From Podochytrium sp. JEL0797 (taxonomy: Eukaryota; Chytridiomycota; Chytridiomycetes; Chytridiales; Chytriomycetaceae): 57,018 nucleotides of DNA. The stretch is taken from assembly GCA_027596195.1 (NCBI GenBank), contig JADGJG010000060.1, forward strand, positions 1 to 57,018. Reading direction: 5' to 3'. The notes beneath the pieces were generated by a model, which saw only the letters and a program-made list of their open reading frames with translations, was not told the origin of the DNA and ran no database searches. This document shows, in pieces, positions 1 to 57,018 of this stretch (within the stretch, counting starts at the first letter, position 1; each line of letters starts with the position of its first letter). Made by a program: the position numbers and the translations under genes.

Positions 1-552
1 ATCCTTGACTGGTGGGCCCGGGGAGACGGGAAACCACCGTGAATTAACTCACCAGGCTGTTGTAGGAGAATGGAGGAAATCGAGTTTGATCGAGATTTTT
101 TGGAAATTCAATTTTATTTTATTTTGTTGTTGTACAGTCTAGTTTATTAAACTACGTAGCCCCCTAACCCATTGCCATCCCAGTCCTTCAGACGCATGCG
201 TCACTGCCATGCACCTCAACCTGACTTATGGAACGCATCGCAACCCCTTCCGTCGCCCCGTGTGCGTTTTTTGTTTTTTCTGGTATCTTCCCATTACCTT
301 CTGCCACTTTATCTCTGCCGGTAAGGTGCGTCTGTTAAATGCAAACCATTGTTAAACGCTCACACTTATTGCTCCATTTTCAAACTCAAGCTGCGTGTTG
401 GCCACCTGTCAACGTGTCATTGAATCTGTACGCATTCTTAGTCATGTCTTCCGGCTATGGAGGTCGTTCCATTTCTGGCATTTGAGCGCATCATATCCCA
501 CTTCTGACTATTTGTCATACTGTACACGCGGCCGCTGACTCCATCTCGTCGC

Positions 553-813
553 TCGAAAGAAAAAGCGTTCAGCGACTCATTCCAGAAAGATTAAATCCAC
601 CGGTGATCGTCAGCAAGGACTGCTTTGTCTTCGTAGGACATTGCATGTCTAGGGGTGATTGCCAACCAATCTCCAGATTGGTGTGTGGACGGCCTCTTGT
701 CTGGGGCGTGAGTCGCGCGTTTTCGGGGCCGTGTCATGGTGTTTTCACTCCGTGTTTTCACTTGGTGGTTTGAACACAAGGTAACACGATTGTCTCATGA
801 TTCTCACTCATCT
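553..813. repeat. Long direct repeat, copy 1
   Basis: This block begins at the stretch ending in aaaagcgttcagcg and runs through a shared Thr/Pro-like segment to gtgttttcactccgtg, then to a tail with a run of tctcat and ctcactcat motifs. About 200 bp recur almost unchanged at 842-1053, and the tail recurs separately at 1306-1363. No transposase, terminal inverted repeat or long terminal repeat was seen, so the nature of the element is unknown. Confidence 0.85.
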
Positions 814-841
814 CATGCCGTCTCATTCACAGTCTCATTCC

Positions 842-1053
842 TCGAAAAAAAAAGCGTTCAGCGGCTCATTCCAGAAAGATTAAATCCACCGGTGATCGTC
901 AGCAAGGACTGTTTTGTCTTCGTAGGACATTGCATGTCTAGGGGCGATCGCCAACCGATCTCCAGATTGGTGTGTGGACGGCCTCTTGTCTGGGGCGTGA
1001 GTCGCGCGTTTTTGGGGCCATGTCATGGTGTTTTCACTCCGTGTTTTCAATTG
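842..1053. repeat. Long direct repeat, copy 2
   Basis: This is a near-identical second copy of 555-760, with a few substitutions such as agcgactcatt against agcggctcatt. The segment ending gtgttttcactccgtg is repeated once more on its own at 1063-1102. The open frame that crosses this block and its neighbours is best read as chance, because it spans repeat boundaries. Confidence 0.85.
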
Positions 1054-1114
1054 GTTGAGTCCCGCATTTTCGGGGCCGTGTCATGGTGTTTTCACTCCGT
1101 GCTCTTCCATAACT

Positions 1115-1204
1115 TTGTGATTTGCAAGCAAAAGCTTTATTTAATTGACTGTCCAATAAACAACGTATATACGCTCACACCTTGTGATTTGCAAGCAAAA
1201 GCTT
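1115..1204. repeat. Pair of 23-bp direct repeats
   Basis: A 23-bp word that starts ttgtgatttgcaag and ends in aaaagctt occurs at 1115-1137 and again at 1182-1204, separated by 44 bp. The function is unknown. Confidence 0.8.
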
Positions 1205-1305
1205 GACGAAAAATCACATTTCACAATCTCCTCCCATCAACCCGAAAAGACCCGAGGGGCATGTTCACCCAAGGACTTCCTCCAGTATTCCATCAAGTCC
1301 ACGCA

Positions 1306-1470
1306 CTCACTTGGTGGTTTGAACACAAGGTAACACGATTGTCTCATGATTCTCACTCATGACATACTCTTTTTATTGACATTCCTGACGCTCTTCCGAT
1401 GACTCCACCTCGTCCCGCAGAAAAGAACGCTCGGCGGCTCATTCCAGATAGGTTAAATCTACCGGCGGTC
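1306..1470. repeat. Partial repeat copies
   Basis: 1306-1363 repeats the tail of copy 1 (ttggtggtttgaacacaagg and onward to ctcactcat). 1428-1470 is a diverged copy of the start of the unit (cggcggctcattccagat). Different parts of one unit have therefore been scattered at least four times in 1 kb. Confidence 0.7.
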
Positions 1471-1915
1471 AACATGTACCTCCACTCTGTTTCCTTCCTG
1501 TTGACTGGCAAGCCTGCCTGGGCTCCACCTCGTTTGCCGCCAACAGCATCTCTGATTAACGTCATGGTGAGTTTGCGTGTGGAAAGACAATGCGAAAATG
1601 CAATGCATCGCCAAAACCACACCACCGTTGCACTAGAGAGAGTGAGCAAGATGGACAAGAACAGGACCAGCGGAACGCCAAATCAAACCCCATTCCTCGC
1701 TTGGGAAGGGTGGTGGAATCATTCCGTGCAAGCAAGCCTGTAGATCTTGTATTGGTAGAGGGGGAGAGAATTTATTGACACGAATTGACGCATCTGCAAG
1801 AAAATCGCATTAATATCACGGATTAAAAGGGACACAAAAATAACACACACCTCCATGAACGACCACACCAAAGCCCGCGAGAAAATCACGACTTCGCTCC
1901 CATCATGCAGCCCCA

Positions 1916-2383
1916 TCACCACCGCCCAGCCTTCAACATCCCAGAACCCAATTCAAACAGCATGGCTGCAAACTCGACCGCCTCCAAATAAAAGTTCTCC
2001 GAATCTGACACCTCACTCAACACCACCGCCTGAGACTCTACAGCCCCTCTCGCGCCAAGGAACTGAAACAAAGCGCGTTCCTCACTCTGCAGTTTCCCAG
2101 CTCCATCCACTCCAACCGAGCTCAACAATAATACACAATCCTTCAAAAAAAGTGTCGTTCGACACCCCCATCCCCAGATTCCACCACTCCAACGTTACCA
2201 AAACTGCAGCACCCACACTCTTGAACCTCATCAAAACCATCAGCTCCAACGGAACCCGCCCTCCAAATCCACACACCGCGGGTTCACCACCCTCGCCGCA
2301 ACTTCCACACCCTCTTTCTCATCCCACCTCCTCTCCCCCGCGTCCTGAATCACCCCAACAACATCCCCAACCTCCACCGCCAT
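1916..2383 (-). pseudogene. Possible decayed coding region (weak)
   Basis: Three minus-strand reading frames follow each other here (from an ATG at 2383, then 2276-2082, then 2146-1916), each with hydrophobic or acidic composition and codon use like real genes in the window. They change frame without obvious GT-AG junctions. This could be a frameshifted gene remnant or chance. No family was recognised. The opposite strand gives a 290-codon Pro/Ser/Thr-rich frame that is probably its shadow. Confidence 0.25.
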
Positions 2384-2727
2384 TTTGGAGAAAATTCAAC
2401 GCTCAAGGACCCATTTCGTGTGATGAGGATGGTGGTGTTCGGGAGGTGAATGAGTCAAAAATCCAAAACCACGCAAAAACAAACAAAACATCCCACCTTG
2501 ACCACCAATCTCACTCGCACACGCACTGCATTGCATCACATGTCATTCACCTTTGCCTCTCTGAAGGAATCAGGGCTAAATGGAACAATTTGGAGCTCGC
2601 GAGTTGCCTTGGTTGTCGTGAACAGAGATCCCTGTCTCGCCGTGCGAATTGTTGTAACAGGAACTTCAGCCTGTTAGCGTTCAGAGTGACAGTCTCGCAT
2701 ATAGTAGTGTACGCTTTCATTTATTGA

Positions 2728-3950
2728 ATGAAAGTCTCTGTGTAAATCTCCCTTCTTCCTCCTTCAACAATAAGTATATAATATTTAATGCGTGTCGTTA
2801 TCCAACGACCCATATGGTGTAGTAGCAGGTACCCCCTGTGATGTTACAACTGTAACTCGGTCTGCATATACTTGGATGACACCCGTCGCCTTGTGTGTTT
2901 GTTGAGTAGAAGAATAGAAGAGTAGCTGATTAGCACTGGATTTGACACGCATTCAATGACGCTTCAACACGAATATCCCAGCGTGTTTCACATTATCACA
3001 CGCAACCATTCTCTCTGGAGGGCGTCAGGATTCGCTCGGTCAGCAGAGGTGCTTGTTGAAAAGTCGGCAGAACACGAGAGTGTCAATGGCCGTCGATCGA
3101 AGAAGATGCACAATACCTGCTCACGGTCGTCGGCGGCAGCCTCGTCATCGACTTCCATGGCCTCGTTGACGCCCACATCGTTTACCTGGAGATGGCAGGC
3201 GTCAGTTCGACACATGCATGTGGGCCACATTTGAAGGCATTTTTACCTGGGGCAGGTCGACTGGAAGATCTGGCAGAACCAAATCCGATTGACTGGTTGT
3301 GTCGTTTCTTCATACTCTCGGGTGTAGTTTTTTTCGAAGAGTTTTCTTTTGGTTGGCGAAATCGAAACACCACATCTCTTCTCCCCTCGAAATCGAATTG
3401 ATCCAGCCATGCAAAACAGTGTTGGAAGCCGTTTCAGGGCAGACTAACGAGTCACGTGATCTCTTACGTAATGAGTGGATATAATGGCAGCTTGCTGTGT
3501 TACCAATAAATCATTGATTTCTTCCCCCAAATTCCCCCGTTTCACTCCTCCATTCCATCCCACTTACAACTCCCCCAGCTCCTACGCATCCGCTACCGGA
3601 CTGCCCCCGTTGCCTAGTGCAATAAACAGTGCGAGTGCTCCACTAGACGTGACAAGCGAGTGAGCGAGTGCTGGATCGGGTGGCACGCGAATGCGAAAGT
3701 GGATCCCCTCGCTGCAACAATTCGGACACGCCGGATCCCACCTCACAGCGCACCCACGGCTCAGCAACACGAGTAGATGCATCGAAAGAGTGCATGGCAT
3801 AGTCATGGGGTGCCGTGGGAGGCGAGATTGTCGCACGATCGAAAACGCCCCGCCACTGCTCGCACTTTACACGCACGACCCCACGACCACCTAGCGAATC
3901 CCCCGCGCAACAGATTCGTGAATCACGAAGCGCGTAGAAGCGTGTGAGAG
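2728..3950. other. Intergenic stretch, no supported gene
   Basis: Several 60-130-codon frames occur on both strands. A minus-strand frame at 3373-3182 begins MVFRFRQPKENSSKK, and another near 3200-3100 contains EAMEVDDEAAADD, but their splice phases do not join. A small basic/acidic protein gene is possible and cannot be established. Nothing else was recognised. Confidence 0.4.
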
Positions 3951-4173
3951 TGTCGCTATTTGAATGCACCCAGACGCGTTTCCACCGTTGGCGTTTTTTT
4001 GTCACTGCGCCGAAACTCGACATTCAGCCGGCCACCATCGCAACCACCATCCCCCACACATCAAACCAAGTCAAATCATGCATAAACATGCTCTAGAAAT
4101 GTAGAGAAGCCAAAAACGCGGTATTTCAATGCACCCGAACGCGTTTGAATCGGTGGCGTTTTTTGTCCGAGCG
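3950..4173. repeat. Two copies of a ~52-bp repeat
   Basis: A unit of the form atttNaatgcaccc, then acgcgttt, then ggtggcgttttttgtc occurs at 3950-4003 and 4121-4173, on the same strand. The two copies differ at a handful of positions. The 117 bp between them shows nothing recognisable. Confidence 0.75.
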
Positions 4174-4700
4174 AAATAAAATGTTCAAAAATTGAAATTA
4201 ACACCATTCTCACTCATTTTATGGCCGAGTATTAAAAAGTAGGTCGGGGGCGGGTGGGTGCGCGTGGGTGGGGGTGCCTGGGTGCGGATTGCCCAGGCAC
4301 GAAATTTTCGCGGACGAAAAAATCGGACAAAATCAAAAATGGGAGGCGAGCAAAAATGGGTCTGCGCACAACTTCACAAGGGAGCTTCGCTGACAAGGCA
4401 AGCTGCGCACAACCCTCGCGAAAAATCAATTAGTGCGCACAGTGGAATGTCGCTTGAAAAATTTAATTAGTATTTGCGCAACAGAGGATTTGTAATATTT
4501 GACTGTACCCAAATGCATCAATCAGCACTCCTTCATCTCCGCCGTCTCCACACTCGCCGTGGTCCTTCTGGACAAATGCACAAAGACAAAACGCGCGTGC
4601 ATCAATCAATATCTTGGGAAACGCCGCAACGAGAAAAGCACCGGCATCACCTTTTCCACACAATCCCCAATTATTAAAATGTATCAAACCGATCCTTTAC
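4174..4700. other. Intergenic stretch downstream of the transporter
   Basis: No gene is supported. Short frames on both strands have no family resemblance and no splice continuity. The stretch follows the stop codon of the minus-strand transporter gene and probably carries its 3' untranslated region. Confidence 0.5.
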
Positions 4701-7329
4701 TCAAAAGATCCCCACCCCACCCACCACAACCGTCCCCACCGCCGCCGCACATCGATCCAACGGAATATCCGCATCCCCCCCAGCCCATTTGCTCACAGTA
4801 ATATAAGTCGTATACACCAACGCAACGAATCCAAAAAGCGCCAGCAACAAGTCCGAGAGCTGTGATTTAAAATTGAGTGTATGTGTGTGTCAGAACGCGA
4901 GAACCCCCACAAAGCAAAGGTTTCAACCCCCAGGGGTACGAAAGAAAAAGAAGCCTTGTTTTACCTTGACCCACGGATTCGTCGTGATTTTGAAATGGAA
5001 CAACGAAGGGTAAATGAAACTATCAAGTTTGAGAACGAAAAAACCAATTCAGCACCACCCAAAACCCCCCCGGAAAAAATAACACCCTCACCTCAAAGGA
5101 ATACAAGCAAAACACCCCACAAGACTAACAAACTTATCCAAATTGCTACTCCCAACCCACGCAACGCCCCCCAAAACCGCCACAAAAACCGTCCTCATCA
5201 AATTCTTTTGCCACTTCACAAGCGCGCTGCGTTTTCCATCAGCGAGACCAAAGATGGCGCTTTCGGTGATTCTGATGCTGGGGTACACGCACAACGGAAA
5301 CGAAAGCACGATCGCAATCACATAGAAAAACTGCAGACTCTGCACGACTGGACTCCCCTTGGGCATATTCAAAAACACAACCGTTTCGACTTTCGACCCA
5401 AAAGCAAGGTACCCCGTCGCCCCAATCAACACAAAGATGGTCCCAATAATGAAAATGCAGAGTGACAGGACGCGGGGGAAATGTTGCGGCTCCTTCATAG
5501 ACTCCGCAATCGGAAGAATGAGACAAATGCCCTCAAACGCAAACAGAGCCGTGCCGATGAAGATGGGGAACGTGTCCATATTGAACCAGAGAATGTCGGG
5601 AGCAGGACCCACGGTTCCCACGACGTACATATCATACCCGAAAATGTACATGAGTCCCATCAGGATAAACACGTCGGCAATCAAGGACGTGACTGAAAAC
5701 GTCTTGATTTTCCTCACCCACGACAGTGGCACGTAAATCAACACCTGGAGGACGATAAAGACCCAATCCGGCAAGATAACTTGGCAGTTTGTCGTGAGCA
5801 TGACGAGGTCACGGAGGTTTTGGGCCACGAAAATGTAATAGGCGCAGCAGAAACCGGCTTGGGAGACGGCGATCGAGGCAAGCACGAGGGTGCGTACATG
5901 AGGGCCGTATAGCTTTTCGCCAATGTCGCCGTAGGAGCCGCCGAGGACGTGGTTTGTTTCGACGAGGAGGAGCATGCAGTGGAGGGTCATCCTGGAGTGA
6001 GTGGGGGGGAACGGACGAGAGTTGGGAAAAAGAGAAGGAGAATAAGAAAACCGCGAAATCACAATCCCCCTCACAAACGAAAAAGAAATTCACCATCCAA
6101 ACACAATCGTCAACACAACACTCAACGCCATCCCACCCTGCGCAAACGCCTTGGGCAAAAACAGAACCCCAGTCCCCACAAAAGCCTTCATGAGCATAAA
6201 AAACGCCTTCTTTGGCGAGGTTCCCTTCACGTTCGTGGCTTCCGTAATCGCGCGTGTGGATTGTCGACGAATCAATGGAGTTCGCTCCGAGACGTGCGGG
6301 TGGGCAGAGTTGGATGCGGTGGAGGAGTCAAAGTCATGCAGATGGCGGATGGGAGTGGGTCGTTGGATCACGATGCCAGGGAGTTGTTGAAATCCGTTCA
6401 AGTTGTCGACGCCAACGACATTGGACCACTCCTCGTCCCCGGGTTCACCGCCTTCGTCCTCCTCGTCATCATCCTCGTCTTCAGGAACAACATCCCCCCC
6501 ATAGAATCCATACAAGGCCAAAAAGTCGATGAAATTCCTCGTCAAGAAGGTCACATTTTTGCCTTCGCGTTCGGCACGCTCGGAAATGAATCGTCTTCGG
6601 AACACGCCGGGTTCACGCAACTGGGTAACGGTCACGGCATCGGGGGTGTCACGCAGGGCCGTGCTCTGGAGGTCAGGAAGCGAAAGGCGGCGGGGACGCG
6701 TGGACAGCGATCCTTGCGAAAGGGTTGGAGACGTGGCGCGGTTTCTGTCGGCCCATTCGTAAATGTCGTTGGTGATGGAACCTGATTGGTTGTTAACTAT
6801 CGATAAAAGGAGGAAGGGTGGTTACCTCCTTGCAGGTTGTACGGTGCCTTGTTTTTGAAGGACGAAGACAGCAGACTCTCGTTGAGATCTGCATTGGGCC
6901 CATCGTCTCTCCGCACCAGGTGTTCTTCAATCAGGGCAGCGGCAGCCTGGTCCTGAAGAGGAGTCGAGGGTCGCTTTGGTTCGCGGCTGAGAAAGAGTCA
7001 AGTGAGTCAGGAGAAGTGTCTAGGAAACACAAGTCAAGAAAAGCTCACATTTTCTCGTACTCGCTCCTCAGGGCATTGCTCTCCGCGGCACTAGACGAGA
7101 TGCTCGACACGCCCTTGAAAGAGCGCGGGAAGCTGCGTCCGAGACTCGAGGCAAAGCCAGGCGCGCTGCTTCCAGACGGGACCCGCATGGCAATGGGAAG
7201 CGCGGCGGATGCGGAGGATGCCGGGGAGGCCACTGGCTGCGTGGTCACCTGCAGCGACTGGGGCGTGATTGTTCCGCTCGACGAGTCTGACGCGCTGGTC
7301 TTCTTCTTGGTCTTCTTCTTGCCGGCCAT
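4701..7329 (-). CDS. Vacuolar amino-acid transporter, Avt3/Avt4 (SLC36) type
   Basis: Six exons join in frame (7329-7049, 6986-6826, 6781-6094, 5991-5092, 5019-4965, 4859-4701) to give about 747 aa. The start follows from the basic N-terminus MAGKKKTKKKT. A long cytosolic Ser/Thr-rich and acidic N-terminal region of about 330 residues contains the family marker GSITNDIYEWA. About 11 membrane segments follow, beginning at KAFVGTGVLFLPKAFAQGG and including FEGICLILPIAESM. The last two exons restore the family's C-terminal end (FIYPSLFHFK and a final helix). Fungal Avt3/Avt4 export neutral or basic amino acids from the vacuole, and animal SLC36 relatives act at lysosomes. The substrate here is not deducible. 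The second intron, at 44 nt, is among the shortest in the window. Family assignment is firm; the exact paralogue is not. Confidence 0.92.
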
Positions 7330-7741
7330 GCGAGGAGTGTGTTTGTGTTTGTTTTTGGGGTGATCGGAAAATTTTAACTTTTGCCTCCGTGCCGAGTCCA
7401 CACCGAAATGAATCCTACGAACCCTGCTTTTAGAGATTATCGCAAAAGTGATAAGAAGTCATTGGATTCCATGATCATCTCATACTCAACTCGATTGGAA
7501 AAAACGTTGCGAATTCTAGAATTCACTAAGAAAAAAACAAATCCGCGAAACTCGAAATCGCGTTTTCCATTCTAATTCTCTTTGAAAATACGTTTCCCAT
7601 TCGTGATTATCGATTTTGTGGAAGGAATCTTTAATAATCCGCAAACGCGAACCCCTTGATTTTCAGGAAAACAAATCCTCGAAACTCGAAAACGCGCCAC
7701 CCGACACCACCCGACACCCCTTCCCTCCCACCACTCCACCA

Positions 7742-8353
7742 ATGATCCAACCACCGCCTCCAAACCGCAAAACTCCACCCACCCCACCCCCACCAGACGC
7801 CCACATGGACCAAATCACCCACACCCTCTCCTGTCCAATCTCCTGGGACCCCTTCACAGACCCCGTCCTCCTCCCCGACGGACATACCTACGAACGCACC
7901 AATATCACCGCTTGGTTCGCCAAAACTCCTTCTTCTTCTTACGGAATGGGCACCTCGCCCGTCACGCGACAACCCATGTACGCTGCATCCATGGTTCCGA
8001 ATCTGGCCGTCAGGAACATGAGTCCGCATTGGGTCAAAGTGTGTGGCATGATGAACGAGAAGGATGCGCAGATTAAAGCTTTGGAGGCGCGTGTGGCCGA
8101 GTTGGAGGCAAATGAGGGGGTTTCCCGCGTTGTTAGAGATGGGGTTTTGACGGGTGCCGCCGCAAGCGCGTCCATCAGGCTTCCTATCAGACAGCCCGTC
8201 CGATTGCCTGCTGAATTGCCTGCTGGAACGGGAGATGCGTGGAAGACCAAACATGACACGTTGAAGCGCGAAATCAAGGGTGCAGTGACTGCATACCGCA
8301 AGAAAAAGATTGCGAGAAAGGAGCTCTTGAGCCGCATGTCGAAAATTCTTTGA
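7742..8353 (+). CDS. U-box domain protein
   Basis: This is an intronless 203-aa protein. After a Pro-rich N-terminus, a U-box spans roughly residues 20-100 (CPISWDPFTDPVLLPDGHTY, then ERTNITAWF and SPVTRQPMY). U-boxes adopt a zinc-free RING fold and recruit E2 enzymes for ubiquitin transfer. A predicted coiled coil follows (EKDAQIKALEARVAELEANE), then a basic tail (YRKKKIARKELLSRM). Upstream ATGs exist in the same frame; the chosen one lies just before the Pro-rich segment. The 3' end and its flank are repeated 90 bp downstream. Other U-box genes in this window have different partner domains. Substrates are unknown. Confidence 0.85.
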   Translation: MIQPPPPNRKTPPTPPPPDAHMDQITHTLSCPISWDPFTDPVLLPDGHTYERTNITAWFAKTPSSSYGMGTSPVTRQPMYAASMVPNLAVRNMSPHWVKVCGMMNEKDAQIKALEARVAELEANEGVSRVVRDGVLTGAAASASIRLPIRQPVRLPAELPAGTGDAWKTKHDTLKREIKGAVTAYRKKKIARKELLSRMSKIL

Positions 8354-8426
8354 ATTCTCATTTTTTAACTTGCATTTTCTTTTCTGCATTCTTTTCTTCG
8401 CGTGAAAAGCAGTATATTATTTAAGT
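8343..8426. repeat. Shared 3'-flank motif, copy 1
   Basis: The flank starts with ctttgaattctc, has a pyrimidine-rich middle, and ends cagtatattatttaag. Equivalent flanks follow the tail duplicate (8600-8675) and the TIR gene (15875-15955), although the three upstream coding sequences are unrelated or only partly related. At the TIR locus this end encodes the stop of the convergent MYND-RING gene. Here the reverse strand ends in a similar short reading frame, so a lost convergent gene tail is possible. Confidence 0.65.
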
Positions 8427-8435
8427 TTCAATGAC

Positions 8436-8609
8436 TTTCTTCGCTGGCGCCAACGCGTCCATCGGACAGCCCGTCGGTCGCCTGCTGGAGACGCGTGGAA
8501 AACCAAACATGACACATTGAAGCGGGAAATCAAGAGTGCACTGACTCCATACCGCAAGAAAAAGATTACGAGAAAGGAGCTCTTGAGCCGCATGTCCAAA
8601 TTTCTTTGA
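8436..8609 (+). pseudogene. Duplicated 3' end of the U-box gene
   Basis: This sequence repeats the final ~60 codons of the U-box gene (8160-8353), including the basic tail and stop, with an internal loss of about 20 bp and scattered substitutions. It has no U-box and no start of its own, so it is a non-functional tandem fragment. Its downstream flank again carries the ttgaattctcgcg to caatatatta motif. Confidence 0.85.
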
Positions 8610-8675
8610 ATTCTCGCGTTTTTACTTGCACTAAAAACTTACGTCGCGCAAAAACAATATATTATTGACGAGCAT

Positions 8676-9160
8676 ACTCTCCACTTCCAAATCTCCCTTC
8701 CACCTCCCCTTCCAAACTACAGACCGACACAAATCCACGCCATCAAACTCGGCTCGAAATACAAAACAAACACAAGCGTTACAATTACATCTAAAAGCCA
8801 CCCAAAAACGCACACAATAATATACATCTGCGTCCCCAGGAACAACAATGAACGCCTTGGTCCAGCTTGGAACCCGACAAACGAGAAAACCGAGACTCAT
8901 GATGGCGCATTCGCCGATGTGAGTGCGACGTACAGGATTGAGTTATTGGCTGCAATGATACGCGGACTCGTGATGGGGAGGTATACAAGAACAGATATAT
9001 AATAGGCAAGCTGAAGAAGCGTCAGAAAGAAGCAGGAGGAAAATCACGGCGAGTGCAGAGTCGATCGGAGACTTGAATGGGCCCAGTCCGACAGTGTCCA
9101 CTTACGAGTCCAGCGAGGACAGCTGTGCTAAGCACCAGGCCGACACAAAAAATCCGAGTA
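8676..9160 (-). pseudogene. Decayed copy of the 7TM protein gene
   Basis: The minus-strand frame 8900-8631 reads VPSWTKAFIVV early and DLEVESML near its end. This aligns with the intact 7TM gene at 18838-19785 (FPSWTMAVVV and EMEVESMM) in the same order and spacing. DNA at about 9097-9140 (cgagtccagcgaggacagc) matches the sequence encoding its first membrane helix region. Stops and frameshifts interrupt the rest. The intact gene lies about 10 kb away on the same strand. Confidence 0.75.
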
Positions 9161-9570
9161 CTTAGTTGTGCTCATGGAAAATTGGGTTGATACTTATTAC
9201 GAACTCGAGACACCGTCGAACTCTCCCACTTCACAGAAAAAGATAAGGCTCGCTGGCATGATCGCGTCCGAGTCCATCCCAGAACCTGACTTAATATTAG
9301 AAGTATTCAGAATGAATTGAAGAGTGCGAAAAAAACATGGACTTGGCGAAAGCGCGAGAAAAAAGTTCGCCAGCTCAACTCGATTGGCACAGGAAATAAT
9401 TAGAACGTGAATTGAAGGGATTTGATCAACCATCCTGGCAGTATTCGGAGGTTGGAAATGTTTCTAGATTTTTTTGGGAGGCTTGGGGGCTGCGCCAAGG
9501 CCCGATGAATAAATAAGGAAAGCCAATGAAATCCCCTCGCCTCCCCCCAACTTCCTCCACATCACTCGCA
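9161..9570. other. Intergenic stretch before the U-box/vWA gene
   Basis: No supported gene. Short minus-strand frames show no family features. The last ~100 bp is C/T-rich on the plus strand and is the likely promoter or 5' untranslated region of the next gene. Confidence 0.45.
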
Positions 9571-11574
9571 ATGTCCTCGCTAACCATCGACGCTGATTCC
9601 GACGACCAAGCGAACGCCTTGATTCTCAAACACACTCATGAACTGCCGCAACTCACGGCCGAGCCCAAAGACACTGCCGAGCGAGAATTTGTCTACCTCG
9701 CAAGGCGATTCGTGGCGTGCTGTCGAGAAGGGAATTACGCAGAGTTTCAGTTTCCGAGTGACTTTGTGTGTCCGAGTTGAGTTTGGTTGATTCCTTGTTT
9801 GATTTGCGAATATGGCAGTCTTGCCCCCATTCTTACACTATGCGTTGTTTTACTGCTAGTCACACACGAGCTCATGATTGATCCCGTGTCCACCGTTCTT
9901 GGCTCCGTGTACGAACGCAAAGCAATCACGCGACACCTTCGCAACAGCAACACGAATCCCGAAGACGGCCGGACGCTTCGTTCCAAAAATCTCGTGAAGG
10001 ATTGCGTCGTCAAGCAGCGAATTGAGGCGTTTGAGGTGGCCGTGCTTGAGACCGGAGATGTTGCTGCCATTGCCGAGTTACGCGGGTTGCTCCCTTTGCC
10101 GACGGAGCCGCCTCCTCAATATGACGAAGACCATGAAAACGTGTTGCTTGTTGCCGAAAAGAGTGGAAGTGGGGATGCCACCCCGTTAGTTCACCATCAC
10201 CAGTTCTTGGACCCTTACGCTGTCCCGACACGCGACGCTCCGGAGGCTTCTCATGCGGCATATATACAATCTGCGAAGGCAATTAATACTGCCAAACTCG
10301 CGTTTGCTGCCATATCGCGCTTGGTCTCTCCGAATGTAAAGAATCTGCACCACCTTCCCGTTGACTCGATTCGGTCTGTTCTCGGCTCTTACATGCATGC
10401 CAAGCTCGCGAACGTAGTTTCTCGTGGACGTTCCTCGTTTGGTGAATACAAGTACTCGACTAACCCAATCACCGTCTCGAATCACGTGTTTCACAAGCTC
10501 GAACGGTTGAGTCGGATGGTGTTGCTTCAATTCACGGGTGCTGAGTTTCGCTACATTTGGTGTGAGGTTATCAAACCGTTTCGGAGAGAGTTGTTTAATC
10601 GCGTGTACGCGGGTTCGCCGATTGTCAGAGCGTTTGGGGATAATATCGCTGGGGGCCATTTGATGTGTCCAGATTTGGATGATTATTCGCTTGGATTGCA
10701 ATCTGCGTATTCAGGAATGTTTACGCGTCGTGGGACAGGTTCTTTAGCGGCTTGGAGGAATCAAATGGGGTCAGATCGGAGACCCTCTGGGTTGGAACTG
10801 TTGAGTCAAGTGCATACCGTGTTTTTGATTGATGATTCTGGGAGTATGGCGGGCGGGGCAGTGAGTTATGGGTTCTCGGGGTCCTTGTATTCGGATTTTG
10901 CGGCGTTGAGGTACAAGTCGCGGTGGGATCAAGTGAGGGACTTGTTGGCGGATTTTGCGCCTATCGTCACGCAGTATGACCCGCATGGGCTCAGTCTCTT
11001 CTTCCTCAATGCTCCCACGATTCATACCAAGATTCGATCCTCAGATGCCGTGAATGCAGTGTTTCGTTCCAACAGGCCGAATGGGGGAACTCCATTGGGA
11101 CGACGCGTGAATGATATTCTGGATGCTTATATGACGTGTTTGAGGTATGATCGCAATCTGAAGCCGTTGAATTTGGTTGTGTTTACGGATGGGGAGAGTC
11201 AGGATGAGGAGGTGTTGAAGCATTCGATTGAGAGTCATGTGCATCATGTGATGAATCGGGGGTATGTGGCGCATCAGTTGGGGATTGGTATGGTGTTTTC
11301 GTTGTGGCTTTGATGGAATAACACTGATGAGTTTGTTTACCTGATAGAGTTTGTTCAAGTCGGGGACGACGCAGAAGCCACGCGCCATCTTCGCGAGATT
11401 GAAGAAGAAGTCTCCTGGCACCACATGAACTATGGCCGTGACATTGTTGGGGTCACGCCCTTCTTGGGAAATCAGGGGCGCATGTTGGATTCGGAGCTGT
11501 TGACGAATGTGATTTTGTCGGGGATTGACGCGAGGGTGAATGCGTACATGAGGCGTAGAAATTTAAATGTTTGA
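9571..11574 (+). CDS. U-box plus von Willebrand A domain protein
   Basis: Three exons (9571-9775, 9860-11287, 11348-11574) give 619 aa. Joining exon 1 to exon 2 creates the U-box core CPITHELMIDPV and continues YERKAITRHL. The U-box occupies roughly residues 65-135. A vWA domain lies near residues 375-550, with the metal-binding (MIDAS) signature DDSGSM, a later Thr/Gly segment (NGGTPLGRR) and VVFTDGESQDEE. vWA domains bind protein partners, often through Mg2+. The combination suggests an E3 ubiquitin ligase with a vWA substrate or partner module. No membrane segment or signal peptide is visible. The 84-nt first intron splits the U-box. It is monocistronic, and targets are unknown. Confidence 0.85.
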
Positions 11575-12880
11575 AGTTGGAAGGGAATACATTTAACATG
11601 GAGTGTTAAGGGGTATTAGTTGGCCGGGTGCCTGCTTCCATTGGGGCGTTCGCTTTGTACGCGGCTCTACATGCTTTAGAGATTTGAATCATTCCGGGTT
11701 TCAGGAGTGTTTTCCCTGTCTTGTGGTCCAGCAGCATTGTGATTTCTGTCTTCCTGGTTGTGCATTCTGCACTGTGTTAGTGTGTGCCTTCTTCTACTTC
11801 TTTCTCGGACATTGTTTTCATTCTAGAGTGTAGAGATTCCATTCTTGGAGTTTCTCCTTTGTCCATTTTGTGTTTTCGGGTCCGAACACGAGAAGGTTTT
11901 TCTCATCGGTGTTATCTTCCCATTCTCTCTCTCTGTTTCTTTGGGTGGTGTGCATTTTTCATAAATCGGAAAAATTGTCCATGCTGTAACGAAGGGGGAA
12001 TTCCGCTGGAATTCCGCCGAGTTTCAGATTTCCGAGCGATTTCGTTTATTTAAAATCACCAGTTCCTTGGGACCTGCAAGCATGGATACGGTATTTATCG
12101 TTTTTGGTGGACAGGCGCGAGTTTTTGGGATGCGTTTTCAGAACCCGTTTGTGTATGAGTGGCGTTAAAAGGTATGCGGTCGTGCAACAATCGTGCTCGA
12201 ACGTTGGGTCGAGGCAGGGCCGAGAGAAGAAATCGCCGAGCTTGAATTCGACAAGACCGAAGCGAGACTTATGGCTGCTGGTTCTCTGATCAAGGGGGCT
12301 TGGAATTCGCATGAGGAATGTGCGTTTCTTATCGGGATTGCAGCGGCGACCAAGGTTGTGAAAATGAATATCTTTGATATTGTTGAAAACAACAGAATCG
12401 GTATTGTGCATGCTGCTTCTATGCTGTTCACGTGCTCTGTTATGTGAAAAGGGTATCGTGGGTAAATGTAACAACGTTCGTTGTCAATTTCATCCTCCCT
12501 CAAAATCAAATTTGGTTAAAGGAGTCGCACATCTACACACAAGCGCATAATTCGCTACGCGTCTGGTTTTTTTTAAAGAGCTCCGATATAAAATATTGAT
12601 TGGCGCCTTTTTGATATTGCATTTACTCGCATGATCATGAACGATATTCCTCCGGCTCGGAGCACCTGACATGTCCGATAAAGAGGAAATTAGGGCAGGT
12701 GTGCAACAGTCCTTTTAAGCCAACGCGAGTGACGCGTCGCCCCTTCGAAATCGGCTCGATTTTCGTGAACAATGCTTGACTGAACAAATATTCGAATGTT
12801 CAGGCCGGCTTCGAGCTGAAAGCGAAGTGAATATCATTGAAAAAGAACTCAAACAAAGGATGGGCCAAATGTAGATCCAG
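11575..12880. other. 1.3-kb stretch with only degenerate frames
   Basis: No gene is supported. A plus-strand frame from about 12060 to 12447 keeps gene-like codon use (for example ARVFGMRFQNPFVYEWR, then EEIAELEFDKTEARL) but is broken by a stop at about 12168, and no clean intron removes it. It may be a decayed gene of unknown family. Confidence 0.4.
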
Positions 12881-12884
12881 CCGC

Positions 12885-13090
12885 GCAAACCGCTGTGATT
12901 TGACTGCAAACGATTTACAATTTGCAATAGAATTGATTCCATGGCCCGCAACTGAGAGACTTGATCCTTTGCGAATTAAATAGCAGTATTGAGTTCCTGC
13001 AGGCTCACCAGCCTCCTCACCAGATTGCTCAGTCGTTTTGCCTGTGCTTGGCGGGTGGCACTGTGGCGGTGCAGCTTGCTTGGAATTTTT
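12885..13090 (-). pseudogene. Inverted, decayed copy of the TIR gene 3' end
   Basis: Read on the minus strand from about 13090, the sequence encodes KLHRHSATRQ, SNLVRRLVSLQ and, after a stop, AMESILLQIVNRLQS. The intact TIR gene has KLHCHPSSPR, KNLVRRLVSLQ and AMESIAPQIINRLQS in the same order. DNA identity is obvious over atggaatcaatt and cgtttgcagtcaaa. In-frame stops and length changes show it is dead. It lies about 1.2 kb upstream of the intact gene, in opposite orientation. Confidence 0.85.
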
Positions 13091-13218
13091 TTGCTTGGGA
13101 CCTATTTTAGAAATTCGCCAAAATGCCCAGGTTCATCCAAAACGCTTTAAAAACGCTGGATTCGCCTGGGATTCCCCCCCAACTCCCCAATCTCAAAAAA
13201 GAACTCCCCAAAAACAAA

Positions 13219-13732
13219 ATGTCTTTCCCCCCTTCCGTGTTCACGCCATCCGGCGACGCCTGGGCCGATCGAGCCACCGTGAGCGTGATTGCCGCGATCA
13301 GCAACGCGCCTACCTGCGTCATCGAGTGCTTCGACAGCGAGCCCGAGTTCGCGCTTCCTTACTCGGCTGCAATCTTGCTGAGCATGTGCAACAACAAGAA
13401 GGACGCCAGTTTGGTGCCCCAATGCATCGCGGCCGGTCTGTCGTACCCCGTGCGTGGGAAAGAGGTGAATGGATGCGTCGTTTCGAATCCGAATTACATG
13501 AGCGACCTGGCTGAATCTCTTGCTGTCGTATGTACCCCCCGTTTCTCTCCTTCCTCCGTTTTTGTGTTTTTTCTGAGCTCACATGCAGATGTCTACTGTT
13601 GATGCGGCATGCGTCGACCTGACTGGCCACTACCCGCCCACCGATTTCGGAGCTGTCTGCGAAGTGCTGGACGCAAGTAAGCCCAAATGGTGCTACTCGA
13701 CAAAGTCGTGTGAGCGCAAGTGCAAGAAGTAA
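13219..13732 (+). CDS. Unknown small protein with Cys-rich C-terminus
   Basis: Two exons (13219-13527, 13589-13732) join in phase to give 150 aa. Splice sites are clear: gtatgt at the donor and catgcag at the acceptor. An earlier in-frame ATG at 13123 would add 32 residues, but that stretch overlaps sequence next to the TIR remnant and looks like a leader. Ten cysteines are spread over the protein, with a cluster near the end (KWCYSTKSCERKCKK). No signal peptide or membrane segment is visible from either start. It sits between the TIR remnant and the intact TIR gene, on the same strand as the latter. I do not recognise the family and infer no function. Confidence 0.6.
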
Positions 13733-14324
13733 AAAATGAACCATTGACCGGACTCAAGTCATAGGTTTATATTTCCATGACTTATCGGTTTCAGAAAAGA
13801 ATAAAGATTGGATGTTATAAAAGATGTCTTTCAACATTCAACCACCCCACATGCCGTCGCTTCCGAAGCCGCAGAAATCGCTCAGTACAATGACGGAGTC
13901 CGCCGGATATCTCAAAAGACCGCCACGCGGGCCCCACGAGTCATCTACTTGCTTTCTACTTTTCATTTCACTCCCTTTCGCCGCTGGAAAGCGCGCTTGG
14001 TGCTGGTCTCGTTTCCATTTCACTATTTCAGCTAAATAGAGTCAGTGACGCCGAGATGGATCTCTTTTACATCCGCGTGCGATGGAGATAGTCGCCAATT
14101 TGAAAAATTCCACCGACGAGCACCTGTCAAATTCACCACGACTCGAGCAGACTCCTTCCACTGCGTCTCGATTCTACCGATCCTTCTCCGCTGATAGTTA
14201 CGCCCACCGCCTCTCCCTGCAGGTATCTTGCCTTACTTCCGGCCTGTCATCCAATTTGAGTTTCTGAGCGGGAATGGATTGTTCACACCGCAGCATTCCT
14301 CTCTTCCACCTCCTCCGCAAGTCA
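13733..14324. promoter_or_regulatory. Upstream region of the TIR gene
   Basis: The 590 bp between the stop of the small gene and the TIR start codon contains no supported coding sequence. It must hold the 3' end of the former and the promoter and leader of the latter. No specific promoter element was recognised. Confidence 0.35.
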
Positions 14325-15858
14325 ATGAGTTCGAATACATGGGATCCGCCCCTGAGCACATCGGAAACGTTGAAACACATTCCGGAAGCACCAGTCATCA
14401 AAACACCACGCCAACCGGAAGCGACTTCCATCACGACCGTAGCCTCCTCGAGTTCCACCAACGAGAACTGGTCTTGCCGCCGCGGCCACATTATCCACGA
14501 CGTGTTCATCTCGTACAAAAACCTGAACCTGTCCCTCGCGTTCGAAATCGCCGCCAGATTGGAGCTCATGTCCACCATCACCGACAGAACTTTCAAAGTG
14601 CATCTCAGCCGTATGTGTCTCAACATGGGCGCAGACGTTGTTTCCGAGGCAATCAACGAGTCCCTGCCGCGTTCGAAAATCTTGGTGATTTTGATTTGTT
14701 CGACAATGCTGGAGGGATTCAAGACAGCAAACAAGCAGTTGTCGTGGCCGTTACAGGAGTTGGAAAAGGCGTTGGAGCTGGACGGGAGGCCCATGATTCT
14801 GCCTGTGTTTGTGGACATGGTTGTCGACGAGATTAAGTTAGACGAATATCCAAACGGTTTGTTTTTGAATCCGTTTTTTCGCGCGATTTCTAACACGCGA
14901 TATTTTCGTTTTGCAGAAAAACACTTTGGCAATAAATTCAGCGTTCTCGGAATGACAATCCGCGAAATGATGACTCGCGTTATATCTCTGAAGGGGTGTT
15001 ACTTTGCCAACATTCCCGGACGCGCCGACGTGGAAGGTCTTGTTTCCAAGATTGCGGCACAGGTTGTCTCGTTGGAGCAGCGAGATTCGCGCTGGAAATG
15101 GTTGGCCGAGCCTGCGGCGGGAAAAATGCTTTATGATGCATTCATCAGCTATCGCGTTAACACCGAGTCCAAGCTGGCCAAAGCATTGTATTACGTTTTG
15201 AGCTCCGAAAGGCAAGCTGTCAATGGTAAATGTCAAAATTCCGTATGGAGCATTCAACTGATTTCCTTTTCGTTTTGACTACATTCAAGGTATCGAACGC
15301 GGCTTGAGAATCTATTTGGACCAAATTCGCCTCATCAACGGCGAGAAATGGGAAACAGGCTTCATCAACGGCCTCCGCTGCTCCGACGTGGTCATCTTCC
15401 TCATCTCACCCGCTTCCATCCTCCACCTCAAAAACGCGGACATACAACCTGACTCTGTCCTCCTCGAAATCGAAATCGCCTTTGACCTCCTTGACCACCG
15501 ACGCGACCGCACGCTCATGATCCAGCCTGTGTTCATCAATGGGATTCCTGAGCCAAAAGATTTTCCCGACAAGCTGCACTGCCACCCATCGAGCCCACGC
15601 ATGGCAACTGTGAAAAATCTCGTGAGAAGACTGGTGAGCCTGCAGGGGCTGAGAGTTTCTGTGGATTCCGCCAAGGATCAGGGCACTCAGTTGTTGGAGG
15701 CCATGGAATCAATTGCGCCGCAAATTATAAACCGTTTGCAGTCAAAATGGGAGCGGCAACGCGTTGTGGCGGGAAAGATTTTGGTGCCAATGGCGGCAGT
15801 GGAAATGGACGCGGAGATGGAGGGGTTGACGCGGACTGCCACAAATTTTAATTGTTGA
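14325..15858 (+). CDS. Protein with two tandem TIR domains
   Basis: Two exons (14325-15225, 15290-15858) give 488 aa. TIR-1 spans about residues 60-200: it opens HDVFISYKNLNLSLAFEIA and has SKILVILICS and PMILPVFVD. TIR-2 spans about residues 278-430: it opens LYDAFISYRVN, continues RIYLDQIRLINGEKWETGF and DVVIFLISPAS, and has MIQPVFING. In NADase TIRs (SARM1, plant and bacterial TIRs) a Glu after the LxxG region is catalytic. WETGF in TIR-2 supplies it, whereas by eye the aligned TIR-1 residue is Val. TIR-2 could therefore be enzymatic and TIR-1 structural. No NB-ARC, LRR, kinase or membrane segment is present. The 64-nt intron interrupts TIR-2. The domain call is firm; activity is inference. 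Confidence 0.85.
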
Positions 15859-15874
15859 TTATTTTAAATTAAAA

Positions 15875-15955
15875 AATATCTTTTGAATTCTCGCGTTTCC
15901 GCCCTTTCTTTTCTTTTAGCCTTCGTCTTGTCGCGCAAAACAATATATTATTTAA
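15875..15955. repeat. Shared 3'-flank motif, TIR copy
   Basis: The flank runs from cttttgaattctcgcgtttc to cgcaaaacaatatattattt. The same order of words follows the U-box gene (8343-8426) and its tail duplicate (8600-8675). Here the last bases contain the stop codon of the convergent MYND-RING gene, which lies 94 bp from the TIR stop. Confidence 0.65.
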
Positions 15956-16982
15956 GATTCCATCACTATCTTGGCCTCCAACTGATTCAAGATGTCACCA
16001 GTGAATTCCATCACGCGCTTCTTATTCTCCTCATCCGACGGAGTCTCATACACACTCGCCCGCTGCACAACCTTACCCACTAATCATAACACCCATGAAA
16101 ATGACGATTCGTTTCAATCGCACCGTCCCCAAACGACACCGCCTGCTCAAAATCACCACGATGGTACTCCACAACACACAGCAGAGACAAAACACGACGC
16201 GCTGGTGCCGTGGAAGACTGATCCAGACTTTGGAACGCGGCCATCAAATGCGCATGCGCGTCGTTAAAACTCCTTAACCCAATACACGCTTTAGCCGCCG
16301 AAGAGCAGGCGTCAAAGTCAATCACATCGTTTCTGTCCTCTGCGATAAGCCTCTCTGCTTCCTCGACGGCCTCCTCGAACTGCTCCTCGATCACCAACAC
16401 GTCCAACAGCAAACCACGAACAGGTCTCGCAGCGTCAAGACCAGGAACTTTACCCACCTCTTCTTTGACGAGTTTACAGCAATTCAGGACATGTGCATGC
16501 GTTGGGGCGTATTTCGCATCCTCGAGCGACAGTTGGATCCCAAAGGACGGAAGACGACGGTTCGCGCGCTGAAGCAGAATCGCAGCGCGCTGATACACGT
16601 ATTGATGCAGAAGCTCTTGGGCAGGCATGCGACACATTGGACACGCCTGTGAGATGGCAATGGCAGATTGCGGTTGAAGTGAACAGGGTGCGCAGAACAC
16701 GTGGCGGCTGGGTAGGGCGACGGGAGACTCAAGCGGATCGAGGCAGATGGCACAGATGGTGTCCTTGTCGAAGTAAAGTTTCTGAAGAAGCAAAGTGGCC
16801 GTGAGGTCCGCTTCGTGCGAGTGTTGGGTGAGTTTGCGCTGGAAAGTCACACAGACGGGTTTGTGGTCAGGCTTAGCGAGGGTTTGACAGGCCGCCGAGC
16901 AGTAGAATTGGGTCTTGCATTGGCAGATGACAGGAGTGGGGGCGGGTTTGCCGCAGTGGTCGCAAGAAATTTCTAAGTTACT
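15952..16982 (-). CDS. MYND zinc finger plus RING finger protein (5' end unresolved)
   Basis: The N-terminal MYND finger reads SCDHCGKP, then VICQCKTQFYCSAACQ and HKPVC. It is followed about 25 residues later by a RING finger CAICLDPLESP, RHVFCAPC and CPMCR. The rest is helical with repeat-like segments (EAVEEAERLIAEDR, FNDAHAHLMAAFQSLDQ), possibly TPR-like. A 44-nt intron (16123-16080) must be removed to reach the real end: it joins VSFGD to VGKVVQRASVYETPSDEE and ends in LEAKIVMES. RING fingers recruit E2 enzymes and MYND fingers bind proline-containing partners, so an E3 ligase scaffold is likely. No in-frame ATG lies between the MYND finger and an upstream stop; a short first exon before about 16985 is needed and was not located. 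The gene is convergent with the TIR gene. Confidence 0.75.
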
Positions 16983-17063
16983 TTCGCGTGTGATTTGGAA
17001 TTGTCGGACTTGTCAAAACAACTCTTCTCTTTCCTTTCATCGCATTTCTTTCTCAGATTAAAA

Positions 17064-18515
17064 CTAAACCAGTTTTTCTCTGCGCGCCATCTCCTTCTCC
17101 AACAACTTCTTGTGAAGCTTGTTGGCTCCACGCTCAACAAACTGCTCCATTCCTCTCCCACCTCCCATTCGGTAAAAAAACGAGGCAATCACAGCAAACA
17201 CAAGCGCCACCCACGTCTTGACCCTCGCACGAAACAAATCAATCGAATTCGTCGCCTCAATCCCCATCGCATTGCAATATTCATCTCCCATGCAAATCCT
17301 CCCCAACGCCACAGATACACGAAACGTGGGTGCATGCGCCGGGTCAAACTTGGCCTGGTATCTCCACAACTGCATCGCCATAACTCCACCATCATGGCTG
17401 TCCTCTGCTTTCCCCACTCCTCCCTTGTCCAACGGAACCTCGACCAGCAAATTCTCAGCCTGCACAGGACTCACTCCGTGGTACAGGTGGTTATAACTGT
17501 GCAAGAGGCGCAGAGAACTTTGGTAGCTTGTGCAGCAGTTGGCCTTGTCAGTCACGCCCATCAAGTATCCATTGAAACGCCAAAAGTGAGTGAAATCTTC
17601 CAGATCCTGTGGTGTCACGACGTAATTGTAGAGTGAAGGAATCAAGCGCGGCAAAGCCATGAGCGCGACAGCTTGGAACGTGAGAATAGTCATGGACTGG
17701 TAAAAAGCAAAGTTGGTTAAAACCGATATTTCGACATCACATCAAAGGATATTCCTCACCATGTCAGCTTGATTGATGGGAGCCTCGTTTCCAGGCATCG
17801 CCTCCGGATTCTTCTTCCGCAACTCAACAGCCCTATATCTCGCAAACGTGTGTCCCAACCGCACCTTCACTGACGCCCACCACCCCGACTTCCCCACCGT
17901 CATAAGCTCCCCAATGCGCCCCACAGCAAGCTCATACTCCAAGGTATTCAGAATCCGCAGCCAAAAATTCGCCTCCTTCGTAATCCCACCCGTCATATGA
18001 AGCACCTGATCCACCCTCGCAACGCCATACCCACCTGGCAAAGACGATGATCCCAAAATCGAAAAATACAAACCAAAAATCCGCCACATGAACCGCTGCC
18101 CACGCTCCACAGAGGCCGAATCCACCCACTCAGGCTGCTTCTCGATCCCCAAAACAACCGCCAACTCATTCGCCATCGACTCCGGAATCTCCTTGAGCGC
18201 CATCATTTTCTTGAGACCCGTCACAGTGCGTGGGAGGCGAAGCGGGATCTCCTCTCCTGAAATTGGATCGGCCCCTGGCATGGCACCAGCGCTGTTTGCA
18301 AAGCACTCGGCCACAAATGCATCGGCGGGCGCGTCGCCTTCATGGAGGAGAGATTCCCAAAGTTTCTTGGCATCGTTGCCAGGGCCCAAAGTTGGGGCTG
18401 GGACATCGGCAAACGTTTCAAGCGGTAGGACAATGACGGATCGACCGTGTTTGATGAACAGGGACTCGATTGTATCGTCCAATTTGGGAAGCGGGAGGGC
18501 GTTCAAGGTTCGCAT
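17064..18515 (-). CDS. MpaB/rubber-oxygenase family (DUF2236) protein
   Basis: Two exons (18515-17760, 17696-17064) separated by a 63-nt intron give 462 aa. Family hallmarks are a conserved basic/His core (LGHTFARYRAVELR), the motif NQADMSMTILTFQ created exactly at the exon junction, and a later DLEDFTHFWRFNGYLMGVTD segment. A hydrophobic segment near the end (WVALVFAVIASFFY) suggests membrane association. The family includes the fungal ER-bound oxygenase MpaB and bacterial latex-clearing protein, which use b-type haem to cleave isoprenoid double bonds. Which His ligates haem here was not mapped. Substrate is unknown, and no biosynthetic cluster surrounds it. The start is the first in-frame Met (MRTLNALPLPK). 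Confidence 0.8.
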
Positions 18516-18639
18516 GTGATTTTCTGATCAATTTCTTCCAAACCTCATTTCAAAATTTTTTGAGGTTTTTCCGCCATTCAATCTCCCCCAATTTGTCGTC
18601 ACGCGACGCGTACCAACAGCAAACAAAACTCCCGCTTCT

Positions 18640-18760
18640 ACACCCTCACTTTCTCCATCATACTCACCACTTCCTCAACCTACTTTCGACCACAAATCTG
18701 CACAACCCTCAAAACTCGGCTCGAAATATAACACCAACACAGACATCACATAATCCACTC
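18640..18760 (-). pseudogene. Fragment of the 7TM gene 3' end
   Basis: Minus-strand translation gives VLVLYFEPSF, matching ILVLYFKPSL at the last helix of the adjacent intact 7TM gene, followed by a diverged copy of its acidic tail with a stop. It lies immediately downstream of the intact gene in the same orientation, so it is a leftover of a tandem duplication. Confidence 0.7.
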
Positions 18761-18837
18761 AAACACAACATCTGATTCATTCTAAACACCTATATTTTAA
18801 TATTCCAGTGTTGCTGCAAGAAAAAGAAAAAAATCCT

Positions 18838-19785
18838 TCACACGACTGGCCCCTCCGAACCCCGAAACTCGCGCTTCGTCACCTCCTCCTCCACCTCCTC
18901 CATCATGCTCTCCACCTCCATCTCACTACCCCATTTCAACCCCCACATCCACGCCCTCAAACTCGGCTTAAAATACAACACCAAAATCGGCGTCACAACC
19001 ACATCCAAATACAACAACCACTCAAAAGCACAAACCATAATATAATCATTCGAACTATAATGCCCCAGAGCAACCACAACCGCCATAGTCCAGCTCGGAA
19101 AATAATACACCATAAACACTAAACTCATGACTGCACAATTGAACGTGAGCTGGTAAGACATGCGCGTTCGGAAAGCCTCAGGTATCTCATCCTCCATCGT
19201 TGAAAGCAAGCTCCGCGACATCCAATACGTTCTCGCATAAAACACGAGAATGGTCGCGTTCGTCGAGGATTGGATGACCCCCATCGTAATCACCCACACG
19301 AGAGCTTGGTACGCATTGTCGGGGATAACAGCGGTAGTCGAATTAGAGGTTGAAAAGACCCAGATAGTGACACAAGACCCGATTCCAGCCTGTACAAGGA
19401 TCCAGAGCTGCAATCTCTCATGGTTCATTTTGGCGTTGACACCGCCACTAACGACAGAGGATCTCGAAATAGCGAGGAAGGCATTGGCAGTAAAAAGAAA
19501 CATCCAGAGGATGGAGTTGAGGGCCGCAATGATACGAAGTCCTACCGCGGGGAGGTAAAACCCGGCGGCAGTGTAATTGGAGAGTTGAAGAATGGAATAG
19601 GCTATGAGGAGGATAACCATGCTTGCCAAGACTGTGTCGACTTGCGAGTTCATGAGCCTGCGACGGCCACTCATGAGTCCAGCGATGACAACAGTGTTGA
19701 GCGGCAAGCCGACGCATAGAGTGGGGACCAAAACGTAGTAGTGGAACTGGTAGTATGAGCTAGTCTTGGGAACGATTCTACTCAT
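18838..19785 (-). CDS. Seven-transmembrane protein, GPCR-like, family unassigned
   Basis: The 315-aa intronless frame is taken from Met at 19785 (MSRIVPKTSSYYQFHYYVL). Seven hydrophobic segments can be counted, from LVPTLCVGLPLNTVVIAG to DVVVTPILVLYF. Helix 1 has an Asn (GLPLN) and helix 7 ends in a TPxxxxYF pattern loosely like the NPxxY of rhodopsin-type receptors. An Arg near the end of helix 3 (AISRS) could be a weak DRY relative. The C-terminus is short and acidic. The frame stays open to an ATG at 19947, but the extra residues come from a tandem duplication of the gene's own 5' end, so the shorter start is likelier. Ligand and coupling are unknown. Confidence 0.7.
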   Translation of the reverse strand: MSRIVPKTSSYYQFHYYVLVPTLCVGLPLNTVVIAGLMSGRRRLMNSQVDTVLASMVILLIAYSILQLSNYTAAGFYLPAVGLRIIAALNSILWMFLFTANAFLAISRSSVVSGGVNAKMNHERLQLWILVQAGIGSCVTIWVFSTSNSTTAVIPDNAYQALVWVITMGVIQSSTNATILVFYARTYWMSRSLLSTMEDEIPEAFRTRMSYQLTFNCAVMSLVFMVYYFPSWTMAVVVALGHYSSNDYIMVCAFEWLLYLDVVVTPILVLYFKPSLRAWMWGLKWGSEMEVESMMEEVEEEVTKREFRGSEGPVV

Positions 19786-20035
19786 TTGTTTTGAGGTATT
19801 TGGTTTCGCAGTGAATGAAGGAATTCGGACGTCGCGTGTCGCTGACTCTTCATTCATTGTTGCGTCATGTTGAGCACCATGTTTGCCGATGCATAGAGCG
19901 GGAACTAGGAGGTCGTAGTGGAAAATACGAGCTAGTCTTGGGGACAATTCTCCTCATTCTTTTGGGGGCATTTGGTTTCGCAGCGTGAAGGAATTCGGAA
20001 ACCGTATCGCCAACTCTTTATTCAATATCACGTCA
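19786..20035. repeat. Tandem duplicate of the 7TM gene's first codons and leader
   Basis: The sequence around 19715-19858 (initial codons and leader) recurs at about 19888-20035: cgatgcatagagcgggaac against cgacgcatagagtggggac, then agctagtcttggg and catttggtttcgcag. The repeat keeps the reading frame open, which explains the long N-terminal extension of that gene. Confidence 0.75.
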
Positions 20036-20224
20036 TATTCAGGTCTCGAGCCTTGCTGCCTTGGCGGTGAGCGGTTCCTGTTGAAGCAGTCCACAATTTT
20101 TATTCCTTCAAATTTCGCGTCGTCATTGCGGTCGCCGTTAATTTTTCGGGATCAACTCTTTTACGGATCGGCGACCGCCTATCCAACTACAATAAAGCTT
20201 GATCCAAACCAAAAATTCAAGCTT

Positions 20225-20638
20225 TATACGCCTCAAGCTTTTGGTTTATCGTATCCCTTTTCATAGAAACAGATGAAAATGGGGAAACAGAAAATATCTT
20301 TGTTTTAATCGAATCGAAACCCGTCAGCTGCGCCACTCCCAAAAGCTCAAACAGCGCCTCTTGAAAAAGAGATCCCCTCCGATCCTTGAGTCCGTTACCA
20401 CCATCACCCAACACCTGTCGTGCCCCATCAATTGGAGCTTGTTTGAAGGCCCCGTGATCGACTCGGAAGGCCAAACGTACGAACGCAGCGCTTGGATTAA
20501 TAAATTCAACAACGAGCTTCCAATTTCGTTTATCTCATGCGATAGACTCATATCGCGTGCCGTGACACCCAACGTAGGGATAGCTTACCTCGTGTCCGAG
20601 CGGACCGACATTCTCGAATCCTCAAAACTCATAATTTA
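20225..20638 (+). pseudogene. Truncated copy of the double U-box gene, with its leader
   Basis: The frame from 20361 encodes CPINWSLFEGPVIDSEGQTY and AVTPNVGIAYLVSERTDIL, matching the first U-box and following segment of the gene at 27242-27868 (opposite strand). Similarity extends upstream through the leader (ttttggtttatcgtatcc). It lacks a Leu-Thr-Ser segment after YERSA, ends after ESSKLII and has no second U-box. Either it is a short single U-box gene or, more likely, a dead fragment. Confidence 0.75.
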
Positions 20639-20644
20639 ATTTGG

Positions 20645-20700
20645 AAAAATCAACTCTCCAATAAACATTTTGAACTGATTGAGCAAGAAAGGCAGCATCT
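20645..20700 (+). pseudogene. Fragment of the GTR1 3' end
   Basis: cattttgaactgattgagca matches the last exon of GTR1 (cattttgagctgattgagca, minus strand near 28690). The frame reads NKHFELIEQ, like RKHFELIEQ in Gtr1. It lies next to the 3' end of the Ser-rich gene, repeating the neighbour order found at 28.3-28.7 kb. Confidence 0.7.
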
Positions 20701-20733
20701 AATTTATTTGATATATCGTGACTTGAATAAACT

Positions 20734-22626
20734 TCAGTCCGTTATTTCTGGCGTCACCCAAACTCTCATTAGATTCGGAAGACTAAACTTTTCTTCAACC
20801 GCCACCGCAATATCACTAATCCTCGGCCCAGCCTTCAACGCAGTCGGAATAATTGTTTTGCGAAAGTCATTCAACGCACTCAAACGCAGTGGTTCCCATT
20901 TTTCAAACGCCTGCTTATGCGCAGAAATTGCATCTCTTAATGCTGTTGGAGATAGGAGGGGAGCGATTTCATTTTCTTGCGTTTCGTCGAAGCATTTTTG
21001 AAGTAAGGAAAAATCAAACTTGACTCGCCCTGCAGAAGATGCACGTCCAGCTGATGAAGCTCGATTTGCTGATTCTTGTCCAGCGGATGATGCCCTCGTT
21101 TCCATGCAATGTTGCTCGGTGTCAACATAGTTCAATTTCCGTTCAGACTTGTTGGAAGTTGACCCTGATTCAGTCGAGATTGATTTCGATTTACGGGTTT
21201 TGGAAACGCGTCTAGTATGTGATTCCAGTGGGATGGGCTTCGGTTTCACCGCCGCAGGAGGGGTTCCCAAAATGGCGGCACCCCGACGACCGGTTTTGAC
21301 CATTTCTTGAACCAAGTTTACTAAGTGGATTGAATCTGGGTCGAGTTCTTCGGTATCTATGACAGACATGGTGGGGATGCTCGGTTCGTTGTCAACACTC
21401 TCGTCTTCAGAACTGTCATCTGCATTGTCAAACTCGAATTTAAACTCGGATGCAACTTCAGACATTGCAGTGACGGATAATCTGGAAGACCCATTCACCG
21501 AATGTGTGCGTGGTCTCGCGATGGGATCGAGGAACGAGAATTTGCTCGATTTTTTTCTGTTTTTGTTGGCTTGGACCAGCATGTGTTTCTTTTGTGAGAG
21601 GCGTTCGAAGATTGCGTTTTGAACGGATTCTATTGACTGTGTGTGGTGAAGGTTGTGAGTTGGGGGTGTTGGTGGAAGACTATTTATTTTGCGACTCACC
21701 GGGCTTCCAGTTGCACCAATCGCCTCATCAGGATCCGGATACTTGGCTTTAAACATGCGAAACAAAACCTCCGTAGGATCATTCGAATAACTCTGTTGTT
21801 TCGCGGACTGGCTCCTTCGAAAATCAGTTGTAACCACACTGGTTGCGGCGCTTCTGATTTTCGCGGAATCATATCTCTGAGATACTGGAACGACTTTGGG
21901 ATTATATTCTGCTTTGATTTCGGCGAGTTGTTGGACTTGTCGTTTATAGGCGGATCCTTTGAAGAGGCGGGGTGTTGCTTGAGAAGATGATTCAACACGC
22001 GTGTTTTTTCGAGACCCCAGACTTTCTCGATCCGTATTCATCCCTCTCATTGATTCAGATAAGCGATTTGACGCAGATTCACTCCATGTGCTCATGCTCC
22101 GCTCTTTGGCGTTGAAGAAAGCAGACGACTTTCGAAGCGGAGAAGTGATGGAATCATTTGACAACGAAACGCTCTCCGGAATCACACTCTCCTGAATCAA
22201 TCTCTCCGAAGCAATATTCAAGTTCCGAAACGCGACAGAAGCTCGCGTGTTTGTTGTGCGCGATTTGGCGGAACTGAGTGGGGAGCTCAAATTGCTGGCC
22301 ATATTGCTGGGTACGGGACTCGATTCTGGGATAGAAAAGACGCGATCGTTTTGTTGCGTGTTGACGAGACCCGCGCTCAACGGCCTCGAATTTCTTCTCT
22401 CCATCCTCCTTGCATCTGCCAAGTCCTTCTCCAGAAACCTCACGTCTCCAATCACCGAAGCGAGAATTACACGTTCCGAAGCCATCAGCTCCAAGTCTCC
22501 ATGAACTCTGACTTTTGCCGAATGAATCCCCACGAGCGATCGTTTCCGGTCCTCCAGCCTTTCATGCCGGATTCTTTGAATTTCGAGATCATGAAGGACT
22601 CGTTTTTGGTCAAGGAGGGAAGCCAT
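20734..22626 (-). CDS. Unknown Ser-rich protein with N-terminal coiled coil
   Basis: This is a 630-aa open frame. The first ~80 residues are charged and helical (QKRVLHDLEIQRIRHERLED), suggesting a coiled coil. The middle is Ser/Thr/Arg-rich and low in complexity. An acidic stretch (DDSSEDESVDNEPS) and Ala/Ser repeats (ASSAGRASSAGR) precede a conserved-looking C-terminal region (FSLLQKCFDE through RVWVTPEITD). A perfect donor (gtgagt) and acceptor (cacacag) bound a 63-nt in-frame segment after GATGSP, so a 609-aa spliced form is equally possible. The start overlaps the divergent AAA gene's first codons; Met at 22484 would remove the overlap. The C-terminal region exists as a broken second copy at 28.3-28.6 kb. 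Family and function not recognised. Confidence 0.65.
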   Translation of the reverse strand: MASLLDQKRVLHDLEIQRIRHERLEDRKRSLVGIHSAKVRVHGDLELMASERVILASVIGDVRFLEKDLADARRMERRNSRPLSAGLVNTQQNDRVFSIPESSPVPSNMASNLSSPLSSAKSRTTNTRASVAFRNLNIASERLIQESVIPESVSLSNDSITSPLRKSSAFFNAKERSMSTWSESASNRLSESMRGMNTDRESLGSRKNTRVESSSQATPRLFKGSAYKRQVQQLAEIKAEYNPKVVPVSQRYDSAKIRSAATSVVTTDFRRSQSAKQQSYSNDPTEVLFRMFKAKYPDPDEAIGATGSPVSRKINSLPPTPPTHNLHHTQSIESVQNAIFERLSQKKHMLVQANKNRKKSSKFSFLDPIARPRTHSVNGSSRLSVTAMSEVASEFKFEFDNADDSSEDESVDNEPSIPTMSVIDTEELDPDSIHLVNLVQEMVKTGRRGAAILGTPPAAVKPKPIPLESHTRRVSKTRKSKSISTESGSTSNKSERKLNYVDTEQHCMETRASSAGQESANRASSAGRASSAGRVKFDFSLLQKCFDETQENEIAPLLSPTALRDAISAHKQAFEKWEPLRLSALNDFRKTIIPTALKAGPRISDIAVAVEEKFSLPNLMRVWVTPEITD

Positions 22627-25600
22627 TTTATCGATTGCAGATTGCTGTTTGCGGATTCGTGCGTCAAAGAATTGGCGGCGGCGGGTGTTGTCGGCCTATT
22701 TGACGCGTTTTTTGAGAAACTAATGCGGTACGAGTTTCAGGATGAAATAAGAACCTCGATATCCGCTGCGGTGAACACCGGATGGCTTCGAATCGCTGAA
22801 GCCGCGGACATCTCGACAAACTTTTATTTTTTTGGTTTTTGGCGAAGATCAATGTTTCTCGCTGTGTCTTCCCCGTCGATTCCACCCGCATCTGCACAAC
22901 TACCACGATCCCACATCGATAACCTCATTGCGAATTTACCCTCTGAATCTACTGGCTCCACGAATGAACGGCCACTGTTTGTTCGAGTGACTTGCTTGAC
23001 ACACGAAGACCAGGCCATTTTGATGCTCGAAGAAGCTTCCGAGTACGATATTTCTGATTCAAGTGATGTGATTGTGGTTCCTAAGTGGCTTGTGGATCAT
23101 TGGGGTGGGGCATCGACCCGTGTTTCCGTCGAGGTCGTGCAAGGTGTGGGGACTTTCGTGCTCGTCTTGCGGAACCTGATCTCGGATTTCTCATGCAGAT
23201 GTGCCATTAATTGCGAGTCGAATATGTATCTCGAATGTTTCGGTGGGCGTGTATTTCCCAACGACCAAAGGCCTCGCCGAACTCGCGTCAATGGGGGACG
23301 TGTCGGAATACACATCATGGATTGAAGACTTGAAATCGAACGTTTCAGACACTCAGATTGTACGTGCAAATGAATTAATCCGTTTCTTCGAAATCGCGTT
23401 ACTGAGCTTCAAATGATAGGTTCGAGTTGGGACAGTGTTTGCATCCAAATCGGATACGACGGTTGTGTTTCGCGTAGCCGAGATTGTATCGACTCATTCG
23501 CGGGTGAAAGGATCCTCCTTGTTTGTTATTGATGATTCTACGGCGGTGCAAGTCGTGAATGGGGACCGGTCGCAACTGCGCGTCGATGGTCGGAGTGGGT
23601 ATGACGCGCAGATGCAAGACCTTCAGGGCATGATTGGTATATACGCGACAGTTTGCTATGGCGCCCTGCTCATTCTCGAATTTCTGTTTTTGGGTTTCGC
23701 AGAATCGTGCGTGTTCAAGAGCGATTTGCATGCGCGACTGAATATCATTCCTCCGAAATCCGTGTTAATCACGGGCCCTGCAGGAGTCGGGAAATCGCAT
23801 TTGATCGAGTAAGACCCCCACTCTGCAGTTTCGAAATTGTCCGTGATTCTAACGATACTTTCCAAATAGTTCCGTCTTGAAACACCACCTCGGAATTGCT
23901 TCATTCACAGTCAATCTGTTTGATCTGGCCGTGTATTTGAATCGACTCGATAAGCAGGGGACACCGGCAGATCGCGAAACGGTGTGTCCGTTGCGGAAGG
24001 CAATCAATCGGGCGCGATGCGCGGCGCCTTCTGTAGTTGTTCTTGAGGAACTCGATTTGTTGTTGGACGGTAAACGACCTTGTTCTCACCCCTTCAAAGT
24101 TATTAATTCCAAAACGCAATTTTTAGAACCGGCTGGATTGAATATTGAGTTCACTTCCTGCATCTTACGGATCGCGTCCGAAATTGAGGCTGTAAAAGGG
24201 AGTGTTTGCGTACTCTGTTCTTGTCGATCTTCCGAGAATCTTCCAGCAACGTGGAAGCGAAGAGGCCAGAGTGGCGTTTTCAACTCGGAGATAACACTCG
24301 AAGTTCCATCTAGGTAAAACAAAAAAATGCGCTGCCGTGCTTTAATGGGAAGACCGTTCCTGATATCAGAAATTTCATCAGATCCATGAGAGAATCGATT
24401 TCAAACTCCCTCCTGTCTCGCGTTGCATTGGACCCGACGGATGAATCGATTCAGAAAAAGACCGGCGACATTTTGGATCGATACGCGTTTCGAATATCTC
24501 AGGTATGGAATAGACTCGCCTATATTTCTCTCCGTTGCAAAACCCTTACCCATAAACCGCCCAGGCCACCCCCGGATTCGTCGCCTCCGACATCAAAACC
24601 CTCATCACCCGTGCGAAACTCACGTCCACCCTTCGCCATTCTCATTCGAATCAAGTCGATTCGATGACGAGTCAGTTGGCAGGCTTGAATCTTAGTGGCG
24701 CAGACTCGCACGCGGTTTCATGGACACGCGATTTCCTCAAAGTCTTGCCGTTTGTGAAAGCGAGTCAATCAGTGGACACTGGATTCGACATGTCGAAACC
24801 CGACTTGCGGTGGGACAATATCGGGGGGTAAGAATAAATACATTCCGCGGTCACGCCTCCGTGGTATTTACTCAATCCACCCCACACACCACCCCACCAG
24901 ATACGAAAAAATCAAATCCAAACTCAATTCCCTCATCCTCCACCCCCTCACCCACCCGGAGTCTTACACCCGCCTCAACATCCCCCCACCCTCGGGTATC
25001 CTGTTGTACGGTCCCTCCGGATGCGGCAAGACCCTCCTCGCCCGCACGCTAGGCGCCACGTGTCCTCTCAACTGGATTTCCGTGAACGGGAGCACCGTGT
25101 TTTCGAAATACTTGGGCGAGTCTGAAGCGACTGTCCGCAGGATATTTGAACTCGCGAGGAAGGTGTCGCCTTGTATTATCTTTTTTGATGAGATTGATGT
25201 GTTGGGTGTTAGGAGAGGTGAGAATCATGTGTGCTTGGGTTTGTGGGGCTGACTTTTTGTTTTTGGCAGAGTGGACCGAAGACGGAGCTTCTGGAGTCAA
25301 CGAACGCGTCTTGTCAACCTTGTTGAATGAAATGGACGGCGTTGCAGAGCAAAAAGGTGTGATTGTAATTGGATCCACGAATCGTCCCGAGAAGCTCGAT
25401 GACGCGTTGCTTCGACCAGGTAAGCACAAATGACTCCTCCGGGACAATCCCCGAATCAAGCTAAATAGAATGCTCTTGGGATAGGTCGGTTGGACCACCA
25501 TTTACATGTTTCAATGCCTACCATGGAAGATCGCAAATCGATTTTGGAAATTTTGTTGAAGGACTCGGTCGTTGACGCGTCCCGTGTTGCGAGTGTGACG

Positions 25601-26038
25601 GAAGGTTTCACTCCCGCCGATTTAACCGTGCTCGTGCGTGAATCCAAATACCTGTTACTCCGAGAACGCGATGCATCCACGAACCAATCCACCACACTCG
25701 AATGGAAACACATTTCCGCCGCACTCTCGGGTGCTTTGAAGGGGGAGTTGGGGGAGGTGTTCAAGAAGGCGTTTGAGGTCGAGAGTGAAGACGAAGGGGT
25801 GGAAGATGCTGCACAGGCTGCGTTTTGGAAATCGTTTGGGGGAACGAGTGAAGGGACGTGGGCTGTTACTGCGTTTCAGCAGAGTATTGCAGAAGCGGCG
25901 GAGATGCGTGGTGTGTTGGGGTGTAGGCCTGGGTTTGATAAGGTGAATGGGGTGAATGGGGCGTGGTGGAGGCCAGGTGGGATTTCGGAGGAAGAAGCGG
26001 CCAAGTTTGTCAAGTTTGAGAGGGGCTCTAAAAAATAA
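22501..26038 (+). CDS. Double AAA+ ATPase, AFG2/SPATA5L1-like
   Basis: Eleven exons join in frame to about 704 aa (junctions at 23143/23199, 23359/23420, 23636/23703, 23808/23870, 24069/24127, 24313/24382, 24502/24565, 24827/24901, 25217/25270, 25419/25485). D1 has Walker A GPAGVGKS, a Walker B-like VVVLEELD and ends ATPGFVASDIKTL. D2 is better preserved: LRWDNIGG, GILLYGPSGCGKT, IIFFDEID, STNRPEKLDDALLRPGRLD and GFTPADL. Cdc48-class enzymes thread substrates. NERVLSTLLNEMDGV resembles SPATA5L1, a ribosome-maturation factor in animals; Pex1/Pex6 are weaker alternatives. D1 motifs are degenerate. Start codon uncertain because of overlap with the divergent gene. Confidence 0.8.
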
Positions 26039-26232
26039 AGAGCTTTGTGTTGCGAAGAGGGGGAAGCAGAAAAGGGAAGCAGAACGGAAGTGTCAGGGAA
26101 GAGTGTATGAGATTTCGAATACGAAACTGAACAAAATGACGATTGAAGGTATCCATTTTATTCTTCACACGATTCTAAACTCTGTACAATTCCAACACAT
26201 AAAGACATCACACCAGGGCACAATTGGGCACC

Positions 26233-26959
26233 TCATTGCATCTCCGCGTTGGAATGAAAAGTTGGAACAGAAAGAATTACATGAAGCGGTTCACTTGGAT
26301 CCAGCGAGCAGTTTGACTTGTTCTGGGTCTTTATGGCACTCCAAGCGTCCAGGAAAGCTGACAATGTGTGCTGGGATGGCAAATCCTGCGAAATGATTCC
26401 AATCAGCATTTTTGAATCCCAATGACGAAAGTAAGAAGCTACTCACTTCATCAATCGTAATATCCAGCTGTGGAAACACAACAACAACCTTACACTCGAT
26501 CTGGAACACGGACTTGAGCTGCAGAACAAAAAGGGTTAATGGGGACGAGAGGATCACTGGATCCCACTCGTTGATGTCTGAGTCTTGGTGTTGCTGGGTT
26601 GTTGAGGGAGAGAAGCTGAAGTAGTAAGGGTCGTTCTGGAACGTCAGGCAAAGCGAGGGGGTGCAAGAAGAAGAAGAAAAGGAGGTGGGGTTCAATTGGG
26701 GTGTGGTGTCGTCGACAATCAGGCCGTCCTCGTCAAAGCAGAGATTTGCAGTGTCCATCTCGTCCCAGTCGAGGAGTACTTCCTCTGGGGATGAGTCGAT
26801 GAGGGCCTCGTCGTCAGACTCATAATCGCTAGTGAGAGGGGCGTTGAGGAGGGTGTCGATCTCGGCGTCAGAGAGGAGTCGGTTGCTGTCGTCAAAGGAC
26901 TTGGTGGGGAGAGTGGTGTCAAGGGAGGGCGTGAGTGCGTGGTGGAACAGGGCGGTCAT
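26233..26959 (-). CDS. Unknown acidic protein
   Basis: Two exons (26959-26447 and 26385-26233) separated by a 61-nt intron (gtgagt to ttcgcag) give 221 aa. Without splicing the frame also stays open to a stop at 26291, giving 222 aa with a different tail; the consensus splice sites favour the spliced form, which ends in FHSNAEMQ. The N-terminal half is acidic and Ser/Thr-rich (SDYESDDEALIDSSPEEV). The second half has a beta-rich hydrophobic stretch (LTLFVLQLKSVFQIECKVVV). No signal peptide or membrane segment. Convergent with the AAA ATPase gene, 194 bp between stops. I do not recognise the family. Confidence 0.6.
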
Positions 26960-27241
26960 GGGGGGCGGCCGCAGTTTGGTCGTTTGTCAAAGGAAAAATG
27001 AAAGATCGGAAAATTTTCACATTGCAGGTGGGCTGAGGGGGTTGGCAGTGGGCCAGGGTGGGCAAGCAACTCGTTCCTGCACCCACCCTTCAATTTAATA
27101 TGATGAAGGAGAAAGAGAACGAATAAGGCTTCCGTGTATTCTCATATCGATTTTTCCTCTTTTTTTTCCTCTCTTTTTCCACAACGCACGTCGCTGATCA
27201 AGCAGAAAAACCCCCAAAAACACACACAGCGCCATAAATAA
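26960..27241. other. Intergenic
   Basis: This 280-bp stretch holds the leader of the acidic-protein gene on one side and the 3' flank of the double U-box gene on the other. A pyrimidine-rich run lies at about 27148-27182. Nothing else is seen. Confidence 0.4.
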
Positions 27242-27868
27242 TCACAAGTCACGCAGCCCATTCACAACCTTATCTACACTACTCTTTCTCACACCCTCCT
27301 TCAACTGCACCCCACTGATCCCCTTCAACACATGCATAAAACGCAACAAAGAAATATTAGGAACAAGAACACCAGAATACATTGGCATCTTGGTCACAGG
27401 AGACACGTGCGACCTCGTGCGGAAAAACAATTCAATCTCGCGCCTCTCATACGAGTGGCCATCCGCCGCAACCACGGGATCCACGAACGCAACACGCGAG
27501 AGTGGACACTTTGTGAGATGCATCAAGTCTTTGAGTGGGTCGTCGTGCTTCGAGGTTTCGAGAATGTCGGTCCACTCGGACACGAGGGACGCAATGACGA
27601 GGTTGGGTGTCACGGCACGCGATGGGAGTCTCTCGCCTGAGACGGGGGACAGCGGAAGCTCGTTGTGGAATTTGTTGATCCAAGATGTGAGAGCGCTGCG
27701 TTCGTACGTTTGTCCTTCCGAGTCGATCACGGGGTCTTCAAACATGCTCCAATTGATTGGGCATTTCAGGTGCTGGGTGATGGTGGTGACGGGTTCAAGG
27801 ATCGGAGGGGATCTCGTTTTCAAGAGGCGTTGTTTGAGCGTGTGGCGAGTGGCGCGGTTCGATTGCAT
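27242..27868 (-). CDS. Double U-box protein
   Basis: Intronless, 208 aa. The first U-box is at about residues 28-95 (CPINWSMFEDPVIDSEGQTY, then ERSALTSWINKF). The second is at about 118-190 (CPLSRVAFVDPVVAADGHSY, then ERREIELFF and SPVTKMPMYS). Two U-boxes in one short chain, with no coiled coil or repeat partner, is an unusual layout and resembles a minimal dimer-like E3. A truncated relative of the first half lies at 20225-20638. Substrates unknown. Confidence 0.85.
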   Translation of the reverse strand: MQSNRATRHTLKQRLLKTRSPPILEPVTTITQHLKCPINWSMFEDPVIDSEGQTYERSALTSWINKFHNELPLSPVSGERLPSRAVTPNLVIASLVSEWTDILETSKHDDPLKDLMHLTKCPLSRVAFVDPVVAADGHSYERREIELFFRTRSHVSPVTKMPMYSGVLVPNISLLRFMHVLKGISGVQLKEGVRKSSVDKVVNGLRDL

Positions 27869-28329
27869 CGATCAAAACAAAGATATATTTTCCGTTTCCA
27901 CATTTGTATTCAAATGGATACGATGAACCAAAAAGTTTGAGGTGCATAAAGCTTGAGTTTCCAAAATAACGCATGAAGTCTCCCATGTAAACTTGGGTAG
28001 TCAACGTAATATTATCACGACACCAACTACCACAAAAAGAATGCAAAAAGAACGCGCATTCAATTTGGGCCTTGCCATTTTCTTCTCAACTTCTCAAGGG
28101 GTTTCTCTTTCTGTACTTCCATGATCACGTCGCGCCGCCCGCGATATTCTTTGACACCCTCCGCAAAATTTATCCCCTTCATGCACCATCTCGAAATCTA
28201 AAGAATCCGGCTCGATTCTGGAACGACTACAAAATTCGCAGTACATACAGACTCAATTCGAGTGGCTTTAGAAATGCACTTCTCGCTGCTTGAGTTGATT
28301 GGAGACACGTATAGTTTCTTGAGAAGGAT
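27869..28329. other. Intergenic region upstream of the double U-box gene
   Basis: The ~90 bp nearest the U-box gene match the leader duplicated at 20225-20360, so this promoter region was copied with the gene. No supported gene in the remainder. Confidence 0.45.
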
Positions 28330-28622
28330 GGAGTCAAGTTTGATTTTTCCGTCCTTCAAAAATGCGTTCCCCGGATTTCGAGGAACCAGAAGACTTCGAA
28401 ATCATATCCCTCCTATCTCCAACCACACTGCGAGAGGCATCCACCGCTCATAAGCAGTTTATTGAAAACTGGGACCCCTGCGTTTGACCCCATTGAATTC
28501 CGACTGCTCCAAAAGCAGGTCCGAGAATCAGTGACATCGCAGTAGCCGTTGAAGAAAATTTCAGTCTCCCGACGATAATGCGAGTGTGGGTGACTCCAGA
28601 AATAGCCGACTGATGTTTATTC
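28330..28622 (+). pseudogene. Broken copy of the Ser-rich gene 3' end
   Basis: The plus strand encodes SLLSPTTLREASTAHKQF and, after frameshifts and stops near 28480, AGPRISDIAVAVEE and RVWVTPEIAD followed by a stop. These match the end of the gene at 20734-22626 (LLSPTALRDAISAHKQAF, AGPRISDIAVAVEE, RVWVTPEITD). DNA at 28331 (agtcaagtttgatttttcc) also matches. Its end faces the GTR1 stop 38 bp away. Confidence 0.85.
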
Positions 28623-28659
28623 AAGACGCGAAAAGAAAAATAAACTCGATGCCACCCTT

Positions 28660-30107
28660 TCATCTCATTTGCACTTGATTCCCTTGCTCAATCAGCTCAA
28701 AATGCTTTCTCGCAGAGTTGATATTCATCATTGTGGCAGCAGGTTCTGTGGAGGGAGAATCGAGTTTTCAAAATCAGATTCGATACACCCCAACCAAAAT
28801 AAAATACTTACGAATCGTAGGATCTGAAGTGACAACCATCACATACGTATTCGGAGTCAACACATCCACAAACGCCGAGAACCCCTTCCTCCGAACCTCC
28901 ATGCTCTGAAATTGGGCCTGATTCTTTGAACACGACAGTTTGAACTGTTTGATGATATTCGATACTTTTTCGAACCGCTGCGCGTCGGGGATCAATTGAG
29001 TCGTTGGTCTTTCAGCCTGTGATGGTGTGATGAGCAAACACACAATGAGCTGAGAACAAACGTACGGGCAAGAATTCGCTCCGCGTCGAATGCGAAATGA
29101 CGAGGAACGTGGTTCTCTCAAACAGAATAATCTCATCCGCGTCGCAAATTCGGCAAAAGTTTTCGAGCTGGGTTTCCAAGTACTTTACGTTCGGAATCAA
29201 CGAATACACGATCGAACTCCACGCCTGCGAATAAAAAACCTGCGTTCAGCAACAAACACAAGAATGGCACACCCCACCTTGTACAGAGTCTCATCCCAAA
29301 TCGAAGTCGCGAAACAAGTAATGTTGAGCGACCCAGCTCTCTCCCTGAGTTGCGCTTGGAGGTTTTTGAACACCTTTTCGACAATCGAATCAATACGCGT
29401 AATACCGAAACACAAACTCCTACCTCATCCCGTTGCCCCTCCTTCACCAAATCCATCTTATGAATCAAGCAAAAGATGTGCGCGTCCTTCGAATTGGCAC
29501 GAATCGCATCCAACGAGTTTTGAAAATACGACAAGTCCTTGTCCAATTCGCGGGATTCCACGTCAAAGATGTAAATGAGAACTTCAACGTTTCTGAAGAT
29601 CTGATCCCGTTGACTTGCGAAATAAGACTCCATAAACACGTCTTGGCTGTGCAAAAACGATGCTTCAGCGAATCGCTCCTTCCCTCCAAAGCACCGAGGT
29701 TCCCCCAAATCAATAACCCAGTATTACCCTCCACAGTCCCACAGGTTGAGCACGAGATTGCCAAGGAAGCGGACGTGAGAGTGTTCGATATCGACTAGTA
29801 AAAGACCAGTTAAGAAACCACCTGGTTGATCAACAACTCACTCGTTGCGCCCAACCGACGAGTATCTCTCGCAATGTAGTTTGCAAAGATGATGGATCGC
29901 ATCGATGTCTTTCCGCTGCCGCTCTTGCCCATCAACAGTACCTGTTTGGAGTGTGAGTCAGTGGGGAGTGCAGGCAAAAGCGAGGGAAGGGCCGTGTAGT
30001 AGTGCATGCTCATTCTTAGAGTCACACGGTGGGGAAGCTGCTTCCCAGAGGACACGCACCTTCTTTTTCATCGTGTTTCGTTTCGACGTGATTTCGAGCG
30101 GATTCAT
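28660..30107 (-). CDS. GTR1: Rag GTPase, RagA/Gtr1 type
   Basis: Eight exons (30107-30060, 29941-29842, 29794-29728, 29646-29424, 29373-29278, 29224-29066, 29016-28812, 28745-28660) join in frame to 327 aa, close to the usual Gtr1 length. The P-loop is GKSGSGKTS, the switch/G3 region is NLWDCGGQDVF, and G4 is HKMD. The C-terminal roadblock-type region ends [14 protein letters not shown], characteristic of RagA/Gtr1. Gtr1 pairs with Gtr2 on the vacuole and signals amino-acid sufficiency to TORC1. The first intron directly precedes the P-loop. The start overlaps the stop of the upstream frame (ATGA). A piece of its last exon is duplicated at 20645-20700. Assignment is firm. Confidence 0.93.
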
Positions 30108-30540
30108 TTTTGACGCGAAAAAAAGGTGGCAACGTCGGGCATCTTTGCGAACCCATTCATGAGGTCACACGCGTACTTTGCATTGTCCACCGCCCTCGAA
30201 TAGTGGCCAGAATCGCGTCCTAGTTCACACAAAGGTTGGATTACAAGGGGAAGATGGCATCTTCATTCCGTGATGACCAACTGCCTCGAACAGGAAAAAG
30301 GTAGTTGTAAAACAAATCGGGCTTGCTGTTGGCAATCTAAAACATTTGACACAGCGCGATTTAACGAACGAGTTTACCTTGATAAATTTGACTGAGAAAA
30401 AAGGTGACGAGATTTCTGGTATTCGAAATTCTCGAACTGTCCGAATCAATCTTCCCAAACACGCAAGCGCGATCGATAGCAGGGAATATAACTTCTCAAA
30501 ATACAAATCCGGTGTCAAAGGGAAATTCGCAAACAGAATC
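30104..30540 (-). pseudogene. Truncated gene remnant between GTR1 and Frizzled-like copy B
   Basis: Minus-strand exon-like frames read IPEISSPFFSVKFIK, then across a possible 41-nt intron KPDLFYNYLFPVRGSW, and finally in another frame LCELGRDSGHYSRAVDNAK with a stop that overlaps the GTR1 start codon. Codon use looks genic, but the 5' portion is missing where the Frizzled-like copy ends (its TGA overlaps an ATG here), and one frame change is unexplained. Likely the tail of an older gene cut by the Frizzled duplication. Family not recognised. Confidence 0.4.
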
Positions 30541-31705
30541 ATTGATTTGCTCCCGACAACAAATGTCTCCAATCCTCCACCATCCCACTCCCAAAAATCA
30601 ACGCCAAAAACGTTCCCACACTTGCCATGAGCATCATGCCTTGAATCACTTTGATAGTTTGATAATAATACGTCCAGAGCCACGACAAGATCACAGCAAA
30701 CACAACCGACAAAGCAATGGCTCGCCAATAATCCTTTACCATTTGAATGGCCACTTCTCTCCTTTTCTCCCTCCTTTTGATCCTCTCCTTTTTGGCCGCC
30801 TCAAGATCGACAGGAACGCGATCAATCCCTTTCACAAAACTCCCCTTTACCTGGTCAATACCATTCACAGTACTACCCTTTCCCTCACCCACTTGATTTT
30901 CCGATCTGTTGACTCGAGTATGATGACTCGAGATGCTACTACGGTCAAAAGTTCCTCCCATAGCTTCAACTGTAATTTTCGCCATGGCAGTTAATGTTCC
31001 CACGTGGACAATCAAGGCAGGAAACCCAAGCACAGCAATGGGGTATAAAAACAGAGCATTGGCGTATTCAGGGCCAAACAGGCATGATCTGCCGCTTGCT
31101 TCGATTTGGTTGAGGACCTGCATTGGAGGGGAAACAGGTCAGCAACATGCTCGAATTCGATTGCAACAAACCAGCAAGGCCACAACAGGAGCCGCACACG
31201 CGCCCCAGATAATGGAATGAAAATACGCATACTTGTCCGCCAGAAACTTGTTTCTCCACACAATATTCATATGAAGCGAAACCATGAAAAGCAACGCCCA
31301 AATAACAGTCAAATAAGCGCAGTATACGATAATGAACCCCTGCGTCGCGCAAACAAGGCTATTGCTTTGATTCGCGCTCGTGATTTCATCAACACAGGTA
31401 AATCGATTGACGTTTCCGGCATTGATTGTAAAGGCAAGGTGGAAAACGACCGCCACCGCTGAAAAGATCATGACAATCATTGCAGGATGTTTCCGTTTCT
31501 GCTTGAACATGACATACGACACGAGAAGATAACTGGCCCCAATTAAAGAGATGATATTCACGACATCGCAAATGAGATTGTGTGTGGCCACTGTTTGAGG
31601 GTCATAAAAAGAATACAGCTGCTGACAAGGCAAACAACAAGCGCCAACACACGCAAGACATTGGACGTGCCTCACGTTTTCGGGCTGAGCAAGTTTTGTT
31701 TGCAC
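30539..31705 (-). CDS. Frizzled-like 7TM protein lacking the Cys-rich domain (copy B)
   Basis: Exons 31705-31172 and 31117-30539 give 370 aa nearly identical to copy A over seven membrane segments (ISLIGASYLLVSYVMF through the final helix). It lacks the whole N-terminal Cys-rich domain and about 40 residues before the last helix (the DPSSVW to VVDG segment of A). The Cys-rich deletion joins DNA just after the ancestral start (cgcaagacattgg) to the linker, and leaves the ancestral ATG one base out of frame. Translation would need the ATG at 31705, which encodes an unrelated N-terminus. It may be a receptor fragment or an early pseudogene. Intron position is the same as in A. Confidence 0.6.
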
Positions 31706-32233
31706 AATATCCTTTGTTATTCAAAGCTTTGGAGTGAAGCATTCAAAGCTTTTAACGCTGTTATTAGAACACATGTTACTCCCTTTTCATTATCAGGGGC
31801 TTTTTCATTGAATTTTATTGCTAAGTCCGATCGGTCCATTTCAAAGTCATAAACCGCCTCCATCGTGCCATCATCGCGGTGTATAAATTGAAATTCTGAT
31901 TCAGCAGGTCCTGGTGCTCACATAGGCGTTGATGGCATTGCCTGCCTAAGCGCTAAAGTTCCGTTACTTGATTGATTTGGTGCACGCCAGATTTTACGCA
32001 TTCCTGAAATGTAGGATATATTCGAAAACATAAATGAATAATGATACCATTTTGCACATTTAAAACGCGAGACCGGCGACCCACATTTTTTTATTGGACG
32101 ACAAAGCGGATGAGCAACTTCGTGTGTGAGTACACTGTCGAGAGCGGTTAAAGAATGAATAAACGCGCCTCATATGAGAGAAAAAAACGCGGGCGAACGA
32201 GAAATCAAACGTAAATAAAAAGAAAATTCATCA
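31706..32233. other. Spacer between the two Frizzled-like copies
   Basis: AT-rich with no supported gene. It should contain the 3' flank of copy A and whatever promoter copy B has. Confidence 0.4.
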
Positions 32234-33985
32234 CTATTCTCCAAACAAGAGATTTCTCCAATCCTCCACCATCGCACTTCCAAAAATCAGCGCTAAAAAA
32301 CTCCCCAGGCTCGCCATAAGCCCATCCACAACCATCATTTGGGTGAAATCCGGCACTTGCCCGACCAATAACGGCGCGCACTGCCCCTGCGACTTCCCAT
32401 TTAAAACACACGCATACCAATTCTGAAGCCACACAGAACTCGGATCCATCATGCCTTGAATCACTTTGATAGTTTGATAATAATACGTCCAGAGCCACGA
32501 CAAGATCACAGCAAACACAACCGACAAGGCAATCGATCGCCAATAATCTTTCACCATTTGAATCGCCACTTCTCTCCTTTTCTCCCTCCTTTTGATCCTC
32601 TCCTTTTTGGCCGCCTCAAGATCGACAGGAACGCGATCAATCCCTTTCACAAAACTCCCCTTTACCTGGTCAATACCATTCACAGTACTACCCTTTCCCT
32701 CACCCACTTGATTTTCCGATCTGTTGACTCGAGTATGATGACTCGAGATGCTACTACGGTCAAAAGTTCCTCCCATAGCTTCAACTGTAATTTTCGCCAT
32801 GGCAGTTAATGTTCCCACGTGGACAATCAAGGCAGGAAACCCAAGCACAGCAATGGGGTATAAAAACAGTGCGTTGGCGTATTCGGGGCCATACAGGCAT
32901 GATCTACCGCTTGCTTCAATTTGGTTGAGGACCTGCATTGGAGGGGAAACAGGTCAGCAACATGCTCGAATTCGATTGCAACAAACCAGCAAGGCCACAG
33001 CAGGAGCCGCACACGCACCCCAGATAATTGAATGAAAATACGCGTACTTGTCCGCCAGAAACTTGTTTCTCCACACAATATTCATATGAAGCGAAACCAT
33101 GAAAAGCAACGCCCAAATAACAATCAAATAGGAGCAGTACACGATAATGAATCCCTGAACCGCACAGACACGACTATTGGCTTGATTCGAGCTTGTTATT
33201 TCATCGACGCAGTTAAATCGATTTACGTTTCCCGCATTGATGGTAAAGGCAAGGTGGAAAACGATCGCCACGGCTGAAAAGATCATGACAATCATTGCAG
33301 GATGTTTCCGTTTGTTCTTGAACATGACATATGATATGAGAAGATAACTGGCCCCTATCAGCGAAATTATATTCACGATGTCGCAGATGAGATTGTGGGT
33401 AGAAACTGTTTGAGGGTCGTAAAATGAATAGAGCTGCTGGCAAGGCAAACAACACGCGCCCACACAATTTTGCCCAGGAATAGACGGATACGACCCATTC
33501 GCCATATACAATGGATTCGGCTTCAAAAACGAAGGACATTGTGTGATTGCGGTCGCGTTCTGTTGCTCTTTGTGTGTTGACCCGAGACAAGTGGTTGACG
33601 TGGAATACGGCACCGGGAGAACCGTGAGCATCCCATCACAGTTTGGTAAATTGTTGACTTGACCAAAGAGTCCGAACAGAGAAATACATTCCGCGACGGT
33701 GCTTTGGCAGAGAGACTGGCATGCAACGTCACCGAGAGAGTTTGACTTTGAGCTGCTGCAAGAAGGATACGACGCGTAACAGAGGAACTCGACAAAAGTC
33801 GTGATGCATTGTTGATATTGTACCGTGTTGTTCAGTTGGAGAATGATGTCCAGTCCGTGATCTTTCAAGATGCCTTCGATTGTCGGAATCGTGTAATTTT
33901 GACCGAGGAACACGGGATAGTCAATGAGCTTTGAGCAGTAAAGCGTGGGATTTGTGGGGGCCGGAACGTACGGAGCGCAAGACAT
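32234..33985 (-). CDS. Frizzled-like receptor with Cys-rich domain (copy A)
   Basis: Exons 33985-32987 and 32932-32234 give 565 aa; the 54-nt intron uses a gtttgt donor. Residues 1-190 form a Cys-rich, Frizzled-type extracellular domain (CITTFVEFLCYASYPSC, ACQSLCQSTVAEC) with N-glycosylation sites such as NYT and NNT. A CVGACCLPC linker leads to seven membrane segments (about residues 210-560) and a basic, Ser-rich intracellular loop (SSHHTRVNRSENQ; AAKKERIKRREKRREVA). Related proteins occur in Dictyostelium (fsl genes) and zoosporic fungi; Wnt ligands are absent from fungi, so the ligand is unknown. No signal peptide follows the start, so an upstream exon may be missing. Confidence 0.85.
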
Positions 33986-34036
33986 TGGACGTGTCTTTCG
34001 GTTGCCGCGGTTGGTTGAGTGATTTCTGGCGAAACA

Positions 34037-34384
34037 ATGCTCTCGCCCTTTCCCTTTGTTGACTCATTCTGGCTCAGCAGATATTCAGCATTTAGCTATG
34101 TAGGATTTGCACGATTCTTAGGATTCGCAAAAGCCGTTAACGACCTTTCCCCAAGAATGAGACGCGAAATCCAAACCCGCCTACTTTTTAAAAATCCAAT
34201 GTACAAAGAAGCTTGGGAAAAAATATATTTCCCGATCGCGCAAATACAATTGGGAAAACTGGAAGAAGAAAGATTTGATTACCAACATTTCAACCCGCGA
34301 CACAACCGCCCCCCGTCCAGACGTCCAAAATGCAATCATCTGAACAACTCCTTGCGATGCATCGGAAGTTCGTTCCTTGACTGA
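34037..34384 (+). CDS. Possible small protein, unrecognised (weak)
   Basis: A plus-strand frame divergent from the Frizzled-like gene contains a gene-like stretch (FKNPMYKEAWEKIYFPIAQ, then LGKLEEERFDYQHFN) and then turns into low-quality sequence. A later frame at 34377-34559 could be a second exon but no clean junction was found. No family recognised; it may be chance. Confidence 0.25.
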   Translation: MLSPFPFVDSFWLSRYSAFSYVGFARFLGFAKAVNDLSPRMRREIQTRLLFKNPMYKEAWEKIYFPIAQIQLGKLEEERFDYQHFNPRHNRPPSRRPKCNHLNNSLRCIGSSFLD

Positions 34385-34580
34385 AAGAAAAGACCTGAAA
34401 AGAAAACAGCGCATGCTTGAGCAACCAAAAACGGAAAATGCGCAAAAGAAGTCAAAAACAAGTTACCACACGCGTTGCAGAGCGATTTGGGACCATTGGG
34501 GCCAGTACGTGGGAGGATGGTTTGTTTTGCGTTGCACTGTTGGAGGAACAACGGTTTAGAAAACGGTGAAAAGGTGGAGA

Positions 34581-36110
34581 TCATCGGCTCACGAAGCAGT
34601 AACCGCATCTCCAGACGCTCTTTTCTTCAGGATTCGCCCACGTTTCCTACCACACAACCAAATCAGTTTAACAAAAATCATGGAATCGCTGGGCAGCAGA
34701 GAATTCGAAACCTCACCTCATCCACCCCCAAATTCCCCGGACTCATAAACCCCGCACTAAAGTCAATAAAAAATCCACTCCGTCTCCTCTGCATACCCAC
34801 GCGATTATTCCTCTGCCGCCTCCCCTTCTCCTTCTCCTTCTCGGTCGTATACTTATCCACCGCTTCCCTCGACATTTCCTCCACAATCGGCCCCCACTCT
34901 TCCACATCATGCTCCCTCCCCTGCCGCAACCCAACCTCCAAAGGCCGCGTGCTTTCCCTCAACATCCCGAGAATCAAATTCGCCTCATCCACATCCTCCA
35001 CCACCGCGTTATTCGCCGCCGCGCTATGAGAGACAGCGGCAACCACGTTTTTCACTTTGGACAGTTGTTCGTGAATCGCGTGGGACACGAGCGGCGGGAA
35101 TTCGGATCCGAGGCCGAGGTCTTTGGAGAGTTGGAGGGCAAATTGTTCAGGGGTTAAGGGGGATGAGAGGTCCCATTCGAAACGGTCGACAAGGTGGTAT
35201 TGGTTGAAGAGGATGTCGAGCTTTTGAGCGAGGGAAAGACGTGTGAGAGTAAGATAACTGAAATAAAAGAAACTCGAGAAGAGATGGAGTTTACGTTGAT
35301 GACGACACGGGTGTCATTGTCGAACGGGACTTCGTTGGCCATGAGGGCCATTTGCTCTGCAATCTGCACCTTCATGGCTTCTTCGATAACGCTCGCATAC
35401 ATGCTCGCGGGAACATCGAGGTCTTCGCACATGAATTCGGCAAACTTTTTGGGTGTAAGCTAGAGATTCGTGTGAGCCACACATGGTTGACCACGCTCCA
35501 CCCGCCCATTACTCACAAAACGCTCCTTCAGATTCCACATGAACGCGTCTCGCAGCTTCATCCCGTCAATCTCAAGTTCCAACCGAATCGGCACCAGACT
35601 CTCAGTAACACTCGCCGCCAAGTCCCGATAAAACGGCAACAGATAATCATGCCTCGTTCTCCGAATCCTCCGCTGCTGCTTCACACGCACACTCGAAGAA
35701 GTATTCTGCGCATCGTGATGCAGCTGCCTCCCAATCACCTTCAATCGATCGTCCATCTTCTCAGCATCCATATCCTTTGGATCGTCCCTGTCAATCTCCT
35801 GGTCCGAATTCGACACTGAGCCCAACTCGTCATCGAGGTTTACTGTTTCGACGCGCTGACTGCGCTTGCGCTTTCCGATGGTGAGGATGCCAGAGGGTGG
35901 GAGGAGTAACGTCGATACGGCACTCGAGGTCGCTGATTCGGAGTGCGGGCCGTCCTTGAGGCGCTGGGCATAAGTGTTTTGGAAGGGAAGGAGCGGTTTG
36001 ACGGGCGGGCCTTGTGTGCCAGGGCGCAGGTGGCTCATTTGTGGCATCATCAGGGGCGTCTGCATCGGGTAACCAGGGGGCATGGCGCGAGGTGTCATAG
36101 TCGGGTGCAT
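34581..36110 (-). CDS. SNF5/SMARCB1-family chromatin-remodelling subunit
   Basis: Four exons (36110-35517, 35459-35295, 35220-34717, 34646-34581) close in frame at 442 aa. A Pro/Met-rich N-terminus is followed by the SNF5 core: LVPIRLELEIDGMKLRDAF, WNLKERF joined to LTPKKFAEFMCEDLDVPASM, and the second repeat FEWDLSSPLTPEQFALQLSK. The protein ends ETWANPEEKSVWRCGYC. SNF5 and Sfh1 are core subunits of SWI/SNF and RSC, binding the nucleosome and holding the complex together; which of the two this is cannot be told here. A longer start at 36209 is possible but adds a sequence without family resemblance. Confidence 0.88.
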
Positions 36111-36305
36111 GGTGGGCGAGAAGCGGATTATTTTTGAGAAAATCACAAGAGACGTGAGAATTCGATTGTGACGAAAACCCACATCGCCTTTTTTTGAAAC
36201 TTCTCTCACTTGTTTCTCTCGTTTTAGAATCGATTAAAGGAGTTATTTTAAGCGCGTTCGGGCTGTTCGAAAATTATTGTTGGAATGGCGATATTCCAGC
36301 CACCT

Positions 36306-38680
36306 TCACTCATCAAGCTCATAAATCAAGTGACTGACGAGCTTAACTTGGTCCTGCATTCTCTTACCCCCCTCAACCTCATGCCCAAGTTGCTCCTCGT
36401 GACGCACCTCATCAGCCTTCTCCAAGTCTTCCACACCCAACACCTCCTCTACACTCTTCAAGCACCACGCAGGCCCACCAGAAGTGAGCACTCCAACCTT
36501 CTGAGCTGTTTCTGCGAGTTGCATCAACTCTTGTTGCGTGGGTTGAGTGGGTGTGAGGTGTTGCAGCGCCGAAAAGAGATCTTCGTCGGATTCTGCGGCT
36601 GGTTCAGGCTCCTCGGTGTCGGATTCGATGTGAGAAATGAAGGGGGTTGAAAGTGCAAGATTCTCAGCTGGATTGCATGGCGCGGGATCAGCAGTTGTCG
36701 CGTCGTTCGCGTCGTTCTTGGGATCCATGGCTTCAATTGGAGCAACAGAATCACTGCAGAGAGTTCCTGGAATGTCGGCATAGTCGAGTGGAACAGCTGG
36801 TACTGTGGCAGGAAGTTTGGAATTTTGTTCATTTTCCCCATCACTTGTCTCTTCGTCCTCGATCGACTTTTCAAGAACAGGCTCGAGCACAGACTCCACA
36901 TCTTCGCGTTCGTGCGTTTCATCCGCTCGAGTCTCGTCAGGTTTGACCACATTTTCAGGTTGCACTTCAGAATGAGCAGCCTCCACTTCTTCAACTTCAT
37001 CCAATTCCATCGGCGCATCACTTTCCGGCTATAAACCAAAAATCAGAACCAGCAACCCTCCCCGAAAAGAAAAGTAAAACAAACTCACCATCCCCTCCCC
37101 CTCACACTGCAAACACGGCACGTCCACAACCAAAACCCTCTCCCTCTTATCAAACCGCGCCGTCCCCTTCTCCTCCAAAACCTCAAACGGCAACTCAACA
37201 CTCAACGCATACCTACCCTCCACTCTCAATACAGCCCTCCATCCATTTTCAACAATATTAAAATCCACACCTTGCGCAGACTCGCACAACGGAAGGTGGA
37301 TTTTGAGGAGTAGAGAGGATGGACGTGGGGGGTGGGTGAGGCTGCGGTCGCGTGAGGAGAGGTAGTTGGAGTAGGAGAGGGATGCCCGGTGGGTGAGTGT
37401 GTATGTTGGGGTTTGGAGCGTGTTTTGAGACTGGGTCAAAGAAGGAGTTGGAGCCTCTGTGGATGAGAGTTCTTGGATGAGCGGAGATTTGGATACAGGT
37501 GCTTCTGAGAGTTTCGAAGGATCCGCGAATCCAAATGCACTGGCTGATGCATGAGATTCGGCAGAGGTAGCAGCCGCTGCAGCTGCAGCTGTAGCTTTGT
37601 ATCTGTTTCCCGTAATAATAGTTTTACTCGCTGGGACAGCTCGGGCCACCGGTTTTTTGGAGGATTCTTCCTTTTGCATTTGCTCTTGCTGCGATTGAAT
37701 CTTCTCGATAAAATCCAGCGACGTTTTCTTGGGAACCTCACTAGAGGATGAATTGGAAGCCTCTGCTGCTTTTGCGGAAGCATCCACCTTGGTACGAACA
37801 ACGGTAGCTTTAATCTCAGAGCCCTTGTAATTCATTTTGACAGGCTTGAAAGCTGCGTTTCGATTAATACGAATTCCATTTACATATAGACGGAATAAAC
37901 CGAACCATGATCCAATTTAACCCCAAACTGACGCTCAACGCCCTCCAAAGCCGTCGACATCAGCAACTCCATAAATTTCGGCATCTTGCATCCCAGTTCA
38001 AAAGTTTTCGGATTGAACACACAATCATACACAAAACACTTCTTCCCAGCTATTCAAAACCGCGTTAATCATTATCAAAAGCATCCCTCAAAATCTCACC
38101 TTTATCCTGATCAAACCGCCCCGCCGTCAAACTATACGGAATCGCCCAACTCGTCCCCACCCTCCCCCCCTTCTCCTCCTTCCCCTCCCCCGGCTTCGCC
38201 TCCTCAATTTCATTACACGTGCAAATATTCACAAACACTTTTTTGACATCGGCGGGGATATCCACGGCCTCCCCCCCAGCCGACGCTTCCTGCTTCCCCG
38301 GCGCCACCACAAAAGCGGATTTAATAACCCGTGCAGGAGTAGGTTTGATCCACCGAATCGAATTCCCACGATCCGCTTCAAGCGAGGTAATCTCGCGTTC
38401 ATACAGCTGTCAAACAAAATATTTGAGATCAAATCTCCCGGATCTCAAAACCACTCACCTCCTTGTTTTTAGGATCCGAAATCTCATCCACATACTCTTT
38501 AAACAACTGTCGAAACTTTTCGTCTTTCATTGCTTTGGCGATTTTGTCCATTTCCTATGCGTTTTGCGTATCGATATTCAGGATCTAAAAGAGAATATAA
38601 AGACGCATGCGAACCTCTTTGGTAACATTGATTTTCTCCAAGGGAGATCCGGATTCGGTGGGTGCTGATGTGGTCGCCAT
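36306..38680 (-). CDS. PIH1-domain dynein assembly factor, Kintoun/DNAAF2-like
   Basis: Six exons (38680-38615, 38554-38459, 38406-38100, 38049-37906, 37852-37089, 37028-36306) close in frame at 699 aa. The PIH1 domain covers about residues 60-205: LYEREITSLEADRGNSIRW, KKVFVNICTCNEIE, WAIPYSLTAGRFDQ and CFVYDCVFNPKTFELG. A low-complexity Ala/Ser linker precedes a CS-like beta domain (about residues 370-460, LLLKIHLPLCES, LPFEVLEEKG). The C-terminal 240 residues are acidic. Kintoun-type proteins work with HSP90/HSP70 to pre-assemble axonemal dynein arms in the cytoplasm, so this gene implies a motile flagellated stage. Two introns begin gttcg, a weaker donor. Alternative: another PIH1 family member such as PIH1D1. 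Confidence 0.82.
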
Positions 38681-39729
38681 GTCGGATTTGTTTTGATTTT
38701 TTTTTCCGGCGACAATTTTTGACACGTTGCAACGAAAAGAAGAAAGTTTATAGAAGCCTTTTTTTTAATGGAAGGATATGCATTTCATGGTGAGGAAGTG
38801 GGTCAAGAGAGTGTCGGTTGTGATTGGGTGATTGGTGTTGGCCGTGAAAGGCCTGTTTTATGACAAGCGGGGAGCATTAGAAAGGGGCATATAAGGGTCA
38901 ATCCAGCAGTCTTAAATAGTGCTTTCCTTTGAGGTGTATCACGACATACGCGCTTTATCATCCGGTTGACGAGCCCTCGATCCGCGTCGACCAAAATCAC
39001 GAATACGATTTGAGAAAGAAAACGAAGCTTTTAGACCTTGCGCTTAGGTTCCAAACATGACCATCCGGAGCAACTTGGAACCGAAAAAAGGCTGTTGACA
39101 TTCAAAGGGCTGCTGCAGAGTATTGGCAAAAGCTTGGAATACTTGAGCGGCAATATTGGCAGTCGCACAGCACCCAGTTGTGAGTGTCGTCTTTCAGACA
39201 CTTGAAAAGACTCGGCGAGGAGACGACAAATACCGGCGGGGCAATATACAACTCCACACATCTTGCTTGTATGGCGAGGATCCAGTCTCGAATCTCAAAG
39301 AGGGACGCAGAGTTGTTCCAAACGTCGTGATCCGGTTTGGGAGCATCCCCTAAACCAGTGAAAGGTCTGTGAGATCATCAGGCTCAATTCGAAAAAATAT
39401 AATAAGCTATACAATCAATACACCAGGTTTCAGGCGAATAAACACACACAGGAAGTATCGACGCGAAGAAAAGTACACTAAATCCGAATATTGATGCAAA
39501 TCATGCGAGGGGAAATCTTTTAAACCACAAATCAACAGAAAATCAAAAAGAGAGAAATTTGGCAATCTCTGGATCAACTGCGAATCTTGAATTGGAAATC
39601 TGTGAAGCGAAAATTCAGTTGCAGATCTTGCTGCCATTGCAAATCGTAGGGCGGCATATCTCTCAACCCATTGACTGCCAATTGACTTCGGAAGTGGAGA
39701 ATTTTTTATTTTTTTCATCGATAATAACC
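38681..39729. other. Intergenic, no supported gene
   Basis: About 1 kb between the divergent PIH1 and NSUN5 genes. Short frames on both strands lack any family features. It should contain both promoters; a run of t/a (about 39703-39716) lies just before the NSUN5 start. Confidence 0.5.
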
Positions 39730-41284
39730 ATGTCCACTCTGCAACTCCACTCGACGGCCGCCCTTGTAGTGTCGCAGTGCCTTTCGAACCCAAAGAAGCT
39801 GTCAATCCGACGGATTGTGGAAGGGATCTGCTCCGCTGCGACTGACAAGGAGCGCAAGGCGGTGTTTGCGATCGTGTGCCAAGTGCTCAAGTACAAAGAC
39901 GCGGTTTCTGCGATCATCGGCAATTCCGACATTCCTCCGTCTGCGTCGAAGGGAAAGAAAGCTTCTATTTATTTGGTGTTGGTCTACGAGCTGCTGTTTG
40001 GGAAGGGCTTCCGGTCCGCGCCAAAGTTGCTTCGCGACCGAGTGATTCCGCACAAAACGCGGCTGACGGCGGAACTGGCGAAACTCAAAATCAAAAGAAG
40101 AGTCACAAAGAACGAGGATTTGATTCCGGAACACATCCGCAATGCCGTCGTTTTGCCGAGATATGCACGCGTCAACACCAACCTCACCTCAATGGACGAT
40201 GCCCTCGCTGCTCTCGCCAAGGCAGGGTATTCTCTGGTCGAATATGAGCAAGCCATGCATTTGGGCAAATTGAAGTGAGTTGCGACAAGTCACCACACAA
40301 TCGCTGACGCTCCAACAATTCAGAACCAAAACTGTCGTCAAGGATCCCCACATTCCAAACCTTCTCGTGCTCCCTGCAAACTCGGATTTCCATAACCACG
40401 AACTCCTGCTGAAGGGCCACGTTGAGTCTTTCCCATCCAACCAAACCCCCTCGAAAAACTCATCCCTCCCTTCCCCAGATTATTTTGCAAGACAAGGCGT
40501 CGTGTTTCCCCGCCTTCATTCTGAATCCTCCAAAGGGTGCAACCGTCATTGATGGATGTGCAGCTCCCGGAAACAAGACTTCTCATCTTTCCATGATCAT
40601 GAACAACACGGGCACAATTCACGCGTTTGACAAGGACCATTTGCGCTTGAATACATTGATTAAGCTCACTGGCCGTGCGGGTTGTACCAGTGAGTGCTCT
40701 TCGATGCGTTCGATTCCTTCCCGCTAATCTTGGGAACGCTTTCAGACATCATACCAAAACGCACCAGTTTCCTCGACATTTCTCCTGACGACAAGACGTA
40801 TTCCGACGTCTCCTACATTCTTTTGGACCCTTCATGTTCTGGATCCGGAATCACGCGCCGTTTGGACCATTTGCTTATCCAACCCGACACGGCTGCCGAG
40901 GATGAAGAGGAGGTGGGAGAAAATGGAGGTCTTGTCAGTGGAGAAGCGAGAATCAAAGCGCTGTCGGATTTCCAGGTCGAAGCATTGATGCATGCGTTCA
41001 AGTTCAAGAATGTGAAGAAAGGTGAGGCGTTCGACGCGTTGAACGAAAAACCTGTTTCTGACTTCCTTTGTCTAGTTGTGTATTCCACTTGCTCCAAGCA
41101 TCGCCAGGAAAACGAAGGAGTGGTTGAACGCGTTCTAGCTCTTCAATCCGACTTCAAACTCGTCAACAACGTTTTCCCAGAATGGAAACGTCGCGGGGTC
41201 GACGGCTTCCCCCAAGTCATCCGGACTCTCCCCGAAGAAGATTTCTGCATTGGATTCTTTGTCGCATTGTTTGAAAGAAAATAA
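39730..41284 (+). CDS. rRNA (cytosine-C5) methyltransferase, NSUN5/Rcm1 type
   Basis: Five exons (39730-40274, 40324-40420, 40479-40689, 40746-41021, 41076-41284) close in frame at 445 aa. An N-terminal NusB-like helical region is followed by the SAM-binding motif DGCAAPGNKTSHL, AFDKDHLRLNTL, the first catalytic-loop motif LLDPSCSGSG and the second YSTCSKHRQENE. The two Cys (in PSCSG and STCS) are the release and nucleophile residues of Nop2/Sun enzymes. The DPSCSGSG form rather than DAPCSG is typical of NSUN5/Rcm1, which methylates a cytosine of large-subunit rRNA in the nucleolus. An acidic insert (EDEEEVGENGG) lies between the motifs. The stop is 10 bp from the convergent CSF1 stop. Confidence 0.92.
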
Positions 41285-41294
41285 ATACGATACT

Positions 41295-44200
41295 TTATGA
41301 ATTCCTTGCAATCCACACAACCACCTCCGACAGCAAAACCACAGCATTCAAATACAACATCTCCGGAATCTTCGTCTTGTTCACACCCAGCCATTCAATC
41401 AACTCGCGTGGCGTCGCTTCACCAGTCACCTTCAACTGCGGGTCAAACTTGAAATCGCCTTTTCGATACACAAATTGAATCACCTCCCCACTCTCCACTG
41501 AAGGTGCAACTTGCCCAACGGGCGACGGAACATCCAACCCCTCTCCGTCGTGTTTGAACGCAGTATCGTAAAACTCGAATAGCTCCATCAAAAATCGGTA
41601 CAACCCCAAATTGAGGGCAATATCAATTTGCGAGGCAAACACAGTCTCTCCACTCAACTCAACGCGCGAATCAGCAAGATACGAAAGCGCATCGAGCGTT
41701 ATGAGAATCGCTGGAACCGTTGCCACGTTTTTGGAAGGCGCTGAGCCAAGGAACGCGAACCACTCTGTATAGGGGAATGGATAAATTTGAGCATTCTGCC
41801 CACTTTGACTAACAAAAACAAAACACAAACCCATCGCAGTCCACATGCGTTCCTCCTCCGGCGTCAACGACCGCGTGGTTCCCTTTTTGATGGAAAGTCC
41901 ATCCATCTTGATTTTCAAAGCCTCCCACAAGATATCGGCGGTCCGCCCTTGATGCTCCAAAGAGATTGAGACTGCCTTCGAAATCAGCTGCGATGAAGAA
42001 AAGAACTTCAATTTACCATCACTCACAAAACTAAAATCAAAATGCACTCTTACCCGAGCACAATCCGGATCCCGAAAGTTATACCGCATAAAATGCATCA
42101 ACAAACTCTTGAGCTCAACGCGAATCGAGCAAAAACTCCTACTCCCATTACTATACCAAAGCACACTTCTCCCACCACCCTCCGAACCTGCCACCTCATA
42201 ATTCGAAGGAAGCACCGACCGACTCAACAACTTACTCGACCGTCTCAACGCCGGTGAATCCGGCGGCGACAGCGAAAAGTCCAAATTCATCTTCTCCTCC
42301 AACGCCGTCTTCAATCGATCCAAAAGCTGATACAACGCCGGCACGGTCCGCCGCGAAATAATCACTCTCAAATTATCCACCATCACACTCACATCCGAAC
42401 ACAGAGAAACCACATCCTCCCTCACCTCCCATCGCTGAACCAGCTGCAAATCCAACGGCTGAACCTCTACAATCAGAATGCGCTCATAATGGAACTGCAT
42501 CTGCACCTCCACCTTATCAACCGTAAACGACCCAAGCGTAATAACATCCGCGTTGGTAGTCCGGAAATCATTCGAACCCGTCACTGAAAGCCGCGGATTC
42601 ACCACAGCCGCATCTCCGCTAAACCTTCCTTCACAAACCCATCGAATAGCCGACAGAGACGCAACCAAACTCTTGGCCCCAAACGACTCATTCGTCCACG
42701 CGATATCAGCCGCCGAAACAAACTGTGAAGCCGTGAGCGTTGTTTTCCCGATACTCTGCCCAAAATCGCTCGACAATGCGATAGAAGGAAGCCGCATGCA
42801 AAAGTGGAAAGAGTCGGTGAACTTGCGGTCGGTATCTGCGTGGCCAGGGAAGCGCAACAAAGACGAGAAGGCAGACGCGGTTTTCGTATCGTTCGAACCA
42901 GCCTGCGACACGCCAGTCGAAAGTAGTGGTGTGATCCAAAGCCGTTGAAAGAGCAGCAAATCATGCAACTGCCGCACATTCAGAGAAGCGGTGATGGACG
43001 CCGAATCCAGATCAAGCAGGAAGCTCCGCGAAGTATCGTCAAACAAGAACGACGGAGAAATCGTCAGCTGCGAAATGTTCCAACGGAAGCAATCCTCCGG
43101 CGAGAACGTATGACGTAACGACCCATTCATTCCCTTGATGTCGAGCGTGACGTTGACAGCGTTCTGCGGTTGCAACTCGCCTTTTGGCGTGAATCCCACC
43201 AACACATCCGCTTCTTCCAGAATAAAGTTGAGATTCACTTTGGACTCTGGAAGACACGTCAAACTGACTCGAGTCTGTGACAACTGAAAAAAACAAAACA
43301 AAACAAACGTGTCAAAACAAATCTAACCACGCTTCAAAAAAACAAGCCTCATACCTTCAAAAAGTAAACCACAGTATGCTGCTGAGTCTCCAATGATGTC
43401 ATGGCAGAATTCGACACAGGAACCGAGGGCCCAGCCAACGGGTCTAAATCGAGATTCGACACGACATCCAAAAAGAAGGCCAACACCGTCGGATGCAACA
43501 CATTCTCACTCTCCAAAATATGCTGCGTGATATACACACTCCGTTTCTTGCGTTCCGGCAACAACGAATCGTCCCCGAAACATGTGGACCCGTTGATTTT
43601 GAAGTCGACTCCGGGAACGGAAAAGAGCTGGTCTTCGAAGCTGTCGTCGGTGCTCAAGCCGTTCGACACGTTTGAAATCTTTCGCGCGTGAGAGGGTTTC
43701 TCGGGGACTCTGGATTCGCGGCCGCTCTTGATTTTGCAGACACCCGCACCAAACACAAAGTCTCCTTCAAACACTATTTCGGTAAACCCTTGAACCGCGG
43801 CCGAAACAGATCCCAACGAAGCAGGTCCCGAAGAGAGTGAAGCAGGAAACAGGTTCCGCTCCGATGCAAAGATGGAAATCAGAGAATTCAAATGCCCCGT
43901 GATGCTCGAAGTCAACGTGACATGGAACCCCTCGATACTCGCGTTGATCTTGACAGACCCAAACTCCTCCTTGAAAAACTGAAGAATCTTTCCTTGGATG
44001 TTGCGGAGGAGAAAGCGGTTGTGCACGGGGTGAGAAGCAGCCAAGAAGCTCGCGTCGTCGAGCGGATTGAAGTCTTCGACAAATTGAGCGCTAATGTCGC
44101 TGATCCCGCCTTGGTTCTCGACAAGACAGTACGACTCGTACTGAATTTTTTGGAGACAGAAAAGCAGTGCGGCGTTTGGACTAGCGTGATTTCCATCCGC

Positions 44201-47200
44201 CAGCGGGAACGAGATTCCGATGTGGTCGACTTGCACAAGCACCAACTTGTCGGCAAAGAAGCCCTGCGATTCGGCGGAGCTTTCTTTCGGGGGCGCGTTG
44301 TTGACAGAATTGAAGAGGCGATGGGCGTTCTGCTTCATGATTTCCAGTTCCACAGTTTTCCTTCACATCGAGAAAACACATAATCAGCATCAGTTCCCTG
44401 GTTGAATAAATTCAAAAATATTCACCTTCGACTCCGCTCATCCAACTCCTTGGAATAATACAACAAAAAGTCCGCCACCTTGCCAACCCCAACCGGATGC
44501 AACACCCCATTAATCTTCCCAATCTTCAAGAAAATCGTTTCCAACTCCCTTGCATCACTCGGCACGAACTCAAACCCGCCATCCTGCCGCCCACCATTCC
44601 GATTTTGAAGCTGCACGTCAATCACAATCCTCGCTAACGCACGTTCATTCGAAATGAGCGATAACCCGCAGTTACCCAAACAGAAGTTCCACTGCAGTGA
44701 AGAACTGCCCGAGACATCGTCTAGATCGGCACTCTTGATTTGAACAGTGAACACGTCGGAGCTGAGCAGCAGCTTGCTCTGGGGACTCTCGGCCGCAACC
44801 TCCACCCCCGAAGATCGGATTTTGACATCGTAAATGAACTTCTTGGCATCAGCGGGCGACAGGGCAGGAGCGTCAGCGGCTCCAGCACGTTTGCGATAAT
44901 AGAACATGACCATCTCCACCATATCGTTCAATTCGGCACCCAAGAGTGATTGGAACGTGAGCAACTGATCAATCAGATGGACGTTAAAGCTTCCCTCGAG
45001 CATCCCAACAAACAAAGTCGACGAGAGCGATGTGACAACCTCCGTCGTTGTCAGGGATCCGTCCAAAGTGGCACCCGGGAGGAGATACACCGATGGCGCT
45101 GAAGGAGAGTTTGATGGAATGGTAGGAGGAATCCAATTCGGACTCTGCGGACGCGTTTCGAAATCAATCTTATGACTCGCGAGTCGTGCCGAATACTTCA
45201 AGTCGCTCGAGCTTCTCGAACCGTCACGCTGCAACAGCAGGATGAAATCCAAAATGGAGTAGCGGCATCGCAGACTCGACAACAGATCCGAGACGAGAAC
45301 GAAGCTCTTGACCACAAACTGGAGGTTGCTCGAGACGTCGGCAACGATTGGCGGAGTCTGGTGTAACGATGAACTTGACTTTTCAAGCTCCTTCAACAGC
45401 TTGTTGAACAGCAAATCTACCACACCTTTCAGTCCACCGCATCGACTCGAAAAACAAAAACAATTCAACATACCATACTCAGGCAACGCGTCCCCCCACA
45501 ACTCAAAAAAGCTCTGCAACTTCAACAACGATTTGGGCAACCGAATCTCAATCCCATCGAAAGCCACCAACGAGCTCTTGAGGCCAGACACGTTTCCCAA
45601 CAACCCATCCGCCGAAAGCGTCAAGAGACTGTTCCTTCCATACGACGAAACCTCCAACACGTCGATCGAAATCTTCTTAACACTCGCGGTGGCGGAAAAA
45701 AACAGGTCTGGAGGGAGGTTGAACGACAACGCGTTGCTAAAATAACTCGTGTTGAAAGCAATGCTCCTTGCAACAGCGCGCATGCTGAGGTTGTTGGCGG
45801 TAGCAGAGAGTCCAAGCTCGTCAACAGCAAAAGAGAGAGACGCTGTGAAATCCATGGTTTGACGCACCACAGACCTCAACGATGTCGTTGAATGCGTAGT
45901 AGTAGAAGTCAAAAACGGCAGGTTCGTGACTCGATTGTAGACGCGGACAATGTGACGCAAGAGGCGGAAGATGTTGGGGTTGAAGGAGACGTTGCACTTG
46001 CTCGCCGAAATGAATACGGGGATATCCAAAACGGGGGACGAAGCCGCAAGCCCCCCCGACGCTTTCCCCACAACATCAACCCTGCTTCTCGACAAACTAC
46101 TAAAGTTCATCAACATGGGGCTCAACTGAAACACACTATCGCTGCCAGGCTCATATGTGGACACTTTGACCGCATGAATCAGAAACACAACCGACGTCGA
46201 GTACCCCGACATGACCTTCACCAAATCCGACGCAACGTGCTCCGCATCCTTGAGCTGCGTCTCAAAGATCAATCCCAGAAGGTAGTTTTTGGCAGCCTCC
46301 GACCGGTCCATCCATTTTTGAACCTTGGGCGCAATGTCGGACAAATGAGTCCGCTTTCCACCCGACGACGACTTCCGCTTGGCCATTCCCGCACGGATAC
46401 GCTCAGGCCCAAGCTGCTTCGCAGCACTACGCAAATGAGCCAACAGCTTCCACCCAGCATCTCCTTGAAACTTTCTCAACAAGTTCCCCAACAGCCACAA
46501 CGAAGAAGGCGCCAAGAAAAACTTTGGATCAAACGAATTTCGTCCCGACTCGTCAATCACCGTTTCGATAAAAGTCTGCAACTGCATCTGCTCGTGTTCC
46601 ATGTACCCAGTCACAATGGCATGCAGATCGACCGCAAACACGGCCCAAACTGCAAGCGCGCCCGCCACAATCTCGGCGGTTTCGTTGATAAACACGGCCT
46701 CGAAAGTGCGAGACTGCAAGTTCAAGGTCACGTTGCTGGCGACGGCGAGAGTTGGGCCTGCATGGAAGTCGCAGAGGTATTTGATATCGGTGACATACGC
46801 CTCGAGAATAAGTGGGCAGTTGGATGGGAGGTCTGGCAGGTCCGATACGAGTTGTTTCGAGAACGGGATTCCCAACAAGTTTCCCTCATTCCCGGACGCA
46901 ATGGATCCCAGGAATCTAAAATGCATCGAAACAAGTCAAAACCAAAAACGCCAAGACGCGACGAAACCCAAAAAAAACAAACCTAACGCTACACTTAACC
47001 AGCTCCAAATCCAACGAATAATGCCCATCCACCACCCTTGGAGCATTAATCGCCAAAGCTCCCGGCTTCATCCCCACATTCACAACTTGCAGAAGATTCA
47101 TGGTTTGAACATCAATCGAACACAGCGAAGACTCGGTATACCCAAACCGCGTTTTGATGTCCGCAAAAGCTTCTCCAGCATGCGGTGCCGAATCGGGAAA

Positions 47201-50200
47201 CCTCATGTCTTGAATAGACTGAACATGCGTCTCCGGAGCTGAGATAATGAGCGTCGTGTACTGCGTGCTTGAGAGAACGGGACGGACGATCATGGCAGTG
47301 TAGTAAATTTGAAGCGCGTCAAAGAGACTCACGCCCATCGACTGATCAACCTACAACGCGCGTCATTTAACACAAAAACCAACACGCACGTTGTACCATA
47401 CCTCCAACGACAACTGAACAAACTCCTGAACAGCCTTCAACGCAAACGGCGTAACTAACACATTCACACACTCACTCGCGCGAACGATAATCTTGGAATG
47501 CGCCGGAGAATCCACCATCTCCAACGTATTCAACAACTCCATGTCGGAATACGGGAATGCCCGCCTCTTGCTGTGATGTACCGCGTCAAAGTCGTTGTGG
47601 AACGCGACGAATTCGGTGAAATTCTTTTCGTGGGTTTCGCGGAAACTGCGCAAGTGGGTTTTGTATTTGGCGTCTAAGGAGAACTTGGAGCCGAGGAAGG
47701 AGGAGGATCGGTTCGTGAACGGGCTCGCCCCTGCCGACTTTGCAACTCGTCCACCCTTCTTCTGGAAGCTACAAAAATAAAACAGTCAGCTCAACAGCAA
47801 GAAATCTCTCCTTCACGCAATACTAACCTATCAGCCGGAACATCCGTAGCAGCCCTCGCCCTCTTCTCCCTCCCCGCCTCATAATCAAAATCAAAATCAA
47901 ACCCTGCCGGAACCTTCATCACATTCACCCCCAACCGCCCCGCCGCCTCCCCCACACCCCCACCTTTCCGAAACAAATGCGCACACCTCATACTTTCACC
48001 ATCCTGAACCTTCACATACGCACCCTGCGCGATCCTCCGATCCTCCAAATCATCCACTGCCGTAAATACCCCGACCGACACGGACGTCTCCAACTTGAAA
48101 ACCTCAATCCACTCCTGCATCTCCCACCCATCCCCCCTTTGATCCGACACAGTCAACACCTTCACACAAACAGAAGGAACATCCACCAACGTTCTATCAA
48201 CCCACTTTCGCGTCACAAACGAATCCGACTGCACCTTCACCCCGCGCTCTAAATCCACCAAAGTCACAGACTCGGTTCCCCATATCGAAAGCTTGACTGA
48301 ATCCACCCGGATTTTAACCACATCAATCGACGGGTTCCTCCGTACGGGGAACGCACTATCCGCGTCGCTAAAGTGATGTCCAACCGCATTCAAAGACGAA
48401 CTGATTCCACGTACAAACTGCGGCAACAGTTCCCCAACAACAGGTTGACAATGAATAATCGTATCAGAAGCGTACAACAGATATTTTGGCGCGAGTCCAA
48501 ACAGACGGCGGTGTTGAACTTCCAAGCCTCCAATTTGCACCAGATTTCGCGGCTGTTGCACAGCCACGTCGAAAGCGGCACGGGTGGATTGGACAGAGAA
48601 GTCGGTGGGAAGGGTGGCTCGAGTCCATGTGATTGGCGTCGTGGTTGCCTTGAGAACTGTAAACGAAAAAAAAAGTCAATAACAACATATGAAGCCCCTC
48701 AATACAATCGCAAGAATCATACTTTGCTCCACCATATTACTCGCCAAATCCAACGTGATCCTCTCAAAATGCAACACAGAAGCAACCCCACAATCAAACA
48801 ACCCCTCAGGAAGCACAACCAACGAATTCGTCGCAAGCACATCCAACGAGATTTCCATCCCATTCCCCGTTTGGGTATCATACTGCATTTTGGCACGTTG
48901 CGCGCGAAACTTGAGCGGGTCCTGCAGTTTGACGCGATACTCGTCCGTGTTGATGAAATGGGAGAATTCTCCGAGATAGTTGTCGAGGATATCAAACAGA
49001 GCTGTGAAGACGTATCCGTATGCTTTCAAGGCGGCGGTGTCGAGCTTTTGGGGTTTGGGTTTGCGTAACATGTTCAGATCCGAGATCGGACAACGGGAAG
49101 AAGTAACGCGCGACTCACCTTGATATCGACACGGATGGAATCAGGTCCCTCGGCAGGAGCAGTCAGCTCTTCGTAGTATTCATAACTTCCCAAAATCTGG
49201 AGCCTGTCGTACTTCCCCACCTCCCTCGAAGACTCAGTGAGAAAAGCCCCAATGGCATGGGACGGCGGGTGCTGGATTTCGACCGATCCCATTTCGGACT
49301 TGATTCACAAAAATTTGATCAGAAAACTCAAATCCGACTGTTGAAATGCTAACGCCAACAGCAAAAAGAAAACAAGGGCTCACCACAAAATCAAATTTGA
49401 TTCCCTGAAGCACGGGCTTCATAAGCAAAAAGGGCATCTCGATTACAAGCGTGGCGCGCTCCATTTTGAAACTCGCGAATGCTGCAGATCGCTTCAACAA
49501 AAAAAAACAAAACAGCCCCCCCCCCTCTCAAGAAAAACAAAACTCACAATTCTCCTCCTCATCATTCGCAATATGAACAATATTATTCCGATTCACACAA
49601 AGCAACAGCTCCAAATTCCGAAACGACACGTTTACTTGGTACCCGATCGGAACGAAATACGCGGGGTTGAACGCCGTGCGAGAATACGAGAGGTCTCGCA
49701 TGAGGTCTTGGACGAGAGTGAGATGGTCCATGAGGTAATAGAGTTTCGAGTTGTCAATCGACACGTTGTAGTTCCAGATTCGTTCTCCATTCCATTTCAC
49801 GGGACTGTTCAAGAGGCAATTCACCTGCACCGCGGATTGAGAAGAGCGTTTGAGAAAAACAAAGCAAAACTCACCTCAAGGCACTCCGCCTTCACCACCT
49901 CCGCATAATTCAAACTCGTCGTAACCACCAAATTCTCCATCTTCATCGAAATCACACTTTCATACCCCGTCTCAGACGTGATCAACGGGATATCGAACCT
50001 CAAATACGACGCGTCACCCTTGAATGCGAATTCTAACCACCCGGGGTTGCGGAGGCTTAGTTGGAGACGACGAGTTTCCTGGTTGACACTGTCTTCGACG
50101 AATTGGGGGTCCTGGGTCGTGAGGGTTGAGTAATTCGACGCGTGTCAAATGTGTGGAGGGAAGCTTACTTTGGATTCTTCTCGAAACGGAACTTTGAAGG

Positions 50201-51801
50201 CACACCCTTCCTCGAATTTGAACTGGAGCACAAAGTTTGGAAACAAGCGGTGGTATCCCTCATCCGGCGTTTCCGTGGGAGGTTCCGATCGATACGTTGG
50301 TGGGAAGAAGTAACTTTGAATGAGAAGTCTTAAAAAAAAAGATTAACAGAAAGAGATTAGTCTCCGTTCGAAAGAATACACAGTTTTACAAACCTCTGCC
50401 GATTCGTCCACGGCCCATAATTCACATTCGACTTGTGCAACACCAAATCAACCCCCCACTTGGGCGCCGGCCGCCCCGAATCAACCCCAACAACCCCCGC
50501 ATCCTCCGAATAATAAACCACATCCACAAACTCACTCGTAATAACCTCATCCATCCTCGCATACTCCTCCACCGCTTGACGACCTCCAACCCCAGCGTCA
50601 AAGTCATCGTTGTATCGCACGAGACCGACCCATTCGACTGCAGCGTCCAGAGGGTCGTGGACTAACGGAGCCTCATCGAATGAATCACGAAGTCCTCCAT
50701 CACCACGCCAAAACTTTCGATGCCTCCGCGTCGTGTCGCGTTGCATGCGAGAAATACGCACGCGTGCGGCTTGGTTGAGCAAAGGATCGCGATAATCGGG
50801 GTTCTTGCGGAAACAGAGGGTACACCCAAGAAGCCGCAGTCTGAGATTATACTTCCACAATTCAGGTCGAATATTTGGGACAGCTGGTGCCTATGCATGT
50901 CATTTTCAGTCAATCCGCACTGTCGCCTTGTCAAATTGCAAAGAATTAACGCACAAACTCTTGTCGAACATAACTCCCCGACATTTCCTCAAAATCAACC
51001 ACCATCAACGACGCGATATCACTATTCCCCACTACCACTGCCCCTTGCAACCCCACAATCACGAACGGAAACAATTTGCCAATGAAATCTTCCCATCGCG
51101 ACGCTGTCGCAGGAGGACGTGGCGGTTTCGGGTCCACGTAAATCACTGACGGATTCGTTGGATTCATTGATGGACTCTTCATACCCTCCTCAAATCTCCC
51201 CCCAAACCGATGGTTATTCGAAATCATGGGGGAGACAGATTCCATTGGAACGGTCCCACCCTGCGCATTCTGCCGTTTCTGCAACTGCTCCTTCTCGAGC
51301 ATGGTTCTGAGGTACTCGTACGCCGAGGAGTTGTTGTAAATGAAGAGCTCGAATCCGTCGAGACGAATGGACATTGGTGAACCCGACGTGTGCGTGATAT
51401 TCCACGACCGAAGCGTCATGTGACCGCGCAGGATATTGAGGGTGAGATCCGTGGTTTTGTATTTGAATCCCTTGAACATGAATTTGCCCGTGAGCGGTGA
51501 CAGCGAGACGGAATCTTGGTTGCGAATCTCAGTGACCGAGTTCATTTCGCAGAGGGAACCAATTACGCCTCATTCATACCTAGACTCATAAAGACCTTCT
51601 GACCCGAAACGAGGCTCATTGCGAGGGAAACCAACTTGCCAATCAACCGCGGGAAATAGTACAACTGGGCAATGCCCAGGGCTGCAGTGCCGAAGCAGAT
51701 GACCGTAAAGAGAACTAGAGGGGAGGTTAGAGGGATGCATAGTAAACCTAGCGTTTCAAGGTATGCTCACTGTAATCGACTTGGTGGTCATCCGTTGCCA
51801 T
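41295..51801 (-). CDS. CSF1: Csf1/BLTP1 (Tweek) bridge-like lipid-transfer protein
   Basis: One very large multi-exon gene of roughly 3,000-3,200 codons and about 17 exons. Exon 1 (51801-51772) plus exon 2 encode a short N-terminus and a membrane segment (LFTVICFGTAALGIAQLYYF). The next exon carries the family's start-of-groove signature SPLTGKFMFKGFKYKTTDLT and LRGHMTLRSW. Long exons follow at about 49.1-48.7, 48.6-47.8, 46.9-45.5, 45.4-44.4, 44.3-43.3 and 43.3-41.3 kb, all rich in beta strands. Csf1/BLTP1 proteins form a hydrophobic channel moving lipids from ER to partner membranes and support GPI-anchor lipid supply. The junction between the membrane exon and the next is not resolved: the canonical GT-AG pair gives a phase mismatch. 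The rest reads without internal stops when short introns are removed. Confidence 0.85.
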
Positions 51802-51822
51802 TTCTTTCTTGAAAATCAAATG
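51799..51822. promoter_or_regulatory. Minimal divergent CSF1/NPR2 gap
   Basis: The proposed CSF1 start (ATG on the minus strand, 51801-51799) and the NPR2 start (51820-51822) are only 18 bp apart. Any promoter must lie within one of the genes' first exons or introns, so the two transcription units probably overlap at their 5' ends. Confidence 0.5.
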
Positions 51823-53302
51823 CGTTTCCCTCCCGTCAAGGCAATCTTCTACTCCGAGTTCCACCCCGTACAAGGCCCCGTGGTGGTGTACTCAGTACCC
51901 GAGGGAAGCGTGGTGTCCACCAACGGTGCTTCCGTACTGGACAGCACCGACACGATCCACTTTGACTCGATTGCCGAATATGTGATCCCGAAACCATCGC
52001 TGTGCAACCGCCTCGTGAGCGTGTCAGCCACCTCATCAAGAACCCTCGTGGGATATCCCATTTCCATCCAGGATGCGAAATACACAAGGAACGCGTTTCT
52101 ATTCAACCTGGTCTTTGTGTTTGAGAGGTATTCCTCACGCATTCCTCACCATCACTAACGCATCTCACAGCACCGCAAACACGCAACCCCACGAACAAAT
52201 CGTGACCAAAGTGTCCCGCATCCTGCGCTCACTCGAGCTCGAATCGCAGTTTCTGTCCAACTCCGACACAAAGCCAAAGATTTTGACCATCATGGACCAG
52301 CTGATGCAGGACCTCAACACGTTTTTCGAGTGCAGAATCTCAATCAGTTGAGTCCCCAAAAGCTCATTCGCGAAACCGCGATCCCTGACACGTCATGACA
52401 CCACCCAGGCGACTGCGAAGCCATCAACCTCAAACTATTCCACAGCCACCCCGAACCTCGACCCGTCCACGATTGGCACGTCCCAGTCCAAGTATTCCAA
52501 CTAAATCGCATCGTGGACCGATACTGGGACATGACGATCCAACGAATCATTCCGTTCATCAATGGCGTGTTTAGCGTGAAACGGATTTCCGAGATTGCAG
52601 ACGCGGAATTGGATCTCGTGCGGCTTTCGATTCAGCACTTGTTGTATTTCAAGTGTGTGAAGCTTGTGGATATTTTTCAGTATTCGAATGTGTATGTTTT
52701 GAGGAATGACAATTTGGTGCGGTTGTTGCAGAATGAGGATCTGCAGTACGAGTTTTTGGAGTTTGTCAAGAAGGATGGTGAGCTCGTCTCTGCTTATCAT
52801 GCCTTCTCATATTCTCATGTTGCCCGAATCAAGTGTCTCTCCCAACTCCAACCTTTCCCACCCTCTTTTCCCTCATGTGCAAACTCAAGCACGGCGTGAC
52901 GGTTCAGACGTGGGCCGAAGACAACGACGTGCGGTCCATGAACGTGGACATACGGTAATCAATTGCTTAGCTTGTTGCTTCTAAAGTTTCTTCGCATACT
53001 GAATTTCGCGTTTCTCAGCCGACTGTTTGTGTTTGGCGCGTTGAACCACTTTTTCACGCGCGTGCACAAATTCCCTGTTTTACCCCATCCCGATCCCGTG
53101 TTTGAACACAAAAAGTTGTCGGGAAAGCTGTTGGACGGGAATCACCACTTTGATGGTTTGTTTGTCTTATTTTTGAACTTGCGATCGTCTCTGAACTTGA
53201 CTTTTTTGTGTTTTAGAAATATGCACAGAACTCGATTGGTCGCATTCACAGCTGGATCAAGTGTTGTCTTTAGACGCGAGGGTTCATTTGATTTATAAAT
53301 GA
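51820..53302 (+). CDS. NPR2: Nitrogen permease regulator 2 (GATOR1/SEACIT subunit)
   Basis: Six exons (51820-52127, 52171-52346, 52409-52777, 52834-52954, 53019-53155, 53217-53302) close in frame at 398 aa, near the human NPRL2 length of 380. Family features are the start VKAIFYSEFHPVQGPVV, then LCNRLVSV, the winged-helix region DRYWDMTIQRIIPFINGV and KRISEIADAELDLVRLSIQH, and the ending LFVFGALNHFFTRVHKFPV. Npr2 with Npr3 and Iml1 forms GATOR1/SEACIT, the GAP complex that switches off Gtr1 and so represses TORC1 when amino acids are scarce. Gtr1 itself is encoded about 22 kb away. Assignment is firm. Confidence 0.93.
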
Positions 53303-53535
53303 TTTGAAATCGATCCATGCGGATTTCTGTTCTTCTCATTAATTAGTGTTCCAACCTTCCAACGTTTGTATTCGTTAAAAACCTGGCGCGTGCCCCCCCT
53401 TCCGACCACGCCGAGTTTCGAAAGATTTCCGACCCTTTTTGTGGCAGCCAATCAGAATCGAGCATCCCACCACGTTTTCGAAAATCGAGGCCAAGTTTGG
53501 TGAAAATCTCTTTTTGATTTTTCACAGAAACTGCC

Positions 53536-55156
53536 TTGGTTGATTCACTTGGTCGATTCACTTCCTTCCCACACCTTCCCTCTCTCCTCTTCCGGTTCAC
53601 TCCCCTGAACCGCCCTCTGCCCACCGTGGATCCTTCGCCCGCCCACCTCTCGTTCGCGAGCACTTCCTCGCACCTCACACAGCCCACCCGCATCGTGTCC
53701 CTCAACAAGCCGTATTCATCGTCGCGATCCTCGCTTGTTTCAACCTACGATTCGACCCTCGTTGATCACCAACACCGAAAAAGATTCAAGGACGATCACC
53801 CGCTGCCCTTCCCCACGAACCCGTCAGCACCCGATACCACCGCTGTCACAGCAACCCCAGCTTCGAATCCACCCGTTGAAGAACCTCCCCGCTCTATTTC
53901 CCCACCCTCCGAAACCGAAACCTCATCGGGCGTCAACAACCCGCATCCCACACCCCAAAGCACTTCCTCGACTTCTCCTGCACCGGTCCACACTCATCCG
54001 CAAACGATGCCCCAACCGCCGATACATTCGCAGACTTCTTCTTCAGCGGGACTGATTGTGGTGCCAGGTGAGGAAAAAAAACGTGTTTTGGCCGCGGCGT
54101 TTGGCTTCCTTTCGGTTGCTGAGTTTCACGATTCAAAGCGCTTGATCCTATCCAAGTATATTGATTCGTACTAATCTCATTCATCCCCACCCCCTTCCTC
54201 ACCCTCCTCCATCCCCCCCAAAAGACCACTTCCACTACTGCGAAACCTCCTCCCTGACCCACATGATTGCCGACATGCTCCAACGACTCACGTCCCATAA
54301 CGATCAGATTCCACTGTCTTCCTCCACCCTCACGCGTTTTCATTCCCGCGCTCCTCCCAATATCAGTATTCTCGATTACCTACGACGAATCGTAAAGTAC
54401 GCGAGTGTCGAACGAGTGTGTCTCTTGATTCTTTTGGTGTATATCGATCGGTACGTGTTTCTCCGCTTGTGATGATCAAACGATCATGGGAAAATGAGAT
54501 TTTTTTGTATACACGAATTTCAAGTTCTAACTTGGCTTTATTTTGTGCTTTCGAAATTCTAGTGTTTGCGAAAGGAATCGATCCTTCACGATTTCGTCTT
54601 TGACTGTACATCGGTTTATTATAACCGGAGTCGCTGTGGCTTGCAAGGTGAATACCTCCCTCCCCCCCCCCCCCTCCCCTCCCCTCTGCATTGATTCGAA
54701 ATCTGACCTCATGGTCTCCGCGATATCCTCCTTTGACCATTGAAAAAACGCGAAGAACCCGTCTTGAAGCTAACAAATCACAATCAGGCCCTCTGCGACT
54801 CATTCCTCCAAAACTCAATGTACGCCAAAGTCGGTGGAATCTCGACCAAAGAACTCAACGTTCTCGAAATTGAATTCTTGACCTTGATCGGATGGGACCT
54901 GACGGCCTCCGCCGAACGACTGCAAGATTATTACCGAAACCTCGTGCGGCAGCACCCTGGGTTTCGGATGGTTCCGCATGCGGAGATTGAGGCGGGTGGG
55001 GATGTGGGGTTTAGTGGAGGGGTTAATGGGGATTGGACGGGGACTTGTGGGTATGTGGAGGTTGCGGAGGAGGGGGAGAGGAGGCAGAGGGAACAGCAGG
55101 TGTTGTTGAATGGGGGGGTGGGTGGTGGGGATGTGGAGATGGCAGTGAATGCATGA
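53536..55156 (+). CDS. PHO80/PCL-type cyclin
   Basis: Four exons (53536-54067, 54225-54450, 54563-54647, 54788-55156) close in frame at 403 aa. The first ~180 residues are Ser/Pro/Thr-rich and disordered. The cyclin box of the PHO80 class follows: FHSRAPPNISILDYLRRIVK, CLLILLVYIDRVCER, SLTVHRFIITGVAVACK and SMYAKVGGISTKELNVLE, ending FLTLIGWDL. Such cyclins partner Pho85-like kinases and regulate phosphate, glycogen or morphogenesis pathways; the exact paralogue is undetermined. The Gly/Val-rich tail is low complexity. A poly-C run in the third intron (54661-54675) is notable only as a sequencing hazard. The true start may be further upstream if a leader exon exists. Confidence 0.87.
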
Positions 55157-55390
55157 AATTAAAACGAAATATAATATCGAGCCCATATAATATCAAGATG
55201 TGATTGAAGTAACGCGACGAGGACACGCGCGAGTTGAAGCGAGAAAGTAGGTTGCTCCGCTCGTCTAACCCTTCCTTTTTTCCTTTCTCCTTAGTACAGT
55301 AAACCAGGAAGAACGGAACAAGTGACAGAAGTCATAGAATATCAACAAACCAATCTGCAAGACAAGGATTCCTCGTGTTCTACGCATTTT
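55157..55390. other. Intergenic
   Basis: No gene seen in this short stretch between the cyclin gene and the fragment described next. Confidence 0.4.
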
Positions 55391-55731
55391 TTACTCCTCG
55401 CATTTTTTTAAATGTCGATCCACTTCAAATAAATGAACTAGCCAAGAATCTGGAAGGATCTGTGAAGTGAGCTGGAGGGGGCCACAATTTTTTTTGCAAT
55501 AGGGGCCGAATTCATCCTCGCCGCGGGGTTCGAGACAGAAGATTTGTGGGTGGTCACTGGCACGATGGACCTCAAATCTAAACACGATGCTGGATCAGTG
55601 GGGAAAACAAACAAGCCGTATGGAATCGAGTTGGAAATGATCATTTAATTCTTACCGGCTGACTTCGGAGGTTTCTGCTGCAAGAGAGCTATAAATTTCG
55701 ACGCGTCCTTTATTTTTGTCACGATCACCAA
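55391..55731 (-). CDS. Unrecognised 3' coding exons (partial)
   Basis: Two exon-like blocks join across a clean gtaaga...gtttag intron: 55731-55656 (GDRDKNKGRVEIYSSLAAET) and 55577-55391 (FEVHRASDHPQIFCLEPRG, then GPYCKKNCGPLQL, then a stop after HLKKCEE). The joined frame is continuous over 87 codons and its composition looks genic. An acceptor (cttctccag) precedes the first block, but no convincing first exon fits before the divergent Frizzled-like gene at 55938. It may be a gene remnant cut by that gene's arrival, or a gene with a tiny first exon. Family not recognised. Confidence 0.45.
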
Positions 55732-55937
55732 CTGGAGAAGAATAAATTCAAATTGAGGAAATTGATGGCTGAGATCCAGCCGAGTTGAAGGGCATGACAC
55801 AATATGGATGGCGGGTGCAAATAAAAAAATCCAGGAGTATGCTTTATTTAAAAAGTAAGAATTAAGGCATATAGGAGCCTCTTTGTCAATCACATAATCA
55901 AAAAAACTTCTCTTCCCAAACCCATTGTCAAAAAATC
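55732..55937. promoter_or_regulatory. Upstream region of Frizzled-like copy C
   Basis: About 200 AT-rich base pairs between the minus-strand fragment and the start of the Frizzled-like gene. No specific element recognised. Confidence 0.3.
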
Positions 55938-57018
55938 ATGTCAATCGCGGGAACTTGCGCAGCGTATGAACCAGATCCTTCAACTCCGAGCCTTTATTGT
56001 TCCAAGTTCATCAACTATCCCGTCTTCTTGCCGCAAAACTACACCGTCTCCGAAATTGAAGGCGTCATGAAAAGCAGCGGTCTCGACCTGCTTCTTTCGT
56101 TGAACAACACCCCCAGTTATCAGCAATGTATCACCTCTTTCGTCAAACTCATGTGCTATAGCGCGTATCCAAGTTGTCAAAATTTGACTTCAAACGCTGT
56201 CGCTCAAGTCGCGTGTAAATCTCTTTGTGAGACCACCGCCGCGCAATGCAACCTCATTTTTGCATTATTTGGGGAAGTTAAGATCCTTCCTAACTGTGGC
56301 GGCTCACTGCCAACTCTTGCGGGTGGTTCATATTCTTCAACGTCGAACTGTCTCGGAGCGACCGTAGGAAATGGGTCCCCGCCAACCAACACGACAACAA
56401 ATCAAACCGCGATCTCCCAGTGTGGCCAGTTCTTGAAGCCGAATCATCTGTCTGCGGTAAATGGAACTTTTCCGTCTGTTCTGGGACGAACATGTGTCGG
56501 AGCCTGCTGCATTCCGTGTCCTGAATTGCCCACATTTTACGATCCCGCACGTGTAAATTTCTCCAACAGAATGTGCGACATTCTTCACCCCGTGTCCTTG
56601 GTTGCTTCTCTCTTTGTCTTTGTCTCCTATCTCAAGTTCCCCAACAAGAGAAAGCACCCCGCCAAGATAGCAATGTACATTTCTCTCTGCGCTGTAGTTA
56701 CGCACGCAGCCTTCCTCCCCAGTACAGGAAACACTGCACCGTACGCCTGCTTCGATCAAGAGACGGAAGTGATCCACAACAACGGCCTAATTTGCACGGT
56801 ACAAGGAACAATCCTTTTCTACGCGCTTTTACTCCTCGTATCTTGGCTCACCATCTTTATGATTTCTCTCAACGTCAAAATCGTTTGGCGCAGCAACTAT
56901 CTCGACGACAAGTACATATTTTTTCACTCCACTTGGGTGATGGCAGCAGTCCCCATGATCTATCTACTTGTCACGCGTCAGCTTTCCCTCGAATCGCAAA
57001 TTGGGATGGTGTATTTGG
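55938..57018 (+). CDS. Frizzled-like receptor, copy C (cut by window edge)
   Basis: The frame is open from ATG at 55938 to the last base (360 codons, no stop). The Cys-rich domain aligns with copy A throughout (LYCSKFINYPVFLPQNYT; CITSFVKLMCYSAYPSC; CKSLCETTAAQC), followed by CVGACCIPC and at least four membrane segments before the edge. It diverges clearly from copies A and B, so it is an older paralogue. Where A has an intron after its fourth helix, C continues in frame (LLVTRQLSLESQ), so the intron was gained in A/B or lost in C. No signal peptide is evident after the start. Ligand unknown. Confidence 0.82.
   Translation, partial: MSIAGTCAAYEPDPSTPSLYCSKFINYPVFLPQNYTVSEIEGVMKSSGLDLLLSLNNTPSYQQCITSFVKLMCYSAYPSCQNLTSNAVAQVACKSLCETTAAQCNLIFALFGEVKILPNCGGSLPTLAGGSYSSTSNCLGATVGNGSPPTNTTTNQTAISQCGQFLKPNHLSAVNGTFPSVLGRTCVGACCIPCPELPTFYDPARVNFSNRMCDILHPVSLVASLFVFVSYLKFPNKRKHPAKIAMYISLCAVVTHAAFLPSTGNTAPYACFDQETEVIHNNGLICTVQGTILFYALLLLVSWLTIFMISLNVKIVWRSNYLDDKYIFFHSTWVMAAVPMIYLLVTRQLSLESQIGMVYL

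What the first reader, a model, noticed from the sequence alone, without database searches (positions are those of the whole stretch)
14325..15858. Fungal protein with two tandem TIR domains, one probably catalytic
Two TIR folds are visible back to back (DVFISYK and DAFISYR starts) with no NB-ARC, LRR, kinase or SAM partner. TIR-2 has the Glu expected of NAD-cleaving TIRs within WETGF; the aligned TIR-1 position appears to be Val. TIR domains are sparse in fungi, and an active/inactive tandem would be an unusual self-contained NADase scaffold. Immune or cell-death roles are inference only.
Basis: partly seen in the sequence, partly recalled or inferred. Interest (0 to 1): 0.88.

Follow-up and report, generated by a model that had tools for sequence, protein, structure and literature searches.

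The report
Tandem TIR enzyme in chytrid fungi
A chytrid fungus encodes a protein whose only recognised domains are two linked TIR domains, an immune-signalling module rarely reported in fungi; both keep a glutamate at the position that NAD-cutting TIR enzymes use, so the protein is likely an NAD-cleaving enzyme, though not through the residue first proposed.

The parts
14274..14856 (+).
14857..14916 (+). Intron 1, 60 bp, GTTTGT...TTGCAG
   Evidence: same splicing as the deposited protein
14917..15225 (+). Exon 2
15226..15289 (+). Intron 2, 64 bp, GTAAAT...TTCAAG, inside TIR-2
15290..15858 (+). Exon 3, to the stop codon
14493..15068 (+). TIR-1, residues 74-245 of the 486-aa form (intron 1 lies within)
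14745..14759 (+). TIR-1 WxxxE motif W158-P-L-Q-E162; E162 is the catalytic-Glu position
   Evidence: (weak match)
15123..15756 (+). TIR-2, residues 264-453 (intron 2 lies within)
15349..15363 (+). WETGF (W318-F322), N-terminus of helix alphaB; E319 is not the catalytic-Glu position
15466..15468 (+). E357 of TIR-2, counterpart of SARM1 E642 in helix alphaC
12899..13063 (-). Decayed inverted fragment of the 3' end of the same gene (TIR-2 C-terminal part), with in-frame stops
   Evidence: blastn 73% over 170 columns, E 2e-21; tblastn E 4e-12

Best explanation
The gene encodes a two-TIR protein, found here in four genera of one chytrid family, whose second TIR is likely an NAD+-cleaving enzyme using Glu357 of helix alphaC, with the first TIR predicted to act as its tethered partner. 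Shown by sequence: the tandem, the internal homology of the halves, the Glu positions, and TIR-2's conserved box 1 and BB loop. Predicted: both halves fold as TIRs and E357 lies in alphaC. Inferred: the enzyme site forms head to tail between two TIRs, as described for other TIR NADases; TIR-1, whose BB loop has drifted while its alphaC Glu stayed fixed, would offer a neighbouring surface to TIR-2 of the same chain or of another copy, so that clustering of the protein by an unknown trigger switches on NAD+ hydrolysis. The partner role is the weakest step. A role in cell death or in defence against parasites is only inferred from what TIR NADases do elsewhere.
For: The TIR-2 profile finds SARM1 as best solved relative (E 1.5e-8), with E357 facing E642 (numbering). 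Catalytic-Glu column: Glu in 26 of 27 rows; the exception is TIR-2 of P0004. In the family box-1 Arg and BB-loop Asp are aligned in TIR-2 in 5 of 5, while TIR-1 has Lys in 4 of 4 readable rows and Asp in 1 of 4. Among the three close orthologues the TIR-2 BB loop and alphaB are the best conserved stretches (mean pairwise identity 0.83 and 0.87), the TIR-1 BB loop is 0.46, TIR-1 alphaC 0.67; over all five the BB loops are 0.55 and 0.38. AlphaFold2 models of two orthologues agree; in both second looks the 50 rows shown are all TIR-domain structures. Active sites lying between two TIRs: PMC11364022 and PMC12421889, passages.
Against: TIR-2 lacks the W of WxxxE (S, S, N, D, N in the five), whereas TIR-1 has W, L, F, Y, Y; by that motif alone TIR-1 looks the better enzyme. 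If TIR-1 were a docking partner its DD-loop region should be kept, but it is poorly conserved (0.32 over residues 182-208; 0.59 for the short PNExH patch). One Physocladia copy (P0004) has Gly for the TIR-2 Glu and lacks part of box 1, though its deposited gene model may be wrong. Domain orientation is untested: pTM is 0.59 and 0.55 and no inter-domain error was returned. Over all five members the TIR-2 BB loop (0.55) no longer stands above its alphaC (0.65). TIR-1 keeping its Glu in 5 of 5 is not explained if it is only a partner. I know of no NAD assay, expression or phenotype data, and found none.
Confidence: 0.45

Rival explanations
1. Non-enzymatic scaffold: both TIRs serve only for TIR-TIR assembly, as in MyD88 or TLRs, recruiting other TIR proteins of this chytrid such as the TIR-NACHT or kinase-linked ones.
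For: TIR-2 lacks the W of WxxxE and TIR-1 mostly lacks the box-1 Arg and BB-loop Asp. The genome holds other TIR reading frames, among them two followed by NACHT/NPHP3_N domains, so partners exist. MyD88 and MAL TIRs also match the models.
Against: The alphaC Glu is kept in 5 of 5 TIR-1s and 4 of 5 TIR-2s and in 26 of 27 aligned TIRs; a pure scaffold would not need it.
Confidence: 0.27
2. TIR-1 is also, or mainly, the catalytic domain: its WxxxE pocket is completed by conserved surfaces of TIR-2 in the same chain, giving one or two active sites per molecule.
For: W158-PLQ-E162 lines up with the EWPQKE of the bacterial PdTIR (the profile matches behind it are weak, E 0.018 to 0.91). E162 is invariant in 5 of 5, with an aromatic at the W site in 4 of 5. 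The two halves keep different parts of the classical motif set, and TIR-2's DD region is well kept (0.69 among three orthologues).
Against: TIR-1 has drifted faster (0.46 against 0.65 mean identity among three orthologues), has Lys for box-1 Arg and a poorly conserved BB loop. That the catalytic pocket and its BB loop belong to the same TIR is recalled, not read; the passages give the BB loop of one against the DD loop or betaD/betaE/alphaE of the next.
Confidence: 0.2
3. One reading: TIR-2 catalyses through the WETGF Glu and TIR-1 is dead because it has Val there.
For: E319 is Glu in three of the five TIR-2s (P0001-P0003) and aligns with an acidic residue in SARM1 and worm TIR-1.
Against: That column is Glu in only 12 of 27 TIRs, is Arg in PdTIR, Asp in worm TIR-1, and Lys or Asn in the Physocladia TIR-2s; it maps to SARM1 E604, not E642; V123 faces W318, and one orthologue's TIR-1 has Glu there.
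Confidence: 0.03

Closest known systems
SARM1 / C. elegans TIR-1 (NAD+ hydrolases)
   Same: Best solved relatives of TIR-2 by sequence; SARM1 also tops the matches of TIR-1 by fold; alphaC Glu in the same place.
   Different: SARM1 has ARM and SAM domains and one TIR; here there are two TIRs and no other recognised domain.
Dictyostelium TirE (tandem TIR protein)
   Same: A eukaryotic microbe protein with two diverged tandem TIRs (PMC13142454, passages).
   Different: TirE also carries RCC1 repeats; no such match here. No sequence comparison was made.
Mollusc Toll-2 receptors with tandem TIRs
   Same: An extra TIR-1 beside a retained TIR-2 (PMC4929906, abstract).
   Different: Those are Toll receptors; this protein has no other recognised domain.
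Kinase-TIR and TIR proteins from metagenomes (P0007-P0010, P0012, P0014, P0015) and Polychytrium aggregatum SAM-TIR (P0006)
   Same: Same TIR-2 type: FISYRV, BB-loop Asp, Asp-Asn-x-(L/F/I)-L-Glu in alphaC.
   Different: One TIR each in the parts compared; P0010, P0012, P0014 and P0015 carry kinase and P0006 SAM annotations.
Fungal TIR-NLRs and HET-domain proteins
   Same: Fungal members of the wider TIR group; TIR in NLRs of Chytridiomycota was reported before (PMC9815663, passages), and a small group of fungal TIR-NLRs is cited in PMC10197012 (passages).
   Different: No NACHT, NB-ARC or HET match in the five proteins.

Membership tests
TIR domain superfamily (Pfam PF13676 TIR_2) | Profile match above the curated cut-off, and TIR fold | tested here: met
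   53.6 bits against 28, two stretches; 5 of 5 family members match at E <= 1; both halves match TIR structures
TIR NADase | Glu at the catalytic position in helix alphaC | tested here: met
   E162 and E357
TIR NADase | W four residues before that Glu (WxxxE), TIR-1 | tested here: met
   W158 in Podochytrium; W, L, F, Y, Y in the family
TIR NADase | W four residues before that Glu (WxxxE), TIR-2 | tested here: not met
   S353; S, S, N, D, N in the family
TIR NADase | Cleavage of NAD+ | not testable with these tools
   needs protein
SARM1 | ARM repeats and SAM domains before the TIR | tested here: not met
   no such Pfam match listed at E <= 1 in five members
TIR-NLR (TNL, TIR-NACHT) | NB-ARC, NACHT or other STAND NTPase in the same protein | tested here: not met
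   none listed in five members
HET-domain proteins | Pfam HET match | tested here: not met
   no HET match listed at E <= 1
Dictyostelium TirE type | Tandem TIRs with RCC1 repeats | tested here: not met
   tandem TIRs met, no RCC1 match; TirE sequence not compared

The most novel reading that the evidence does not exclude
A single-chain, self-paired NADase: gene fusion or duplication welded two TIRs together so that the two-TIR active site, which in other TIR enzymes must be assembled from separate molecules, is built in cis, one half supplying the intact box 1 and BB loop and the other the WxxxE helix. It would be a ready-made minimal TIR enzyme and the first fungal one of this layout.
Probability: 0.2. 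Interest if true: 0.75.

Novelty: new variant of a known kind. Interest (0 to 1): 0.5.

Why it matters
True TIR domains are rarely reported in fungi: PMC13142454 found almost none in the EukProt set, only in Rhizoclosmatium globosum, while noting that a few had been reported before (passages). A small protein holding two covalently joined TIRs that both keep the catalytic-position Glu could make the two-subunit TIR active site directly testable in one chain, with clean single-residue controls. The same genome also shows other TIR reading frames, two of them with NACHT domains, which bears on how fungal NLR and cell-death systems began.

Tried and rejected
The WETGF Glu as catalytic residue: rejected. 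TIR-1 as a dead domain on the Val argument: rejected for the same reason; whether TIR-1 is active stays open.

Second domain as a non-TIR Rossmann fold: rejected. Foldseek's top four whole-model rows are non-TIR (KefC C-terminal domain twice, glucokinase regulatory protein, a ribosome-factor entry), but these span most of the chain with rmsd about 20 A and TM under 0.3; by domain, all 50 rows shown are TIR structures in both models.

Origin by internal duplication: the halves are clearly homologous, and an EGFKTA stretch occurs in TIR-1 of P0001 and P0002 and in TIR-2 of P0003, but the tree does not show them as sisters. TIR-1s group together, and TIR-2s group with P0006 unresolved among them; the best tree holding all ten together is 10.7 log units worse with p-AU 0.1, so one origin is neither shown nor rejected; TIR-1 sits on a long branch near SARM1 and P0011. 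Fusion of two TIR genes stays possible.

Defence libraries: NCBIfam gave only sub-cut-off hits for the 2 of 5 members given; PADLOC, with 4 of 5 members given, gave PDC-S66 in 3 (best E 4e-6), one DndD hit (E 2.5e-5) and one Aga-TIR hit (E 0.021), with no curated cut-offs to judge them by. Bacterial-type promoter scan upstream: of no use for a eukaryote. The single-protein search of the own genome listed no second double-TIR copy, only two single-TIR relatives and the relic, from 6 candidates scored. Literature searches for tandem, dual, fungal or chytrid TIRs listed no paper on this family; only the top rows are listed where many papers match (such as 25 of 61, 12 of 3,873), and most subscription papers are not in that library.

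Full report
What is there. The finding's interval holds one three-exon gene on the + strand. Splicing out 14857-14916 and 15226-15289 gives an open frame from ATG 14325 (469 aa) or from the in-frame ATG 14274 (486 aa) to the stop at 15858. The longer one equals the deposited protein HDU98_009465 of Podochytrium sp. JEL0797, a Chytriomycetaceae chytrid. Pfam finds TIR_2 twice.

Relatives. Three searches of the large protein set, each scoring only the roughly 8,000 candidates that share most words, give five members of this two-TIR family: Podochytrium (P0001), Entophlyctis luteolus (P0002), Rhizoclosmatium hyalinum (P0003) and two Physocladia obscura proteins (P0004; P0005, which starts inside TIR-1). 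All four genera belong to Chytriomycetaceae. The other hits (9 of 14, 11 of 16) are far weaker; those compared are of the TIR-2 type: a SAM-TIR protein of Polychytrium, metagenomic TIR and kinase-TIR proteins. One metagenomic protein, P0011, shows by eye two TIR-like starts of its own, the second cut short.

Which Glu. SARM1 numbering computed from the full-length match puts E642 in DWVHKE and E604 in FEDK. The profile alignment sets the first Glu of LLEIE (E357) against E642 and the Glu of WETGF (E319) against E604; the alignment to worm TIR-1 agrees. [quoted passage not shown] PMC7075850 (section 35) names a W and an E of alphaC'' as ligand-binding in SARM1. In the model E357 and E162 lie in the alphaC helices (353-367, 158-168) while WETGF opens alphaB (318-327). 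hhalign of TIR-1 against TIR-2 pairs E162 with E357, W158 with S353, V123 with W318, S124 with E319, S112 with D308 and K82 with R274.

Counts. In a MAFFT alignment of 27 TIR stretches (10 from the family, 10 from other proteins, 4 own-genome paralogues, 3 with solved structures), E357's column is Glu in 26 and Gly in one (P0004 TIR-2); E319's is Glu in 12; the W-site column is W in 4 and N in 13. Left out of that count: P0013, the cut-off second TIR of P0011, and the own-genome TIR places on contigs C445, C786, C488, C275 and C492 and the second one on C177. One row used first (28 rows) was dropped.

What sets the halves apart. Box-1 Arg and BB-loop Asp are aligned in TIR-2 in 5 of 5 (P0004 lacks residues beside the Arg); TIR-1 has Lys in 4 of 4 readable rows and the Asp in 1 of 4. 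Among the three close orthologues TIR-2 is more alike (0.65 mean identity) than TIR-1 (0.46), over all five 0.57 against 0.45; the highest stretches in the three are TIR-2's BB loop and alphaB (0.83, 0.87); TIR-1's alphaC is 0.67, its BB loop 0.46 and its DD region 0.32. So TIR-2 looks like an ordinary TIR except for the W site, and TIR-1 a diverged one with an intact WxxxE.

How it may work. Enzymatic TIRs work as head-to-tail assemblies, the active site lying between two TIRs (PMC11364022), with the BB loop of one meeting the DD loop of the next (PMC12421889; passages). A tandem can supply such a pair in one chain. I therefore favour TIR-2 as the enzyme and TIR-1 as tethered partner, at a little under even odds. 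Against it: the missing W of TIR-2, the poorly conserved DD region of TIR-1, the Glu of TIR-1 kept in all five, and no biochemical data.

Setting. The 24.4-Mb genome gives 13 TIR_2 matches at E <= 0.001 on 10 contigs, a lower bound. Two TIR places are followed by NPHP3_N/NACHT domains; for one, a 63-bp GT-AG intron is among six candidate joins that keep the frame open. One contig has STAND and ankyrin reading frames beside TIR pieces, another a kinase frame beside a TIR piece. Earlier work found no NLRs in chytrids (PMC4986451); later work cites TIR in chytrid NLRs (PMC9815663; both passages). Close by, at 12899-13063 on the - strand, lies a decayed fragment of the gene's 3' end.

Standing. 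TIR domains in chytrids and tandem TIRs elsewhere (TirE, PMC13142454, passages; mollusc Tolls, PMC4929906, abstract) are known; a fungal tandem without other recognised domains I did not find described in the searches listed under Tried and rejected. I rate it a new variant of a known kind.

Noticed in passing
12899-13063, - strand: Inverted, decayed fragment (73% DNA identity, in-frame stops) of the 3' end of the tandem-TIR gene, about 1.2 kb upstream of it: sign of local duplication and loss.
   Followed up: partly
L019 (C786), 2696-4609; L020 (C488), 821-2803: TIR reading frames followed by NPHP3_N/NACHT domains: probable TIR-STAND (NLR-like) proteins in this chytrid. For L019 a 63-bp intron is one of six joins that keep the frame open.
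   Followed up: partly
L022 (C275), 2808-7646, - strand: TIR piece, STAND NTPase pieces, many ankyrin repeats, then a second TIR piece with a Sel1 repeat, in a row on one strand; one or more genes.
   Followed up: no
L023 (C492), 4144-6789, - strand: Protein kinase reading frame followed by a TIR piece and further frames that look Sel1-like by eye.
   Followed up: no
L021 (C320) and L024 (C616): Two close paralogues with a single TIR of the same type as TIR-2 (38% identity to it).
   Followed up: partly
32954-33985, - strand: Weak Frizzled-like cysteine-rich domain (E 4.5e-6, under the cut-off) with a Dictyostelium cAMP-receptor-like membrane part.
   Followed up: no
9787-11313, + strand: U-box domain with a weak von Willebrand A match in one reading frame.
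   Followed up: no
16080-17012, - strand: MYND and RING fingers in one reading frame, next to the tandem-TIR gene.
   Followed up: no
P0011 (metagenomic protein, 478 aa): Another protein with two TIR-like domains by eye, the second cut short; outside the chytrid family.
   Followed up: no
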